From Bacteroides bouchesdurhonensis (GTDB lineage Bacteria > Bacteroidota > Bacteroidia > Bacteroidales > Bacteroidaceae), in NCBI RefSeq assembly GCF_900155865.1, contig NZ_LT707006.1:4318577-4382576 (forward strand): a stretch of 64,000 bases of DNA, in the 5' to 3' direction. The notes under the pieces were generated by a model, which was not told where the DNA came from, did not search any database, and saw nothing but the letters and a program-made list of their open reading frames with translations. Of this stretch, positions 1-64,000 are shown one piece after another. Every line of letters starts with the position of its first letter. The first letter of the stretch is position 1. The position numbers and the translations under genes are program-made.

Positions 1-810
1 ATAGGCAATACCACGTGCAGCATTCACCACAGGACCAAAGAATATATTTAATGTCATATTCACGCCTTGATCTTTTAGCATATATGCCATACTTCCCCAT
101 AAACTCCATCCTGAATAACTGAGCATATTCCTGAAAATATTTTTATCATAAAGAACTGCAAGGTTATATTCGTCAAAATTACTTTTACAATAAATGTGAT
201 AAACAATAAATAAAATTATTGTTACCGCAAATAAAAGTGAACCATAAATAATAAGTCTATCACTCCCACAAGAACTAATAACAAAAGCTATGACCAACTT
301 ACTAATTGCATCAAATATTCCTATATATGCATAAATACCCATTTTTTCATGAGCTATAATCTCCGCATTTAATGGAACCTGCATTATAGTTACCGCACAA
401 CTAAGAATGGAGAATTGATAAATTACATTAGCTGCAAATAATCTTTCCACAGGTATAAGTAGCTTATAATTTACAAACCATAATCCTACTGTTTCAGCTA
501 ATATAAGAACAAATACCGATAATATTAAGTGTATAGTAAAAGCCGTACGAAAGTTTTTCTTTAATTCTACTGTGTTCTCCCTTCCCAATTCATAAGTTAT
601 AAAACGGGAAGTTGCCGAACTTAAAGCACTATTAAAAAAGGAAAATAACGTAATAACTCCAGCTACAACATTATAAATTCCATAATCCTCTATACCTAAA
701 GCTTTAAGAACAACCCTAGAAGTGTATAAATATACAACCATAATGATACTTAATCTAAAATAAAGTATCATTGTGTTCTTGGCTATAAGTTTATTGTTAG
801 AATTAGTCAT
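1..810 (-). CDS. Polysaccharide flippase (Wzx-like), C-terminus cut by window edge
   Basis: Reading leftwards from the ATG at 810, an open frame runs off the window edge. The translation starts MTNSNNKLIAKNTMILYFRL and has several long hydrophobic segments. It resembles the MOP-superfamily O-antigen/capsule flippases that move undecaprenyl-linked repeat units across the inner membrane. I see VYLYTSRVVLKALGIEDYGI near the N-terminus, a pattern common in Bacteroides Wzx proteins. It lies 38 bases downstream of the chain-length gene on the same strand, so it is probably the next gene of the capsule operon. About 270 residues are visible; the rest is outside. Confidence 0.8.
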   Translation of the reverse strand, partial: MTNSNNKLIAKNTMILYFRLSIIMVVYLYTSRVVLKALGIEDYGIYNVVAGVITLFSFFNSALSSATSRFITYELGRENTVELKKNFRTAFTIHLILSVFVLILAETVGLWFVNYKLLIPVERLFAANVIYQFSILSCAVTIMQVPLNAEIIAHEKMGIYAYIGIFDAISKLVIAFVISSCGSDRLIIYGSLLFAVTIILFIVYHIYCKSNFDEYNLAVLYDKNIFRNMLSYSGWSLWGSMAYMLKDQGVNMTLNIFFGPVVNAARGIAY

Positions 811-848
811 AAAATAGTATCCTACGCTCTACGTTTTTAGTTCACTTT

Positions 849-1958
849 TTAAAATTTTTTCCAAATATCTTTTATGACTAACAACCAAACTAATGTACCA
901 AATACAGCTATTAAAGGAAATAATAAAGCATATACTTTCAATCCCCATCCAGATGGCTTCAATGGTACTACCGCAGGCTCAACTATAGCTAATACAGGCT
1001 TTACCTCTTGCACTTTCGCTCTAGCTACTTGCAACTGATTAGCTACCTGACTATACACCTGATAGGCCAGTCCCATATCATTTTGCAAACGCTCCTGCTC
1101 GGCACGAACTACTTGAAGAATAAGGTTATCATGGGTATCCACATAATCCGCATATTTTTTCTGAGCGATATAATATTCCTGACGACGCTCATTAAAAAGT
1201 TTCTCTAAATAAGTGCAATCATCTTTTGCCTTAGAAGTACGATAGTTAATGATGTACTCTTGTAATTTACATACGACAGAATCTGCCACCACTGCAGCCA
1301 CTTTAGGATCTTGTAAGGTAACAGATATGTTTGTGATTGCAGTCTTCTTATCTACTATAGCAAATATATTTTTTTTCAAGAAGTTGATTTTACGGTTTTC
1401 TTCAGAAGTCAGTTCTATAATACTTTCCCTTCCGTTGTTATTATTACTTTCATCTTTATTATCTACAAACCAAAGTTTGATCGCTCCCAAAGTCATACCA
1501 GGGAATTCAATAATATAATTCCACCAAGGAGAGGATTGTTTATCCAAATAGGACTCCAAAGTCAATGTATCTACCTCAGAATATGGAACTTTCATATTAA
1601 ACAATTCCAATAAAAAAGGAGTGGAAGAAACAATGTCAGTAGATAAAGAAATATTCAGTGCATCTGCACTTTCTCCAGTAGCATTAGCTCCTAAAAAAGA
1701 AGCTGCCAATCCTGCCAAACCATTCCCTTCTTTAGAACTACCCATTTCTGGAGAAAGAGTAACATTGACTGTATATTGTCTGGGAATACTCAATGCTATA
1801 ATAATACCAATAATTAATCCTACTCCAGCTGCTTTATATAATATCTTACGAATAGCAAAAATTTTATGGAAGACTTCCATCAAGTCAATCTCCATTTCTC
1901 CACTCTGAGTTTCACTTGATTCGGAAATTACTTTCTTATCTACTTGTTTTTCAGACAT
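849..1958 (-). CDS. Wzz/GumC-type polysaccharide chain-length determinant
   Basis: This 369-residue protein has the layout of polysaccharide co-polymerases. A cytoplasmic N-terminus is followed by a membrane helix near residues 39-57 (AAGVGLIIGIIIALSI). A long periplasmic part has coiled-coil-like stretches (about 240-310), then a proline-containing segment (VVPLKPSGWG) leads into a second helix (YALLFPLIAVFGTLVWLLVI) near the C-terminus. The family sets capsule or O-antigen chain length with the Wza-type exporter. The gene starts 7 bases after the exporter stop, so the two are probably co-transcribed. No kinase domain is present. Confidence 0.88.
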   Translation of the reverse strand: MSEKQVDKKVISESSETQSGEMEIDLMEVFHKIFAIRKILYKAAGVGLIIGIIIALSIPRQYTVNVTLSPEMGSSKEGNGLAGLAASFLGANATGESADALNISLSTDIVSSTPFLLELFNMKVPYSEVDTLTLESYLDKQSSPWWNYIIEFPGMTLGAIKLWFVDNKDESNNNNGRESIIELTSEENRKINFLKKNIFAIVDKKTAITNISVTLQDPKVAAVVADSVVCKLQEYIINYRTSKAKDDCTYLEKLFNERRQEYYIAQKKYADYVDTHDNLILQVVRAEQERLQNDMGLAYQVYSQVANQLQVARAKVQEVKPVLAIVEPAVVPLKPSGWGLKVYALLFPLIAVFGTLVWLLVIKDIWKKF

Positions 1959-1965
1959 AAGAATA

Positions 1966-4380
1966 TTATTTCTTTATTAAATTAGCAATAGAAGCAATCA
2001 TCATACCCATTGTGCTGAAAGAGGTAGCATATCCCAAAATTTCTCCTATATTGGTTCGCTTCTTTGATTTACTTGGAACAATGATCTCACACCCAGGCTC
2101 AATCTGCTTCTTTCCATTTCCTTTTACCTTGGTTATCTGCCCATTCATATACACAATAAACTTCTTACTCTTCTTCGCATTCTCTGAATAACCACCAGAC
2201 TGATTCAAATAATAATCAATATCCTTACCTTCCAGATAAGAGACTGTATTCGGCATCATCACAGCACCATCGATAGTAACCGTATTTGTATTTTTCGGAA
2301 TAGAAATAACATCGCCTTCGCGTAAAACAATATCAGCAGAACTTTTAGGTTTAGCCAACGCTTTTTCCAAGTCAATACCAACAGTAAAAGTATTCTCTAC
2401 TTCAATTCCTAATGAATCAATCATAGCTTCACCTAACTGACGACGCATCAAACGAATGACATCCCCCATACGTTTTTTCTCACTCGCATTGGCCACACGG
2501 GTCAATTTTGCACCACGCAAATAAGCGTAATTAGTAGTGCCACCGGCTTTGTTGATTAAATCTGATAAACGCTCTTCACGGCTAGTCAATGCATAATTAC
2601 CACTAAATAAGATTTGCCCCTCTATCGCTACATTCTGTTGAGGTTGGTAACCCGGGCTACGACGTACATAAACCTCATCATAAGGTTGGAGTACAAATCC
2701 GGGCTGTCCGTCCACCACAAAGCCATCTTTTAAAGAAAAAGTATACATCTGTCCGATAGTATCATTGTTTACAATACTACGGGGATTCTTGATTCGTCTT
2801 GTCACATCCACACGAACGGTAGAAGCAGCTTCACGTAACCCTCCTGCCTGAATGATCAGATCTTCCAAAGTCATATTATCAGCATAAGGATAAGAATCTG
2901 GTTTAGCGACTTCACCATGAACCGTTATATTACCGCGATCTTCCAGATCGTGAATGCTAGGGATATAAAGAATATCATTCTTCATCAAGGCGATATTGGG
3001 AACTGTACCATCCATGATAGATTTTATATCTATAGGCATTACTTCTGTAGTTAGGTCTTCACGCTGACGATACAAAACAGAACGGTTTAGAAAAGCGTCA
3101 CCGGTTAAACCTTGAGCTTCATTTACCAATTCACGTATAGTATTGAGTTTTCCACTTAGTTGATAGATACCGGGGCGATAAACAGCACCACGAATTTCCA
3201 GTTTATTAGTGAAACGGTTCAGAATGGCTTCGGCAGTAACAACATCACCGTTACGCATCTGATAAACACTATAATCTATATCTTTCACAGTATTTACTTC
3301 GTATTCCTGCCCATTCTGACGAACAACACGCAAAGAACGAGTATAAGAATCGGCTTCAAAACCACCAGCGTATTTAATTAATGTAGAAAGTGTTTCATCT
3401 TTCTTCATCTCAAAACGCATAGGACGTTTTACTTTACCACTGATTTTAACCAAGACTTCATAAGCCGGGACAATAATGACATCACTTTCCTGAAGACGAA
3501 TATCGTCCTGAATATTTCCTTTCATGATAAACTCATAAACATCAACAGTAGCAATCTTCTTTCCATTCCTTACCAGTTGAACATTACGCAAACTTCCGAT
3601 ATTACTTACTCCACCGGCACGATATAACGCATGAAAGACGGTAGAGAAGGAAGAAAGCGCATAAGTACCGGGCTGAACGACTTCTCCCATAATATTAATC
3701 TGGATAGTACGAATATTGCCTAGTGTCAAACGGATATCAGAACTTGGGTCGGTGCTGTTATTCAAGCCATTATAGATTTTATTCAGGGATTTCTTTAAAT
3801 AATCGTTCGCTTCGGAAACCGTTAATCCACTTAGAGAAACAGGACCAATCTTTTGAATATTAATAGTACCTTCCGGAGATATAGCTTGCCGAATAGTATT
3901 TTGGCTGGCTCCCCAAATATCAATGATCACTTCGTCTCCGGGACCCAAACGATAGTTTGAAGGAGTAGCCAGATTGACACTAGGTTCGAAAGTCAGGTTT
4001 CTGGTATTGAAGATATTACGACCAAACACTTGATCTTCACGAGCCAAATCTTGAGTGGTAGGCTGATCTTCCAACATATCGGAAGTGTTCTCCTTCATCT
4101 CTTCACGCAATCGGGATTCATTGACATCCGTTCCGGTAGATTTGGAAGTATTTACATTATTCTGCTTCTCATACAATTCTTTAACGCGAATCGCTTGTTC
4201 TTTGGTCACACCTTTGCGTGCCAATTCAGAAGCTATCTGTTTTTGCTCCTTTCCTTGTTTGATGCCCTCTTTTACATATTCAAGTACTTGCTGATCGCTC
4301 ATGTTTTGAGCCATTAATGCAGAGGTACTCCCTAACATCAAAATGAAAAGAAATAAACTAAATTGTTTTTGTATTTTCAT
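1966..4380 (-). CDS. Wza-like polysaccharide export protein with SLBB domains
   Basis: The 804-residue product begins with a signal peptide (FLFILMLGSTSALMAQ). A charged, glutamine-rich helical region follows (about 30-120), then a polysaccharide export domain (NYRLGPGDEVIIDIWGAS, about 142-240) and several SLBB repeats, each with a motif such as VQPGTYALSS, VYRPGIYQLS or GQILFSGNYALTS. A C-terminal hydrophobic segment is near 785-800. Members form the outer-membrane channel for capsule export. It is about twice the length of E. coli Wza, as is usual for Bacteroidetes because of the extra SLBB units. It lies between upxZ and the chain-length gene. Confidence 0.92.
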   Translation of the reverse strand: MKIQKQFSLFLFILMLGSTSALMAQNMSDQQVLEYVKEGIKQGKEQKQIASELARKGVTKEQAIRVKELYEKQNNVNTSKSTGTDVNESRLREEMKENTSDMLEDQPTTQDLAREDQVFGRNIFNTRNLTFEPSVNLATPSNYRLGPGDEVIIDIWGASQNTIRQAISPEGTINIQKIGPVSLSGLTVSEANDYLKKSLNKIYNGLNNSTDPSSDIRLTLGNIRTIQINIMGEVVQPGTYALSSFSTVFHALYRAGGVSNIGSLRNVQLVRNGKKIATVDVYEFIMKGNIQDDIRLQESDVIIVPAYEVLVKISGKVKRPMRFEMKKDETLSTLIKYAGGFEADSYTRSLRVVRQNGQEYEVNTVKDIDYSVYQMRNGDVVTAEAILNRFTNKLEIRGAVYRPGIYQLSGKLNTIRELVNEAQGLTGDAFLNRSVLYRQREDLTTEVMPIDIKSIMDGTVPNIALMKNDILYIPSIHDLEDRGNITVHGEVAKPDSYPYADNMTLEDLIIQAGGLREAASTVRVDVTRRIKNPRSIVNNDTIGQMYTFSLKDGFVVDGQPGFVLQPYDEVYVRRSPGYQPQQNVAIEGQILFSGNYALTSREERLSDLINKAGGTTNYAYLRGAKLTRVANASEKKRMGDVIRLMRRQLGEAMIDSLGIEVENTFTVGIDLEKALAKPKSSADIVLREGDVISIPKNTNTVTIDGAVMMPNTVSYLEGKDIDYYLNQSGGYSENAKKSKKFIVYMNGQITKVKGNGKKQIEPGCEIIVPSKSKKRTNIGEILGYATSFSTMGMMIASIANLIKK

Positions 4381-4397
4381 TTACTAATTAATAAATA

Positions 4398-4766
4398 TCA
4401 ATTGATTTCAAATGAGTTATTCAATTCAGTACAAAATATAAGTAATTGTTCTTTTACAGAAGAAGGGGGAAGGGTTGGAAGAATTTTCCGAGAACGCTTC
4501 AAAACTGATTGTTTTTTGAATTCATCATCTAGGTTAGCGTACATTGAGACACTATATCCCATTAAAAGGGCTAAGCACAAAGCCGCTTCCTGCTCCACGT
4601 TTTTACCTTGCTGAAAAACCAATTCATTTATCAGATTATGAATGCTTTTATTAAGAAGAGAAAGGTCATCAGCATATACATAACCATTCTGATCACCAAT
4701 GTGAAGAAAACGATCTGCCAAACTGTACAGACTGTCTATTTTTTCTTGTAATAGCATATTCCCCAT
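4398..4766 (-). CDS. upxZ: UpxZ-family inhibitor of capsule antitermination
   Basis: This small 122-residue helical protein lies immediately after upxY and before the export genes, the position upxZ holds in Bacteroides capsule loci. Known for the family: UpxZ proteins block the UpxY antiterminators of other capsule loci, so that one capsule dominates. In the sequence I see the N-terminal helix LQEKIDSLYSLADRFLHIGD and a central motif NLINELVFQQGKNVEQEAAL. It is short for the family. Assignment rests on position and general resemblance. Spacing to upxY is 14 bases. Confidence 0.82.
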   Translation of the reverse strand: MGNMLLQEKIDSLYSLADRFLHIGDQNGYVYADDLSLLNKSIHNLINELVFQQGKNVEQEAALCLALLMGYSVSMYANLDDEFKKQSVLKRSRKILPTLPPSSVKEQLLIFCTELNNSFEIN

Positions 4767-4780
4767 ATCCCCAATAACTA

Positions 4781-5374
4781 CTACTTTATTCCATGTTCAT
4801 TTTCCATTTCAATAGATTCCACGCAACCTACGGGTATATCGACAAAAGCACATCCCAACATCGTTAAACGGACGGCAACTTTAGACTTACCATTAACCGT
4901 TACCAACTCACCTTCCAATCCAGCCAATGGACCTTTAATTACACGAATCTTTTCACCCGGTGACAACGGCGAGGAACTCATACTGATCGTTTCTTCCGAA
5001 TAATCGAGCATGAACTTAAAACGTAACATTTGTTCATCGGGAATCACAGCCGGAGCACTTTCACCACGTAATACCATATAGCGGGTCACAGCTGACAGAG
5101 TCAGGACTTCTTTCTGCTCCTGAAGATCGACATGGACAAAAATCATCATCGGGAGTAAAACACGATCGATCACTTTACGACGGTCACTCCATTGATGGTA
5201 TTCTTGTTGAATAGGAAGGAAATTTTCAATTCCCATTTTCGTTAGACGTTCGCTCGTCTTTTTCTCGTGGTAAATACGCACTACAGCCACTAACCAACGT
5301 TTTGAGCGTGCTACGCTTCTGCCAGTCACATTTGCCGGCAGAACTTGAGAATCGTCATTTTTGTTAAGAATCAT
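4781..5374 (-). CDS. upxY: UpxY-family (NusG-like) capsule transcription antiterminator
   Basis: The 197-residue protein has a NusG N-terminal domain (about 26-130: KRWLVAVVRIYHEKKTSERL, then IENFLPIQQEYHQW) and a C-terminal KOW motif (about 145-175: PGEKIRVIKGPLAGLEGELV). This is the UpxY layout. The family acts on the 5' leader of its own locus so that RNA polymerase reads through the long capsule operon. It is the first gene of the operon and starts 21 bases inside the left recombination repeat, as expected when the invertible promoter faces it. Confidence 0.92.
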   Translation of the reverse strand: MILNKNDDSQVLPANVTGRSVARSKRWLVAVVRIYHEKKTSERLTKMGIENFLPIQQEYHQWSDRRKVIDRVLLPMMIFVHVDLQEQKEVLTLSAVTRYMVLRGESAPAVIPDEQMLRFKFMLDYSEETISMSSSPLSPGEKIRVIKGPLAGLEGELVTVNGKSKVAVRLTMLGCAFVDIPVGCVESIEMENEHGIK

Positions 5375-5394
5375 CTATTTTTACCCCATGTTTA

Positions 5395-5421
5395 TCCGTT
5401 ACTTCATAGGTAACGGATAAG
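5395..5421. repeat. Left inverted repeat of the capsule promoter switch
   Basis: A 27-base block that recurs exactly, in inverted orientation, at 5622-5648. Each copy is itself a dyad: arms ATCCGTTAC and GTAACGGAT separated by the 7-base core TTCATAG. Two 9-base arms around a short core is the usual shape of a tyrosine recombinase crossover site, and a tyrosine recombinase gene lies next door. Confidence 0.93.
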
Positions 5422-5621
5422 CATGGCTAGTATCAGATGTCAGAAGAGTCTTAGCTGATACATAGCAGATCTCATCAACATTCAAACAATGGAAGATTCT
5501 TTGACACGAACAGTATTCTTCGCGTCTGGGGTATTTCTTATTATATATTTTAAGAAAAAAGAAAAAAAGATTTTTTTTATTTGTTTTCTATTTACTATTT
5601 TATCTATCTTTGCAGCGAATT
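5422..5621 (+). promoter_or_regulatory. Invertible capsule promoter segment, OFF orientation
   Basis: The 200-base segment between the perfect inverted repeats carries a full Bacteroides promoter on the plus strand: TTTG at 5580-5583, a 21-base spacer, then TATCTTTG at 5605-5612 matching TAnnTTTG. Transcription would start near 5619 and run right, away from upxY, which lies to the left on the minus strand. I found no TAnnTTTG on the minus strand of the segment. Inversion would move the -7 box to about 5431-5438 on the minus strand, roughly 50 bases ahead of upxY. The assembled state is therefore OFF. This also accounts for the gene-free stretch 5375-5688. Confidence 0.88.
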
Positions 5622-5648
5622 CTTATCCGTTACCTATGAAGTAACGGA
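5622..5648. repeat. Right inverted repeat of the capsule promoter switch
   Basis: Exact reverse complement of 5395-5421 over 27 bases, with the same 9-base dyad arms and 7-base core read from the other strand. It lies 10 bases downstream of the -7 box, so in the OFF state the transcript begins just before or within this repeat. Confidence 0.93.
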
Positions 5649-5688
5649 CAGCATATATTATTATTATTCAGACACTTACGCACGCTTT

Positions 5689-6636
5689 CTACATTACCTT
5701 ACAATTTATTACATAAGAATAATTCATGCGATTTATTTTTGTTCTTTCTTCTAATTCAAATCCCTTTAAATAGATCTGTGTAGTTTTAATCGATTTATGA
5801 CCTAATGACTCACTTATCATTTCAATAGAAGCTCCCCGGTACTTGGCAGTAGTAGCCCAAGAATGGCGGAAGGTATACGAAGAAACAGAGGAATAAATGC
5901 ATAACCGCTTTGCCAAACGCTTCAATTGGTTATTAAAACAACGCAATGCAGATTGATACTCAATATAACCTCTTACATCATTTCTTTTGTAATTACCACT
6001 CAACACGCATAAAAGATAATCGGGATAATCAGAATGACGAGTATATTGTTTATTGCGAAGCAGTGTAATAGCCTCTGTCGCAGTATCCAAAATCTCAAGA
6101 CACATAGGAGTGCCTGTTTTCATACGGTTATATTTAAGGATGCCTTGTTTCAAGTCCGTTTTCTCCAAATGCACAAGATCACTAAAAGGCATACCACAGA
6201 ATTGAAACAATAGGCTGGCAATAGCTTGAGTACGACGGAGAGACTCGGATTGAGGATCCTTATATAACAAGGTATGAAGTTCGTGTACAGGAAGTGCTTT
6301 CTTTTGCCGAGTCTCCACTCCTGTAAAGACGTCATGAAATAAACGATATATATAAGGAGCCTGACCTGCATCGACTCCCTGATTGTAAATACATCGCAGC
6401 ATACGCATATAAGTGGAAATTGTATTAAGTTTCAATTTACGGGTAATGAGATAATTGTTATATCGTTTCAAATTCTCACGATTTATCTGATAAAACGCAA
6501 CGGAAGGTGTTCCGCAAAACTGAGTAAAAGAACGAATAGCATTTTTGTATACGTGTGCTGTGGAGTATCGACCTTCTTTTATTAAAGAAGCAATATAATT
6601 ACGCGCACAAATGGTAAATCTATTATTTTCCATCAT
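5689..6636 (-). CDS. Tyrosine recombinase, probable invertase of the capsule promoter
   Basis: This 315-residue phage-integrase-family protein has an N-terminal SAM-like core-binding domain (about 8-100) and a C-terminal catalytic domain. Visible catalytic residues are Lys173 (MKTGTP), Arg257 (SYTFRHSWAT), His280 (LGH) and Tyr289 (TTQIYL). The first catalytic Arg region reads FCGMPFSDL, with Cys147 where many relatives have Arg. The gene lies 40 bases from a 27-bp inverted repeat pair flanking a promoter, so local promoter inversion is the likely job. It may initiate at residue 1 or 2. Its own promoter box is at 6700-6707. Nothing else suggests a mobile element. Confidence 0.88.
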   Translation of the reverse strand: MMENNRFTICARNYIASLIKEGRYSTAHVYKNAIRSFTQFCGTPSVAFYQINRENLKRYNNYLITRKLKLNTISTYMRMLRCIYNQGVDAGQAPYIYRLFHDVFTGVETRQKKALPVHELHTLLYKDPQSESLRRTQAIASLLFQFCGMPFSDLVHLEKTDLKQGILKYNRMKTGTPMCLEILDTATEAITLLRNKQYTRHSDYPDYLLCVLSGNYKRNDVRGYIEYQSALRCFNNQLKRLAKRLCIYSSVSSYTFRHSWATTAKYRGASIEMISESLGHKSIKTTQIYLKGFELEERTKINRMNYSYVINCKVM

Positions 6637-6699
6637 TTAATTCTTTATTGGTTTTATAATTACATGGGGATATTAGAATAACTTATCACTGTAGACGGA

Positions 6700-6707
6700 C
6701 AAATTTA
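6700..6707 (-). promoter_or_regulatory. -7 box upstream of the tyrosine recombinase
   Basis: The minus strand reads TAAATTTG, a full match to TAnnTTTG, about 64 bases before the recombinase start. No clear TTTG -33 element is present. Confidence 0.55.
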
Positions 6708-6737
6708 AATAAATAAGTTTCTGTTTTTATATCAGGG

Positions 6738-6797
6738 AGGGGGTAGTTCTCAAGAAAAACAAGTTTTTTTCAAATTACCCCCTAAAAAACAGGGGTA
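6738..6797. repeat. Three alternating GGGGTA/TACCCC elements upstream of glnN
   Basis: AGGGGGTA at 6738-6745, its reverse complement TACCCCCT at 6776-6783, and AGGGGTA at 6791-6797. The middle copy could pair with either neighbour. All lie upstream of the glnN -7 box, so they would act as DNA sites rather than in the glnN leader. Confidence 0.5.
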
Positions 6798-6814
6798 CTT
6801 TCAGAAAAAACATA

Positions 6815-6822
6815 TAATTTTG
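6815..6822 (+). promoter_or_regulatory. glnN promoter -7 box
   Basis: TAATTTTG matches TAnnTTTG. Transcription would begin near 6829, which rules out the upstream TTG at 6820 as a start and supports the ATG at 6853. Confidence 0.7.
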
Positions 6823-6852
6823 CGCCATCAACCGATAAAAGTTAGACTATTT

Positions 6853-9042
6853 ATGTCCAAATTGAGATTTTTTGCTTTGCAACAACTTTCCAATCGGAAA
6901 GCTCTGGAAGTAACTGCCCCTTCCAACAAACTCTCAGATTATTATGGTAGCCATGTGTTCGATCGCAAGAAGATGCAGGAGTATCTTCCGAAAGAAGCTT
7001 ACAGGGCTGTAATTGATGCCATTGAAAAAGGTACACCTATCAGTCGGGAAGTAGCGGACCTGGTTGCCAACGGTATGAAGAGTTGGGCTAAATCACTTAA
7101 TGTGACTCACTACACACACTGGTTCCAACCTCTGACAGACGGGACGGCCGAAAAGCACGATGGCTTCATTGAGTTCAGTGAAGAAGGTGGAGTGATTGAA
7201 CGTTTTTCCGGAAAGCTTCTTATACAGCAAGAACCGGATGCTTCTTCTTTCCCGAACGGTGGTATCCGTAATACTTTCGAAGCTCGCGGATATACAGCAT
7301 GGGATGTTTCGTCTCCTGCATTCGTTGTAGATACAACTCTTTGTATCCCAACCATTTTTATTTCTTATACCGGTGAAGCACTCGACTACAAAACTCCTTT
7401 GTTGAAAGCACTTGCAGCCGTAGATAAAGCTGCTACTGAAGTCTGTCAGTTATTCGATAAGAACGTAACACGTGTATATACTAATCTTGGTTGGGAACAG
7501 GAATATTTCCTTGTAGACTCTTCCTTATATAATGCACGCCCTGATCTCTGCCTGACAGGAAGAACATTAATGGGGCATTCATCTGCCAAAGACCAGCAAT
7601 TGGAAGACCATTATTTCGGTTCAATCCCTCCACGCGTCACTGCCTTTATGAAGGAGCTGGAAATAGAATGTCATAAACTGGGAATCCCTGCCAAAACCCG
7701 ACACAATGAAGTAGCTCCCAATCAATTTGAATTAGCTCCTATTTTCGAGAACTGTAATTTGGCGAACGACCATAATCAGCTCGTTATGGATCTGATGAAA
7801 CGAATCGCACGCAAACATCATTTTAATGTATTGTTACACGAAAAGCCATACAGTGGTGTAAATGGTTCCGGCAAACACAATAACTGGTCACTTTGTACCG
7901 ATACCGGCATCAACTTGTTTGCTCCGGGCAAGAACCCGAAAGGTAATATGTTATTCCTTACCTTCTTGGTGAATGCATTGATGATGGTATATAAAAATCA
8001 GGATTTACTACGTGCCTCTATCATGAGTGCCAGTAATAGCTACCGGTTAGGAGCTAACGAAGCTCCTCCTGCCATCCTTTCCTGCTTTTTGGGAAAACAA
8101 CTTTCGGCTACATTGGACGAAATTGTCCGCCAGGTAGGAAACGAGAAGATGACTCCGGAAGAGAAAACAACATTGAAACTCGGTATCGGACGTATTCCTG
8201 AAATTCTACTCGATACTACAGACCGTAACCGTACTTCTCCTTTCGCTTTCACCGGAAATCGTTTCGAATTCCGTGCTGCCGGTTCTTCTTCAAACTGTGC
8301 TGCTGCCATGATAACCATCAATGCAGCTATGGCAAACCAACTGAATGAATTCCGCGCTTCGGTAGAAAAACTGATGGAAGAAGGGGTAGGTAAAGACGAA
8401 GCGATTTTCCGTCTGCTGAAAGAAACAATTATTGCTTCCGAACCCATCCGTTTTGAAGGGGATGGTTATTCGGAAGAATGGAAACAAGAAGCTGCACGTC
8501 GCGGGCTAACTAATATTTGTCACGTACCACAAGCTCTGATGCACTATGTCGATAACCAGTCAAAAGCTGTTCTTATCGGTGAACGTATCTTCAATGAAAC
8601 GGAATTGAATTGCCGTCTGGAAGTGGAACTGGAGAAATATACGATGAAGGTACAGATAGAAAGTCGTGTATTAGGGGATCTTGCTATCAATCATATTGTT
8701 CCGACAGCTGTCGCATACCAGAATCGTTTGCTCGAGAATTTAAGAGGACTGAAAGAAATCTTCTCTCCTGAGGAGTTTGAGGTATTAAGTGCCGACCGCA
8801 AAGAATTGATACGTGAGATTTCTCACCGTGTAACTGCTATAAAAGTATTAGTACATGATATGACTGAGGCACGTAAAGTTGCCAACCATAAAGAGAACTA
8901 CAAGGAAAAGGCATTTGAATATGAAGAAAAGGTACGTCCGTACCTCGACAAAATCCGCGATCATATTGATCATCTTGAAATGGAAGTGGACGACGAAATA
9001 TGGCCTTTACCTAAATATAGGGAACTTTTATTCACTAAATAA
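6853..9042 (+). CDS. glnN: Type III glutamine synthetase
   Basis: It makes glutamine from glutamate, ammonia and ATP in the cytoplasm. From the ATG at 6853 (MSKLRFFALQ) the product is 729 residues, the length known for Bacteroides fragilis GlnN. An earlier in-frame TTG lies inside the promoter -7 box and is rejected. Family motifs visible include KPYSGVNGSGKHNNWSL (binding and catalytic His region), NRTSPFAFTGNRFEFRAAGS and RHNEVAPNQFELAPIFE. The N-terminal part matches the long type III extension. It stands alone, with its own promoter and a strong terminator at 9064. Confidence 0.97.
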   Translation: MSKLRFFALQQLSNRKALEVTAPSNKLSDYYGSHVFDRKKMQEYLPKEAYRAVIDAIEKGTPISREVADLVANGMKSWAKSLNVTHYTHWFQPLTDGTAEKHDGFIEFSEEGGVIERFSGKLLIQQEPDASSFPNGGIRNTFEARGYTAWDVSSPAFVVDTTLCIPTIFISYTGEALDYKTPLLKALAAVDKAATEVCQLFDKNVTRVYTNLGWEQEYFLVDSSLYNARPDLCLTGRTLMGHSSAKDQQLEDHYFGSIPPRVTAFMKELEIECHKLGIPAKTRHNEVAPNQFELAPIFENCNLANDHNQLVMDLMKRIARKHHFNVLLHEKPYSGVNGSGKHNNWSLCTDTGINLFAPGKNPKGNMLFLTFLVNALMMVYKNQDLLRASIMSASNSYRLGANEAPPAILSCFLGKQLSATLDEIVRQVGNEKMTPEEKTTLKLGIGRIPEILLDTTDRNRTSPFAFTGNRFEFRAAGSSSNCAAAMITINAAMANQLNEFRASVEKLMEEGVGKDEAIFRLLKETIIASEPIRFEGDGYSEEWKQEAARRGLTNICHVPQALMHYVDNQSKAVLIGERIFNETELNCRLEVELEKYTMKVQIESRVLGDLAINHIVPTAVAYQNRLLENLRGLKEIFSPEEFEVLSADRKELIREISHRVTAIKVLVHDMTEARKVANHKENYKEKAFEYEEKVRPYLDKIRDHIDHLEMEVDDEIWPLPKYRELLFTK

Positions 9043-9063
9043 GTAAACAAGAAAGAGAAAAAT

Positions 9064-9103
9064 AAGATTGCACGAAAGAGGTCCCTTTTGTGCAATCTTT
9101 TTA
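9064..9103 (+). terminator. Intrinsic terminator after glnN
   Basis: AAGATTGCAC at 9064-9073 pairs perfectly with GTGCAATCTT at 9090-9099, with further AAAG/CTTT pairing inside, followed by a T-run. Confidence 0.85.
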
Positions 9104-9134
9104 TAGATTCGTTCATTTTCTCATTTTTTCTTTC

Positions 9135-9142
9135 TACTTTTG
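9135..9142 (+). promoter_or_regulatory. -7 box of the crp/fnr-fkp unit
   Basis: TACTTTTG, a full TAnnTTTG match, 28 bases ahead of the regulator start codon. The -33 element is not obvious. Confidence 0.65.
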
Positions 9143-9170
9143 TGCTGTATAACACAGTTTTGTAGCACCA

Positions 9171-9872
9171 ATGGTAAAAATAAACATATCAGACATCAAT
9201 ATTTCGGAGCCTTTGTCCGATTTGTTAGCTCCTTTGAACAATGAGCAGAAGGAGTATCTGATGAACAATTACACAATTCAGACCTACAAAAAAAACGAAA
9301 CCATCTATTGCGAAGGAGAAAGACCCACCCATCTGATGTGTCTCATTAAAGGTAAAGTCAAAATCTTTATAAACGGTGTAGGAGGTAGATGCCAGATCAT
9401 CCGCATGATCAAACCCAGAGAATACTTTGCTTACCGCGCTTATTTCGCCAAAGAAGATTTCGTTACCGCTGCCGCCGCTTTTGAACCCTCGATAGTTTGT
9501 CTGATTCCCTTGAATGCTATTACCGTTTTAATTTCCCTGAATAATGATCTGGCAATGTTCTTTATCCGCCAACTTTCTATTGATTTAGGTATTGCTGATG
9601 AACGTACAGTCAATCTTACTCAAAAACATATTCGTGGACGACTCGCAGAATCTTTACTCTTCCTGAGAGAGAATTATGGTTTGGAAGAGGATGGTTCTAC
9701 TTTAAGTATCTATCTTTCACGCGAAGATCTTGCTAGTCTATCCAATATGACTGCATCTAATGCTATCCGTACCCTTTCTCAATTTGCAACGGAACACTTG
9801 ATCACCGTCGATGGAAGGAAAATCAAGATTATAGATGAAGACAGACTAAAGAAAATAAGCAAGATCGGATAA
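9171..9872 (+). CDS. Crp/Fnr-family transcription regulator
   Basis: The 233-residue protein has a cyclic-nucleotide-binding-like beta barrel (about 25-130: IYCEGERPTHLMCLIKGKVK) and a C-terminal winged helix of the Crp type (about 155-225: LSREDLASLSNMTASNAIRT). It lacks an Fnr-style N-terminal cysteine cluster. The effector cannot be read from sequence. It lies 15 bases ahead of fkp and is probably co-transcribed with it, which suggests but does not show a link to fucose use or surface fucosylation. Confidence 0.9.
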   Translation: MVKINISDINISEPLSDLLAPLNNEQKEYLMNNYTIQTYKKNETIYCEGERPTHLMCLIKGKVKIFINGVGGRCQIIRMIKPREYFAYRAYFAKEDFVTAAAAFEPSIVCLIPLNAITVLISLNNDLAMFFIRQLSIDLGIADERTVNLTQKHIRGRLAESLLFLRENYGLEEDGSTLSIYLSREDLASLSNMTASNAIRTLSQFATEHLITVDGRKIKIIDEDRLKKISKIG

Positions 9873-9887
9873 CAACCCAACATTACT

Positions 9888-12740
9888 ATGCAAAAGTTAC
9901 TATCCTTGCCTCCGAACTTAATCAATTGTTTTCATGAACTGGAAAATGTTGATCACACAGATTGGTTTTGCACATCGGATCCGATAGGAAGTAAATTAGG
10001 TTCGGGCGGTGGAACTACTTGGTTATTACAGACCTGTCATCAGGAATCTGCTCCGCAAGAATCTTTTAGCCAGTGGATAGGAAAAGAGAAAAGAATATTA
10101 CTCCATGCGGGAGGACAAAGTCGTCGTCTACCCGGATATGCACCTTCAGGAAAGATATTAACTCCAATACCGGTTTTTAGTTGGGAACGAGGTCAGAAGC
10201 TTAGTCAGAACTTGCTTTCATTACAACTTCCTCTTTATGAGAAAATCATGCAACAGACACCGGATAGTCTCAATACTCTGATTGCAAGTGGAGACGTATA
10301 CATCCGTTCGGAGAAACCTTTGCAAAAGATTCCTGATGTAGATGTCGTATGCTATGGCTTATGGGTAAATCCTTCGTTAGCAACCCACCATGGTGTATTT
10401 GTGTCCGATCGAAAAAATCCGGATGTGCTCGATTTCATGTTACAAAAACCTTCATTGGTAGAATTAGAGAACTTATCCAAATCACATCTTTTCCTGATGG
10501 ATATCGGTATATGGATATTGAGTGACCGAGCCATAGAATTGTTAATGAAACGTTCCTTCAAAGAAGGAACAGAAGAAATCAATTATTACGATTTATATTC
10601 GGATTATGGACTGGCTTTAGGGAAACACCCTAAAATCGCAGATAAAGAGATAAATGAGCTCTCAGTAGCTATACTTCCTCTCCCAGGCGGAGAATTTTAT
10701 CATTATGGAACAAGTCGGGAGCTAATTTCTTCGACTCTAACCATACAAGATAAAGTACGCGACCAAAGGCAGATTATGCACCGGAAAGTGAAGCCCAATC
10801 CGGCCATCTTCATACAAAACTCTATCACACAAATATCCTTGTCAGTTGATAATGCGAATTTATGGATAGAAAACAGCCATATAGGAGAAGGATGGAGGAT
10901 CGGTTCCTGTCAAATTATCACCGGTATCCCTGAGAATCATTGGAATATCAGCCTACCGGATGGAGTCTGTATCGATATTGTTCCGATAGAAGAGAGTGAC
11001 TTCGTGGCAAGACCTTACGGACTGGATGATGTTTTCAAAGGATTACTTGCCTGCAAAACAACTACATTTCTCGGTAAGTCCTTCCTGCAATGGATGAAAG
11101 AAAGAGGATTATCTTTAGATTATCTGAAAGGACGTAAAGATGACTTACAGGCCGCTTCTATCTTTCCCGTTACAAATTCAATAGAAGAACTCGGCATCTT
11201 AGTGCGTTGGATGACTTCCGAACCTCAACTTGAAGAGGGAAAAAGGCTTTGGATGCAAGCAGAAAAGTTATCTGCTGACGAGATATCAGCAAAAGCAAAT
11301 TTAAAGCGTCTTTATGAACAACGTGCTGCTTACCGACGAAACAACTGGCAAGGACTGGCTGCCAACTATGAGAAAAGTATCTTCTACCAACTGGATTTAC
11401 AAGATGCTGCCACAGAGTTTGCAAACCAGAATCTGCCAACTCCCGACATTTTAAAGGAAACAACAGCACCAATGATACGCATCCATAACCGAATGCTACG
11501 GGCACGTATCATGAAACTGCATAATGACATCAATTATAAGGAAGAAGAACAAGCTGCTTTCCAACTTCTTCGGGACAGCCTGTTAGGAGCAGTTGCAGAG
11601 CGAAAGAACCAACCGAAACTCAATGTGTATTCCGATCAAATAGTATGGGGGCGCAGCCCGGTAAGAATTGACATTGCAGGAGGATGGACAGATACTCCTC
11701 CCTACTCTCTTTATTCAGGAGGAAATGTAGTCAATCTTGCTATCGAGTTGAACGGACAACCGCCGTTACAGGTATATATCAAACCATGCAACGATTTTCA
11801 TATTGTTCTCCGTTCCATTGATATGGGGGCTATGGAGATTATCAGAAACTATGAAGAATTGCAGGATTACAAGAAAGTAGGTTCTCCTTTTTCCATTCCT
11901 AAGGCAGCACTTACATTAGCCGGTTTCGCGCCGATATTTTCAGCAGAGTCTTATGTTTCTTTAGAAGATCAACTAAAATCTTTTGGTTCAGGACTTGAAA
12001 TTACTCTATTAGCTGCTATACCGGCGGGATCAGGTTTAGGCACTAGTTCTATTCTAGCCTCTACCGTACTTGGAGCTATCAATGACTTCTGCGGTTTGGC
12101 ATGGGACAAAAATGACATTTGCAATTATACGCTAGTATTAGAACAATTATTAACCACAGGAGGCGGATGGCAAGATCAATACGGAGGAGTCTTTCCAGGA
12201 GTAAAATTACTTCAATCGGAAACAGGTTTTGAACAAACTCCATTAGTACGCTGGCTTCCCGACCAACTTTTCGTTCGGCCCGACTACCGGAACTGCCACT
12301 TACTCTATTACACAGGAATCACTCGTACAGCCAAAGGAATTCTATCAGAGATAGTCAGCTCTATGTTTCTGAATTCAGGCATACATCTTGGATTACTTGC
12401 AGAAATGAAAGCACATGCACTGGATATGAGTGAAGCTATTTTACGGGGAGACTTCAACAACTTCGGACGTTTAATCAACAAGACTTGGATACAAAACCAA
12501 GCTTTGGACAGTGGTACCAATCCTCCGGCAGTGAAAGCTATTATCGACCAGATCAAAGATTATACGTCTGGATGCAAACTTCCCGGTGCAGGAGGTGGTG
12601 GATATTTATATATGGTAGCCAAAGATCCGGAAGCAGCCGGCAAGATCCGACGAATACTTACCGAACAAGCTCCTAACCCACGTGCACGTTTTGTAGAAAT
12701 GTCATTATCAGACGAAGGGTTGCAAGTGTCAAGAAGTTAA
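9888..12740 (+). CDS. fkp: Bifunctional L-fucokinase / GDP-fucose pyrophosphorylase
   Basis: Fkp turns free L-fucose into fucose-1-phosphate and then GDP-fucose, the donor for capsule and glycoprotein fucosylation. The 950-residue length matches Fkp (949 in B. fragilis). The N-terminal half is a nucleotidyltransferase with HAGGQSRRLPGYAPSGK (about 73-89). The C-terminal third is a GHMP kinase with WGRSPVRIDIAGGWTDTPP and the ATP loop PAGSGLGTSS (about 710-720), plus a late GAGGGGY motif. It follows the Crp/Fnr gene by 15 bases and has no promoter of its own that I can see. Confidence 0.97.
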   Translation: MQKLLSLPPNLINCFHELENVDHTDWFCTSDPIGSKLGSGGGTTWLLQTCHQESAPQESFSQWIGKEKRILLHAGGQSRRLPGYAPSGKILTPIPVFSWERGQKLSQNLLSLQLPLYEKIMQQTPDSLNTLIASGDVYIRSEKPLQKIPDVDVVCYGLWVNPSLATHHGVFVSDRKNPDVLDFMLQKPSLVELENLSKSHLFLMDIGIWILSDRAIELLMKRSFKEGTEEINYYDLYSDYGLALGKHPKIADKEINELSVAILPLPGGEFYHYGTSRELISSTLTIQDKVRDQRQIMHRKVKPNPAIFIQNSITQISLSVDNANLWIENSHIGEGWRIGSCQIITGIPENHWNISLPDGVCIDIVPIEESDFVARPYGLDDVFKGLLACKTTTFLGKSFLQWMKERGLSLDYLKGRKDDLQAASIFPVTNSIEELGILVRWMTSEPQLEEGKRLWMQAEKLSADEISAKANLKRLYEQRAAYRRNNWQGLAANYEKSIFYQLDLQDAATEFANQNLPTPDILKETTAPMIRIHNRMLRARIMKLHNDINYKEEEQAAFQLLRDSLLGAVAERKNQPKLNVYSDQIVWGRSPVRIDIAGGWTDTPPYSLYSGGNVVNLAIELNGQPPLQVYIKPCNDFHIVLRSIDMGAMEIIRNYEELQDYKKVGSPFSIPKAALTLAGFAPIFSAESYVSLEDQLKSFGSGLEITLLAAIPAGSGLGTSSILASTVLGAINDFCGLAWDKNDICNYTLVLEQLLTTGGGWQDQYGGVFPGVKLLQSETGFEQTPLVRWLPDQLFVRPDYRNCHLLYYTGITRTAKGILSEIVSSMFLNSGIHLGLLAEMKAHALDMSEAILRGDFNNFGRLINKTWIQNQALDSGTNPPAVKAIIDQIKDYTSGCKLPGAGGGGYLYMVAKDPEAAGKIRRILTEQAPNPRARFVEMSLSDEGLQVSRS

Positions 12741-12801
12741 TTCTTGTAAGCAATATAAACTTTAGAAACGCAAATTATATAACAACATGTGTATAAACAA
12801 C

Positions 12802-12829
12802 AAAAGCCAACTTTTACAAGTTAGCTTTT
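12802..12829. terminator. Bidirectional terminator between fkp and tRNA-Arg
   Basis: AAAAGCCAACTT and AAGTTAGCTTTT form a 12-bp stem with one mismatch and a 4-base loop. Because the stem ends are A-rich and T-rich, it can end transcripts of fkp (plus) and of the tRNA (minus). Confidence 0.7.
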
Positions 12830-12835
12830 GCGTTG

Positions 12836-12907
12836 TACACCCGGAGGGAATCGAACCCTCATCTCAAGAACCGGAATCTTGTATTCTATCCATTGAACTA
12901 CAGGTGC
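12836..12907 (-). tRNA. tRNA-Arg (anticodon CCG)
   Basis: The minus strand folds as a full cloverleaf of 72 bases. The acceptor stem GCACCTG pairs with CGGGTGT (including G-U pairs). The anticodon stem is CAAGA/TCTTG around the loop TTCCGGT, giving anticodon CCG for the arginine codon CGG. The T arm is GAGGG-TTCGATT-CCCTC. CCA is not encoded. A terminator hairpin follows at 12802. Confidence 0.95.
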
Positions 12908-12962
12908 CTATATCGTTTTTACACCAGTTACCTTAATCCATATTTTGAGCTCACAAATTGTA

Positions 12963-13030
12963 CTCTCACAACCCAACTCTAAATATTTTCTTGCATCGGA
13001 GTCTGACACTCTATTCACTAAGTTACGAGA
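12963..13030 (-). pseudogene. Decayed tRNA-like sequence next to tRNA-Arg
   Basis: Read on the minus strand from 13030, the sequence resembles a tRNA: a D-arm-like TTAGTGAATAGAG, then TCAGACTCCGATG, which places CCG in the anticodon position. The ends TCTCGTA and TGTGAGA can pair over 7 bases with wobbles. The anticodon and T stems no longer pair and the T loop has lost TTCGA. About 17 of 28 bases around the D and anticodon arms match the intact tRNA-Arg 56 bases away. It is probably a dead duplicate. The rest of 12908-13313 shows no convincing gene. Confidence 0.45.
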
Positions 13031-13340
13031 TCATTTCCTAAATGTGTGGGCAAAAGTATAAAAAATCTTCGCATCTTCCTAATAAAATCTTCATTTTATC
13101 AGCATACCTTTATTTCTCAAATACATAGGAATAAAACCTATCAATGTTCCTATCTTTCACAATTTATCTCACTCTCCCAACAAACTATTAACCCAAAAAC
13201 GATGATCAGATGCTATTTATTACATTTATCATAAGTTTATCTTATACATCATATTGTTATTTTGAATACATATATGGTAGATACTTTATCAAATTGACAA
13301 TATTTTAGAGAATATGCAATACATATATCAATATTATTTC

Positions 13341-13348
13341 TATCTTTG
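13341..13348 (+). promoter_or_regulatory. asnA promoter -7 box
   Basis: TATCTTTG, a full match to TAnnTTTG, 25 bases before the ATG at 13374. It supports that start over the in-frame ATG at 13314, which lies upstream of the box. Confidence 0.7.
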
Positions 13349-13373
13349 CCGACAATTAACATTCAATAAACCT

Positions 13374-14411
13374 ATGAGTTACTTGATAAAACCTAAGAAC
13401 TATAAACCATTGCTCGACCTAAAGCAGACCGAGTTAGGAATAAAACAGATAAAAGAGTTCTTCCAATTGAACTTGTCATCCGAGCTACGCTTAAGACGTG
13501 TGACCGCTCCCCTCTTTGTACTGAAAGGAATGGGGATCAATGATGACCTAAACGGAATAGAACGTCCGGTTTCATTCCCAATCAAGGATCTTGGAGATGC
13601 ACAAGCTGAAGTAGTGCATTCATTGGCAAAATGGAAAAGGCTCACCTTAGCAGATTACCGCATCGAGCCGGGATATGGTATCTATACCGACATGAACGCT
13701 ATTCGTTCGGACGAAGAATTAGGAAACCTTCACTCTCTTTACGTGGATCAATGGGATTGGGAACGCGTTATCACCAATGAGGATAGAAATATTGATTTCC
13801 TGAAGGAGATTGTTAATCGCATCTATGCAGCTATGATTCGTACAGAATACATGGTTTATGAGATGTATCCGCAAATCAAACCTTGCTTACCACAAAAATT
13901 GCATTTTATACACTCTGAAGAGTTACGCCAGCTTTATCCGAATTTAGAACCTAAATGTCGGGAACATGCCATTTGCCAGAAATATGGAGCTGTATTTATT
14001 ATCGGCATCGGTTGCAAACTAAGCGATGGAAAGAAGCATGATGGACGTGCTCCGGATTATGACGACTATACTTCTACCGGTCTGAATGACCTGCCCGGCC
14101 TTAATGGTGACCTCTTACTTTGGGACGAGGTTCTACAGCGTTCCATCGAATTGTCTTCCATGGGGATTCGTGTGGATAAAGAGGCATTGCAACGCCAGCT
14201 AAAAGAAGAAAATGAAGAAAAACGATTAGAACTTTATTTCCACAAACGATTGATGAGCGATACTCTTCCTTTATCTATCGGTGGCGGTATCGGACAGTCC
14301 CGTTTGTGTATGTTCTACCTTCGTAAAGCTCATATCGGAGAAATACAGGCTAGCATTTGGCCCGAAGATATGCGTAAAGAATGTGAAGAACTTGATATAC
14401 ACCTTATATAA
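13374..14411 (+). CDS. asnA: Aspartate-ammonia ligase (asparagine synthetase A)
   Basis: AsnA makes asparagine from aspartate, ammonia and ATP and is related to class II aminoacyl-tRNA synthetases. From MSYLIKPKNYKPLLD the product is 345 residues, close to the usual 330-345. Motifs include RRVTAPLFVLKGMGINDDLNG, the segment YVDQWDWERVI and the C-terminal SIGGGIGQSRLCMFYL. An upstream in-frame ATG at 13314 precedes the promoter box and is rejected. ung follows after 5 bases, so the two form an operon. Confidence 0.96.
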   Translation: MSYLIKPKNYKPLLDLKQTELGIKQIKEFFQLNLSSELRLRRVTAPLFVLKGMGINDDLNGIERPVSFPIKDLGDAQAEVVHSLAKWKRLTLADYRIEPGYGIYTDMNAIRSDEELGNLHSLYVDQWDWERVITNEDRNIDFLKEIVNRIYAAMIRTEYMVYEMYPQIKPCLPQKLHFIHSEELRQLYPNLEPKCREHAICQKYGAVFIIGIGCKLSDGKKHDGRAPDYDDYTSTGLNDLPGLNGDLLLWDEVLQRSIELSSMGIRVDKEALQRQLKEENEEKRLELYFHKRLMSDTLPLSIGGGIGQSRLCMFYLRKAHIGEIQASIWPEDMRKECEELDIHLI

Positions 14412-14416
14412 TAACC

Positions 14417-15079
14417 ATGAATGTACAGATAGAAGAAAGTTGGAAAACACATTTACAACCTGAATTTGAAAAAGATTATTTTCGAACATTAACAGAATTC
14501 GTTAGAAACGAATACAGTCAATATCAAATATTTCCTCCGGGAAAACTCATTTTCAATGCTTTTAATCTTTGTCCCTTCGACAAAGTAAAAGTGGTTATTA
14601 TCGGTCAGGATCCTTATCACGGACCGGGACAAGCTCACGGGCTCTGCTTCTCGGTAAATGATGGCGTACCTTTCCCTCCTTCTCTGATTAATATTTTTAA
14701 AGAGATAAAGGCAGATTTGGGAACTGAAACACCTGCTACTGGAAACTTAACTCGCTGGGCCCAACAAGGCGTATTATTGCTCAATGCTACTTTAACAGTA
14801 CGTGCCCATCAGGCCGGTTCACATCAAAACCGCGGCTGGGAAGCATTTACTGATGCAGCTATCCGCGCATTAGCAGAAGAAAGAGAGCATATCGTATTTA
14901 TCTTGTGGGGAGCGTATGCCCAACGAAAAGGTGCATTTATTGACCGTAATAAACATTTAGTACTTAGTTCAGCACATCCTTCTCCCCTGTCAGCCTATAA
15001 TGGCTTTTTCGGGAATAAACACTTTAGCCGGACAAATGAATACTTGAAATCACATGGAGAAACAGAAATCGTTTGGTAA
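14417..15079 (+). CDS. ung: Uracil-DNA glycosylase (family 1)
   Basis: Ung removes uracil from DNA at the start of base excision repair. The 220-residue protein has the water-activating loop GQDPYHGPGQAHG with Asp65 and the minor-groove loop HPSPLSA (His187), plus LLLNATLTVR between them. Length is typical. It follows asnA by 5 bases on the same strand and is closed by the terminator at 15111. Confidence 0.97.
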   Translation: MNVQIEESWKTHLQPEFEKDYFRTLTEFVRNEYSQYQIFPPGKLIFNAFNLCPFDKVKVVIIGQDPYHGPGQAHGLCFSVNDGVPFPPSLINIFKEIKADLGTETPATGNLTRWAQQGVLLLNATLTVRAHQAGSHQNRGWEAFTDAAIRALAEEREHIVFILWGAYAQRKGAFIDRNKHLVLSSAHPSPLSAYNGFFGNKHFSRTNEYLKSHGETEIVW

Positions 15080-15110
15080 AAGCACCACTCTTTAAGATAA
15101 TATATAATAT

Positions 15111-15147
15111 AAAAACGAAGCTGGATTCTATTCTAGCTTCGTTTTTT
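15111..15147 (+). terminator. Intrinsic terminator after ung
   Basis: AAAACGAAGCT and AGCTTCGTTTT form an 11-bp stem with a 12-base loop and a T-run. The A-rich 5' side could also serve the opposite strand behind lptD. Confidence 0.85.
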
Positions 15148-15266
15148 ATTTAAAGGTAGGTTTGCATTTTCAGTCCTTTAATTGGTGTCCGTCGTTATCA
15201 TCAAAGATCTATTGCTTACCTGATATAATCTCTCTTATTTATTAGAAAAGACTGATCTAGAATGTA

Positions 15267-17975
15267 CTAATACCACTGGATATTACTTTGAGTCTGACTT
15301 CTCTGTTCGTATTTCAAATCCTGCAAAATACTTGCATTGGCACGAATAGTAACGTTATAGTATTTCCAACGTCCAAACGGAGACAGGCTCGCCTGTATAT
15401 TAAAACAGTGTAAGTCACGTGAGATTGTACATGAAGTTTGTGTTATTTCTTTCGCTTGGAAATCATAACCTGTATTGAACGAAAGTGACCAGTTATTGGA
15501 GATCTTTACATTTCCATTCGCATTGATATTATGAGTATAAGTAAACGGATACCGCATAGAATAACGGTTAATGGGTTTCGTACGATCTTCACGAATATTA
15601 AAAGAGTAGCTAAGACTTAAAGACCATGGCATTTTAAATACCTGATAACCATCTGGGTCCGCTTGTGCTTTTTCAACCTTCTTTTCTTTCTTTCCTCCTT
15701 CTATACCCTCCGATTCTTCATCATCATCTTCAGTATCCTTGTTCTTGTCCTTTTCCACATCATCTTTCGGGCCAAACCATTTCTTCCAAGAATCATTATT
15801 CAAGGTATAGTTGAAAGAAGAGCCATATCCTTGGAAACGACCAAAACGTCCATAAGACCATTCCGTACGATTACCAGTGACTACGTTACCATTTTTATCG
15901 AAAGTGTAGGCATAGGTAGCAAACGATGCGTTCATATTAAAAGTATAGTTCTTAGTCAGCTTCAAACGGATGTTCATACTCAGATCACTCCAAGGCCTTT
16001 CCTTTGCAGCCATATTGTATGACATGCCCATACCGAACTCATCAATCAAACTCACTTTCTTTAATGTATCCTTTTTCGCATCGTAATACTTCATTTCCAA
16101 GTTATTCGATACAGAGAAGCTCACAGTTCCGGAACCTTCGCGTGAAGGAACTCCATAAGGTTGTCCACTGAAAGGAGAATAGTACTGTGTCACCCCATTA
16201 TAATCTGTATACTCTTCCCAATATTTACTAAAACCAGGAGCACCACTAAGACTTACCTGCGGAGTAAAAACATGGCGAAGTTGTATTTCCTTCTTCTTCA
16301 TAAAAAGAGGTTTATACATACCGTACAACTTAGTACTCAAACTCAAACTGGCCGAATAGTTGGACACACGATAGAAACCATTGATAGTATCATTCATTAA
16401 CGGATCTAACCGATGTTTTTCCATATCATACACCTGATCTACCTTACGGGTATACCAACGTTCTGTATAATTCACCGAAGGAGAAACCTGAAAATATTTG
16501 AATAAGGTAAAAGTAGCACTAACTGGAATGTTATGGTTCATCGAATGCTCCCATTCACTAAATCCGGCTTTGAACAAACGATCATCTTTAGTACGGATAC
16601 TATTTGTCATACGTCCGGTATAGCTAACAGAAATCTTTTCATACCAACGTTCGGCTCCCGCTGCTTTTTTCCGCTTGAACGGAAACAAACGACTTAATGA
16701 GATATTAAGATCCGGCAGAGTCACTGCAATAGAAGAGTCACGCATGGTCTGCGCAATATTACTGGTTCCTGACAACGTCAAACCCAAATCGGGGAAACTA
16801 CGTGAATAACTGATACTTGATGTTTTAGTATTCTGAGTCAGCAACTGAGAGTTATAAAGGTTGTTGATATTGGAACGTTCATAACTACTCGTTGAGAAGT
16901 TTACACTCGCCGAGAACGTACTGTTAGGACTAGCCTTTGCATCCTGACGATGGTTCCATACAATTTTAAAGTCTTTGGCAACAGCATAATCGGGCATTCC
17001 TTTGTCTCCAGTCTTTGTAACCTGATAATCGGCCTGCAAGGTACCGGAATATTTATAACGTCGGTTATAATTAGTCAATCCCGACAATCGCCATGAACCT
17101 TTTGTGAATATATCTCCCGTTAACTTCAAGTCCATCATATCGCTGATTGCAAAGTAATATCCTCCTTCAGCCAAACCAAATCCACGACTGGAGTCATCCA
17201 TATAGGTCGGCATAATAAAGCCTGAAGAATAACTACTGGAAAATGGAAAGAAGAAAAAGGGGACCGCCAAAGGCAAAGGAACATCTTCAACTACCAGATA
17301 AGCCGGTCCTGTTACTACATTCTTCTTAGGACGAACTTTTGCTTTAGTCAGCTGCATGTAAAAGTGCGGATGATCATGGTGGTCACAAGTCGTATACCGA
17401 CCATCCTGCATGAAGATTTCATCATTAGCACCTTTCTTTGCCTTATTACCCGTCACATAGCCTTCTCCCTGTTGAGTAACAATATCTGTGATACCAGCTT
17501 TTTTAGACTTGAAATTATAACGAATCGTTTCTGTATCATATGCCGTATCTCCATCCTTAAATACAGGTTTCCCCTTTATCACCCCGGCAGAGTCGTTAAT
17601 ACCATAGGCATGAACCGTACTACTATCCAGATTCATGGAAATTACTTCTGCAGTAAGCTCAATATTCTGATAATTAACTTTTCCACCACCATACAATGTA
17701 GCGGCACCTCCTAAAGTAAAGACAGTAGAGTCATTAGATTCATAAACAACCGGCGCATCGAGCGGTTGTTTCTTCTGTGCTGGTGGCAAAGAGTCAATTT
17801 GCACCGTCACTGTATCTGCTTTCAGGGAATCATTCCCCTGTAAGGAGTCCTTTTGTGCAGTGTTGGAGTCAATCATCCCCCTTCTTCGACGTTGGGACAT
17901 AGCCTCGTCGGGAAGCATCAGTAAGACAATCAGCAGTATGAATGATATAATTATTTTTACTTTCAATGGCGCCAT
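15267..17975 (-). CDS. lptD: LptD-like LPS assembly outer-membrane protein
   Basis: The 902-residue protein has an N-terminal hydrophobic signal (IIISFILLIVLLMLPDEAMS). An OstA-like beta-jellyroll follows (about 85-240: LGGAATLYGGGKVNYQNIEL and GYVTGNKAKKGANDEIFMQD). The rest is a long beta-barrel part with repeating aromatic and polar strands. Residues PLPLAVPFFFFPFSSSYSSG match a conserved segment of Bacteroidetes LptD proteins. It would insert LPS into the outer leaflet of the outer membrane. An acidic, lysine-rich insertion (DKNKDTEDDDEESEG) near 725-750 looks like an extracellular or linker loop. The promoter is at 18002. Confidence 0.88.
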   Translation of the reverse strand: MAPLKVKIIISFILLIVLLMLPDEAMSQRRRRGMIDSNTAQKDSLQGNDSLKADTVTVQIDSLPPAQKKQPLDAPVVYESNDSTVFTLGGAATLYGGGKVNYQNIELTAEVISMNLDSSTVHAYGINDSAGVIKGKPVFKDGDTAYDTETIRYNFKSKKAGITDIVTQQGEGYVTGNKAKKGANDEIFMQDGRYTTCDHHDHPHFYMQLTKAKVRPKKNVVTGPAYLVVEDVPLPLAVPFFFFPFSSSYSSGFIMPTYMDDSSRGFGLAEGGYYFAISDMMDLKLTGDIFTKGSWRLSGLTNYNRRYKYSGTLQADYQVTKTGDKGMPDYAVAKDFKIVWNHRQDAKASPNSTFSASVNFSTSSYERSNINNLYNSQLLTQNTKTSSISYSRSFPDLGLTLSGTSNIAQTMRDSSIAVTLPDLNISLSRLFPFKRKKAAGAERWYEKISVSYTGRMTNSIRTKDDRLFKAGFSEWEHSMNHNIPVSATFTLFKYFQVSPSVNYTERWYTRKVDQVYDMEKHRLDPLMNDTINGFYRVSNYSASLSLSTKLYGMYKPLFMKKKEIQLRHVFTPQVSLSGAPGFSKYWEEYTDYNGVTQYYSPFSGQPYGVPSREGSGTVSFSVSNNLEMKYYDAKKDTLKKVSLIDEFGMGMSYNMAAKERPWSDLSMNIRLKLTKNYTFNMNASFATYAYTFDKNGNVVTGNRTEWSYGRFGRFQGYGSSFNYTLNNDSWKKWFGPKDDVEKDKNKDTEDDDEESEGIEGGKKEKKVEKAQADPDGYQVFKMPWSLSLSYSFNIREDRTKPINRYSMRYPFTYTHNINANGNVKISNNWSLSFNTGYDFQAKEITQTSCTISRDLHCFNIQASLSPFGRWKYYNVTIRANASILQDLKYEQRSQTQSNIQWY

Positions 17976-18001
17976 TAACTAATAGTTTACGCTTGAAGTG
18001 G

Positions 18002-18009
18002 CAAAAGTA
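18002..18009 (-). promoter_or_regulatory. lptD promoter -7 box
   Basis: The minus strand reads TACTTTTG, a full TAnnTTTG match, 26 bases ahead of the lptD start. Confidence 0.65.
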
Positions 18010-18064
18010 CACAATCTTCATCAATTATACGTGCGAATCTTCGTTATTTAATTATTTTTTAGTG

Positions 18065-18601
18065 CTATAAAAAGAGAGAGCACCATCTATTGAAGCGTAT
18101 AAGGCCTTCTTCACCATACTTTGCAATACTCTTCCGGGCTTTTTCTACAGATTTCTCTTCATCAAGGCGCGTTTTCGAAAAGAACTTATCAGCAAAACAG
18201 ATCAATTGCTCTTCTAAACTGATGGGAAGCATATCACGATGAGGAATCGGAAGTTGCTGTTCAATAATTTCCTCCAAGGACAGTCCGGCACCCGTATGAC
18301 GTTCACAAACTAATGCATGACGCGGAAATCCTTCACTACGCAAGAGGTCAGCACCTAAATAACCATGGCAAATATAAGGATGGGACCCTAAACAATGAAT
18401 AGCAGGAGCATCGGTCTGAAAAATACCTATATCATGCAAAAGTGCTGCTTCGCGCACAAAATTACGATCTAAAGAAAGTTCCGGATGAGCATCTATTATT
18501 TTCATTGCTTTATGGACTACAGCATAACTATGTATCAATAAAACTGATCTCAGTGCACTATCTTGCGGATAATATTTATCTATGATTTCATTTGGATTCA
18601 T
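18065..18601 (-). CDS. HD-domain phosphohydrolase-like protein
   Basis: This 178-residue protein has the HD metal-binding pattern: His at HSYAVVHKAMKI, the pair in EAALLHDIGIF, and a later His in ERHTGAGLS with Asp in ICFADKFFSK. HD proteins of this size hydrolyse phosphate esters of nucleotides, but the substrate cannot be inferred. It lies 89 bases upstream of lptD on the same strand, beyond the lptD promoter. It is divergent from the NamZ-like gene. Confidence 0.88.
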   Translation of the reverse strand: MNPNEIIDKYYPQDSALRSVLLIHSYAVVHKAMKIIDAHPELSLDRNFVREAALLHDIGIFQTDAPAIHCLGSHPYICHGYLGADLLRSEGFPRHALVCERHTGAGLSLEEIIEQQLPIPHRDMLPISLEEQLICFADKFFSKTRLDEEKSVEKARKSIAKYGEEGLIRFNRWCSLFL

Positions 18602-18643
18602 ATTCTTTACTACTTATAACTTGTTTTCCTATGGATAAATGAA

Positions 18644-18651
18644 TATTTTTG
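18644..18651 (+). promoter_or_regulatory. Promoter of the NamZ-like gene
   Basis: TATTTTTG fits TAnnTTTG. A CTTG at 18620-18623 lies 20 bases upstream as a near -33 element. The ATG follows at 18677. Confidence 0.6.
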
Positions 18652-18676
18652 TGCAATATTACAAAAATTTACTGAT

Positions 18677-19840
18677 ATGCAAACCAGATTCTTCCTCATT
18701 CTTTCAATACTGGCATTCACAGCCTTTCCAGCGTCGATCTTTGGAAAAGTGATTACAGGTGCCGAACGTACCGAGCAATATTTGCCGCTGCTCAAAGGTA
18801 AACGAGTAGGAATGGTTGTAAATCACACATCTATCGTTGGTTCAAAACAGACTCACTTACTCGATACTCTTTTGAAATTAAATATTCAAGTAGTTCAGGT
18901 ATTTGCACCAGAACATGGCTTTCGGGGGAATGCAGATGCAGGAGAAGAGGTAAAAGATGGAAAAGACAGCTGCACCGGGATACCAATCGTTTCGCTTTAC
19001 GGAAACAATAAAAAACCTACTAGCGCACAATTAAAGAATGTGGATGTTATTTTATTCGATATACAAGATGTAGGAGCACGATTTTATACCTATATAAGTA
19101 CTATGTTCTATGTAATGGAAGCTTGTGCCGAAAATCAAAAAGAACTGATTGTGCTCGATCGTCCAAATCCATGCGACTATGTAGAAGGTCCGATATTAAA
19201 GCCTGCTTATCGAAGCTTCGTAGGCATGTTGCCAATCCCTGTTCTCCATGGTTGCACGATAGGAGAACTGGCGCAAATGATTAATGGAGAAAGTTGGATA
19301 ACAACAACTAAGTCCCCTTGTCCGCTTACTGTTATTCCGATGAAAGGATGGAAACATGGGCAACCTTATATACTTCCCGTAAAACCATCTCCCAATTTAC
19401 CTAATGCACAATCCATTCGGTTATATGCTTCTCTTTGCCCTTTCGAAGCAACTCAGATAAGTGTAGGGCGTGGAACAACCTTTCCTTTTCAGGTATTGGG
19501 CGCACCTGATAAAAAATACGGTAGCTTCACTTTTACTCCTGAATCTTTGCCCGGATTCGACAAAAACCCAATGCATAAAGGGATGCTTTGTTACGGAGAA
19601 GATTTACGCAATGTGACAGATGTACATGGGTTTACTCTTCGTTATTTTTTAGATTTCTATCAACTATCCGGCGAAGGAGAAGCTTTTTTCTCACGTGCAC
19701 GGTGGTTCGATTTACTTATGGGAACAAATTCCGTTCGCAAAGCCATCCTAAATGGTGATTCAGAACAAGACATCCGTAATAGTTGGCAAAAGGAACTACA
19801 AACGTATCAAAATATGAGAAAGAAATATTTATTGTACTAA
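18677..19840 (+). CDS. NamZ-like exo-N-acetylmuramidase (DUF1343)
   Basis: The 387-residue protein has a signal peptide (FFLILSILAFTAFPASIFG) and the DUF1343 fold: RVGMVVNHTSIVG, FAPEHGFRGNADAGEEVKDG, LFDIQDVGARFYTYISTM and LDRPNPCDYVEGPIL. DUF1343 includes NamZ of Bacillus subtilis, which removes terminal N-acetylmuramic acid from peptidoglycan fragments, so a role in wall recycling in the periplasm is likely. Its last 12 bases overlap the end of the convergent phosphoesterase gene. Confidence 0.88.
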   Translation: MQTRFFLILSILAFTAFPASIFGKVITGAERTEQYLPLLKGKRVGMVVNHTSIVGSKQTHLLDTLLKLNIQVVQVFAPEHGFRGNADAGEEVKDGKDSCTGIPIVSLYGNNKKPTSAQLKNVDVILFDIQDVGARFYTYISTMFYVMEACAENQKELIVLDRPNPCDYVEGPILKPAYRSFVGMLPIPVLHGCTIGELAQMINGESWITTTKSPCPLTVIPMKGWKHGQPYILPVKPSPNLPNAQSIRLYASLCPFEATQISVGRGTTFPFQVLGAPDKKYGSFTFTPESLPGFDKNPMHKGMLCYGEDLRNVTDVHGFTLRYFLDFYQLSGEGEAFFSRARWFDLLMGTNSVRKAILNGDSEQDIRNSWQKELQTYQNMRKKYLLY

Positions 19841-21184
19841 AGAACGTTTACGCCATTTTTCTGCATTTTGTTCAAATTCCTTTGCTTTTTTACCAGTCAG
19901 CCAAGGCATTTCTAATATTTCGGGGATGTTCTGTGCACGATCTGTTACCTGAACACCCGAAGCATTTTTCACAATCTGCATATCATCATACAGGGAGTCA
20001 TTCTCCAAAAATGCTTGTATACGAAGAGTGTCTCCCTTTACATCTATATACTGATAAAAACGGTGGTTAGTTCCGAAACGGTCATATTTATCATTGAACT
20101 CCAATCGATATCCTTTCGGAGAAGCATGACTAACCAGATAAACAGGTGTAGTCATTTTGCCATCACCTTCTTCGTTTGTCATACGTGCATAGTTATGTTC
20201 ATGTCCTTGAAGCACCAAATCAACTCCATATTCTTTAAACAAAGGATCGAACATCCAGCGCACCGGCAGGTTATTTGTCTTACCCTTAATAGAATATACA
20301 GGATGATGTAACATTACAATTTTCCATTTTTTATCAGAGTTCCTCAATGTTTTCTCTAACCATTCACGTTGTGAAAATAAAAACCAAGGATCACGATTAC
20401 TGTCAAGGGTAATAATAGTAGCATCCTTATAGTCAATAGAATACACATTATTATCTTTAGATTCGGATTCCAACAAGTATGAAAAGGAATATTTGAAACG
20501 TTGTTCCAAAGTTCTTACAATCCCTTTTACATATTCATGATTCCCAGGAGAAACTAATAAAGGCTTGCTGGGAGCAATGGAATCAATACTCTGATATGCT
20601 TCTTCCCAATAACAATTCATCGGACGTTCAATAAAATCACCGGCAAGCATATAGAAATCGACCTGCGGAAAACGATAACGCACTTTTTCCATAAAGTCAC
20701 GTGTCTTTCCATGTAGTGTATCCTGTACGTCACCTACAAAAATAAAAGAAAAGTGATCCGTAGAATCTGGTTGCATAGTAAATGAATACCAGCTAGAAGC
20801 CCGGTCATCGTTCCAAACTCGATAAGAATAAGAATCCCCGTAAGCAAGATCCTTAAACTTTGCCCAATTAGCATAGCTAAACCCTCCTAACGTTTTAAGG
20901 AATTTAGAAGAGCCATCGATTAAAAGAGTATCTCCAGAGCCTATTTTTGTATATTCCAGTTTTGCCTGTTTAGAAACTCCCCCGCATACCCAACTTACAT
21001 TACGGGAAAGTTCACCATCATTTCCAAAAGTCAGAATCACTCGCTGAGGTTCATTAGTAAGCACATAACTTATTTCCGGTCTATTATAGAACCAGACTTT
21101 CCAACGTATTTTACAAATAATACCTCCTGCTATTAATATAAGGAACATAAATCCCCAGAATATTTTTTTCTTGCTCACTCTCAT
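19829..21184 (-). CDS. Membrane-anchored calcineurin-like metallophosphoesterase
   Basis: From MRVSKKKIFWGFMFLIL the product is 451 residues. An upstream ATG at 21232 would add 16 residues unlike a signal anchor. A single N-terminal membrane helix (about 7-25) is followed by a fibronectin-like domain resembling the N-terminus of purple acid phosphatases (about 35-130). The phosphoesterase domain follows, with FIFVGDVQD, MLAGDFIERP, SPGNHEY, HHPVYS and LQGHEHNYAR carrying the metal ligands. The substrate is unknown. It converges on the NamZ-like gene with a 12-base overlap. Confidence 0.9.
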   Translation of the reverse strand: MRVSKKKIFWGFMFLILIAGGIICKIRWKVWFYNRPEISYVLTNEPQRVILTFGNDGELSRNVSWVCGGVSKQAKLEYTKIGSGDTLLIDGSSKFLKTLGGFSYANWAKFKDLAYGDSYSYRVWNDDRASSWYSFTMQPDSTDHFSFIFVGDVQDTLHGKTRDFMEKVRYRFPQVDFYMLAGDFIERPMNCYWEEAYQSIDSIAPSKPLLVSPGNHEYVKGIVRTLEQRFKYSFSYLLESESKDNNVYSIDYKDATIITLDSNRDPWFLFSQREWLEKTLRNSDKKWKIVMLHHPVYSIKGKTNNLPVRWMFDPLFKEYGVDLVLQGHEHNYARMTNEEGDGKMTTPVYLVSHASPKGYRLEFNDKYDRFGTNHRFYQYIDVKGDTLRIQAFLENDSLYDDMQIVKNASGVQVTDRAQNIPEILEMPWLTGKKAKEFEQNAEKWRKRSLVQ

Positions 21185-21300
21185 TGTATTCAGTTTTTTA
21201 TAACTAGAACAAAGATAAAAATAGTGTCTCAAAAATCTGAGAAAATGTTCTTTTTTTAACCATTTAAATGGAAGAAATACAGTATAGTCTCCTATGAACG

Positions 21301-21834
21301 TTATTCATTAATAAATGGTTTTGAGTATTTAACCACACCTTGTACGTTTTTTAGAGCATTCGGCAACAATTCAATCGCCATACAATATTCGTAAGGAACC
21401 TCAAATGGAAATTCAATGCCGAAATCTATCGCTTTTTTATATCCAAACTTAGGATAATAATCTTTGTGGCCCAGTAAAACAGCAGACCCATACCCTAACT
21501 CAGCAGCACGTTTATGAATTTCACAAATCAGTGTACCACCAACCCCTTGCCTCTGATATTTAGGTAACACAGCCACCGGGGCCAAAGCTAAAGAAGTAGT
21601 AGTTTTAACATCCGACACGATTTCCACTTTGGTCATCAGAATATGCCCAATAATTTCACCATTCTTTTCTGCCACTAAAGAAAGCTCTGGTATAAACGCT
21701 TCTGATTTACGCAAGCACTCCACCAGCAAATGTTCACGATGATCGCTTTCTTCCATATTTCTAAAAGCAAGTTCTATTAATTCACATACAACTTTATAAT
21801 CGTTCTCTTGTTCTTGTCTAATTTTAATCTCCAT
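21301..21834 (-). CDS. GNAT-family N-acetyltransferase
   Basis: The 177-residue protein has the GNAT fold, with the acetyl-CoA motif LPKYQRQGVGGTLICEIHKR and the preceding strand TTSLALAPVAVLP. HKDYYPKFGYKKA is typical of the YhbS-type branch (Bacteroides 'predicted N-acetyltransferase'). The substrate is unknown. The gene seems to stand alone. No clear TAnnTTTG precedes it. Confidence 0.9.
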   Translation of the reverse strand: MEIKIRQEQENDYKVVCELIELAFRNMEESDHREHLLVECLRKSEAFIPELSLVAEKNGEIIGHILMTKVEIVSDVKTTTSLALAPVAVLPKYQRQGVGGTLICEIHKRAAELGYGSAVLLGHKDYYPKFGYKKAIDFGIEFPFEVPYEYCMAIELLPNALKNVQGVVKYSKPFINE

Positions 21835-22137
21835 ATTCTTAATTATTATTTGTTTATAACCAATTCCATATTCGATCTCGAAGTTATCTTTAAAACAAAA
21901 TACAAAAACTTCTTCATCATTATCTGATTTTCCCTTTTGTAAAGCACCTTAAAATATAACACTTTCTTATTCGAAATAGAATATAATCTTCTTGTTCGGC
22001 AAACAAGCTGAGATTTATCGAGAAGCTAAGTCTATACACTAGATTATTATCTTTCGATATCCGAATTGGTTGAAGTAATTTCAAAAATAAAAATATATTA
22101 TTTCGGTAATTAGGAACAAATATATAAAATAGAATTT
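21835..22137. other. Gene-free stretch between transporter and GNAT genes
   Basis: This 303-base AT-rich stretch holds a small hairpin, CTTGTT/AACAAG, at about 21991-22008. I see no promoter box, RNA gene or convincing reading frame. A 111-codon frame across 21920-22255 overlaps the transporter gene antiparallel in register and looks spurious. Confidence 0.5.
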
Positions 22138-23085
22138 CTAATTTTCCTTTTTTCTTTTCTTCCACAACTGCCAAGAATTGATTATGTTCTGCCACAAGAC
22201 ATAAGAACCAGGACCAACCGAAGATAGCGGATTGAGATATGTATAAGCCATCCAAATAGCCAACACTGTATTTTTTTGCCCTAATGCCTGTCCACCACTA
22301 ATACGTTCCTGATAATGCCCACCAATACGCTTTCCATAATAAAACTGAATGCAACAAGTTATTAAACCAGCCAGAGCAATTAAAAGTTTCACATACCCGG
22401 ACGCGTCACTATTAACTAAAGAACGAACGGTCTGACCGGAAACAATTGCCAAAGCAACTCCCCATAGATAAAAAGCCAGATTACTAAAATTAGCCAAATA
22501 TGTCCGTAATTTTGGCAAAAAGACACGAATTAAGCAAGCTGCTATAAAAGGACAAAGCAACAATGGGAAGACTTTAATAAGAATACGCGAACAGGCCGTC
22601 AAAAAACTAACATTTGAATGTACTTCAACAATAGGAAATAACAAAGGAACGATGATTGCTGCTAAAATATTAGACAGCAATGTATAAGTAGTTAAACTTC
22701 CCGCATTTCCACCTAGTTTTCCAGTTATCACAGCTGCAGCCGTAGCCGTAGGGCAAATCAGACAAACCATCGCTCCCTCAAACACGTCACGGTATACTTC
22801 AGGCATAGGGACATAAACTAATACCACAGCTACAAGCAAACAAGATATCAGTTGAAACAACAGTAACCACCAATGCCACAAAACAGGTTTCAATTCTTTA
22901 GGCTCAACCTTGCAAAATGTCAGCAACAACTGAGCAAAAATCAAGAAAGGAGTTAAAACAGAAACACTTACCCACACAGCCGTTTTTGCCGGGGCTAGAA
23001 ACGAAACGTGGGCAAACAGGAAATAAACAACTGTCCCAACCAGCATTGCAACTGGTAATGTCCAATTTTTCAAAAACTTAAGCAT
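22138..23085 (-). CDS. BASS-type (bile acid:sodium symporter-like) transporter
   Basis: The 315-residue protein, started at MLKFLKNWTLPVAMLVGTVV, is nearly all membrane helices (about ten). It carries AMVCLICPTATAAAVITGKLGGN, like the substrate-binding crossover region of BASS/SBF transporters. An in-frame start at 23145 lies upstream of a promoter-like TTACTTTG on the minus strand at 23111-23118, so I prefer 23085. The substrate is not predictable; BASS members carry bile acids, pantoate, pyruvate or other organic anions. Confidence 0.8.
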   Translation of the reverse strand: MLKFLKNWTLPVAMLVGTVVYFLFAHVSFLAPAKTAVWVSVSVLTPFLIFAQLLLTFCKVEPKELKPVLWHWWLLLFQLISCLLVAVVLVYVPMPEVYRDVFEGAMVCLICPTATAAAVITGKLGGNAGSLTTYTLLSNILAAIIVPLLFPIVEVHSNVSFLTACSRILIKVFPLLLCPFIAACLIRVFLPKLRTYLANFSNLAFYLWGVALAIVSGQTVRSLVNSDASGYVKLLIALAGLITCCIQFYYGKRIGGHYQERISGGQALGQKNTVLAIWMAYTYLNPLSSVGPGSYVLWQNIINSWQLWKKRKKEN

Positions 23086-23203
23086 GGCTGCATATTTTAT
23101 CTTCGGGGCGCAAAGTAACGGAGTTTTCAGGAAAAAAGCTACCATTAAACCGAAAAAAACACAAAACTTAATAGCAAATCATAAGTTTTCTGCAAATTTC
23201 TAC

Positions 23204-23211
23204 TACATTTG
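23204..23211 (+). promoter_or_regulatory. -7 box of the amidase-mce unit
   Basis: TACATTTG, a full TAnnTTTG match, 14 bases ahead of the amidase ATG at 23226. Confidence 0.65.
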
Positions 23212-23225
23212 CATCGTATTAAAAT

Positions 23226-24479
23226 ATGAAACTAGATAGATCATACATATTATATATATCAGCTTGCCTCTGGCTACTTATTTCTCCCCTATGTACCTGC
23301 AATCTATGGGGGCAGAGCTTTACTGTAGTTATTGATGCCGGACATGGCGGACACGACCCTGGTGCCATAGGAAAAATATCTAAGGAGAAAAATATCAATC
23401 TGAATGTTGCTCTGAAACTAGGTAATCTGATAAAAAAGAACTGTGACGACGTAAAATTAGTCTATACACGAACAAAGGATGTCTTCATTCCATTGGATCG
23501 TCGAGCAGAAATCGCTAACAATGCCAAAGCGGATCTTTTTATCTCTATCCACACCAATGCTTTAGCCAATAACCGTACTGCAAAAGGTGCTTCTACCTGG
23601 ACATTAGGTTTAGCTAAATCGGACGCCAACTTAGAGGTAGCGAAACGGGAAAACTCTGTAATCCTTTATGAAAGTGATTATCAAACCAGGTATGCAGGCT
23701 TTAATCCGAACTCCGCAGAATCATACATTATCTTTGAGTTCATGCAGGACAAATATATGGAACAAAGTGTACATCTAGCCTCATTGGTTCAGAAACAATT
23801 CCGACATACTTGCAGCCGGGTAGATCGAGGAGTACATCAGGCTGGCTTTCTCGTTCTAAAAGCCAGTGCAATGCCAAGCATCCTAGTGGAATTAGGATTT
23901 ATCTCAACACCGGAAGAAGAACGTTATCTGAACTCAGAGAATGGTACGAGTACACTAGCAAAAGGTATTTATAATGCTTTCTTGAATTACAAAAGAGAAC
24001 ATGAGCTACGTCTTACCGGAAGTAGTAAAACCATTATTCCAACTGAACAGGAAGAAACAGAAAACGATCCTGTTATTGTTCAAACAGATAATGATTCAGA
24101 AAATGCTGTTTTAACAGAGGAACTTTTGGCTGAAGCAAAGCCTCGTACTATTGAGTCTAAACCAACCACACGCCCCATTGTATCAGAGAGTACAACAAAT
24201 GACAGTGAGATAACGTTTAAAGTACAAATACTTACTTCTTCAAAGCCTTTATCAAAAAACGACAAACAGTTGAAAGGGCTAAAAGGAGTTGATTATTACA
24301 AAGAAAAAGGAATTTATAAATATACTTATGGTGCTTCTACTGATTATAACAAAGTATTGCGCACCAGACGTACAATCACTCCACAATTCAAGGATGCATT
24401 CATCATTGCTTTCCGGAATGGTGAGAAAATGAATATCAACGAGGCAATTGCCGAATTTAAAAAGAAAAGAAATAAATAA
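23226..24479 (+). CDS. N-acetylmuramoyl-L-alanine amidase (Amidase_3) with C-terminal domain
   Basis: The 417-residue protein has a signal peptide (about 1-28). An Amidase_3 domain (about 31-255) carries the zinc ligands in VIDAGHGGHDPGA and SIHTNA and the catalytic Glu in ILVELGFIST. It cuts the bond between MurNAc and the stem peptide, for example during daughter-cell separation. A low-complexity linker (about 258-320) leads to a C-terminal SPOR-like part (FKVQILTSSKPL to INEAIAEFKKK) that may bind denuded septal glycan. The mce gene starts 7 bases after its stop. Confidence 0.93.
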   Translation: MKLDRSYILYISACLWLLISPLCTCNLWGQSFTVVIDAGHGGHDPGAIGKISKEKNINLNVALKLGNLIKKNCDDVKLVYTRTKDVFIPLDRRAEIANNAKADLFISIHTNALANNRTAKGASTWTLGLAKSDANLEVAKRENSVILYESDYQTRYAGFNPNSAESYIIFEFMQDKYMEQSVHLASLVQKQFRHTCSRVDRGVHQAGFLVLKASAMPSILVELGFISTPEEERYLNSENGTSTLAKGIYNAFLNYKREHELRLTGSSKTIIPTEQEETENDPVIVQTDNDSENAVLTEELLAEAKPRTIESKPTTRPIVSESTTNDSEITFKVQILTSSKPLSKNDKQLKGLKGVDYYKEKGIYKYTYGASTDYNKVLRTRRTITPQFKDAFIIAFRNGEKMNINEAIAEFKKKRNK

Positions 24480-24486
24480 AAATAAA

Positions 24487-25380
24487 ATGAAGTACATTAC
24501 AAAAGAAGTCAGAATAGGTATTGCAGGTATTGTAGCTCTATGTGTGCTTGTTTATGGAATCAATTGGTTAAAAGGAATCCATATGTTCCAGCCTTCAAGC
24601 TATTTCTATGCTAAGTTTCAAAATGTAAATGGATTGACTAAGTCGAGTCCTGTATTTGCAGATGGTGTTCGTGTAGGCATCGTACGCGAGATTTTTTATG
24701 ATTATTCCAACCCGGGAAACGTAATTGTGGAAGTCGAACTGGATACTGAGTTACGTATTCCTAAAGGAAGCTCTGCAGAACTTGTTTCTGAACTGATGGG
24801 AGGTGTCCGCATGAATATTCTCCTGGCAAACAATCCGAGGGAAAAATATGCTGTAGGCGATACCATACCCGGAACGCTGAATGACGGTATGATGGAAAAT
24901 GTAGCCAAACTTATGCCCAAGGTCGAGCAACTGCTACCCAAATTAGATTCGATCCTTACCTCTCTCAATAATACTTTAAATGACAAGAGTATTCCTGCAA
25001 CTTTGCACTCAATGGAAACCCTCACTGCCAATCTTGCTGTAGTAAGCTCACAAATGAGAGGATTTATGAGCAAAGATATTCCACAGCTCACAGGGAAGCT
25101 AAATACTATTGGAGATAATTTCATCACTATTAGCAATAACCTGAAGGATATAAACTATGCCGCCACTATCAAACAGATAGACGAGACATTGGCTAACGTA
25201 AAAATACTTACAGAAAAGCTAAATAGCAAAGACAATACGTTAGGTTTACTTTTCAATGATCCATCTTTGTATAATAACTTAAACGCAACCTCTGAAAATG
25301 CGGCAAGTTTATTGGAAGATCTGAAAGCGCACCCTAAACGCTATGTCCATTTCTCATTATTCGGCAAAAAAGATAAATAA
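24487..25380 (+). CDS. Mce/MlaD-family lipid transport protein
   Basis: From MKYITKEVRIGIAGIVALC the product is 297 residues. It has one N-terminal membrane helix (about 9-26), the MlaD domain (about 37-115: YAKFQNVNGLTKSSPVFADG and VRMNILLAN) and a helical C-terminal part (about 140-280). MlaD-type proteins form periplasmic hexamers that move phospholipids between the membranes with an ABC ATPase and permease. Those partners are not next to it here. It follows the amidase by 7 bases, a pairing of unclear meaning. Confidence 0.9.
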   Translation: MKYITKEVRIGIAGIVALCVLVYGINWLKGIHMFQPSSYFYAKFQNVNGLTKSSPVFADGVRVGIVREIFYDYSNPGNVIVEVELDTELRIPKGSSAELVSELMGGVRMNILLANNPREKYAVGDTIPGTLNDGMMENVAKLMPKVEQLLPKLDSILTSLNNTLNDKSIPATLHSMETLTANLAVVSSQMRGFMSKDIPQLTGKLNTIGDNFITISNNLKDINYAATIKQIDETLANVKILTEKLNSKDNTLGLLFNDPSLYNNLNATSENAASLLEDLKAHPKRYVHFSLFGKKDK

Positions 25381-25653
25381 GAGAATCTTCCTAATATAGA
25401 ATTACTCTAAATAAAGAAAGACTCTATAAAAAAAGACTAATAGCCTGAAATGTCTATCGATAAACCGAAACAATATTCTTGAACATGTATGAAGAAGTAA
25501 ATAAAACAAATATAAGCAAGCATATAATCACATAATAATCAAGCACTTATAATAACGCAAGACTTATTACATTTAGGGTATTACTAAACTATTATATAAG
25601 TCACTGAAAGTAAACGCATTATTATTTGTTCATTAAAAACAAGAAAAAACAGA
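25381..25653. other. AT-rich gene-free stretch upstream of dnaA
   Basis: Together with the promoter that follows, this leaves about 350 bases without a gene. It is very AT-rich. I searched both strands for the DnaA box TTATCCACA and found none, so there is no direct support for an origin. No RNA gene is visible. Confidence 0.5.
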
Positions 25654-25685
25654 TTTGTTTTTTTCGAATAAGATTCCCAATTTTG
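25654..25685 (+). promoter_or_regulatory. dnaA promoter
   Basis: TTTG at 25654-25657, a 20-base spacer and CAATTTTG at 25678-25685 (one mismatch to TAnnTTTG). The transcript would have a leader of about 40 bases before the dnaA ATG. Confidence 0.65.
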
Positions 25686-25731
25686 CAAACGTAGAAGTTT
25701 TGCTTAATTAATAAAATGTATTAAAGTCACT

Positions 25732-27150
25732 ATGATTGAATCAAATCATGTCGAGCTTTGGAACCGCTGTTTAGATATCATAAAAGACAATGTTCCTGAA
25801 ACGACATATAATACTTGGTTTGCCCCCATCATTCCATTAAAATATGAGGACAAAACATTGATCGTACAGATCCCGAGCCAGTTTTTTTATGAAATACTGG
25901 AAGAAAAGTTCGTGGATTTGTTACGGAAAACATTATATAAAGCTATTGGCGAAGGTACTAAGTTGATGTATAATGTCATGGTAGATAAAACTTCGATTCC
26001 AAATCAGACTGTGAATCTCGAAGCGAGCAACCGTTCTACAGCTATCACTCCTAAAAACATCACTGATGCCAATAAAGCACCTAACTTCCTGAAAGCTCCT
26101 GTTATTCAGGAATTAGATCCACATTTGAACCCTAACTATAATTTTGAGAACTTCATTGAAGGATATAGCAATAAACTTTCTAGAAGCGTAGCAGAAGCTG
26201 TGGCACAAAAACCTGCGGGTACAGCTTTTAATCCATTATTCCTTTATGGTGCATCCGGAGTAGGAAAAACTCATTTGGCAAACGCCATCGGAACTAAAAT
26301 TAAAGAATTATATCCCGAGAAAAGAGTATTGTATGTTTCAGCACATCTGTTTCAGGTTCAATATACAGACTCGGTACGAAACAATACTACCAACGACTTT
26401 ATCAACTTCTACCAAACAATTGATGTATTGATCATTGACGATATTCAGGAATTTGCCGGAATGACCAGAACGCAAAATACGTTTTTTCATATCTTCAATC
26501 ACTTGCATCAGAACGGAAAACAGTTGATATTAACTTCCGACCGTGCTCCTATCCTATTGCAGGGTATGGAGGACCGTTTGCTGACTCGTTTTAAATGGGG
26601 AATGGTTGCGGAACTTGAAAAACCAACCGTAGAACTTCGTAAAAACATCTTACGAAATAAAATTCATCGTGACGGATTGCAGTTCCCAGAGGAAGTTATT
26701 GATTACATTGCAGAGAATGTGAACGAAAGTGTCCGCGATCTGGAAGGTATCGTCATAGCTATTATGGCACGTTCTACTATTTTCAACAAGGAAATAGATT
26801 TAGATTTGGCACAACACATTGTGCATGGTGTGGTTCACAACGAAGCTAAAGCAATTACAATTGATGATATCTTAAAGGTAGTATGCAAGCACTTCGATCT
26901 AGAGCCATCAGCCATCCACACTAAATCCAGAAAAAGAGAAGTAGTTCAAGCTCGTCAGATTGCTATGTATCTGGCTAAAAATCACACAGATTTCTCTACT
27001 TCAAAGATTGGCAAGTTCATCGGAAACAAAGATCACGCAACAGTGCTCCACGCTTGCAAAACTGTAAAAGGGCAGTTGGAAGTAGATAAGAACTTCCACG
27101 CAGAAGTAGGGGAAATAGAATCACTGTTGAAGAAAAGAAATAAGGAATAA
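25732..27150 (+). CDS. dnaA: Chromosomal replication initiator DnaA
   Basis: The 472-residue protein has all four DnaA domains: domain I (about 1-80), a short linker, the AAA+ domain with Walker A GASGVGKT (173-180) and Walker B VLIIDDIQ (about 232-239), and the C-terminal DNA-binding domain. The latter holds the DnaA signature [13 protein letters not shown] (about 434-446). It opens the replication origin by binding DnaA boxes. Its neighbours are not the dnaN/recF set found in many bacteria, which is common in Bacteroidetes. Confidence 0.98.
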
Positions 27151-27171
27151 ACCAACATAAAAACCTCAGGT

Positions 27172-27200
27172 GCAAATGATATAGTGATTATATTATTTGC
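27172..27200. terminator. Hairpin between convergent dnaA and nitroreductase genes
   Basis: GCAAATGATAT (27172-27182) pairs with ATATTATTTGC (27190-27200) with one G-U pair and a 7-base loop. A T-run is lacking, so termination is only a likely role based on position. Confidence 0.4.
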
Positions 27201-27231
27201 CCCCGATGTTTAAAATACCCCTTATTGATAT

Positions 27232-27975
27232 TTATTCTATAAAACCTTGTTTACGAAGTACTTTCAACAGATTCTCAGACATAAACTCATTATCCTTCTT
27301 TGTATAACGGACATCAGTAAACACTTGTGCGAGAGTCTCTTTTCTATTTTCTTCTATAAATTGCTTATTTTCAGGCAATGATTCTTTATAAGAATAGATA
27401 CGATCGATATCCTCCGGAGTGTAGTCGTGAAACACCTCTTGATGCACAGCAGCATCCAATGGCAAACGGTCCACTTGTGCAGGAATACCGTCAGGATAGC
27501 CTACAGTTACGGTAGTTATGGGAAACACCAGTTCCGGCAACTGGAGAGCATCAATAATCATTTGAGGATTATAAGTAGTAGTTCCCAAATAACAAATACC
27601 GAGTCCCGCTTCCTCTGCCAATGTACAAAAAGTCTGAGCCACGAGCAAAGTATCCATAGAAGCATTCATAAAAGACATTAAATTATTATATCCCGGCACA
27701 GCATTCCGTTGTTCGCACCACTTGCTAAAACGCCGGAAATCAGCACAAAAAGTAAGCACTACCGGTGCATTTTTCACCATTGGTTGATTAAAATGAGCAG
27801 GAGAAAGTTTCTCTTTCATTTCAGCGTTACGAGTAACGATTACACTATAAAGTTGCATCCCTCCCATCGTAGAAGCACGGAAAGAGGTTTCAAGCAAATC
27901 ATTTAACATTTCAGGAGCAATATCTTTAAGAAGATATTTCCGAATTGTTCTTCTGTTCTTTACGGTATCAAACAT
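27232..27975 (-). CDS. Nitroreductase-family flavin oxidoreductase
   Basis: From MFDTVKNRRTIRKYLLKDI the product is 247 residues. The FMN-binding N-terminal motif NRRTIRKY and SFRASTMGGMQLYSVIVTRN fit the NfsA/FRP branch, as does the region GLGICYLGTTTYNPQMIIDAL and VGYPDG. It would use NAD(P)H to reduce nitro compounds, quinones or flavins; the true substrate is unknown. An earlier TTG start at 27990 overlaps the promoter box at 27988-27995 and is rejected. The mRNA leader would be only a few bases. Confidence 0.9.
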   Translation of the reverse strand: MFDTVKNRRTIRKYLLKDIAPEMLNDLLETSFRASTMGGMQLYSVIVTRNAEMKEKLSPAHFNQPMVKNAPVVLTFCADFRRFSKWCEQRNAVPGYNNLMSFMNASMDTLLVAQTFCTLAEEAGLGICYLGTTTYNPQMIIDALQLPELVFPITTVTVGYPDGIPAQVDRLPLDAAVHQEVFHDYTPEDIDRIYSYKESLPENKQFIEENRKETLAQVFTDVRYTKKDNEFMSENLLKVLRKQGFIE

Positions 27976-27987
27976 ATCTTTTTTTTG

Positions 27988-27995
27988 CAAAGATA
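27988..27995 (-). promoter_or_regulatory. Nitroreductase promoter -7 box
   Basis: The minus strand reads TATCTTTG, a full TAnnTTTG match, 12 bases ahead of the ATG, implying a nearly leaderless transcript. Confidence 0.6.
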
Positions 27996-28154
27996 TAAAA
28001 AGAAAATATCATTTCATTACACTAATAAAAAAGAATAATTTTCTTTTTGGAGAACTTTAACTATTAAACAAAAGCACAACTTCATTGTTAATCAATCACT
28101 TAACTCATACAAATAGAAAACTTGCAGCCTGTTAATAAAATATTTCATTTTTAT

Positions 28155-28185
28155 TTTGATAGATGAAAAAACATTCTTAGCTTTG
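28155..28185 (+). promoter_or_regulatory. nrdJ promoter
   Basis: TTTG at 28155-28158, a 19-base spacer and TAGCTTTG at 28178-28185: both elements of the Bacteroides promoter are present. The leader is about 45 bases. Confidence 0.75.
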
Positions 28186-28235
28186 CAACGCATTTGTTAA
28201 TGATAAGTAAACTTCTACACATTACTTATTAAATA

Positions 28236-30803
28236 ATGAAATCTAAGACACATTGCATCGTGGAAAAACAAATTTATTCTTATGACGAAGCCTTCGAAGA
28301 ATCTTTACGATACTTTCAAGGTGATGAGCTGGCTGCTAGGGTATGGGTGAATAAATACGCAGTCAAAGATTCTTTCGGAAATATTTATGAGAAATCTCCG
28401 GAAGATATGCATTGGAGAATTGCCAATGAAGTAGCACGAATCGAAGCGAAGTACTCAAATGCTTTAAGTGCACAGGAACTTTATGATCTATTGGATCATT
28501 TCAAGTACATCGTTCCCCAGGGTAGTCCGATGACAGGTATCGGTAACGATTATCAAGTAGCTTCGTTATCTAATTGTTTTGTAATCGGCGTAGATGGTTC
28601 CGCCGACTCTTACGGTGCAATTATCAAAATTGACGAAGAGCAGGTTCAACTGATGAAAAGACGTGGAGGTGTAGGACATGACTTGTCACACATCCGCCCG
28701 AAAGGCTCTCCCGTTAAAAACTCAGCATTAACTTCTACCGGTCTCGTTCCTTTTATGGAACGTTATTCCAATTCTACACGTGAAGTAGCTCAGGATGGAC
28801 GTCGTGGAGCATTAATGTTAAGTGTATCCATTAAGCATCCGGATTCAGAGGCATTTATTGATGCGAAAATGACTGAAGGCAAAGTAACAGGAGCCAATGT
28901 TTCCGTAAAACTGGATGACGCTTTCATGCAGGCTGCTGTTGAAGGGAAAACTTATACGCAACAATATCCGATTGATGCAGTCAATCCCACTTCAACCAAA
29001 GAGATAGACGCTTCTACTTTATGGAAAAAAATTGTGCACAATGCTTGGAAATCGGCAGAACCGGGTGTGCTATTCTGGGACACGATCATCCGTGAATCAG
29101 TGCCCGATTGCTATGCAGATTTAGGATATAAAACTGTATCCACCAATCCATGCGGTGAAATTCCATTATGCCCTTACGATTCTTGTCGTTTGCTGGCTAT
29201 CAACCTATATTCTTATGTAGTGAATCCGTTTAAGCCGGATGCTTATTTCGATTTCGAACTTTTCAAGAAGCACGTTGCTTTGGCTCAACGTATCATGGAT
29301 GATATTATTGACCTCGAATTGGAGAAGATCGAACGTATCATGCACAAGATAGAAACAGATCCGGAAACAGAAGAAGTAAAACGTGCCGAGCTTATATTGT
29401 GGAAAAAGATCTATGAAAAGAGTGCCCAGGGACGCCGTACCGGTGTAGGTATCACAGCAGAAGGTGATATGCTTGCTGCTTTAGGACTACGATATGGAAC
29501 GGAAGAAGCTACAGAGTTCTCCGAAAAAGTACATAAGACTGTTGCTCTCGGTGCTTACCGTTCATCAGTCGAAATGGCGAAAGAGCGTGGTGCTTTTGAG
29601 GTTTATGACAGCGAACGTGAAAAAAACAATCCGTTCATCCAGCGACTGGCTGAAGCAGATCCGGAATTGTATGAGAATATGAAAAAGTATGGACGTCGTA
29701 ACATTGCATGCTTGACGATCGCTCCTACAGGTACTACCAGTCTCATGACACAGACTACTTCGGGCATTGAACCGGTCTTTCTACCTGTTTACAAACGTAG
29801 AAGAAAAGTAAATCCTAATGATACAAACGTACGCGTGGATTTCGTTGATGAAACAGGCGATGCATTTGAAGAATATATTGTATTCCATCACAAGTTTGTT
29901 ACATGGATGGAAGCTAACGGATATGATCCTTCCAAACGCTATACTCAAGAAGAGATTGACGAACTTGTAGCGAAGTCTCCATATTACAAAGCTACTTCAA
30001 ATGATGTAGACTGGTTGATGAAAGTGAAGATGCAAGGAAGAATCCAAAAATGGGTGGATCACTCAATTAGTGTAACTATCAATCTTCCCAATGACGTAGA
30101 CGAAGATTTAGTCAATCGGTTGTATGTAGAAGCTTGGAAATCCGGTTGCAAGGGATGTACTGTTTATCGTGACGGTTCCCGATCAGGGGTATTGATCTCT
30201 ACGAAATCAGACAAAGACCAGAAAAAAGAGCTTCCTCCTTGCAAACCTCCTACAGTAGTAGAAGTACGTCCAAGAATATTGGAAGCAGATGTAGTACGTT
30301 TCCAAAACAATAAAGAAAAGTGGGTAGCATTTGTCGGATTATTAGATGGTCATCCGTATGAGATCTTCACTGGTTTACAAGATGATGACGAAGGTATCTT
30401 ACTACCGAAGAGCGTAACTTCAGGACGCATCATCAAAAATGTGGACGAGGATGGAAACAAACGTTATGACTTCCAGTTTGAGAACAAGCGTGGCTACAAA
30501 ACAACAATTGAAGGACTGTCAGAGAAGTTCAACAAAGAATATTGGAACTATGCAAAATTGATTTCAGGTGTGCTTCGTTATCGGATGCCTATTGAACAAG
30601 TGATTAAGTTAGTCGGTTCATTACAGTTGAATAGCGAAAATATCAACACATGGAAAAATGGTGTTGAACGAGCACTGAAAAAATACATTCAAGATGGAAC
30701 AGAAGCCAAAGGCAAAAAATGTCCGAATTGTGGCAATGAAACTTTGGTTTATCAAGAAGGTTGCCTGATTTGTACCACTTGCGGTGCTTCCAGATGTGGA
30801 TGA
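28236..30803 (+). CDS. nrdJ: Adenosylcobalamin-dependent (class II) ribonucleotide reductase
   Basis: The 855-residue enzyme reduces ribonucleotides to deoxyribonucleotides without an oxygen-made radical, which suits an anaerobe. Redox and radical cysteines are visible in SLSNCFVIGV (about 112) and TNPCGEIPLCPYDSC (about 303-316). The glycyl-barrel segment ACLTIAPTGTTSL (about 488) is conserved. The C-terminus has a TSCPD-like domain and a zinc-ribbon tail with CPNCG and CTTCG pairs. Cobalamin dependence is known for the family; I infer it from the overall match. A terminator follows at 30841. Confidence 0.95.
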   Translation: MKSKTHCIVEKQIYSYDEAFEESLRYFQGDELAARVWVNKYAVKDSFGNIYEKSPEDMHWRIANEVARIEAKYSNALSAQELYDLLDHFKYIVPQGSPMTGIGNDYQVASLSNCFVIGVDGSADSYGAIIKIDEEQVQLMKRRGGVGHDLSHIRPKGSPVKNSALTSTGLVPFMERYSNSTREVAQDGRRGALMLSVSIKHPDSEAFIDAKMTEGKVTGANVSVKLDDAFMQAAVEGKTYTQQYPIDAVNPTSTKEIDASTLWKKIVHNAWKSAEPGVLFWDTIIRESVPDCYADLGYKTVSTNPCGEIPLCPYDSCRLLAINLYSYVVNPFKPDAYFDFELFKKHVALAQRIMDDIIDLELEKIERIMHKIETDPETEEVKRAELILWKKIYEKSAQGRRTGVGITAEGDMLAALGLRYGTEEATEFSEKVHKTVALGAYRSSVEMAKERGAFEVYDSEREKNNPFIQRLAEADPELYENMKKYGRRNIACLTIAPTGTTSLMTQTTSGIEPVFLPVYKRRRKVNPNDTNVRVDFVDETGDAFEEYIVFHHKFVTWMEANGYDPSKRYTQEEIDELVAKSPYYKATSNDVDWLMKVKMQGRIQKWVDHSISVTINLPNDVDEDLVNRLYVEAWKSGCKGCTVYRDGSRSGVLISTKSDKDQKKELPPCKPPTVVEVRPRILEADVVRFQNNKEKWVAFVGLLDGHPYEIFTGLQDDDEGILLPKSVTSGRIIKNVDEDGNKRYDFQFENKRGYKTTIEGLSEKFNKEYWNYAKLISGVLRYRMPIEQVIKLVGSLQLNSENINTWKNGVERALKKYIQDGTEAKGKKCPNCGNETLVYQEGCLICTTCGASRCG

Positions 30804-30840
30804 TCCACTGATGTATGTTAATTAATATATAAACAAAAGG

Positions 30841-30875
30841 TTAAAGGGGCCCTTCGGGGCTCCTTTAATTTTTTA
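30841..30875 (+). terminator. Intrinsic terminator after nrdJ
   Basis: AAAGGGGCCC, the tetraloop TTCG, and GGGCTCCTTT form a stem with one mismatch, followed by a T-rich tract. Confidence 0.88.
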
Positions 30876-30934
30876 TTCAAAAAGAAAATCTTATACTTGC
30901 ACCTTCATAAAGAAATCTAATCAAAATCTAAATT

Positions 30935-33616
30935 ATGAATCTATCGTTTAACATCGAATACCGCACCAATTGGGGGGAAGAAGTAAAGATAGCGGACCTG
31001 TTTCATGAATCTGTCCCCATGCATACAACGGATGGCATATATTGGACAGCGGACATCGAACTCGATGTCCCCAAGGAAGGTATGACTATCAATTATAGTT
31101 ACCAAATAGAGCAGAATGGGGTAGTAACCCGTAAAGAGTGGAATAGTTTTCCTCGGCAACTGCATCTGTCGGGTGTAACTAAAAAGAAATACATAGTAAA
31201 TGATTGTTGGAAAAACATTCCCGAACAGCTCTATTTTTATAGTTCAGCTTTTACAGAAGTATTATTAGCACATCCTGAGAAAGCAGAAACTCCCACCAGC
31301 TATAAAAAGGGATTGATGATCAAAGCCTATGCTCCTCGTATAAACAATGACTATTGCCTGGCTATCTGTGGTAATCAAAAAACATTAGGAAATTGGAACC
31401 CAGAGCAAGCTGTTCTTATGAGCGATGCAAACTTTCCCGAATGGCAAATAGAGTTAGATGCAAGCAAACTAAAGTTTCCTCTCGAATACAAATTCATCCT
31501 TTATAATAAAAAAGAAAAGAAAGCCGACTGTTGGGAAAACAATCCCAACCGCTATCTTGCCGATCCAGAATTAAAAACCAATGAAACATTGGTCATTTCC
31601 GACCGGTACGTCTATTTCGACACTCCGATATGGAAGGGGGCAGGTGTAGCCATCCCTATCTTTTCTTTGAAATCAGAAAAGAGTTTTGGTGTCGGAGATT
31701 TTGGTGATTTAAAAGGTATGATTGACTGGGCTGTCAGTACAAACCAGAAGGTAATACAGATTCTACCGATCAATGATACGACCATGACTCATAAATGGAC
31801 CGATTCCTATCCTTACAATAGTATTTCCATTTATGCTTTCCACCCGATGTATGTGGACATTACGCAAATGGGATCACTAAAGGATAAAGCAGCGATGTCC
31901 CAATTCAGCAAACGCCAAAAGGAGTTGAACAACTTACCGGTTATTGATTATGAGGCTGTCAATCAGATAAAATGGGATTATTTCCACCTGATTTTCCAAC
32001 AGGAAGGAGAAAAAGTTCTCGCATCCAACGATTTTAAAAAGTTCTTCAATGCCAACAAAGAATGGTTACAACCTTACGCTGTATTCAGTTATCTACGAGA
32101 TATTTACAAGACTCCAAATTTCCGCGAATGGCCCCAATATACGGTTTATAACCAGCAAGAAATAGAGAAGCTATGCCAACCCGAATCGACTGATTACCCA
32201 CATATTGCTCTCTATTATTACATTCAATATCACCTTCATCTGCAATTGCGGTCAGCAACCCAATATGCCCGTAAACATGGAATTGTATTAAAAGGCGATA
32301 TTCCAATCGGTATTAGCCGCAACAGCGTTGAAGCTTGGACTGAACCTCATTATTTTAATCTTAACGGACAGGCAGGAGCACCTCCTGACGACTTCTCCAT
32401 AAACGGACAGAATTGGGGATTTCCAACATACAATTGGGATGTCATGGAAAAAGATGGCTATCGTTGGTGGATGAAACGATTCCAGAAGATGGCAGAGTAT
32501 TTTGATGCTTACCGCATTGACCACATCCTCGGTTTCTTCCGCATTTGGGAAATTCCCATGCATGCTGTACATGGATTATTAGGTCAATTTGTTCCTTCCC
32601 TACCTATGAGTAAGGAGGAAATTGAAAGTTACGGGCTCCCCTTCCGTAAAGAATATCTGACACCTTATATTCACGAATCATTCCTCGGACAGTTATTTGG
32701 ACCACATACTGAATATGTAAAGCAAACTTTCATCCAACCTACAGATAGTCCGGATATCTATTGTATGAGACCGGGATTTCGGACACAAAGGGAAGTCGAG
32801 ACCTTCTTCATGGGAAAGAATGATGAAGACAGTGTATGGATACGCGAGGGGCTTTACACATTAATTAGTGATGTATTGTTTGTTCCGGACAATAAAGAAG
32901 AAGGCAAGTACCACCCACGAATCAGCGTACAACGTGATTTTATTTATCGTTCACTGAATGAAGAAGAAAGAAATGCCTTCAACATACTTTATAACCAATA
33001 TTACTACCATCGTCACAATGAATTCTGGCAACAACAAGCCATGAAAAAGTTACCCCAACTTACACAATCCACCCGTATGTTGGTTTGTGGAGAAGATCTT
33101 GGAATGATTCCCGCTTGTGTTGCTTCAGTCATGAATGATCTCCGTATTCTTAGTCTTGAAATCCAGCGAATGCCGAAGAATCCAATGTATGAATTCGATC
33201 ATCTGAACGAATATCCATACCGCTCGGTTTGTACTATTTCTACACATGACATGTCTACTCTACGTGGGTGGTGGGAAGAAGATTATCAACAAACACAACG
33301 TTATTACAACCTAATGCTTGGACATTACGGCACAGCTCCCACCGTTGCACCTCCCGGAATATGCGAAGAAGTGGTTCGTAACCATCTGAATAGCAGTTCT
33401 ATTCTTTGCATTCTGTCTTTACAGGATTGGCTATCTATTGATGGAAAATGGAGAAATCCCAATGTAGAAGAAGAACGGATTAATGTACCCTCCAATCCAC
33501 GGAATTATTGGCGTTATCGAATGCATTTAACTTTGGAACAATTGATGAAAGCCGATGAACTTAATAAAAAAATATGCGAACTGATAAAATACACCGGAAG
33601 AAACCCTAAGAAGTAG
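30935..33616 (+). CDS. malQ: 4-alpha-glucanotransferase (GH77) with N-terminal starch-binding domains
   Basis: The 893-residue protein transfers alpha-1,4-glucan segments between maltodextrins. Two CBM20-like starch-binding regions occupy about 1-115 and 125-230 (CGNQKTLGNWNPEQAVLMSD is typical). The GH77 barrel follows: YPYNSISIYAFHPMYVDI, YRIDHILGFFRIWEIP with the nucleophile Asp, LVCGEDLGMIP with the acid Glu, and STHDMSTLRGWW. N-terminal CBM20 units are usual for plant DPE2 and Bacteroidetes enzymes. A weak -7 box, TATACTTG, lies at 30892-30899. No secretion signal is present, so it is cytoplasmic. Confidence 0.94.
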   Translation: MNLSFNIEYRTNWGEEVKIADLFHESVPMHTTDGIYWTADIELDVPKEGMTINYSYQIEQNGVVTRKEWNSFPRQLHLSGVTKKKYIVNDCWKNIPEQLYFYSSAFTEVLLAHPEKAETPTSYKKGLMIKAYAPRINNDYCLAICGNQKTLGNWNPEQAVLMSDANFPEWQIELDASKLKFPLEYKFILYNKKEKKADCWENNPNRYLADPELKTNETLVISDRYVYFDTPIWKGAGVAIPIFSLKSEKSFGVGDFGDLKGMIDWAVSTNQKVIQILPINDTTMTHKWTDSYPYNSISIYAFHPMYVDITQMGSLKDKAAMSQFSKRQKELNNLPVIDYEAVNQIKWDYFHLIFQQEGEKVLASNDFKKFFNANKEWLQPYAVFSYLRDIYKTPNFREWPQYTVYNQQEIEKLCQPESTDYPHIALYYYIQYHLHLQLRSATQYARKHGIVLKGDIPIGISRNSVEAWTEPHYFNLNGQAGAPPDDFSINGQNWGFPTYNWDVMEKDGYRWWMKRFQKMAEYFDAYRIDHILGFFRIWEIPMHAVHGLLGQFVPSLPMSKEEIESYGLPFRKEYLTPYIHESFLGQLFGPHTEYVKQTFIQPTDSPDIYCMRPGFRTQREVETFFMGKNDEDSVWIREGLYTLISDVLFVPDNKEEGKYHPRISVQRDFIYRSLNEEERNAFNILYNQYYYHRHNEFWQQQAMKKLPQLTQSTRMLVCGEDLGMIPACVASVMNDLRILSLEIQRMPKNPMYEFDHLNEYPYRSVCTISTHDMSTLRGWWEEDYQQTQRYYNLMLGHYGTAPTVAPPGICEEVVRNHLNSSSILCILSLQDWLSIDGKWRNPNVEEERINVPSNPRNYWRYRMHLTLEQLMKADELNKKICELIKYTGRNPKK

Positions 33617-33685
33617 GAATAACAAAGTGTTTAATATAATAAGCTCATAGAAAGAATTTCCAGATTCGTTTTAGAATTCTCTTTC

Positions 33686-33748
33686 AAGTGCAGATTTTGT
33701 ATGATTCATGTGTCCTAAGGTCCATGTTATTTTACAAAATTTGCACTT
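33686..33748. repeat. Long inverted repeat downstream of malQ
   Basis: AAGTGCAGATTTTGTA (33686-33701) and TACAAAATTTGCACTT (33733-33748) are complementary at 15 of 16 positions; in RNA the odd one is a G-U pair. The loop is 31 bases. It has no T-run, so it is not a standard terminator. The rest of 33617-33925 shows nothing I can name. Confidence 0.7.
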
Positions 33749-33925
33749 TATATAATTCTATATTCGGTTGTTTTTCAACTTGACACAATCTTTTATCGAC
33801 ACTGCGTCATTTCATTGATCTTCAGAACGAGAAAAAAGTTCAAACATAGTCACAAAACACAAATTAATACAGACAATTTGCTCATTTATTTTCTTCCAAT
33901 TCCTATTTATTCCCGATTAATCAAG

Positions 33926-33933
33926 TATCTTTG
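33926..33933 (+). promoter_or_regulatory. -7 box of the acyltransferase gene
   Basis: TATCTTTG, a full TAnnTTTG match, 28 bases ahead of the ATG at 33962. It argues against the in-frame ATG 147 bases upstream. Confidence 0.7.
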
Positions 33934-33961
33934 TAGCGAAAACAAAACAAAAAGAAGCTTA

Positions 33962-34996
33962 ATGGAGGACAACAAGCACGAACGCATTGATTTTGTGGAT
34001 TTAACGAAAGGAATTTGTATCATACTAGTAGTTATGTCACATATTGGGGGAGCTTTCGACCAGCTCGACTATAATTCCATGTTGTCCTGTTTCCGTATGC
34101 CTCTTTACTTTTTCATTTCAGGAATATTTTTTAAGTCCTACGAAGGATTGTTTGGCTTTGTTATTCGAAAAATAAACAAACTGATTATTCCTTTTCTCTT
34201 TTTCTATATCAGTTCGTTTTTGCTAAAATATATTGTATGGAAAATAGCTCCGGGAGTTTTCCATCTTCCAGTGTCGTGGAAAGAATTACTGATTGTTTTT
34301 GAAGGACATGATCTCATCAGGTTCAATCCCCCACTCTGGTTTTTGATAGCTTTGTTCAATTGTAATATACTATTTTACTTTGTACATTTTCTACGCGACA
34401 AACATTTATCCGCAATGTTTATAGTGACTCTGTTGATAGGAAGTGCCGGATTCTACCTGGGAAAACAGCAAATCGTGCTTCCTGTATATTTAGATGTTGC
34501 CATGACAGCACTCCCCTTCTATGTTGCAGGATTCTGGATTCGCCGATACAACTTTTTTCTTTTTCCCCACCATCGTTTCGATAAGATTATCCCTGCCTTT
34601 ATATCTATAGCGTTAGTCGTGATGTATTTTACTGCTACTCCCTTAGGAATGCGCACCAACAATTACCCAGGAAATATTTTCCAAGTGTACATTGCCGCAT
34701 TTGCCGGAATATTCACAATTATGGTCTTATGCAAAAAAATAAAAAAGCTAGCTATTGTTTCATACTTAGGACGATATTCAATTATCACCCTCAGTATCCA
34801 TGCTCCTATCTTGCACTTTGCCAGTCCTTTATTAGACCACTATATTCATAATAGTTGGTTACAAGCCATCGTGTTACTATTATTGACACTGACTATCTGC
34901 CTTTTGCTGACCCCTCTTCTTCTAAAAATAATTCCGCAACTGGTAGCGCAAAAAGATTTGCTAAAAATCAACTTCCGCAAAAGGAACTCCCTGTAA
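33962..34996 (+). CDS. Membrane acyltransferase (acyltransferase 3 family)
   Basis: From MEDNKHERIDFVDLTKGICI the product is 344 residues with about ten membrane helices. The motif RIDFVDLTKGICIILVVMSHIG, with its conserved His, and FRMPLYFFISGIFFK mark the acyltransferase 3 family, which acetylates or acylates surface sugars and other envelope molecules. The acceptor is unknown. Its 3' end overlaps the convergent glycosyltransferase-like gene by 36 bases of coding sequence. Confidence 0.9.
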   Translation: MEDNKHERIDFVDLTKGICIILVVMSHIGGAFDQLDYNSMLSCFRMPLYFFISGIFFKSYEGLFGFVIRKINKLIIPFLFFYISSFLLKYIVWKIAPGVFHLPVSWKELLIVFEGHDLIRFNPPLWFLIALFNCNILFYFVHFLRDKHLSAMFIVTLLIGSAGFYLGKQQIVLPVYLDVAMTALPFYVAGFWIRRYNFFLFPHHRFDKIIPAFISIALVVMYFTATPLGMRTNNYPGNIFQVYIAAFAGIFTIMVLCKKIKKLAIVSYLGRYSIITLSIHAPILHFASPLLDHYIHNSWLQAIVLLLLTLTICLLLTPLLLKIIPQLVAQKDLLKINFRKRNSL

Positions 34997-35944
34997 TTTT
35001 GCAGCTCTTTTAGCAAAACCACTCTTGTACATTTTTCCGGTAACTAGTAAATAGATCTTTCGGGAATGTGACAGTACAAAGAAATCAAGAAATGTTTTCA
35101 TGTGTACGTTAATATCTTGTTCCGAACGATGATCCATATGTCCCACTTTACCGGGCAGTACATATACAAAATCCAATTTCGATATTTGTTTCAGGAAACA
35201 TTCACTATCGGCAGTTATCAAAACTTTATTCGCTTCGGGATGTGCTTCATGCAAAGATTGTATCTTTGCTATGCATTTATCAAGTAATTCCTTCTGTTCT
35301 TCCGGCGAATAAACTGTAGTTCCATCAGGAAAGTCACCAAACAAATTCTGGAAACGGAAACTTAGAGAAATATAATTATCCCCCAGTTTTGACAAATTCT
35401 CATCAATCCATGCTTGTAAGGCAGGTGCCGGTTTAAACAACTGATTGAACAAAGGTCCGAATTCATCATCAGCAAAATACATATTAGTATACACATGAAT
35501 TTGCTTATAATCTTTGCTAAACATCTTCTCCGTCATTTTACGCTGGAAGGCTCTATCAGCTTCCGGATAATGACTGGAATCAATATATACAGGGAGTGAA
35601 AAGGAGGAATTATAAGAAATCTCATCATTACGGATCCGCCAATCATATTGATTGGGAATAAGCAAATCTTCTAACTCAAAAGGAGATGTGAAATGAATAC
35701 GAAACTCTAAATTATGCTCCTGACAATATTTAAAGGTTGAGATCATACCACGGAGACGGTCTGCCAATCCACCATGTTTTTTTCGCCCGTCCGCCATAAA
35801 AACAATTATTTTCTTTTCATTCTTCCCAACGGGCTCTTGTTCGTTGTAGTAAGGAGATAAATACCTCTTCACTTTCCGATTTAATCGATATTCACGATAT
35901 AACAGATTATTCAAATCCGATTTTATAAAGTCTTTCAGTCCCAT
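34961..35944 (-). CDS. Putative glycosyltransferase, fucosyltransferase-like
   Basis: From MGLKDFIKSDLNNLLYREY the product is 327 residues. It is soluble with no signal. The segment MADGRKKHGGLADRLRGMIS resembles the GG-x-(G/A)-DR-x-x-G donor-site motif of NodZ/FUT8/POFUT-type fucosyltransferases. Later SLSFRFQNLFGDFPDG and KVLITADSECFLKQI, and DFFVLSHSRKIYLLVTG near the end, resemble acceptor and donor motifs of that fold. I infer a sugar-transfer role; fucose is a guess. An in-frame ATG at 35965 falls inside the promoter box and is rejected. Confidence 0.6.
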   Translation of the reverse strand: MGLKDFIKSDLNNLLYREYRLNRKVKRYLSPYYNEQEPVGKNEKKIIVFMADGRKKHGGLADRLRGMISTFKYCQEHNLEFRIHFTSPFELEDLLIPNQYDWRIRNDEISYNSSFSLPVYIDSSHYPEADRAFQRKMTEKMFSKDYKQIHVYTNMYFADDEFGPLFNQLFKPAPALQAWIDENLSKLGDNYISLSFRFQNLFGDFPDGTTVYSPEEQKELLDKCIAKIQSLHEAHPEANKVLITADSECFLKQISKLDFVYVLPGKVGHMDHRSEQDINVHMKTFLDFFVLSHSRKIYLLVTGKMYKSGFAKRAAKLQGVPFAEVDF

Positions 35945-35962
35945 AAAATTATATTTAGCGAA

Positions 35963-35970
35963 CAAAAATA
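35963..35970 (-). promoter_or_regulatory. -7 box of the glycosyltransferase-like gene
   Basis: The minus strand reads TATTTTTG, a full TAnnTTTG match, 18 bases ahead of the ATG at 35944. Confidence 0.6.
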
Positions 35971-36031
35971 GTGAAAATGTTCTATAAAAAGAAATAAAGC
36001 TTTACCTTTACTTCCACAGAAATAAAAAGAT

Positions 36032-36400
36032 ATGAGAATAAATAGCAGTTACATCTTCTTAGAAAACATTCGTTGCTATGCTTATCATGGTGTAGCACCA
36101 CAGGAGAATCTTATCGGTAATGAATATATCATCCATATAAAACTAAAAGTAGATATTAGCCTTGCCACCGCAACGGACGAGGTAACGGACACTGTCAATT
36201 ATGCTGAAATACATAAAGTCATTAAGAATGAAATGTCCATTCCTGCCAAACTTTTAGAACATGTGGGCGGGCGAATAGTATCTAAACTTTTTATTGAATT
36301 TCCTTCCGTTGAAGAGATTGAAATCAGCCTTTCCAAAAGAAATCCGCCCATGGGAGCTGATATAGATGCAGCTGGTATCACATTACATTGTAGTAGGTAA
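36032..36400 (+). CDS. folB: Dihydroneopterin aldolase
   Basis: FolB converts 7,8-dihydroneopterin to 6-hydroxymethyl-dihydropterin and glycolaldehyde in folate synthesis. The 122-residue length is typical. Motifs include IFLENIRCYAYHGVAPQENLIGNEYII, TVNYAEIHKVI with the pterin-binding Glu region, LLEHVGGRI and the final ISLSKRNPPMGADIDAAGI, whose Lys is the catalytic residue. The gene stands alone. Confidence 0.95.
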   Translation: MRINSSYIFLENIRCYAYHGVAPQENLIGNEYIIHIKLKVDISLATATDEVTDTVNYAEIHKVIKNEMSIPAKLLEHVGGRIVSKLFIEFPSVEEIEISLSKRNPPMGADIDAAGITLHCSR

Positions 36401-36430
36401 CTTTCTTCCTATTCATACAATACTTTGCTA

Positions 36431-36514
36431 GTTTCATTGGGGGAAACCTTTAGTTTCTCTTAGTGAAACAGTTTGTTTCAAAGAGTGAAACTAAAGGTTT
36501 CAAGCAATGGAAAC
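36431..36514. repeat. Array of eight alternating GTTTC/GAAAC pentamers
   Basis: GTTTC and GAAAC alternate strictly, with starts at 36431, 36443, 36453, 36465, 36475, 36487, 36497 and 36510. Steps are 12, 10, 12, 10, 12, 10 and 13, a mean near 11. The core folds as a hairpin in which 36443-36457 and 36487-36501 are perfectly complementary over 15 bases, with a 5-bp inner stem at 36465/36475. It begins 30 bases after the folB stop. No T-run follows. Confidence 0.9.
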
Positions 36515-36715
36515 TATAGTACCAAACTAGTCAAGAAATAGATTACAATAAAAACAAAGAAATAACGAGAGAGCAAAAGAGACTTTCCTGGTACTCATTA
36601 CTATAAAAAGAGATTTATTACCCCTCAAAAGAAGGATATCAGAAAAGAGGGAGAAAAAAAGGAAATAGGTATTTTCACATTGACAATCAAGCAGATACGC
36701 CCATATTATAGAACT
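36515..36715. other. Unannotated spacer between two repeat arrays
   Basis: AT-rich DNA between the GTTTC array and the GTGACAATAG repeats. I see no promoter, RNA gene or credible frame in it. Confidence 0.4.
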
Positions 36716-36834
36716 AAAAAGTGACAATAGATTTTGCTTTAAAACCTATTGTCACTCATTTATCACCATGCTATTGTCACTTTTAGGCTTCTGGGTATTA
36801 GCCAGTTAGCTTCAAAAAGTGACGAATGACAATA
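36716..36834. repeat. Cluster of GTGACAATAG repeats in both orientations
   Basis: GTGACAATAG at 36721-36730, its complement CTATTGTCAC at 36746-36755 and again at 36771-36780, and a split copy (GTGAC at 36819 and TGACAATA at 36827-36834). Copies 1 and 2 form an 11-bp stem with a 15-base loop. GTCACTTTT (36776-36784) pairs with AAAAGTGAC (36815-36823). It lies between convergent folB and trxB, 76 bases beyond the trxB stop. Confidence 0.75.
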
Positions 36835-36909
36835 AAACATGCTTTTTATATCACTGAGAAGTTGAATTAGATTCTCGTCCCTATGTGATCAATTCTCTTG
36901 GAGTAAGCG

Positions 36910-37857
36910 TCAAATAATTCCTTTTTCCGAAAGGTAACGTTCGGCCTCAATTGCAGCCTTACAACCACTTCCTGCGGCCGTAATAGCCTGACGATAATGC
37001 GGATCAGCCACATCTCCGGCAGCAAATACTCCCGGAACTTTCGTGCGAGGACTATCACCTTCAGTAATAATATATCCCACTTCATCCGTATCAATGTAAT
37101 CCTTAAATATATCAGAGTTCGGTTTATGGCCGATAGCCAAGAAGAAACCATCTATAGGCAAACTATAACGTTCTTCATCAGGTTCTCCCCAACGTTTCAC
37201 CAGATTCACGCCTTCCACACCGTTGTCACCAAACAATCCCACAGCGTTGTGTTCGTAAAGCACTTCAATTTTCTCATGCTTCATCACACGTTCCTGCATG
37301 ATCTTTGATGCACGCAAATAAGGCTTACGGACAATCAAGTATACTTTTGATGCCAGACCAGCCAAATAAATAGCTTCTTCACAAGCAGTATCACCACCAC
37401 CAACTACAGCTACAACTTTCTTACGGTAGAAAAAGCCGTCGCAAGTAGCACAAGCACTTACACCCATACCAGCATATTTCTTTTCGTCATCCAATCCCAG
37501 ATACTTAGCTGTAGCTCCGGTAGAAATAATCAAGCTTTCCGTTTCAATTACTTTTTCTCCGTCAATCGTTATTTTATAGGGGGCTTTACTTAAATCGGCT
37601 GCTGTAGCTATCCCAAAACGGATATCTGTTCCAAAGCGGGAAGCTTGGTTACGTAAATCCTCCATCAACTGCGGACCACTGATTCCTTCGGGATATCCCG
37701 GGAAGTTCTCTACATCCGTTGTTGTAGTCAGCTGACCGCCGGGTTGCAATCCTTCATAAAGTACAGGGCACAAATTGGCGCGACCTGCATAAATAGCTGC
37801 CGTATATCCGGCAGGTCCTGACCCGATGATCAGGCATTTTACTTTTTCTGTTTCCAT
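36910..37857 (-). CDS. trxB: Thioredoxin-disulfide reductase
   Basis: TrxB moves electrons from NADPH through FAD and a disulfide to thioredoxin. The 315-residue protein has the FAD motif IIGSGPAGYTAAIYAG (10-25), the redox pair CATC (Cys136 and Cys139), the NADPH motif VVGGGDTACEEA and the C-terminal FAD motif FAAGDVADPHYRQAI. It follows the LolA-like gene by 13 bases and is the last gene of the ftsK-lolA-trxB run. Confidence 0.97.
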   Translation of the reverse strand: METEKVKCLIIGSGPAGYTAAIYAGRANLCPVLYEGLQPGGQLTTTTDVENFPGYPEGISGPQLMEDLRNQASRFGTDIRFGIATAADLSKAPYKITIDGEKVIETESLIISTGATAKYLGLDDEKKYAGMGVSACATCDGFFYRKKVVAVVGGGDTACEEAIYLAGLASKVYLIVRKPYLRASKIMQERVMKHEKIEVLYEHNAVGLFGDNGVEGVNLVKRWGEPDEERYSLPIDGFFLAIGHKPNSDIFKDYIDTDEVGYIITEGDSPRTKVPGVFAAGDVADPHYRQAITAAGSGCKAAIEAERYLSEKGII

Positions 37858-37870
37858 CTTCTGATCTCTT

Positions 37871-38512
37871 TTATCTTAAATCTATAATTTCTGCATTCGG
37901 ATATTGTTTCCGGTCGAAAACAAATTCAGTATCAGGATAGTTTAATCCTGTTTTATAGCCGGTAATCGTGATTTCACTACGATTTCTTGCACCACGCTGT
38001 TGGAGCATTATGAAAACAGGCTGATACGTACCCGAAGTAACATAAAGAGTGACAGACTCCCAATCCTGTTTCTTGCTAGTTGCCGTCAGAATCACTTCCG
38101 TTACCGGTTTTCCTTCGAAGCTCTTAACAGAACCCAGCTTATAGGAAAACCCCTTCTGATACATATATAATAAGGTATATGGATTGATAGATTGCAATTC
38201 CTCTTGAGTAGGAGTAGTGATGTTCACTTCTTCACTATTTTCCAGATAACTCCACTGTGTTTTCCCATCAAACCATGTAGCCGCTTCAGGAGTTTTCAGT
38301 TGAAACCTCTCTCCTTTCAAACGAATCACCCCACTGGAAGTTCCTGCAAACTGCCCGTTATTATAATATTTCACACTAAACTCTGCCTGTATTCCTCCTG
38401 CCTTCCGGAAAGCTTCGGCAGCCTTGTCTAAAACAGCTTTAGCCTGCGATTGCTGAGCAATCACAGGCCATGACAGTAAAGCTATTAAAACACTAAAAAT
38501 GTATTTCATCAT
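37871..38512 (-). CDS. lolA: LolA-like outer-membrane lipoprotein carrier
   Basis: The 213-residue protein has a signal peptide (YIFSVLIALLSWPVIAQ) and a LolA fold: AEFSVKYYNNGQFAGTSSGV, then LKGERFQLKTPEAATWFDGK, QWSYLENSEEVNI and PYTLLYMYQKGFSY. LolA carries lipoproteins across the periplasm to the outer membrane. The start could be either of the two leading Met codons. It lies 19 bases after ftsK, an order common in Bacteroidetes. Confidence 0.88.
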   Translation of the reverse strand: MMKYIFSVLIALLSWPVIAQQSQAKAVLDKAAEAFRKAGGIQAEFSVKYYNNGQFAGTSSGVIRLKGERFQLKTPEAATWFDGKTQWSYLENSEEVNITTPTQEELQSINPYTLLYMYQKGFSYKLGSVKSFEGKPVTEVILTATSKKQDWESVTLYVTSGTYQPVFIMLQQRGARNRSEITITGYKTGLNYPDTEFVFDRKQYPNAEIIDLR

Positions 38513-38531
38513 TTACTTATATAACGCGCTT

Positions 38532-41018
38532 TTATTGCAAATTGTTCAAACGCATTTCAAGATCATTCTCGTCCATACAAAGTACGTCACGCGCTTTGCT
38601 GCCTTGGGTAGGTCCTACGATTCCAGCCTTTTCAAGCTGGTCCATGATGCGTCCGGCACGATTGTAACCGATTGCAAATTTACGTTGAATTAATGAAGTA
38701 GATCCCTGCTGGTGAATCACAATCAAGCGGGCAGCATCTTCAAACAGCGGATCAAGACGTCCCATATCTATATCACCCACATCATTACCACTATCTTCAC
38801 TGACAAATTCGGGCAGGAAGAACGGAGTAGGATAACTTTGCTGACGGGCAATAAACTTCGTAATTTCTTCTACTTCCGGCGTATCGATAAAGGCACATTG
38901 CACACGTACCGGATCAGCTCCCTGCAAGAAAAGCATATCCCCTTTACCTATCAGTCGATTGGCTCCCGGACGGTCAAGAATAGTACGAGAGTCCATCATA
39001 GCAGAAACGCGGAATGCAATACGAGCCGGGAAGTTGGCTTTAATCGTACCGGTAATAATATTTGTAGTCGGTCTCTGTGTAGCAATAATCATATGAATAC
39101 CCACTGCACGTGCCAACTGAGCTATACGGGCGATAGGAAGTTCAACCTCCTTACCAGCAGTCATAATCAAATCTCCAAACTCATCGATCACCACCACTAT
39201 ATAAGGCATAAACTTATGCCCTTTTTCAGGATTCAGACGACGATTGATAAATTTATCATTATATTCTTTCACATTACGCACATGAGCCATTTTCAACAGG
39301 TCGTAACGCGTATCCATTTCCACACAAACCGAATTCAATGTCTGAACTACTTTTGTCACATCGGTAATAATTGGCTCTCCTCCATCAGGAAGCTTCGCCA
39401 GGAAGTGATTTTCAATAACCGAATAGATACTGAACTCAACCTTCTTGGGATCGACCAATACAAACTTCAACTCAGCCGGATGTTTCTTATATAATAAAGA
39501 AGTAATGATAGCATTCAATCCTACAGACTTACCCTGACCGGTCGCACCTGCCACCAGCACGTGTGGCATCTTGCAAAGGTCGAACATAAATACCTCGTTG
39601 GTAATGGTTTTACCCAGTACAATCGGCAAGTCAAACTTAGATTCTTGGAATTTCTTGCTACCGATCACGCTTTGACCGGATACTATCTTCGGATTCTTAT
39701 TCGGAACTTCAATACCGATCGTACCTTTACCCGGTATCGGAGCAATGATACGAATGCCGTCAGCAGACAAACTCAATGCAATATCATCTTCCAGACCGCG
39801 GATTTTAGAGATTCGTACTCCTTGTTCAGGAGTAATCTCATACAGAGTAACCGTAGGTCCTACCGTTGCTTTAATCGTACTAATCTCAATACCAAAACTA
39901 CGCAATGTATTGATGATACGGTCCTTATTTGCATTTTGCTCATCCATATCAATAGTAGGGTCATCATTCTCAAAATGCTTCATCAGGTCGATAGTCGGGA
40001 ATCGGTAATTCTCCAGATCTTTAGTCGGGTTATAAGGTTCTACTTCAGGACCTTGGTATTCTTCTTCTTCAGGAGCCGGTTCTACATCAAATCCCGGTTC
40101 CATTCCATTGCCGGAATCTTCTGTTGATACAACTGTTGTATTGGGAGCCGCCGGTTCAAAAACCATTGTTACTTCATCTTCATTCGTTTCTTTAGAAGCA
40201 GCCTCCGATTCAGAATGGTATACGAATGAATCATCCTGCGGTTCTTCTACTGGTACATCTTTTATCGGTGCAGGAGGATTCTGTTTATAAATTCTCTTCA
40301 GGTTAAATTCCACTTCCTGTGGCTGAGAGGTAGTAAACTCCTGTGTTTCTCCCGCCGGTGGCACCTGAGATTCTTCTTTTTGCTTCCGTTTCAAGAAATT
40401 CAACGCAAATAATTTGCGCAACCAAATCACAGTTCGTGCACTCATATATATAAAGAAGCAAATCGCTGTGACCAACAAAAGCATCCATACACCAGGCACA
40501 CCTATTTGAGATATCAGCCAACGACTCACATTATAACCGTGCATACCTCCCCAATAGAGAAAAGAATCCTGATAATGGTTCATAAAAGCAAATCCGAAAA
40601 AGACGGAGAACCAAACCAGTAAGAGAGTACAGCCAATAAACCACTTCCATAAACGGACAATGCGTACTCGCATCAACTTCAATCCTGCCACTGCCAGAAA
40701 GACAAGGATAAAGAAAGAAGAGACTCCGAAACAATCATTAATTAAATAGCTTGCCAACTGCGCTCCACGCGAACCGGCATAGTTCTTCACATGGTTATCT
40801 ACTGCTGCCAGATCGGCGGGATTACCGCTATCAATAATACTCTGGTCAGCCGCTCCCGTAGCAAAGAAGGAGGAAAATGCCAACAATAAATAAACAGAAA
40901 AGATAACTAACATCAATCCAATTACAAAATGGATCGTCTCATTCTTAAAAAACGCAGCAATCTTACCTGGGGAAGACGGAGTCTTACCTGCCTCCTTATC
41001 TAATTTCTTTTTTGCCAT
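38532..41018 (-). CDS. ftsK: DNA translocase FtsK
   Basis: The 828-residue protein has an N-terminal membrane part with about four helices (up to residue 205). An acidic proline-rich linker (about 205-345) leads to the motor domain with Walker A GATGQGKS (about 488) and Walker B VVVIDEFGDLI. A C-terminal gamma domain (about 765-825: TSLIQRKFAIGYNRAGRIMD) reads KOPS-like polar sequences. FtsK moves chromosome ends through the septum and activates XerCD. A promoter box lies at 41063. Confidence 0.97.
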   Translation of the reverse strand: MAKKKLDKEAGKTPSSPGKIAAFFKNETIHFVIGLMLVIFSVYLLLAFSSFFATGAADQSIIDSGNPADLAAVDNHVKNYAGSRGAQLASYLINDCFGVSSFFILVFLAVAGLKLMRVRIVRLWKWFIGCTLLLVWFSVFFGFAFMNHYQDSFLYWGGMHGYNVSRWLISQIGVPGVWMLLLVTAICFFIYMSARTVIWLRKLFALNFLKRKQKEESQVPPAGETQEFTTSQPQEVEFNLKRIYKQNPPAPIKDVPVEEPQDDSFVYHSESEAASKETNEDEVTMVFEPAAPNTTVVSTEDSGNGMEPGFDVEPAPEEEEYQGPEVEPYNPTKDLENYRFPTIDLMKHFENDDPTIDMDEQNANKDRIINTLRSFGIEISTIKATVGPTVTLYEITPEQGVRISKIRGLEDDIALSLSADGIRIIAPIPGKGTIGIEVPNKNPKIVSGQSVIGSKKFQESKFDLPIVLGKTITNEVFMFDLCKMPHVLVAGATGQGKSVGLNAIITSLLYKKHPAELKFVLVDPKKVEFSIYSVIENHFLAKLPDGGEPIITDVTKVVQTLNSVCVEMDTRYDLLKMAHVRNVKEYNDKFINRRLNPEKGHKFMPYIVVVIDEFGDLIMTAGKEVELPIARIAQLARAVGIHMIIATQRPTTNIITGTIKANFPARIAFRVSAMMDSRTILDRPGANRLIGKGDMLFLQGADPVRVQCAFIDTPEVEEITKFIARQQSYPTPFFLPEFVSEDSGNDVGDIDMGRLDPLFEDAARLIVIHQQGSTSLIQRKFAIGYNRAGRIMDQLEKAGIVGPTQGSKARDVLCMDENDLEMRLNNLQ

Positions 41019-41062
41019 GAACTTTATATCTTTATAATAAATTGGAATCCGAATCTAAGCTG

Positions 41063-41070
41063 CAAAAATA
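41063..41070 (-). promoter_or_regulatory. ftsK-lolA-trxB promoter -7 box
   Basis: The minus strand reads TATTTTTG, a full TAnnTTTG match, 44 bases ahead of ftsK, in the 122-base divergent gap. Confidence 0.65.
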
Positions 41071-41112
41071 ATAAAAAAATAACGAGCACTACGCTCATTC
41101 AATCCTTTTTCT

Positions 41113-41120
41113 TACCTTTG
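41113..41120 (+). promoter_or_regulatory. -7 box of the DUF5063 operon
   Basis: TACCTTTG, a full TAnnTTTG match, 20 bases ahead of the ATG at 41141. Confidence 0.65.
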
Positions 41121-41140
41121 CGTTTCAAATCAAGCTGATT

Positions 41141-41821
41141 ATGGAAAAAGAAAGCCAAACGATATTTGAAAAGAATGTAATTGAATTTGTAACGGTAGCC
41201 GCCGAGTTCTGTGGATTTCTCGAACGTGCCGAGAGTATGAAACGTAGTACTTTCGTTGATACGTCACTCAAAATATTGCCTCTACTCTATCTGAAAGCTT
41301 CCATGCTTCCCAAATGCGAAACTATTGGAGACGAGGCTCCTGAAACGTATGTCACTGAAGAAATCTATGAAATTCTGCGTATAAACCTAGCAGGTTTAAT
41401 GGGAGAAAAGGATGATTATCTGGATGTATTCGTACAGGACATGGCTTATAGCGATCAGCCCATCAAGAAATCTATTTCGGAAGATCTGGCCGATATCTAC
41501 CAGGACATTAAAGATTTTATTTTCGTCTTCCAACTCGGATTGAATGAAACGATGAACGATTCATTGGCCATCTGCCAGGAAAACTTCGGAATGCTCTGGG
41601 GACAGAAACTGGTGAATACACTACGGGCACTTCACGATGTGAAATACAACCAGAATGACGAAGAGGATGAGAATAACGAAGAAGAATATAACGAACCAGA
41701 CAATGACGATTATTGTTGTGGAGAAGATGATTGCCATTGCCACGACCATGATAAATGCCATTGCGATGATCATGATTGTCACTGCCACGAAGACGGCTGC
41801 CATTGTCATGATGACGAATAA
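41141..41821 (+). CDS. DUF5063 protein with a Cys/His-rich C-terminal tail
   Basis: The 226-residue protein has a helical DUF5063-like body (about 1-170: NVIEFVTVAAEFCGFLERAE, KILPLLYLKASML). A very acidic stretch follows (DEEDENNEEEYNEPDNDD), then about 35 residues of repeated Cys-His-Cys units (DCHCHDHD, KCHCDDHD, CHCHEDG, CHCHDDE). Ten cysteines and many histidines at the end suggest binding of zinc, nickel or copper. No function is known to me for DUF5063. It starts an apparent operon with the exonuclease (5-base gap) and the methyltransferase. Confidence 0.8.
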   Translation: MEKESQTIFEKNVIEFVTVAAEFCGFLERAESMKRSTFVDTSLKILPLLYLKASMLPKCETIGDEAPETYVTEEIYEILRINLAGLMGEKDDYLDVFVQDMAYSDQPIKKSISEDLADIYQDIKDFIFVFQLGLNETMNDSLAICQENFGMLWGQKLVNTLRALHDVKYNQNDEEDENNEEEYNEPDNDDYCCGEDDCHCHDHDKCHCDDHDCHCHEDGCHCHDDE

Positions 41822-41826
41822 ACAAA

Positions 41827-42486
41827 ATGATATTAAAAAGAACTATAAATAAAGACGAAATAAAAGATCTCCCGAAAACTGTTTTTCCGGGACGAATTCA
41901 TGTTATCCAGTCGGAAATGGAAACAATCAAGGCGGTTGCATATCTCCAATCCCAGCCCATATTGGGTATTGACAGCGAGACACGTCCTTCTTTTACCAAA
42001 GGACAATCTCACAAAGTAGCTCTCCTCCAGATTGCTTCCGATGAATGCTGTTTTCTGTTCCGCCTCAACATGATGGGACTCATACAGCCGCTCATTGATT
42101 TATTAGAAAATCCGAATATTATCAAAGTGGGACTTTCGTTGAAAGATGATTTCATGATGTTGCATAAGCGGGCTCCTTTTAATCAAAAGAATTGTGTCGA
42201 GTTACAGGATTATGTGCACCAATTTGGAATACAAGACAAGAGCTTACAGAAAATATATGGTATCTTGTTTAAAGAAAAAATCTCCAAATCACAACGGCTA
42301 TCCAACTGGGAAGCCGATGTATTAAGTGACGGACAAAAACAATATGCAGCTACTGACGCTTGGGCATGCCTTAACATTTACAATCTCTTGGAGGAACTGA
42401 AACGTACAGGGGATTATGAAGTTGAGAATCTTCCTTCACCCGAGGAAGCAGCAATTACCAATTCACCGGCAATAGCTAACAAATAA
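41827..42486 (+). CDS. 3'-5' exonuclease domain protein (RNase D/WRN-like)
   Basis: The 219-residue protein is a single DnaQ-fold DEDDy exonuclease domain. Exo I is LGIDSETRPSF (Asp and Glu), exo II is KVGLSLKDDFMML, and exo III is YAATDAWACLNIY, with the Tyr four residues before the Asp. It lacks the HRDC domains of RNase D, so it is a short, possibly RNA- or DNA-trimming enzyme. It lies 5 bases after the DUF5063 gene. Confidence 0.88.
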   Translation: MILKRTINKDEIKDLPKTVFPGRIHVIQSEMETIKAVAYLQSQPILGIDSETRPSFTKGQSHKVALLQIASDECCFLFRLNMMGLIQPLIDLLENPNIIKVGLSLKDDFMMLHKRAPFNQKNCVELQDYVHQFGIQDKSLQKIYGILFKEKISKSQRLSNWEADVLSDGQKQYAATDAWACLNIYNLLEELKRTGDYEVENLPSPEEAAITNSPAIANK

Positions 42487-42531
42487 TTGACAAATAGTAG
42501 TTCATTTCTATTCTATCTAAAATAAACGACC

Positions 42532-43710
42532 ATGCATAAAGTATATCTCAAACCCGGCAAAGAAGAGTCTCTCAAAAGATTTCACCCCTGGATTTTCTCC
42601 GGAGCTATTTCCCGTATCGACGGAGAACCCGAAGAAGGTGAAGTAGTAGAAGTATATACCTCGAAAAAAGAGTTTATAGCCGAAGGTCATTTCCAGATTG
42701 GAAGTATAGCCGTACGAGTGCTTTCTTTCCAACAAGAACCTATTAATCCGGACTTCTGGAAACATAAACTGGCTATCGCCTACGATATGCGCCGCAGCAT
42801 TGGCATCGCTGACAATCCGACAAACAACACTTACCGTCTGGTACATGGAGAAGGTGACAATTTACCCGGATTAGTCATTGACATTTATGCGAAAACCGCT
42901 GTCATGCAAGCACACTCTGCCGGAATGCACATAGACCGTATGGTTATTGCGGAAGCACTGTCCGAAGTAATGGGGGATAAAATCGAAAACATCTATTATA
43001 AATCCGAAACAACTCTTCCTTTCAAAGCCGACCTCTTCCCTGAAAACGGTTTCCTGAAAGGAGGAAGCAGTGATAACGTGGCTCAGGAATACGGTCTGAA
43101 ATTTCATGTAGATTGGTTGAAAGGACAGAAAACCGGTTTTTTTGTAGACCAACGAGAGAATCGCTCATTGCTGGAACGTTACGCAAAAGACCGTTCTGTA
43201 TTAAATATGTTTTGCTATACCGGCGGTTTTTCGTTTTATGCTATGCGTGGAGGAGCTAAACTTGTTCATTCTGTAGATAGTTCTGCAAAAGCAATTGACT
43301 TGACGAATAAAAACGTGGAGTTGAATTTCCCCGGTGATCCGCGTCACGAGGCTTTTGCTGAAGATGCCTTCAAGTATCTCGACCGCATGGGAGACCAATA
43401 CGATTTGATCATTCTTGATCCGCCGGCTTTTGCCAAACACAAGGATGCACTGAGAAATGCACTGCAAGGCTACCGGAAGTTGAATGCAAAAGCTTTCGAG
43501 AAAATAAAACCGGGAGGTATCCTGTTTACATTCTCTTGTTCGCAAGTAGTTACCAAAGATAATTTCCGAACAGCAGTATTCACAGCAGCAGCTATGTCAG
43601 GCCGTAGCGTCCGTATCCTTCATCAGCTGACTCAACCTGCAGACCATCCGGTTAATATTTATCATCCGGAAGGTGAATACCTAAAAGGATTGGTACTATA
43701 CGTTGAGTAA
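42532..43710 (+). CDS. rlmI: RlmI-like 23S rRNA cytosine methyltransferase
   Basis: The 392-residue protein has an N-terminal PUA domain (about 2-80: VYLKPGKEESLKRFHPWIFS), a central RlmI domain and a Rossmann methyltransferase domain with VLNMFCYTGGFSFYAMRGGA (SAM loop) and LIILDPPAFAKHK. The family makes m5C1962 in 23S rRNA in E. coli; closely related paralogues exist, so the exact site is inferred. It follows the exonuclease gene by 45 bases. Confidence 0.88.
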   Translation: MHKVYLKPGKEESLKRFHPWIFSGAISRIDGEPEEGEVVEVYTSKKEFIAEGHFQIGSIAVRVLSFQQEPINPDFWKHKLAIAYDMRRSIGIADNPTNNTYRLVHGEGDNLPGLVIDIYAKTAVMQAHSAGMHIDRMVIAEALSEVMGDKIENIYYKSETTLPFKADLFPENGFLKGGSSDNVAQEYGLKFHVDWLKGQKTGFFVDQRENRSLLERYAKDRSVLNMFCYTGGFSFYAMRGGAKLVHSVDSSAKAIDLTNKNVELNFPGDPRHEAFAEDAFKYLDRMGDQYDLIILDPPAFAKHKDALRNALQGYRKLNAKAFEKIKPGGILFTFSCSQVVTKDNFRTAVFTAAAMSGRSVRILHQLTQPADHPVNIYHPEGEYLKGLVLYVE

Positions 43711-43823
43711 TCTTTGATACTATTTGGGACTCCATAACAGAATAAAAGCACCAACAAAGTTAATTAGAGTTAATAAACATGCGATTTTCAACAAAACATT
43801 ATGTTCTATAACATAAAACGCAG

Positions 43824-43831
43824 TATATTTG
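43824..43831 (+). promoter_or_regulatory. Promoter box of a short transcription unit
   Basis: TATATTTG, a full TAnnTTTG match, 43 bases ahead of the terminator stem at 43875. Transcription would begin near 43838. Confidence 0.55.
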
Positions 43832-43837
43832 CACTGT

Positions 43838-43905
43838 GTTTTTCATGGTATTAGATTTAAGGTTAACAAAGATTGGCTGTCTGGGATAGATAGCCTTCTT
43901 TTTTT
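43838..43905 (+). ncRNA. Candidate small RNA or leader-peptide transcript
   Basis: A promoter box at 43824 is followed 44 bases later by a terminator, giving a transcript of about 68 bases with no known gene. It contains a 14-codon frame from the ATG at 43845 to a TAG at 43887-43889, reading MVLDLRLTKIGCLG, whose stop falls in the terminator stem. It could be a small RNA or an attenuator-type leader peptide for the permease operon 140 bases downstream. It does not match an RNA family I recognise. Confidence 0.45.
43875..43905 (+). terminator. Intrinsic terminator upstream of the permease operon
   Basis: GGCTGTCT (43875-43882) pairs with AGATAGCC (43888-43895) with one G-U pair and a 5-base loop, followed by TTCTTTTTTT. 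It ends transcription well before the permease, so it belongs to a separate short transcript or an attenuator. Confidence 0.75.
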
Positions 43906-43994
43906 ATATACCTTATTCTATACGATTCTACCTCTTTTATCCCATTATATTACCTTTTTATCGATTTACTTAACCATTCAATCAACGAAAATAT

Positions 43995-44002
43995 TATATT
44001 TG
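43995..44002 (+). promoter_or_regulatory. -7 box of the permease operon
   Basis: TATATTTG, a full TAnnTTTG match, 42 bases ahead of the ATG at 44045. It supports that start over the in-frame ATG at 43829. Confidence 0.65.
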
Positions 44003-44044
44003 CATCTATTATTCAATAAAAGAGAAACACAAATTAGAAAAGTT

Positions 44045-45295
44045 ATGAGTGTAAAAGTTCGTTTGATCATTATGAATTTCCTGCAATTCTTTGTATGGGG
44101 GTCATGGTTAATTTCATTAGGCGGGTATATGGGCAGAGAACTTCATTTTGAAGGAGGACAAATTGGAGCCATTTTCGCCACTATGGGAATTGCTTCCCTG
44201 ATCATGCCCGGCCTTATTGGTATTATTGCCGATAAATGGTTCAATGCCGAACGATTATACGGACTTTGCCACATAGCAGGTGCTGCATGTCTTTTCTATG
44301 CCTCTACAGCTACCGGATACAACCAAATGTATTGGGCTATGCTACTCAACCTACTGGTATATATGCCTACTTTATCACTCGCGAATACCGTCTCGTACAA
44401 TGCATTGGAACAATATAAATGCGATCTGATCAAAGATTTCCCCCCAATCCGCGTATGGGGAACTATCGGTTTTATCTGCGCCATGTGGGCGGTAGACCTT
44501 ACCGGTTTTAAAAATTCAAGTGCCCAACTTTATGTGGGTGGTGCATCTGCTTTATTGTTAGGATTGTATTCTTTCACTCTCCCAGCCTGCCCTCCTGCCA
44601 AGACTGAGAAAAAATCACTTCTTTCCTCCTTTGGGCTGGATGCACTGGTATTATTCAAAAGAAAGAAAATGGCTATTTTCTTCTTATTCTCCATGCTTTT
44701 GGGAGCGGCACTACAGATTACAAATACTTATGGGGACCTCTTCCTCGGCAGCTTTGCCAATATTCCGGAATTCGCAGATTCATTTGGTGTGAAACACTCG
44801 GTGATCCTGTTGTCTATATCACAGATGTCTGAGACATTATTCATTCTTGCCATCCCCTTCTTTCTGAAACATTTCGGAATCAAGCAGGTAATGCTTATCA
44901 GCATGTTTGCGTGGGTATTCCGTTTTGGGCTGTTCGGTTTCGGAGATCCGGGAAGTGGCTTATGGATGCTTATTCTTTCTATGATTGTCTATGGCATGGC
45001 TTTTGATTTTTTCAACATTTCAGGTTCGTTATTTGTTGAACAGGAGACAAATTCTTCCATCCGTGCTAGTGCACAAGGATTATTTTTCATGATGACCAAC
45101 GGATTAGGTGCGATTATAGGAGGATATGCCAGTGGTGCTGTAGTAGACGCTTTCTCTGTATATGCTAATGGTCAATTAGTTAGCCGCGAATGGGTTGATA
45201 TATGGCTTATTTTTGCAGCTTACGCCTTAGTTATAGGCATTTTATTTGCGTTAGTATTCAAATACAAGCACCAACGAGGAAAGCTAGAAAATTAA
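44045..45295 (+). CDS. NupG-type nucleoside:H+ symporter (MFS)
   Basis: From MSVKVRLIIMNFLQFFVWGS the product is 416 residues with about twelve membrane helices. The N-terminal LIIMNFLQFFVWGSWLISLG and the segment IRVWGTIGFI fit the nucleoside:proton symporter family, and SIRASAQGLFFMMTNGLGAIIGG its late helix. It would import nucleosides across the inner membrane. A longer frame from 43829 would span the terminator and promoter and is rejected. It begins a long same-strand run ending near 52775. Confidence 0.88.
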   Translation: MSVKVRLIIMNFLQFFVWGSWLISLGGYMGRELHFEGGQIGAIFATMGIASLIMPGLIGIIADKWFNAERLYGLCHIAGAACLFYASTATGYNQMYWAMLLNLLVYMPTLSLANTVSYNALEQYKCDLIKDFPPIRVWGTIGFICAMWAVDLTGFKNSSAQLYVGGASALLLGLYSFTLPACPPAKTEKKSLLSSFGLDALVLFKRKKMAIFFLFSMLLGAALQITNTYGDLFLGSFANIPEFADSFGVKHSVILLSISQMSETLFILAIPFFLKHFGIKQVMLISMFAWVFRFGLFGFGDPGSGLWMLILSMIVYGMAFDFFNISGSLFVEQETNSSIRASAQGLFFMMTNGLGAIIGGYASGAVVDAFSVYANGQLVSREWVDIWLIFAAYALVIGILFALVFKYKHQRGKLEN

Positions 45296-45306
45296 ATAAA
45301 AGAGCA

Positions 45307-45900
45307 ATGGATAAAAAGATAGAATTACAAGTTATAAATATCACAAATAGCCAGGCACAAGTAGGTGCTTTTGCCATGTTGCTGGGTGAAGTAAACGGTG
45401 AACGGCAGTTGCCCGTCATCATTGGTCCCGCCGAAGCCCAAGCTACAGCTTTGTATCTGAAAGGAATCAAAACCCCTCGTCCTCTAACTCACGACTTGTT
45501 CATGACGAGTCTTACTGTAATGGGTGCAAGTCTCCTCCGAGTATTAATCTACAAAGCCAAAGAAGGTATCTTTTATTCTTATATTTACCTTAAAAAAGAC
45601 GACGAAATTACCCGTATTGATGCACGTACTTCAGATGCTATCGCATTAGCTGTGCGTGCAGACTGTCCGATTCTTATATATAACTCGCTCCTTGAACGGG
45701 AATGTCTCCATTTGTCGGATGAAGAAAGCCCCCGTAGTGAAGATTCCGGCAATGACGAAGTGGAACAGGAAAACCCAGTACCTTCCAATGTCACTTCCAT
45801 TTCACTTGAAGAAGAATTAGAAAAAGCGATCAAGACCGAAAATTATGAACTGGCGGCTAAAATACGGGATCAAATCAATGTAAGAAATCAAAACCAATAA
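45307..45900 (+). CDS. Bifunctional nuclease domain protein with C-terminal UVR motif
   Basis: From MDKKIELQVINITNSQAQVG the product is 197 residues. The DUF151/BFN domain covers about 1-140 (LPVIIGPAEAQATALYLKG, RTSDAIALAVRADCPILIY). A linker leads to a UVR motif (about 168-195: LEEELEKAIKTENYELAAKI) like the UvrB/UvrC contact helix pair. BFN proteins show nuclease activity in some bacteria; the function here is unproven. It starts 11 bases after the permease stop. Confidence 0.88.
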   Translation: MDKKIELQVINITNSQAQVGAFAMLLGEVNGERQLPVIIGPAEAQATALYLKGIKTPRPLTHDLFMTSLTVMGASLLRVLIYKAKEGIFYSYIYLKKDDEITRIDARTSDAIALAVRADCPILIYNSLLERECLHLSDEESPRSEDSGNDEVEQENPVPSNVTSISLEEELEKAIKTENYELAAKIRDQINVRNQNQ

Positions 45901-45906
45901 ATTATC

Positions 45907-46605
45907 ATGCACGTATTTTATACTCCCAATATACAGACCAGCAATGAACTTCCGGAGGAGGAAGCTCAACATTGTACACGTGTTTTGCGCCTGAATATTG
46001 GGAATGAGATAACTCTGACAGACGGAAAAGGATCTTTCTATAAAGCAGAGATTACGGCGGCAACGAACAAACGTTGTTTCGTCACCATAAAAGAAACTAT
46101 TTTTCAGGAACCACTCTGGTCCTGCCATTTACATATTGCTATGGCACCCACCAAAAATATGGATCGTAACGAATGGTTTGTAGAAAAAGCGACAGAAATA
46201 GGATTTGATGAGCTGACTTTTCTTAATTGCCGGTTTTCAGAACGGAAAGTTATTAAGACTGAGCGCATTGAAAAGATTCTGGTTTCCGCCATCAAGCAAT
46301 CTCTAAAAGCTCGTCTGCCCAAACTCAATGAAATGATTGACTTTGATAAGTTTATTGCTCAGGAGTTTCAAGGACAGAAGTTTATTGCCCATTGTTATGA
46401 AGGAGAAAAACCGTTTTTGAAAAATGTATTGACCCCCGGAGAGGATGCACTTGTTCTGATTGGTCCGGAGGGAGACTTTAGTGAAGAGGAAGTCAGGAAA
46501 GCTATTGAACATGGCTTTATCCCAATCAGCCTCGGGAAATCCCGACTTCGAACAGAAACAGCCGCACTGGTAGCTTGCCACACACTGAATCTGATGAATC
46601 AATAA
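45907..46605 (+). CDS. rsmE: 16S rRNA m3U1498 methyltransferase
   Basis: The 232-residue SPOUT-class enzyme has an N-terminal PUA-like domain (HVFYTPNIQTSNELPEEEAQ, HCTRVLRLNIGNEI) and a C-terminal knotted domain with IAMAPTKNMDRNEWFVEKATE, LVLIGPEGDFSEEEV and ISLGKSRLRTETAAL. RsmE methylates U1498 of 16S rRNA. It follows the nuclease gene by 6 bases. Confidence 0.95.
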   Translation: MHVFYTPNIQTSNELPEEEAQHCTRVLRLNIGNEITLTDGKGSFYKAEITAATNKRCFVTIKETIFQEPLWSCHLHIAMAPTKNMDRNEWFVEKATEIGFDELTFLNCRFSERKVIKTERIEKILVSAIKQSLKARLPKLNEMIDFDKFIAQEFQGQKFIAHCYEGEKPFLKNVLTPGEDALVLIGPEGDFSEEEVRKAIEHGFIPISLGKSRLRTETAALVACHTLNLMNQ

Positions 46606-46631
46606 TTGCTTAACATTAAAAAAAATATAAT

Positions 46632-48179
46632 ATGGTAAAGAAAATGATTTCACAACTCTCAGCACTGGCAGTACTGATTGTTTTTCTCGCAGCATGTTCC
46701 AAACAATCGGAATATACAAACGTAATACCTTCTGATGCTTCGGCCGTAGCAGCTATCGATTTGAAATCGTTAATTGACAAAGCCGGATTAAATGATAAAG
46801 AAAATGAAGCAGCTAAACAAAAAGTACTGGACGCATTGAAAAGCGGAATGAATGCAGCTACCTTCCAGCAACTGGAAAAAGTGATAAAGACTCCCAGTGA
46901 ATCGGGAATCGATGTGGAATCGCCATTCTATATATTTACCTCTCCTACTTTTCCTTATCCTACAGTGGTAGCCAAAATAAATAACGAAGACGACCTGAAT
47001 TCTTCTTTAGACATAATGCTTAAAGAACAACTTATTCAACCCATTACAGAAACTGAAGATTATAGGTTTACTACCATGAACGGTAGCTTAATTGCTTTCA
47101 ACAATTCTGCAATCATGATCGTTGCAGTAAATGGACATACACAGGCAGAAGAAGCTAAGAAAGCAATTGGCAACTTGATGAAACAAACGCCCGATAGCAG
47201 CATTGTTAAATCCGGTGCATTCCAGAAAGTAATGAAAGCAAAGAACGATGTCAATTTCTTCGTTTCTATGATGGCTACTCCCAAAAAATACAGAGAACCA
47301 GCCAGTTTAGCACTTCCTCCTAATATTAAATTAGAAGACATCACGTTGTTAGGTGGACTGAATTTTGAAAAAGGACGCATTGTGCTCAAGACTGAGAATT
47401 ATATAGAAAATGATGAAGCAAAAGCTCTGATTAAGAAGCAACAGGAAGCTTTTAAAAAATCAAATAACGCATTCACGAAATACTTCCCGGCATCTACATT
47501 AATGTTCTTCAATGCAGGAGTCAATGGAGAAGCAATATATAATATAATCAACGAGAATGCAAAATTTCGCGACCAAGTATCTATCGCAAAGGCTGCTGAA
47601 ATAAAGGATTTATTCAGCTCCTTCAATGGCGATATCTCTGGTGGGCTGATCAATGTAACTATGACCAGCATACCTACTTTTGCAGCTTATGCAGAAATGA
47701 AAAATGGCTCTGCACTTGAAGCTCTCTATAAAAACAAACAAAACCTAGGATTAAAAAAGGGAGAAGATATTATTGAATTAGGCAAAAATGAGTATGTTTA
47801 CAAAACGAAAAATATGAATGTATTCTTCGGAGTAAAAGATAAATTTATGTACGTCACTAATGACGAACTGCTCTATAAGAATATTGGTAAAACAGAAGAT
47901 AAGTCTATCAAAGATACTCCGTACGCTTCCGACATGAAAGATAAGAATATGTTTATAGCCGTTAATGTAGAAGCTATTCTGGACTTGCCCATTGTAAAAA
48001 TGGCAACAGGCTTTGGAGGCCAAAAGGCTAAAACATATTTTGATCTAGCTTCTCAGATTTCCTATTTGTCTTCTAGTTCAGAAAGTGAAGTCAGCGAAGT
48101 TGCTCTTTGCCTGAAAGATAAAAATGTTAATGCACTTAAACAAATAGTAGATTCTGCCAAACAATTTGCCGGCATGTAA
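46632..48179 (+). CDS. DUF4836 lipoprotein
   Basis: The 515-residue protein begins with a lipoprotein signal (LAVLIVFLAACSKQ, modified Cys at 22). The body matches the Bacteroidetes family DUF4836: NVIPSDASAVAAIDLKSLID, then repeating segments such as ALIKKQQEAFKKSNNAFTKY and SDMKDKNMFIAVNVEAILDL. The function is unknown. It starts 26 bases after rsmE, and its last bases lie just ahead of the ABC ATPase gene, so it may be part of that export system. Confidence 0.85.
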   Translation: MVKKMISQLSALAVLIVFLAACSKQSEYTNVIPSDASAVAAIDLKSLIDKAGLNDKENEAAKQKVLDALKSGMNAATFQQLEKVIKTPSESGIDVESPFYIFTSPTFPYPTVVAKINNEDDLNSSLDIMLKEQLIQPITETEDYRFTTMNGSLIAFNNSAIMIVAVNGHTQAEEAKKAIGNLMKQTPDSSIVKSGAFQKVMKAKNDVNFFVSMMATPKKYREPASLALPPNIKLEDITLLGGLNFEKGRIVLKTENYIENDEAKALIKKQQEAFKKSNNAFTKYFPASTLMFFNAGVNGEAIYNIINENAKFRDQVSIAKAAEIKDLFSSFNGDISGGLINVTMTSIPTFAAYAEMKNGSALEALYKNKQNLGLKKGEDIIELGKNEYVYKTKNMNVFFGVKDKFMYVTNDELLYKNIGKTEDKSIKDTPYASDMKDKNMFIAVNVEAILDLPIVKMATGFGGQKAKTYFDLASQISYLSSSSESEVSEVALCLKDKNVNALKQIVDSAKQFAGM

Positions 48180-48186
48180 TCTGCAA

Positions 48187-48840
48187 ATGAACGGTATGAA
48201 TAGTATTCACCTCCAGCAAACACTGCCCCAAGTGTTTGCTGACCGCAATTCGGTAGCCTCGGATGTATGGCATCAAGATCTCACCTTTCTGAAAGGTGAG
48301 ATGTACTTGATAGAGGCCGCTTCCGGTACCGGAAAATCATCGTTGTGTAGCTATATTTATGGCAATCGCAACGACTATCAAGGGATTATCAATTTCGATG
48401 ATACCAATATCAAAGCATACTCTGTGAATCAATGGGTTCACCTGAGAAAACATTCATTGAGTATGCTTTTTCAAGATTTACGCATCTTTACTGAACTTAC
48501 TGCTCTTGAAAATGTACAATTAAAAAATAACCTGACGGGATATAAAAAGAAAAAAGAAATTTTATCGCTGTTTGAAAAATTGGGCATTACCGATAAATTG
48601 TACGTGAAAGCGGGGAAACTTTCTTTTGGGCAACAACAACGAGTTGCCTTTATACGTGCACTCTGCCAACCTTTCGACTTTATTTTTCTAGATGAGCCTA
48701 TCAGTCATCTTGATGATGAGAATAGCCGAATAATGGGCGAGCTCATCATTGCTGAAGCTGAGATGCAAAGTGCCGGTGTTATTGTAACCTCTATTGGAAA
48801 GCATCTTGAATTACCTTACAATCGGGTGTTGCAACTATAA
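48187..48840 (+). CDS. ABC transporter ATP-binding protein (LolD/FtsE-like)
   Basis: The 217-residue ATPase has Walker A EAASGTGKSSL, with Ala at the first Gly of the usual pattern, a Q-loop region MLFQDLRIF, the signature LSFGQQQRVAFIRAL and Walker B FIFLDEPISHLDDE. It pairs with the FtsX-like permease 66 bases downstream. Start: the frame is open from 48166, overlapping the previous gene; I prefer the ATG at 48187, but the ATG at 48196 is possible. Confidence 0.88.
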   Translation: MNGMNSIHLQQTLPQVFADRNSVASDVWHQDLTFLKGEMYLIEAASGTGKSSLCSYIYGNRNDYQGIINFDDTNIKAYSVNQWVHLRKHSLSMLFQDLRIFTELTALENVQLKNNLTGYKKKKEILSLFEKLGITDKLYVKAGKLSFGQQQRVAFIRALCQPFDFIFLDEPISHLDDENSRIMGELIIAEAEMQSAGVIVTSIGKHLELPYNRVLQL

Positions 48841-48906
48841 CACACTTTCCCCAATAAAATGCTTGATGAACCCTTTATATGTAAACCATAAATAAGAAGA
48901 TTGTAA

Positions 48907-50112
48907 ATGAACACTCTTGTCTGGAAACTTCTCCGCCAACATATAAGTATCGGTCAATTAGCCGGTTTCTTTTTAGCCAATCTGTTCGGTATGATGATCG
49001 TATTGCTCAGCGTGCAATTCTACAAAGATGTCATTCCGGTATTCACAAAAGGAGATAGTTTTATGAAAAAAGATTTCATTATTGCTACAAAGAAAGTGAG
49101 TACGCTTGGCACTTTTACCAATAAAAATAATGCTTTCTCCCCTGAAGAAATTGCCGACCTGAAGAAACAACCGTTCACTAAAACGATAGGTGCTTTCACT
49201 CCTTCACAATTCAAAGTCTCGGCAGGTTTAGGAATGCAAGATACAGGTATCAACCTCTCAACTGAAATGTTCTTTGAATCAGTACCCGACGAATTTGTAG
49301 ACATCAATCTCGACAAATGGCACTTCGACAAAGAAGCACAAGAAATACCGATTATTATTCCCCGCAATTATCTGAATCTATATAATTTCGGATTTGCCCA
49401 AAGTCGTAGCTTACCCAAAATTTCGGAAGGATTGATGAGCCTCATCCAAATGAACATCCTTTTACGTGGCAACGGGCAAGTAGAACAATTCAAAGGAAAT
49501 ATTGTCGGTTTCTCAAACCGCCTAAATACCATTTTAGTTCCTCAATCATTTATGGATTGGGCAAATAAAAAATTTGCACCGAACATAGAAGCACAACCGG
49601 CACGTTTGATTATCGAAGTAAATAATCCTGCCGACTCGGCCATCGCCAACTATTTCCAACAAAAAGGCTATGAGACAGAAGACGGAAAACTGGATGCAGG
49701 AAAAACAACTTATTTCCTTCGCTTGGTCGTTGGTATTGTATTAGGAGTAGGATTATTTATCAGTGTTCTGTCATTCTATATTCTGATGTTAAGCATCTTC
49801 CTATTACTTCAAAAGAACACCACCAAACTGGAAAGTTTGTTGTTAATCGGATACAGTCCTGCCAGGGTTGCTTTACCATACCAGATATTGACAGTAGGGC
49901 TAAACGTCATTGTACTCTTATTATCTATCGGCATTGTATCCTGGATACGTACCTATTATATAGACAGTATCCGTTTGCTCTTTCCTCAATTGGAAACAGG
50001 TTCATTATGGGTAGCAATCAGCATGGGAATTTTCTTATTTCTTATTGTCTCCATGATTAATATATTAGCAGTCAGACGAAAAGTTATCTCAATCTGGATG
50101 CATAAAAATTAA
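48907..50112 (+). CDS. FtsX-like ABC permease
   Basis: The 401-residue protein has one N-terminal helix (about 17-37: LAGFFLANLFGMMIVLLSVQ), a periplasmic domain of about 220 residues and three C-terminal helices (about 275-395: VVGIVLGVGLFISVLSFYIL, then ITVGLNVIVLLLSIGIVS-like and ISMGIFLFLIVSMINILAV). This 1+3 layout is the MacB/LolC/FtsX type, which does mechanical work in the envelope rather than classic import. The cognate ATPase is upstream. Confidence 0.85.
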   Translation: MNTLVWKLLRQHISIGQLAGFFLANLFGMMIVLLSVQFYKDVIPVFTKGDSFMKKDFIIATKKVSTLGTFTNKNNAFSPEEIADLKKQPFTKTIGAFTPSQFKVSAGLGMQDTGINLSTEMFFESVPDEFVDINLDKWHFDKEAQEIPIIIPRNYLNLYNFGFAQSRSLPKISEGLMSLIQMNILLRGNGQVEQFKGNIVGFSNRLNTILVPQSFMDWANKKFAPNIEAQPARLIIEVNNPADSAIANYFQQKGYETEDGKLDAGKTTYFLRLVVGIVLGVGLFISVLSFYILMLSIFLLLQKNTTKLESLLLIGYSPARVALPYQILTVGLNVIVLLLSIGIVSWIRTYYIDSIRLLFPQLETGSLWVAISMGIFLFLIVSMINILAVRRKVISIWMHKN

Positions 50113-50126
50113 AATACAAATACACT

Positions 50127-52775
50127 ATGACAAGCAAAATCATCTCTTTGCCCAAAAGAAGCAGTATAAAGATAGCTCTTGGAATGTTGCTATGCTTCTC
50201 ATCGTTATCAGCACAAGAAATGCAAGATACGATTATCGCTAACTTCAATATCCGGGAAAAAATACCCAATGAAAAGTTATATCTGCATTTGGACAAACCT
50301 TATTATGGAGCAGGTGAAAAGATATGGTTTAAAGGATATCTTGTCAATGCCACGACTCATCAAGATAACTCTCAAAGCAACTTCATCATTACTGAACTAA
50401 TCAATCGTTCTGACTCAGTTCTGGAACGTAGGAAGGTTCGACGTGACTCCTTGGGATTTCATAATGCTTTTACGTTACCCGCTACTCTCCCAGCCGGAGA
50501 TTATTATCTGAGGGGATATAGCAGTTGGATGTTGAATGAGGATCCTGACTTCATCTATTCATGTAATCTGAAAATCGGAAATTCCATCGACAATACGATT
50601 ATTTCAACCATAGAATACCAAAAGGAGGATGAAACGCATTATACTGCAAAAATAAAATTCAGCAGTAATACACAAGAACCTTTCATTAACACCAATATCC
50701 GTTATCGTTACATTGAAAACGGAAAAGTAAAAGATAAAGGGAAAAGACAAACAGACTCAAAAGGTCTGATATCTATTTCACTTCCCGACTTGAAACCAAC
50801 TGCTAACCGTAGTATTGAAGTAGTATTTGATGATCCGGAATACATTTATAAAAAAGTTTTCTATCTACCTGTTTTTGGGAAGGATTTCGATGTTACATTC
50901 TTCCCGGAGGGTGGTGCTTTGCTTGCCATTTCTCATCAAAATGTAGCTTTTAAAGCACAAGGATCAGATGGTTTCTCCAAAGAAGTGGAGGGTACTCTCT
51001 TTAATTCCAAAGGAGACACCTTAAGTTCTTTTCGTTCAGAACATGACGGAATGGGAGTTTTCACATTGAGTACGATTGTTCCGGACGCTTATTATGCCAT
51101 GATCAAGAGCAGTGACGGAATCACGAAACGTTTTAATCTCCCCACTGTAGAAGAAAAAGGTATTGCTCTTTCTATGACACATCGCCGCGATGACATACGT
51201 TTTGAAATTCAAAAAACAGAAACTACCGAATGGCCTCAAAAACTATTTTTAGTTGCCCATACCCGGGAGAAACTTACGATCTTACAACCGATCAATCCAC
51301 CCAGTACTTTCGGAAAAATGAATGATAGTTTGTTTCAGGAAGGAATTACTCATTTTTTATTAATCGACGGAAGAGGAAACACTCTTAGTGAACGGTTAAT
51401 ATTCGTCCCCGACAGAAAATCCGGTCAATGGCAGATTGTAGCCGACAAACCTTCTTATGGCAAAAAAGAAAAAGTATCTCTGCAAATTTCAGGAAAAGAC
51501 TATCATAACAACCCTATTGCCGGTAGTTTTTCTATTAGTATTACAGACCGACAGAAAGTTCAACCCGATTCTCTTGCCGACAATATTTTATCAAATCTCC
51601 TGCTAACTTCTGATTTGAAAGGATACATAGAAAATCCCGGATATTATTTCCTTAACCAAGATTTTAAAACACTTCGTGCATTAGACTTCTTGATGATGAC
51701 ACATGGATGGAGAAGGCATATTCTAAAGAATCTCGTTATCCCTCCTTCATTAAACTTCAAGAATTATATAGAACAGGGACAAACAATTAGTGGCCGAATC
51801 AGGGGGTTCTTTGGCAATAATGTAAAAAAGGGACCTATTTACGCTTTAGCACCCAAAGAAAACATATTTGAAACGACCATTACTGACGAAAAGGGAGAGT
51901 TTGTTATCAACACTTCATTCAAAGACAGTACTACGTTTGTTGTCCAAGCACGTACCCAAAAAGGATTTCCCGGAGTTGAAATCGAAATGGATACACTCCA
52001 ATATCCAAAGATATATCATAAGAGTCCGTTCTACAACGGAATGCCTACTTTAATGCAGGATTATCTGCTCAACACTCGTGACCAATATTACATGGAGGGA
52101 GGTATGCGCGTATATAACCTCAAAGAAGTTCTTGTAACTGCCAGGCGTGAAAAAGCCAGTTCCAAAAGTATTTATACAGGCGGCATCAATACCTATACTC
52201 TTGAAGGAGACAGGCTAAAACAATATGCAGGACGAACGGCTTACGATATTGCCATCAATCTTCCGGGAGTTACCGTTTCAAATGGAAGTGAATTACATAT
52301 CCGCAATAATGCCGATCAACCGGCAATCGTTATTAATGATATCATTTATGACAATGATGATTATTTATTAAAAGATATTTTTGCAGATAACATATCGAGC
52401 ATAAGCCTTCTTCGTGAGACAGATACAATGATCCTGGGTCCTCGTGCTGCAGCAGGTGCCATCGTCATTACATTAAAAGACCCGAAAGACATTCCAAGGA
52501 AACCAGTACCAGGCATTGCAACCTATACCCCATTAGGATATTGTGATACTGTAGAATTCTACCATCCGACTTACGCTTTTCCTGAAAAAGCGGACCTCGC
52601 GAAATCAGATTTACGAACCACTATTTACTGGAATCCATCCTTACAATTTGATAACGAAGGGAAAGCCACGATAGAATACTATACCGCAGATAGTAAAGCT
52701 CCTCAGACTATCATCATTGAAGGAGTGGATAAAAATGGAAAAGTTTACCGTGTACAACAAACGATTAATAAATAA
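50127..52775 (+). CDS. MG2-like and TonB-plug domain secreted protein
   Basis: The 882-residue protein has a signal peptide (about 15-32). Macroglobulin-like beta domains (about 45-480: NEKLYLHLDKPYYGAGEKIW is the MG2 hallmark) lead to a C-terminal part with a TonB-dependent receptor plug-like domain (about 690-800: VTARREKASSKSIY, DIAINLPGVTV, AAAGAIVITL). No outer-membrane barrel follows. A carboxypeptidase-like regulatory repeat (about 555-620) lies between. Similar Bacteroidetes proteins are annotated only by domain. It begins 14 bases after the permease and ends the run. Confidence 0.8.
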   Translation: MTSKIISLPKRSSIKIALGMLLCFSSLSAQEMQDTIIANFNIREKIPNEKLYLHLDKPYYGAGEKIWFKGYLVNATTHQDNSQSNFIITELINRSDSVLERRKVRRDSLGFHNAFTLPATLPAGDYYLRGYSSWMLNEDPDFIYSCNLKIGNSIDNTIISTIEYQKEDETHYTAKIKFSSNTQEPFINTNIRYRYIENGKVKDKGKRQTDSKGLISISLPDLKPTANRSIEVVFDDPEYIYKKVFYLPVFGKDFDVTFFPEGGALLAISHQNVAFKAQGSDGFSKEVEGTLFNSKGDTLSSFRSEHDGMGVFTLSTIVPDAYYAMIKSSDGITKRFNLPTVEEKGIALSMTHRRDDIRFEIQKTETTEWPQKLFLVAHTREKLTILQPINPPSTFGKMNDSLFQEGITHFLLIDGRGNTLSERLIFVPDRKSGQWQIVADKPSYGKKEKVSLQISGKDYHNNPIAGSFSISITDRQKVQPDSLADNILSNLLLTSDLKGYIENPGYYFLNQDFKTLRALDFLMMTHGWRRHILKNLVIPPSLNFKNYIEQGQTISGRIRGFFGNNVKKGPIYALAPKENIFETTITDEKGEFVINTSFKDSTTFVVQARTQKGFPGVEIEMDTLQYPKIYHKSPFYNGMPTLMQDYLLNTRDQYYMEGGMRVYNLKEVLVTARREKASSKSIYTGGINTYTLEGDRLKQYAGRTAYDIAINLPGVTVSNGSELHIRNNADQPAIVINDIIYDNDDYLLKDIFADNISSISLLRETDTMILGPRAAAGAIVITLKDPKDIPRKPVPGIATYTPLGYCDTVEFYHPTYAFPEKADLAKSDLRTTIYWNPSLQFDNEGKATIEYYTADSKAPQTIIIEGVDKNGKVYRVQQTINK

Positions 52776-52820
52776 CCTAAAAACATAGATACAGGAACGC
52801 CTCTATATCAGATAATTTCG

Positions 52821-52828
52821 TAATTTTG
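52821..52828 (+). promoter_or_regulatory. miaA promoter -7 box
   Basis: TAATTTTG, a full TAnnTTTG match, 24 bases before the ATG at 52853. It overlaps the upstream TTG of the longest frame, which is therefore rejected as a start. Confidence 0.7.
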
Positions 52829-52852
52829 CCCGACATTTTAAAGAATGAAACT

Positions 52853-53773
52853 ATGCCGGACTATGATTTAATTGCCATACTCGGGCCCACTGCTTCAGGC
52901 AAGACACCATTTGCCACCGCTTTGGCTCACAAATTAAATACAGAAATTATCAGTGCCGACTCCCGTCAAATTTATCGGGGTATGGACCTTGGTACCGGAA
53001 AGGACTTGGCCGATTATACGATTAACGGACATACTATTCCGTATCACCTGATCGACATTGCAGATCCCGGATATAAATACAATGTATTCGAATATCAACG
53101 GGATTTCCTGATTTCTTACGATTCTATCAAACAAAAAGGCTGTCTCCCCGTTTTATGTGGAGGAACAGGAATGTATCTTGAAGCTGTACTGAAAGGTTAT
53201 AAGCTACTGCCTGTACCTGAAGATCCGGAATTACGTGCCCGCCTGGCTAATTATTCCCTTGAAGAATTGACCAGTATGTTAAGCCAATATAAGACTCTGC
53301 ACAACTCTACGGATGTAGATACCGTAAAACGTGCGATACGCGCCATAGAAATTGAAGAGTATTATATAGCTCATCCAGTCCCTGAACGGGAATTTCCAAA
53401 GCTGAACAGCCTTATTATTGGGGTAGATATTGATCGGGAACTAAGACGCGAGAAGATTACCCGCCGTTTAAAGCAACGATTGGATGAAGGAATGGTGGAT
53501 GAAGTACGGCATTTAATCGCGCATGGAATCGCTCCGGACGACCTGATTTATTACGGTTTGGAATATAAATACCTGACATTATATGTCATAGGAAAACTAA
53601 CTTATGAAGAGATGTTCACAGGCTTGGAAACAGCTATTCATCAGTTTGCCAAGCGTCAGATGACCTGGTTTCGTGGCATGGAACGGAGAGGATTTACCAT
53701 CCATTGGGTTAGTGCAGAATTACCTATGGAAGAAAAGATAGCATTTGTATTAGATAAACTGCAAGAGTTTTAG
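52853..53773 (+). CDS. miaA: tRNA dimethylallyltransferase
   Basis: MiaA adds a dimethylallyl group to A37 of tRNAs reading UNN codons. From MPDYDLIAILGPTASGKT the product is 306 residues. The P-loop is GPTASGKT (11-18), then DSRQIYRGMDLGTGK, the segment VLCGGTGMYLEAVLKGY and the C-terminal ETAIHQFAKRQMTWFRG. Bacteroides genomes often have two miaA copies; only one is here. It is monocistronic or leads into the kinase gene 29 bases on. Confidence 0.95.
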   Translation: MPDYDLIAILGPTASGKTPFATALAHKLNTEIISADSRQIYRGMDLGTGKDLADYTINGHTIPYHLIDIADPGYKYNVFEYQRDFLISYDSIKQKGCLPVLCGGTGMYLEAVLKGYKLLPVPEDPELRARLANYSLEELTSMLSQYKTLHNSTDVDTVKRAIRAIEIEEYYIAHPVPEREFPKLNSLIIGVDIDRELRREKITRRLKQRLDEGMVDEVRHLIAHGIAPDDLIYYGLEYKYLTLYVIGKLTYEEMFTGLETAIHQFAKRQMTWFRGMERRGFTIHWVSAELPMEEKIAFVLDKLQEF

Positions 53774-53781
53774 TATCTTTG
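53774..53781 (+). promoter_or_regulatory. -7 box of the lipid kinase gene
   Basis: TATCTTTG, a full TAnnTTTG match, directly after the miaA stop and 21 bases ahead of the kinase ATG. Confidence 0.65.
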
Positions 53782-53802
53782 TCGCATATTTATTAGTTTT
53801 AT

Positions 53803-54729
53803 ATGAGTGTAGAACCAGGAAAATGGGGAGTTATTTACAACCCTAAAGCCGGTACCCGCAAGGTACAGAAACGATGGAAAGAGATCAAGGAGTATATGGA
53901 CGGCAAAGGTGTCGATTATGACTATGTACAATCCGAAGGTTTCGGTTCTGTGGAACGCCTATCCAAAATTCTTGCTAATAATGGTTATCGTACAATTGTT
54001 ATTGTAGGTGGTGATGGTGCGCTGAATGATGCTATCAATGGGATTATGCTCTCTGATGCTGAAGATAAGGATAATATCGCTCTGGGTATTATTCCGAATG
54101 GTATTGGAAATGACTTTGCCAAATACTGGGGGCTTACTACCGAATATAAAACAGCTGTAGATTGTATTATCAATCACCGTCTCAAAAAAATAGATGTAGG
54201 TTATTGTTCCTACTATGATGGGCAAGATCATCAACGTCGCTATTTCCTCAATGCTGTCAATATCGGTCTAGGTGCACGAATCGTAAAAATCACCGATCAG
54301 ACCAAACGTTTCTGGGGGGTTAAATTTTTATCATACTTAGCTGCATTATTTTCATTGATATTTGAACGGAAACTCTATCGCATGCATCTCCGGATCAATG
54401 ACGAACATATCCGCGGACGTATCATGACAGTCTGTGTAGGTAGTGCATGGGGTTGGGGACAAACACCGAGTGCTGTACCCTATAATGGTTGGCTGGATGT
54501 ATCTATCATCTATCGCCCGGAATTTCTGCAAATCATTTCCGGACTATGGATGTTGATTCAAGGAAGAATTTTGAATCATAAGACGGTGAAAAGTTACCGG
54601 ACACGGAAAGTTAAAGTGCTACGTGCACAAAATGCTTCCGTAGATTTAGACGGACGCCTTTTACCGAAGCATTTCCCGTTGGAAATAGGAGTACTTTCAG
54701 AGAAGACAACACTGATTATTCCTAAATAA
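53803..54729 (+). CDS. Diacylglycerol/sphingolipid kinase-family lipid kinase
   Basis: The 308-residue protein has the diacylglycerol kinase catalytic fold: GVIYNPKAGTRKVQKRWKEI, TIVIVGGDGALNDAINGIM (the GGDG ATP motif), LGIIPNGIGNDFAKYWGL and a C-terminal segment with VDLDGRLLPKHFPLEIGVLS. It phosphorylates a lipid at the inner membrane; in Bacteroides both diacylglycerol and sphingolipid substrates are conceivable. The substrate is not visible. Confidence 0.9.
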   Translation: MSVEPGKWGVIYNPKAGTRKVQKRWKEIKEYMDGKGVDYDYVQSEGFGSVERLSKILANNGYRTIVIVGGDGALNDAINGIMLSDAEDKDNIALGIIPNGIGNDFAKYWGLTTEYKTAVDCIINHRLKKIDVGYCSYYDGQDHQRRYFLNAVNIGLGARIVKITDQTKRFWGVKFLSYLAALFSLIFERKLYRMHLRINDEHIRGRIMTVCVGSAWGWGQTPSAVPYNGWLDVSIIYRPEFLQIISGLWMLIQGRILNHKTVKSYRTRKVKVLRAQNASVDLDGRLLPKHFPLEIGVLSEKTTLIIPK

Positions 54730-54785
54730 GCGGTAAATAGAGTGAAATGAATCTATCTGTTTAATCCTATTAATTAGAAAGGCTG

Positions 54786-54793
54786 TAATTTTG
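54786..54793 (+). promoter_or_regulatory. kdsA promoter -7 box
   Basis: TAATTTTG, a full TAnnTTTG match, 25 bases ahead of the kdsA ATG. The -33 element is not clear. Confidence 0.6.
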
Positions 54794-54818
54794 TAACTCG
54801 TAATTTGTAAATACTAAA

Positions 54819-55619
54819 ATGATAGAACTTAAAAACAATTCTGCTAATAACTTCTTTTTGCTGGCAGGTCCATGTGTGATAGAAGGCGAAGATATGGCAA
54901 TGCGTATTGCAGAACGTGCAGTCAAAATCACTGAATCTCTGAAGATTCCTTACGTTTTCAAAGGTTCTTACCGCAAAGCAAACCGTTCACGTATGGATTC
55001 TTTTATGGGTATCGGTGATGAGAAAGCACTCAAAATATTGAAAAAGGTGCATGATACTTTCGGTGTTCCTACCGTAACAGACATTCATGCAGCCGACGAA
55101 GCAGAAATGGCTGCAGAATATGTAGACATACTACAGATTCCAGCATTTCTTTGCCGTCAAACCGATCTTCTGATTGCAGCTGCAAAAACCGGGAAAATTA
55201 TAAATATCAAAAAAGGACAGTTTCTCTCTCCTATCGCTATGCAATTTGCAGCAGATAAAGTGGTGGAAGCAGGAAACAAAAATGTGATGTTGACTGAGCG
55301 TGGTACGACTTTCGGTTATCAGGATTTAGTAATTGATTATCGTGGTATTCCTGAAATGCAATCATTCGGTTATCCTGTGATATTGGACGTTACTCACTCA
55401 TTGCAACAACCGAATCAGACCAGTGGAGTGACAGGCGGAATGCCACAACTGATTGAAACAGTTGCAAAAGCAGGTATTGCCGTAGGTGCTGACGGATTAT
55501 TCATTGAAACTCACGAAAACCCGGCAGTAGCCAAAAGTGATGGAGCCAATATGCTGAAACTGGACTTATTAGAAGGGTTATTGACTAAACTAGTAAGAAT
55601 ACGGGAAGCTGTCAAATAA
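54819..55619 (+). CDS. kdsA: 3-deoxy-8-phosphooctulonate synthase (KDO8P synthase)
   Basis: KdsA joins phosphoenolpyruvate and arabinose-5-phosphate to make KDO-8-phosphate for lipid A-core. The 266-residue length is typical. Motifs include LAGPCVIEGEDMAMRIAE, YVFKGSYRKANRSRMDSFMG, PTVTDIHAADEA, LQIPAFLCRQTDLL, KKGQFLSPIAM, MLTERGTTFGYQDLVIDYRG and the final GADGLFIETHENPAVAKSDG. It is probably monocistronic. Confidence 0.97.
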   Translation: MIELKNNSANNFFLLAGPCVIEGEDMAMRIAERAVKITESLKIPYVFKGSYRKANRSRMDSFMGIGDEKALKILKKVHDTFGVPTVTDIHAADEAEMAAEYVDILQIPAFLCRQTDLLIAAAKTGKIINIKKGQFLSPIAMQFAADKVVEAGNKNVMLTERGTTFGYQDLVIDYRGIPEMQSFGYPVILDVTHSLQQPNQTSGVTGGMPQLIETVAKAGIAVGADGLFIETHENPAVAKSDGANMLKLDLLEGLLTKLVRIREAVK

Positions 55620-55867
55620 TCTATATCAAACGATGAAACATTTACGATCAGTCTTAACATTCATAACCTGTTGAAAATATAATGGCAAGGATGTTGCAAA
55701 TTTTGGTCGAAGTTTGAAATCAATTAGAGTTTTTAATGATCAGCCCGGAATAAGATAAACCTGAATAAAATAAGTTATCACAACGAATAATACATTATGA
55801 GTGATTTAACATTTATGACTAGCGAAACTAATAGAACAAGAATATTTTTTTAAACTAAATATAAAAT

Positions 55868-58726
55868 ATGAAACATTTATTACGTGGATTATTTATTGCA
55901 GTCTTAACGATATGCTGCAATTTCCAATTTGTGTTTGCACAGCCCATGCAAACGCTACCTGTGGACAAAGATGTCCGCATTGGTAAACTGGACAACGGGC
56001 TCACTTATTACATTCGTCACAATGCACTTCCGGAAAAACGTGCAGAGTTCTACATCGCACAAAAAGTAGGTTCTATTCTTGAAGAACCACAGCAACGTGG
56101 TTTGGCACACTTTCTGGAACATATGGCTTTTAACGGAACTAAAAATTTCCCGGGTGATGAAAATGGTTTAGGTATCATCCCTTGGTGTGAAACCAAAGGT
56201 ATCAAATTCGGCACTAACCTGAATGCATACACCAGCGTTGATCAAACAGTTTACAACATCAGCAATGTTCCTACTGAAAATATAAATGTAGTAGACTCTT
56301 GTCTGCTTATTCTGCACGACTGGTCAAGTGCTATCAAATTGCTCGACAAAGAAATCGACAAAGAACGTGGTGTGATTCGTGAAGAATGGAGAAGCCGTAA
56401 CAGTGGAATGCAACGTATCATGACTGATGCTTTGCCTACCTTGTTCCCGGATTCTAAATATTCAGATTGTATGCCTATCGGAAGCATCGATGTTATCAAT
56501 AACTTCCCTTATCAGGACATCCGCGAATATTACGCAAAATGGTATCGTCCGGATTTGCAAGGAATCGTAATTGTAGGTGATATTAATGTAGACGATATCG
56601 AAGCCAAATTGAAGAAGGTGTTCGCTGATGTAAAAGCTCCGACAAGCCCGGCAGAACGCATCTACTATCCGGTACCTGACAACCAAGAACCTCTGATCTA
56701 TATTGGTACGGATAAAGAAGTAAAAACTCCTTCTTTCAACATCTTCTACAAACATGAAGCCACTCCGGATTCAATAAAGAATACGGTCAATTATTATGCA
56801 ACTCAGTATATGTTGAATATGGCAATCACCATGTTGAACAATCGTCTAGCAGAACTGATCCAGACAGCTGAACCTCCTTTCACAAGCGCAAATGCCGGTT
56901 ATGGAAACTTTTTCCTTGCCAAAACCAAAGAAGCCTTCACATTGAGTGGTAGCAGCAAATTAGACGGTATTGAACTGGCTATGAAGACTGTACTACAGGA
57001 AGCTGAACGCGCACGTCGTTTCGGATTTACTGCAACAGAGTACGAACGTGCACGCGCCAATTACCTGCAAGCTATCGAAACTGCTTATAATGAACGTGAT
57101 AAAAGAAAGAGTGGCGGTTTTGTAGACGAATACGTCAACAGTTTCCTCGACAATGAACCAATTCCGGGTCTTGAAGCTGAATGTGCGATCATCAAACAAT
57201 TAGCTCCGCAAATTACAGTCGAATATATCAACCAAATCATGGGCCAACTGCTCACTGATAACAATCAGGTAGTTATGATGGCAGGTCCTGAAAAAGAAGG
57301 TATGAAATATCCAACTAAAGAAGAAATTGCTTCATGGTTGAAAGAGACTAAAACACTCGACGTTAAAGCGTATGAAGATAAAGTTTCTACTGAGCCTTTG
57401 CTTTCAGAAGAGCCAAAAGGTGGAACAATTGTTTCTGAAAATAGTGGAGAAATCTATGGATCAACTAAATTAGTACTTTCTAATGGTGTGACTGTATATA
57501 TCAAACCGACAGATTTCAAAGCTGATCAAATCTTAATGCAAGGTATAAGCTTCGGTGGTACCAGCTTATTCCCGGACAATGAAATTCTGAATATCTCTCA
57601 AATTAACAGCGTAGCAACAGTAGGTGGTCTCGGCAATTTCAATAAAGTTGAATTGAGCAAAGCTCTTGCAGGTAAACGCGCTTCTGTAGGCACATCGGTA
57701 AGTTCATTGACAGAATCTGTTTCAGGAAGCTGCCCTCCAAGAGACTTTGAAACAATGATGCAACTGACTTATTTGTCTTTCACTGCTCCACGCAAGGATA
57801 ACGAAGCATTCGAATCATACAAGAATCGTCTGAAAGCTGCTTTACAAAATAAAGATGCTAATCCGATGAAAGCATTCCAGGATACTGTATCTCATATTCT
57901 ATATGGCAACCATCCTCGTATGTTGGATCTGAAAGAAGAAATGGTTGATAATATCGATTACGATCGTATCATCGAAATGTATATGGATCGCTTCAAAGAT
58001 GCAAGCGACTTCAATTTCTATTTTGTAGGTAATATCAATATCGAAGAAGTTAAACCTTTAATTGCTAAATACCTGGGAGGTCTGCCTGCTATCAATCGTA
58101 AAGAGACTTTCAAAGATACGAAGATGAATATCCGTAAAGGAAACTACCAGAAAGAGTTTGCTAAGAAACAGGAAACTCCAATGGCAACTATTATGTTCCT
58201 ATTCAGCGGAAAATGCAAATATGACTTGCGTAACAACATAACTCTCAGCTTCCTTGAGCAAGCACTGGATATGGTTTATACAGCCGAAATCCGTGAAAAA
58301 GAGGGTGGTACATACGGTGTAAATTGTGACGGTAGTCTGAGCCAGTATCCGAAAGAAGAACTTACTTTGCAAATCGTTTTCCAGACTGATCCTGATCCGG
58401 TTAAGAAAGCCAAATTGGCAGGTATCGTAACCGAACAGCTTCAAAAAATGGCTAAAGAAGGTCCTTCTGAAGAACACATGCAGAAGATCAAAGAATATAT
58501 GCTGAAGAATTACAAAGATGCACAAAAAGAAAACAGCTATTGGCTAAGTAACTTGAATGCATATTTCTACACTGGCATTGATTCAACAAAAGGGTATGAA
58601 GAACTGATTAACAACATGACAGCAAAAGACGTAAAGGAATTCCTTGATAAGTTGCTGAAACAGAAAAATGAAATTCAAGTTACTATGACTGTACCTGAAG
58701 AAGATATTAAGAAAACAGATAAATAA
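55868..58726 (+). CDS. M16-family zinc metallopeptidase
   Basis: The 952-residue protein has a signal peptide (about 1-25) and two M16 repeats. The active N-terminal half has the inverted zinc motif HFLEH (His81, Glu84 as base, His85), with the third ligand Glu in the EIDKERGVIREEWRSR region. The C-terminal half lacks HxxEH and should be the inactive partner domain, as in pitrilysin-type enzymes. Its likely place is the periplasm. Two M16 halves in one chain is usual for Bacteroidetes. The substrate is unknown. Confidence 0.93.
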   Translation: MKHLLRGLFIAVLTICCNFQFVFAQPMQTLPVDKDVRIGKLDNGLTYYIRHNALPEKRAEFYIAQKVGSILEEPQQRGLAHFLEHMAFNGTKNFPGDENGLGIIPWCETKGIKFGTNLNAYTSVDQTVYNISNVPTENINVVDSCLLILHDWSSAIKLLDKEIDKERGVIREEWRSRNSGMQRIMTDALPTLFPDSKYSDCMPIGSIDVINNFPYQDIREYYAKWYRPDLQGIVIVGDINVDDIEAKLKKVFADVKAPTSPAERIYYPVPDNQEPLIYIGTDKEVKTPSFNIFYKHEATPDSIKNTVNYYATQYMLNMAITMLNNRLAELIQTAEPPFTSANAGYGNFFLAKTKEAFTLSGSSKLDGIELAMKTVLQEAERARRFGFTATEYERARANYLQAIETAYNERDKRKSGGFVDEYVNSFLDNEPIPGLEAECAIIKQLAPQITVEYINQIMGQLLTDNNQVVMMAGPEKEGMKYPTKEEIASWLKETKTLDVKAYEDKVSTEPLLSEEPKGGTIVSENSGEIYGSTKLVLSNGVTVYIKPTDFKADQILMQGISFGGTSLFPDNEILNISQINSVATVGGLGNFNKVELSKALAGKRASVGTSVSSLTESVSGSCPPRDFETMMQLTYLSFTAPRKDNEAFESYKNRLKAALQNKDANPMKAFQDTVSHILYGNHPRMLDLKEEMVDNIDYDRIIEMYMDRFKDASDFNFYFVGNINIEEVKPLIAKYLGGLPAINRKETFKDTKMNIRKGNYQKEFAKKQETPMATIMFLFSGKCKYDLRNNITLSFLEQALDMVYTAEIREKEGGTYGVNCDGSLSQYPKEELTLQIVFQTDPDPVKKAKLAGIVTEQLQKMAKEGPSEEHMQKIKEYMLKNYKDAQKENSYWLSNLNAYFYTGIDSTKGYEELINNMTAKDVKEFLDKLLKQKNEIQVTMTVPEEDIKKTDK

Positions 58727-58747
58727 TATTCTTCAACAATCAACTGT

Positions 58748-60238
58748 ATGATGATATTTAACGAATTACGCAGGCATGGACGGCTTGCTGCCAGACGGCA
58801 TCCGATGTATGAGGAGAATTTAGCGGGTAAAATTATCAGCTATGTAATGGCAGCCGGTTGGGCCGGTTACTTGATACTCTTCGGTACAATACTTGCCTCT
58901 TCGTTTACAAATATGGTTCCCAATTGGGAACCATATCATGTAATGAACGGCATCGCCCTGATTTTTATTCTGGCACTGGATTTCCTGTTGCGTATTCCGT
59001 TTCAAAAAACACCGACTCAGGAGGTAAAACCTTACCTCCTGTTGCCGGTTAAAAAAAAACGTATCATCGATTTTTTACTTTTACGCTCCGGACTAAGCCT
59101 ATTCAATCTATTCTGGTTGTTTCTCTTTGTCCCTTTTTCCTTCCTCACAATTACAAAATTCTTTGGCGTTTTAGGCGTTATCAGCTATCTTATAGGTATC
59201 TGGCTCATTATTCTTATTAACAACTACTGGTATTTGCTTTGCCGCACACTTATCAATGAACGTATTTGGTGGATATTGCTTCCTGTCGTTTTTTATGGCG
59301 GGATCACTTTTCTACTTATTATTCCCGATAGTCCCATATCTTCTTTCCTGATAGACTTGGGAGATGGATATATGGAAGGGAATATCCTTTATTTTCTGGG
59401 TACGATACTTATTATAGCTATTTTATGGTGGATTAACCGCAGAGTCATTTCCGGTCTAATCTATGCTGAACTGGCAAAAACAAACGATTCAAAAATCAAA
59501 CATGTCTCCGACTATAAGTTCTTCGAGCGTTATGGGGAAGTGGGAGAATATATGCGACTGGAATTAAAAATGCTTTTACGCAATCGCAGCTGCAAAGGTT
59601 TGTTACGCAACACTTTCGTTTTAATTATTATGTTTAGCTGCGTATTAAGCTTTTCAAATCTTTATGATGGAGGGTTTATGCCCACCTTCATTGTCATATA
59701 CAATTTCAGTGTATTTGGAATGATCATTCTTATACGAACGATGTCATTTGAAGGAAACTATCTGGATGGAATGATGTCCCGTAAAGGATCTATCCTAAGT
59801 CTATTGAGAGCTAAATATTATGTGTACAGCATAGGAGAAATTATACCATTCACATTGATGATTCCAGCTATCATAATGAACAAATTGACTTTACTGGGAG
59901 CTTTCTCCTGGTTTTTCTACACAATAGGATTTATCTATTTTTGTAACCTACAGTTAGTTGTTTACAACAAACAAACAATTCCACTGAACGAAAAAGTAAC
60001 AACTCGACAAAGCAACGGCGGTATTCAGATAATCATAAGTTTATGTGCTTATGGAGTCCCCTTACTTTTATATAGTGTATTGAATGCATTGTTTGGAGAA
60101 ACAATAGCTTATATCACACTTTTAATAATTGGACTGGGATTCATTCTGGCTTCACCATACTGGATAAGAAACATATATCAGCGTTTTATGAAACGCCGTT
60201 ATGAAAATATGGAAGGTTTCAGAGACAGCCGCCAATAA
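58748..60238 (+). CDS. DUF5687 membrane protein (ABC-exporter permease-like)
   Basis: The 496-residue protein has about twelve hydrophobic segments. The N-terminal NELRRHGRLAARRHPMYEEN fits DUF5687 of Bacteroidetes, which is thought to be an ABC permease. It lies 38 bases upstream of an ATPase gene on the same strand and so is probably the membrane half of that exporter. The substrate is unknown. It follows the peptidase gene by 21 bases. Confidence 0.82.
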   Translation: MMIFNELRRHGRLAARRHPMYEENLAGKIISYVMAAGWAGYLILFGTILASSFTNMVPNWEPYHVMNGIALIFILALDFLLRIPFQKTPTQEVKPYLLLPVKKKRIIDFLLLRSGLSLFNLFWLFLFVPFSFLTITKFFGVLGVISYLIGIWLIILINNYWYLLCRTLINERIWWILLPVVFYGGITFLLIIPDSPISSFLIDLGDGYMEGNILYFLGTILIIAILWWINRRVISGLIYAELAKTNDSKIKHVSDYKFFERYGEVGEYMRLELKMLLRNRSCKGLLRNTFVLIIMFSCVLSFSNLYDGGFMPTFIVIYNFSVFGMIILIRTMSFEGNYLDGMMSRKGSILSLLRAKYYVYSIGEIIPFTLMIPAIIMNKLTLLGAFSWFFYTIGFIYFCNLQLVVYNKQTIPLNEKVTTRQSNGGIQIIISLCAYGVPLLLYSVLNALFGETIAYITLLIIGLGFILASPYWIRNIYQRFMKRRYENMEGFRDSRQ

Positions 60239-60276
60239 ATATACATGAAACAATAACCACTAAAATACTGAAAACC

Positions 60277-60981
60277 GTGATTAACATTGATAATCTTAAA
60301 AAGAACTTTGGTTCAAAGGTAGCTATCGACATAGAACATTACGAGCTTAATCAAGGTGATATGCTTGGTCTGGTAGGAAATAATGGTGCTGGTAAAACAA
60401 CTCTTTTCAGGTTAATGCTGGATTTATTGAAAGCAGACAAAGGAAAAGTAATCATCAATGGTATTGAAGTCAGTCAAAGCGAAGGCTGGAAAAACTTCAC
60501 CGGAGCTTTTATCGATTATAGTTTCCTGATTGATTATCTTACTCCGGAAGAATATTTTTACTTTATCGGCAAGGTATATGGATTGAACAAAGAAGAAGTA
60601 AATGAGCGACTCCTCCCCTTCGAGCGTTTCATGAGTGGAGAAATAATCGGGCAGAAAAAGTATATTCGTAACTATTCGGCCGGTAATAAACAAAAAATCG
60701 GAATTATTGCCGCCATGCTTCATCACCCGCAATTGCTGATTTTGGACGAACCATTCAATTTCCTCGATCCTAGTTCGCAATCTGTCATCAAGCATTTACT
60801 CAAAAGATATAATGAGGAGCATCAAGCTACTGTCATTATCTCCAGCCATAATCTAAATCACATTATAGACGTATGTCCACGCATTGCTTTACAGGAAAAT
60901 GGTATTATTATAAAAGATATCATTAATGAGAATAGTTCTGCCGAAAAAGAGTTAGAAGATTATTTCAACATAAAAGAATAA
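60277..60981 (+). CDS. ABC transporter ATP-binding protein
   Basis: The 234-residue ATPase has Walker A GLVGNNGAGKTTLF, signature YSAGNKQKIGIIAAML, Walker B LLILDEPFNFLDPS and the switch His in VIISSHNLNHI. It starts with GTG. It probably works with the DUF5687 protein upstream. The lone CcmA-type fold is typical of ABC-2 exporters. Confidence 0.9.
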   Translation: MINIDNLKKNFGSKVAIDIEHYELNQGDMLGLVGNNGAGKTTLFRLMLDLLKADKGKVIINGIEVSQSEGWKNFTGAFIDYSFLIDYLTPEEYFYFIGKVYGLNKEEVNERLLPFERFMSGEIIGQKKYIRNYSAGNKQKIGIIAAMLHHPQLLILDEPFNFLDPSSQSVIKHLLKRYNEEHQATVIISSHNLNHIIDVCPRIALQENGIIIKDIINENSSAEKELEDYFNIKE

Positions 60982-61003
60982 CCCCAATTAACAGCGAAAG
61001 CCC

Positions 61004-61516
61004 ATGAAAAGACTCTTTTTACAATCCATTTTACTACTAGGACTGATCATAAGTTTCAGTTCTTGCCGTACTTCCGCCCCTCGTCTGGATTATAAAGCAT
61101 TAGCAAAGGCTTCTATCCGTTTAGGAGTTGATATTAATCTTGAAGATAATCATAAACTTTATATGGAATCGGCCGACTGGATAGGTGTTCCCTATCGTGG
61201 CGGCGGAGATTCAAAAAGAGGGACAGATTGTTCAGGACTTACTTATCAAGTCTACCGGAAAGTCTACCGCACCCAACTTCCACGAAATACGGAAGATCTG
61301 AAAAAGAAAAGTAATAAAGTCAGCAAACGGAATCTCAGAGAAGGTGATCTCGTATTCTTTACCAGCAGAAACTCCGGAAAAAAAGTAGCTCACGTGGGAA
61401 TATATCTAAAAAACGGGAAATTCATCCACGCCAGTACCAGTAAAGGAGTTATTGTCAGTAATCTAAACGAAGATTACTATACCAAACATTGGATATCCGG
61501 TGGAAGGATACAATAA
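61004..61516 (+). CDS. NlpC/P60 lipoprotein peptidase
   Basis: The 170-residue protein has a lipoprotein signal (LGLIISFSSC, Cys21) and an NlpC/P60 domain with the catalytic Cys76 in RGTDCSGLTYQVY, His130 in KVAHVGIYL and His142 in FIHAST. The family cuts D-gamma-glutamyl-diaminopimelate bonds in peptidoglycan stems. It is anchored to a membrane, probably the outer one. It follows the ATPase gene by 22 bases. Confidence 0.92.
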   Translation: MKRLFLQSILLLGLIISFSSCRTSAPRLDYKALAKASIRLGVDINLEDNHKLYMESADWIGVPYRGGGDSKRGTDCSGLTYQVYRKVYRTQLPRNTEDLKKKSNKVSKRNLREGDLVFFTSRNSGKKVAHVGIYLKNGKFIHASTSKGVIVSNLNEDYYTKHWISGGRIQ

Positions 61517-61542
61517 TCATCAGTTTTTAAACAGTAAGAGTC

Positions 61543-62427
61543 ATGAAATCATTCATTGCAGCAGTTATCTTGACAGGCATATCACTTAGCGCAAATGCAC
61601 AACTGTTATGGAAAATATCAGGAAACGACCTTGAAAAGCCTTCCTATATAATAGGTACACACCATTTAGCTCCACTCAGTATCAAAGATAGTATTGCCGG
61701 TCTACAAAAAGCATTCGACGAAACGCTGCAAGTATACGGAGAATTGAAAATATCAGATACACAAACACCTGCAGCTATGCAAAGAATGCAAAAGATGATG
61801 ATGACCGAAAGCGATACGACATTAATGTCGCTTCTTTCAGCTGCTGACTTCGAAACAGCTAACAAAATTTGTAAGGAATACCTGAGGATGGACTTGACAC
61901 TGGTACCTAAATTAAAGCCATCCGCTATACAAAATAATATAATAGTAATAGCCTATATAAAACACATCCAGAACTTTAAACCACAAGAACAACTCGATAC
62001 CTATTTTCAGAACCTGGCTATTCAAAAGGGTAAAAAAGTAGAAGGCTTAGAAACAGTAGACTTCCAATTCAACTTGCTATTTAATGGTACTTCATTAAAA
62101 CGCCAGGCACAGTTATTAATGTGTGTACTTAATAATATGGATGAATCAATCGATATCATGAAAAAGGTGACAGATGCCTATTCAAAACAAGATCTGGCTT
62201 CTATGCTCAGCCTCAGCGAAGAGCGCAAAGGAGATCAATGTGATCCACTCCCCGGTGAAGACGATGCTATGATTTACAACCGCAACCAGGCATGGGCAGA
62301 GAAATTACCCAGTATTATGAAAACAGCTCCAACTTTCGTAGCTGTCGGTGCTTTGCATCTTCCGGGTGAAAAAGGAGTGCTAAACTTACTGAAAAAACAA
62401 GGATATACGGTTGAACCTGTAAAATAG
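61543..62427 (+). CDS. TraB/GumN-family protein
   Basis: The 294-residue protein has a signal peptide (about 1-20) and the TraB/GumN pattern: YIIGTHHLAPLSI (first GxxH-like block), ETLQVYGELKI and the late FVAVGALHLPGEKGVLNLL. TraB-family proteins are thought to be metalloproteases of the Tiki/TraB fold; catalysis is not shown for this branch. It follows the NlpC gene by 26 bases. Confidence 0.88.
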   Translation: MKSFIAAVILTGISLSANAQLLWKISGNDLEKPSYIIGTHHLAPLSIKDSIAGLQKAFDETLQVYGELKISDTQTPAAMQRMQKMMMTESDTTLMSLLSAADFETANKICKEYLRMDLTLVPKLKPSAIQNNIIVIAYIKHIQNFKPQEQLDTYFQNLAIQKGKKVEGLETVDFQFNLLFNGTSLKRQAQLLMCVLNNMDESIDIMKKVTDAYSKQDLASMLSLSEERKGDQCDPLPGEDDAMIYNRNQAWAEKLPSIMKTAPTFVAVGALHLPGEKGVLNLLKKQGYTVEPVK

Positions 62428-62441
62428 AAATAGGATTTTAG

Positions 62442-62449
62442 TACTTTTG
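62442..62449 (+). promoter_or_regulatory. -7 box of the HAD phosphatase gene
   Basis: TACTTTTG, a full TAnnTTTG match, ahead of the ATG at 62465. It overlaps an in-frame TTG, which I reject as a start. Confidence 0.65.
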
Positions 62450-62464
62450 CAGAAAAGTTTCCCA

Positions 62465-63103
62465 ATGGACTATAAAACCTATTTATTCGACTTTGACTAT
62501 ACGTTAGCCGATTCATCACGCGGCATTGTTACCTGTTTCAGAATAGTACTTACCCGTCATCAGTACACTGATGTAACTGACGAAGCCATCAAACGGACCA
62601 TCGGTAAAACGTTGGAAGAGTCTTTTAATATCCTCACTGGCATTACAGATCCCGAACAACTAACTGCTTTCCGACTGGAATATAGAAAAGAAGCGGATAT
62701 ACATATGAATGCCAATACGATTCTTTTTCCCGAGACATTGCCTACTCTGAAAGAACTTAAAAAACGGGGAGCACGTATCGGGATCATTTCTACTAAATAT
62801 CGTTTCCGAATACTGGATTATCTGAATAATTACCTTCCGGAAGATTTTTTTGATATTGTTGTCGGTGGAGAAGATGTAAAAACAGCAAAACCATCAGCCG
62901 AAGGAGTACAGTTTGCATTAAAACATCTAAAAAGTACTCAAAAAGAGACTTTATATGTGGGAGACAGCACTGTAGATGCCGAAACAGCCCAAAATGCCGG
63001 AGTAGATTTTGCCGGAGTTCTTAATGGAATGACTACCGCCAACGAACTTAAAGCATACCCTCATCGAATCATTATGAACTCTTTGGCAGAGTTACTAGAC
63101 TAG
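62465..63103 (+). CDS. HAD-superfamily phosphatase (phosphoglycolate/PpaX type)
   Basis: From MDYKTYLFDFDYTLADSSRG the product is 212 residues. HAD motifs are DFDYTLADSS (nucleophile Asp and acid Asp), GIISTK (second motif Thr/Ser), the Lys in EDVKTAKPS and VGDSTVDAETAQNAG (acidic pair). Substrates of this group include phosphoglycolate and pyrophosphate; the exact one is unknown. Its stop is 6 bases before the TGCCA array. Confidence 0.92.
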   Translation: MDYKTYLFDFDYTLADSSRGIVTCFRIVLTRHQYTDVTDEAIKRTIGKTLEESFNILTGITDPEQLTAFRLEYRKEADIHMNANTILFPETLPTLKELKKRGARIGIISTKYRFRILDYLNNYLPEDFFDIVVGGEDVKTAKPSAEGVQFALKHLKSTQKETLYVGDSTVDAETAQNAGVDFAGVLNGMTTANELKAYPHRIIMNSLAELLD

Positions 63104-63109
63104 TATCTC

Positions 63110-63191
63110 TGCCACCGTAGTGGCAGAACCTTGCCAATGTAGTGGCACGACAGTGCCAAGCCTCTGGCACAACTGTGCCAATAAATTGGTA
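63110..63191. repeat. Array of alternating TGCCA/TGGCA pentamers, 11-bp period
   Basis: TGCCA and TGGCA alternate at exactly 11-base steps: 63110, 63121, 63132, 63143, 63154, 63165 and 63176, with a degenerate eighth (TGGTA) at 63187. Every spacer is 6 bases and the spacers differ (CCGTAG, GAACCT, ATGTAG, CGACAG, AGCCTC, CAACTG, ATAAAT), so only the pentamers and spacing are conserved. It starts 6 bases after the HAD gene stop and lies 50 bases upstream of the rplU promoter. Confidence 0.92.
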
Positions 63192-63240
63192 AAGAGTGTA
63201 CAAAGGTTAGAAAGATTACAAATAAAAAAGCAACGAAATA

Positions 63241-63272
63241 TTTGTCACAAACAAATAAAAATAGTACTTTTG
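63241..63272 (+). promoter_or_regulatory. rplU-rpmA promoter
   Basis: TTTG at 63241-63244, a 20-base spacer and TACTTTTG at 63265-63272: both elements of the Bacteroides promoter at ideal spacing. Transcription should begin near 63279. Confidence 0.8.
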
Positions 63273-63278
63273 TGCCCG

Positions 63279-63361
63279 ATTATTCCGCAACGGGTTTAAC
63301 CAAGAGTTCCTTAAGAGATTAAAGACCACCCGCCGGAGCTAACTTATACATTTATTATAAG
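63279..63361 (+). promoter_or_regulatory. rplU mRNA leader, possible autoregulatory element
   Basis: An 83-base leader is long for this window. CCCG (63276-63279) can pair with CGGG (63291-63294), and the overlapping GGGTTTAA region can pair instead with a downstream TTAAAGACCACCC segment, so two folds compete. Ribosomal protein leaders of this kind exist in other phyla; I cannot assign a known family. Confidence 0.35.
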
Positions 63362-63679
63362 ATGTACGCAATTGTAGAAATTAACGGTCAGCAATTTAAA
63401 GCAGAAGCTGGTCAGAAGTTGTTCGTTCACCACATCGAAGGTGCAGAAAACGGTTCAACTGTAGAGTTTGAAAAAGTTCTTTTGGTAGACAAAGACGGAA
63501 ATGTTACTGTAGGTGCCCCTGTAGTAGAAGGTGCTAAAGTTGTTTGCCAAGTCATTTCCAACTTGGTTAAAGGTGACAAAGTTCTTGTTTTCCACAAAAA
63601 AAGAAGAAAAGGTCATAGAAAACTGAACGGTCACCGTCAGCAGTTCACAGAGTTAACAATCACAGAAGTAGTAGCTTAA
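63362..63679 (+). CDS. rplU: 50S ribosomal protein L21
   Basis: The 105-residue protein has the L21 pattern [20 protein letters not shown] at the start and [20 protein letters not shown] with QFTELTI at the end, the 23S rRNA-binding stretch. It is the first gene of the usual rplU-rpmA pair. Confidence 0.98.
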
Positions 63680-63700
63680 TCAATTTAAAAGTAAGAAGAA

Positions 63701-63964
63701 ATGGCACATAAAAAAGGTGTCGGTAGTTCTAAGAACGGCCGCGAATCACATAGCAAAAGATTAGGCGTTAAGATATTTGGTGGCGAAGCTTGCAAAGCAG
63801 GTAACATCATCGTTCGTCAAAGAGGTACTGAATTCCATCCGGGTGAAAACATCGGTATGGGTAAAGACCACACTCTTTTCGCTTTAGTAGATGGTACAGT
63901 AAGTTTCAAGGTAGGTAAGGAAGATAGAAGATATGTTTCTATCGTTCCTGTATCTGAGGCATAA
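63701..63964 (+). CDS. rpmA: 50S ribosomal protein L27
   Basis: The 87-residue protein has [20 protein letters not shown] at the N-terminus, which reaches the peptidyl transferase centre, and the block [15 protein letters not shown]. It begins directly with MAHKKG, without the cleaved extension of Firmicutes L27. It lies 21 bases after rplU. The last 36 bases of the window show no further start. Confidence 0.98.
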
Positions 63965-64000
63965 TCGTACAACTGAAAATAGTTTTAAGAAAGGAGATGT

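Follow-up and report, generated by a model that had tools for sequence, protein, structure and literature searches.

The array between the hydrolase gene and rplU

The window analysed here is a stretch of 64,000 nucleotides from Bacteroides bouchesdurhonensis. In it, a gene for a HAD-like hydrolase (62465..63103, plus strand; Pfam HAD_2, E 1.3e-41) is followed by rplU, which encodes the ribosomal protein L21 (63362..63679, plus strand; Pfam Ribosomal_L21p, E 7.4e-34). A phased array of eight pentamers (63110..63191, no strand assigned) lies between both genes, 6 bp behind the stop codon of the hydrolase gene and 170 bp before the start of rplU. Direct reading of the sequence places the pentamer starts at 63110, 63121, 63132, 63143, 63154, 63165, 63176 and 63187, and the pentamers read TGCCA, TGGCA, TGCCA, TGGCA, TGCCA, TGGCA, TGCCA and TGGTA. 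The first-pass annotation had described eight alternating TGCCA and TGGCA pentamers with a period of exactly 11 bp; the position and the period are exact to the base and seven of the pentamers are as described, but the eighth is TGGTA.

The spacers are six bases long. Those following TGCCA, termed class A, are CCGTAG (63115..63120), ATGTAG (63137..63142), AGCCTC (63159..63164) and ATAAAT (63181..63186). Those following TGGCA, termed class B, are GAACCT (63126..63131), CGACAG (63148..63153) and CAACTG (63170..63175), the latter being a frequent form in the array family. An additional stem of 8 bp on the plus strand (63084..63114), formed by TGGCAGAG (63084-63091) and CTCTGCCA (63107-63114), is paired in the predicted fold. 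It crosses the stop codon of the hydrolase gene and includes the first pentamer, but is located outside the 11-bp register. Its TTTGGCAGAG half at the coding end is present in the array-bearing orthologs from B. faecichinchillae (L021) and B. faecalis (L022) and absent from the array-less ortholog L023.

When the window was scanned without a preset motif for chains of six or more pentamers, each complementary to the next, with steps between 7 and 24, the array (step 11) was the sole site detected. A three-pentamer pattern with up to two mismatches matched six times, always within the array; 100 dinucleotide shuffles gave 0.06 matches on average and never more than 2. The array also folds more stably than dinucleotide shuffles (z -4.6). 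It was scored by a covariance model on both strands (83.0 and 73.4 bits), the training set of 17 arrays including the B. faecalis ortholog. A search of positions 62000-64000 against Rfam gave no match up to E 1. A resemblance of TGGCAC to a sigma-54 promoter was considered and rejected, as the spacing is one base off the consensus.

Copies within and beyond the genus

The window array belongs to a family of unannotated repeats whose copies are dispersed just downstream of genes in Bacteroides and in some related bacteria. In the genome of B. bouchesdurhonensis, the exact three-pentamer pattern gave 30 matches in seven clusters, and a reversed control pattern gave none. Four pentamers with up to three mismatches were found at eight loci, and the covariance model (17 arrays, five of them from this genome) detected nine. 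The ninth (G000:C1:4482395-4482489, about 37 bits) is weak and perhaps decayed.

Throughout the genus, 67 of 158 genomes (48 of 93 among the better genomes) matched four pentamers with up to two mismatches, and 91 gave no match to this pattern. At least three matches per strand were obtained in 56 of the 67 genomes; the remaining 11 had one or two, which could be due to chance. The control pattern matched in 8 of the 158 genomes, with one to three matches per strand. Together with the shuffles of the window, these counts contradict a chance frequency of such arrays, which the first-pass annotation had named as a refuting finding. The family is rarer elsewhere: with the model, 39 of 399 genomes from 10 of 30 genera matched in a family-wide sample (E 1e-6) and 4 of 295, including B. 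bouchesdurhonensis itself, in an order-wide sample, both searches having stricter filters by which weak copies were missed. The number of arrays per genome, calculated as half of the strand-wise model matches at E 1e-8, ranged from about 4 to 22 in ten genomes.

A record of Bacteroides finegoldii contains an array between two convergent genes, and a record of Parabacteroides distasonis also carries one. Two array-bearing records from a plasmid collection (NZ_OY725912.1 and NZ_OY725801.1; L270 and L271) are of the non-mobilizable type, have ordinary metabolic genes beside the array, and may be chromosomal pieces mislabelled as plasmids. None of eight array loci reached the gathering threshold of an Rfam family. 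An exact four-pentamer search of viral contigs yielded 0 matches; with this result and a single weak phage match (E 0.3), a phage or viral origin was rejected. No published description of the array family was found in searches of open-access papers.

In three loci of genome G012 (L248, L249 and L250, at about 2700-3500 of each), a phased array is surrounded by a seemingly non-coding repeat of about 750-840 bp. The copies in L249 and L250 are 97.9% identical over 838 bp, and the copy in L248 is identical to about 90%. Inverted repeats of 120 bp with 93 to 97.5% identity flank the phased array, and related copies with lower or shorter similarity occur in L145, L147, L150 and L151. This repeat looks like a recently moved composite element.

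Length, motif and spacers of the arrays

Eight pentamers were counted in 47 of 88 arrays and 7 to 17 in the others, a count biased by the 92-position model with which most arrays were found. Among the 30 best loci found by the four-pentamer pattern, 13 had eight pentamers. In genome G039, ten pentamers are present in 8 of 16 arrays, and in several arrays the alternation is broken mirror-symmetrically by an outer pair of pentamers.

Across 135 distinct arrays, orthologs counted in, 904 internal pentamers were compared; single changes in TGCCA were distributed very unevenly (T1 1, G2 13, C3 72, C4 11, A5 48). Due to these counts, the motif is best written TGNC(A), with a free middle base. A free middle base would be odd for the arms of a five-pair RNA stem and would be natural for a protein half-site TG-N-CA. 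Rare variants of the middle base were accompanied by the complement at the mirror position in 5 cases (1.6 in shuffles; 8/1000) and at the neighbouring pentamer in 6 cases (2.5 in shuffles; 37/1000), the kinship of arrays being uncontrolled in both counts.

The first-pass annotation had considered the spacers as not conserved. This applies to their letters, which diverge fast, but the spacers are not free of pattern. Class A spacers are asymmetric, reading CCNNAT or its reverse complement, and at either end of the array they tend to be oriented with CC facing outward: in 57 eight-pentamer arrays, the first spacer was forward in 34, reverse in 14 and tied in 9 cases, and the last one in 12, 34 and 11 cases, respectively. 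Class B spacers are near-palindromic, and in most genomes they resemble CANNTG. Which base adjoins the pentamer varies by species: C..G is found in most genomes, G..C in most of genus g8, and A..T predominates in G039 (70 of its 74 class B spacers); some genomes, e.g. G008 and G035, are mixed. Within genomes, the self-complementarity of the spacers showed no excess over expectation, neither for class B (0.75/0.62/0.44; expected 0.78/0.63/0.54) nor for class A (0.28/0.51/0.40; expected 0.43/0.51/0.50).

Pairing between distant spacers was calculated for 46 eight-pentamer arrays. Spacers 1 and 7 were complementary in 4.15 of 6 pairs in comparison to 3.75 expected within genomes; 6 of 10000 permutations were as high, and 20 of 10000 if the two close relatives G010 and G011 were left out. 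This is the best among many spacer pairs compared, and the permutation counts are uncorrected for the number of pairs. The complementarity of spacers 2 and 6 did not exceed expectation (4740/10000), that of spacers 3 and 5 was somewhat below it (222/10000 as low; 821/10000 without G010 and G011), and for spacers 1:5 and 3:7, 182 and 295 of 10000 permutations were as high. Taken together, the array is a loose palindrome whose outer units are able to pair. The mean folding energy of the 46 arrays was -45.2 kcal/mol (mononucleotide shuffles -22.6), and base pairs spanning more than 60 nt occurred in the minimum-energy fold of 27 of them. The earlier statement that selection or generation does not act on a long hairpin is not supported as it stands, in view of these long-range pairs and of the complementarity of spacers 1 and 7.

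The borders of the arrays are partly symmetric. In six arrays of B. bouchesdurhonensis (L029-L034), TG closes the left flank of five, and CA opens the right flank of all six. Some arrays contain, or are extended by, units whose half-sites are TGAAA/TTTCA (or TTTCC/GAAA-like) and which follow the 11-bp register as well. These units were observed in two loci of the same genome (L032 and L034), in the orthologs L127, L120 and L122 and in the G012 loci L147, L150 and L249, and they are kept between the orthologs L032, L127 and L120. They represent either a second, A/T-rich type of half-site or decaying units.

Position relative to genes

Gene context was derived from our own ORF caller. A gene ends toward the array in 76 of 86 arrays with gene context, and in 65 of those 76 the array is located within 100 bp of the stop codon (median 33 bp). 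Twelve of the 86 arrays overlap with a called ORF; they are included in the stop-codon distances and excluded, like arrays without a neighbouring gene, from the orientation counts. According to these counts, 35 of 73 arrays lie between convergent, 32 between tandem and 6 between divergent genes, in comparison to 11 convergent, 63 tandem and 46 divergent among 120 other intergenic regions of the same loci. For the convergent excess (35/73 vs 11/120), p is 1.7e-9, orthologous arrays being counted separately. Of the tandem arrays, 28 of 32 are nearer to the stop codon than to the following start.

A run of at least five T within 40 nt downstream of the array was present once among 93 cases. When 100 nt of sequence outside the array were inspected, TTTTT was rarer at array-bearing ends (13/84) than at other gene ends (30/89; p 0.008). 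A stricter test for a hairpin plus T-run gave no difference between both groups (17/84 array-bearing vs 16/89 other gene ends).

Evolution of the arrays

In 13 homologous pairs sharing no array, pentamers differed at 27 of 520 positions (5.2%) and spacers at 104 of 544 (19.1%), and the flanks differed at 228 of 2103 intergenic (10.8%) and 213 of 4100 coding positions (5.2%). Spacers thus diverge faster than intergenic DNA, and pentamers change like coding DNA. The intergenic flanks contained 57 indels, in comparison to no register-breaking indel in 1064 array bases; the array indels observed were two of exactly 11 bp and one compensating pair resulting from the alignment of a spacer inversion. 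Both arrays of each pair had been detected by at least six pentamers in register, so that these counts understate pentamer change and hide register breaks. With 24 of the original 31 homologous pairs, after the seven pairs consisting of copies inside genome G012 had been left out, the differences were 43/955 in pentamers, 165/998 in spacers and 528/4886 in intergenic DNA. The contrast between pentamers and spacers and the kept register suggest selection on the motif and on its helical phase. The substitution and indel counts are in agreement with the earlier proposal that selection or generation acts on pentamers and spacing and leaves the spacer letters free. A period lost in orthologous loci, the second refuting finding named earlier, was not observed where the array exists, e.g. 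in L021 and L022.

The presence of arrays at orthologous sites is variable. For the locus L131, a flank search matched 62 genomes, of which 30 loci were listed, read and scanned for in-register arrays. Among these listed matches, 9 of 30 orthologs carry an array, with 7 to 9 pentamers each. All nine belong to the 15 orthologs with at least 81% gene identity; an in-register array is absent from the other six of these 15, one of which (L281) contains a truncated remnant, and from all 15 more distant orthologs listed. The site in L023, orthologous to that of the window array, has no array. Elsewhere, ten pentamers in B. bouchesdurhonensis correspond to one hairpin in G010 (a difference of 88 bp, plus 3 bp beside it), and eight pentamers in G011 correspond to one hairpin in B. 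bouchesdurhonensis (66 bp); the array lengths differ by whole 11-bp steps. No copy looks essential, since some orthologous sites lack the array, have lost it or retain a shortened one. The idea of a seed hairpin growing into arrays was rejected: the solo-hairpin pattern (one mismatch) occurred at seven places in 5 of 15 genomes, and six of these lie at arrays or at the shrunken site in G010, the seventh being G039:C1:1291880.

Strong changes were seen in 21 of 193 spacers compared. Two of the 21 are inversions between close relatives with intact arms. The window spacer CCGTAG is the exact reverse complement of CTACGG in the B. faecichinchillae ortholog (6/6 bases), which indicates a loop inversion, and TCCCGG at position 3724345 of the B. 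bouchesdurhonensis genome corresponds to CTGGGA (5/6 bases). According to a study in yeast, polymerase template switching between short inverted repeats homogenises their arms and inverts the spacers (PMC8604942).

Comparison with known systems

CRISPR direct repeats have a length of roughly 20-40 bp, and their spacers are non-homologous. The arrays share with them short repeats and variable spacers of fixed length, but they consist of 5-bp inverted repeats with 6-bp spacers whose class patterns are shared within and between genomes, and they occur as many small arrays at gene ends. Like intrinsic (Rho-independent) terminators, they have the potential for a stable stem right after stop codons; in contrast to these, they as a rule lack a T-run. 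An intrinsic terminator was rejected on the basis of the T-run count (1/93); in the hairpin-plus-T test, terminator-like sites were present at 17 of 84 array-bearing ends, as at other gene ends. The array had already been judged to be neither a CRISPR, its units being far too short, nor a terminator, and both exclusions are supported by the repeat length and the T-run count.

REPs and BIMEs are described as extragenic palindromes whose orientation alternates and which are scattered 3' of coding regions and between genes that converge (PMC3733652, PMC2817692). The arrays are likewise extragenic, palindromic, alternating, dispersed and mostly located 3' of genes. They differ in their unit, which is a 5-bp half-site per 11 bp instead of a palindrome of 20-40 bp with a common consensus, and in that spacers change while motif and register stay, so that what the copies have in common are the TGNCA half-sites, species-specific edges and loosely defined spacer classes. 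They are also less numerous (about 4 to 22 per genome in the ten genomes counted) than REPs, for which more than 100 copies are usual. A search for the Y1 transposase (RAYT, PF01797) gave 0 matches in G000 (B. bouchesdurhonensis), G003, G008, G010, G011 and G012 and 2 in G039. A RAYT-driven REP was rejected, as six of these seven array-rich genomes have no Y1 transposase and no unit of 20-40 bp is shared. Of the three readings offered by the first-pass annotation (a phased protein-binding array, a string of small RNA hairpins in the 3' untranslated region, and a replicating repeat like REP), the last one is the least supported, because its own genome has no Y1 transposase; what stands of it is the dispersal and the partly REP-like place at gene ends.

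MITEs and IS-derived elements are also short and dispersed, with partly symmetric ends. The lengths of the arrays, in contrast, differ by whole 11-bp steps, and neither a target duplication nor a clean empty site nor a Y1 transposase was found at the few sites examined. Template switching predicts spacer inversions like those observed in the arrays (PMC8604942); it is, however, a mutation process and not an element, and leaves place, register and motif unexplained.

Possible function and alternative explanations

We lean, with some reserve, toward the explanation that the arrays are a gene-end element resembling BIMEs and bound by a protein, which occurs in Bacteroides and some related bacteria and is kept by selection on the half-site and the helical phase. 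The array would be composed of TGNCA half-sites alternating in orientation once per helical turn, with a 22-bp unit that is often present four times. The half-sites would lie on one face of the DNA and would be filled cooperatively by dimers of a putative sequence-specific protein. The bound protein might block or end transcription from both sides and thereby separate neighbouring units, as was suggested for BIMEs. Unit slippage and template switching between inverted pentamers would alter the array length and scramble the spacers, and selection would retain motif and phase. Beyond the observed dispersal, place, constraint, stepwise length changes and two spacer inversions, we infer the putative binding protein and its action on transcription. 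The location behind stop codons, the convergent bias, the constraint, the free middle base, the species dialects and the few T-runs argue for this protein model. The complementarity of spacers 1 and 7 and the mirror-matched variants of the middle base suit a paired structure instead, and the lack of the pattern in 91 of the 158 genomes, the lost or shrunken arrays at orthologous sites and the equal outcome of the stricter terminator test also count against it.

Nearly as likely is a structured RNA at the 3' end of the transcript, in the form of a long imperfect hairpin with paired outer units or of a row of short ones. It is possible to this degree because outer pairing exceeds chance and the pitch of A-form RNA is similar, at about 11 bp per turn, so that the 11-bp period does not decide between DNA and RNA. 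Such a structure in the 3' untranslated region would shield the mRNA 3' end or aid Rho termination, as reported for REPs. The proximity to stop codons and the convergent bias are in agreement with it, as are the folding energies of the arrays in general and of the window array in particular, the array-specific complementarity of spacers 1 and 7, the mirrored orientation of the class A spacers and the mirror-matched middle bases. Yet the loop of a short hairpin need not have exactly six bases, and no register-breaking indel was seen (a detection-biased count) while the spacers change fastest; furthermore, the 5-bp arm varies most at its middle position. In 17 arrays, the counting of base pairs revealed no covariation in the four local hairpins (0 pairs changed on both sides). 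In 32 sense-oriented tandem arrays, changes keeping a G-U pair (A-type TGTCA 3, B-type TGGTA 2, A-type TGCTA 1) were no commoner than pair-breaking ones (A-type TGACA 6, B-type TGTCA 5, B-type TGACA 2). Complementarity does not exceed expectation for spacers 2 and 6 and lies somewhat below it for spacers 3 and 5, and no Rfam family matched positions 62000-64000 of the window or the eight array loci. It is unlikely that the arrays are instead a selfish miniature element, spread by a putative transposase or recombinase, for which gene ends would be the least harmful insertion sites. The dispersed copies with their partly symmetric edges, the presence and absence at one locus across species (arrays in 9 of 30 flank-found orthologs among the matches listed), the species dialects, which resemble diverging repeat families, and the G012 arrays embedded in larger repeated elements with long inverted repeats would fit such an element. 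The few aligned array-poor sites, in contrast, comprised no empty site with a target duplication, but two arrays shrunk to one hairpin, one truncated remnant and two larger or unclear replacements (L196 and L023), one of these two being a larger deletion. The Y1 search was negative in six of seven array-rich genomes, including that of B. bouchesdurhonensis, no exact four-pentamer match was found in viral contigs, and arrays persist at orthologous loci with pentamers changing as slowly as coding DNA. A complete lack of function is very improbable; in this case, mutation alone would maintain the pattern, by template switching that copies the arms of inverted pentamers onto each other and inverts the spacers. 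The two clear spacer inversions, the divergence of spacers beyond that of intergenic DNA and the process reported from yeast are compatible with it, but the place at stop codons, the convergent bias and the common length of eight are left unexplained; the pentamer is constant across species while the adjacent bases change by species, and inversions account for only 2 of the 21 strongly changed spacers (193 compared). Selfish spread and pure template switching explain parts of the observations, but not place, register and constraint jointly.

A more far-reaching form of the protein model is possible, though less likely than not. The arrays might represent a class of gene-end punctuation in Bacteroidales that was not described before, in which a protein would polymerise along one DNA face on TGNCA half-sites one helical turn apart and stop or insulate transcription on both sides. 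Recognition of the neighbouring bases would have diverged between species and given rise to the dialects.

Implications

Bacteroides are dominant gut bacteria, and in the ten genomes counted, from several up to some twenty genes of each genome end at an array. Due to the strict register and the fast-changing spacers, the DNA and RNA models are separable by spacing mutants. In a study on B. thetaiotaomicron, transcript boundaries were deduced using predicted intrinsic terminators (PMC7366714). If it is true that the arrays end or insulate transcription without a T-run, the prediction of transcript ends in this genus would change, and the arrays would be a lead to a new DNA- or RNA-binding factor.
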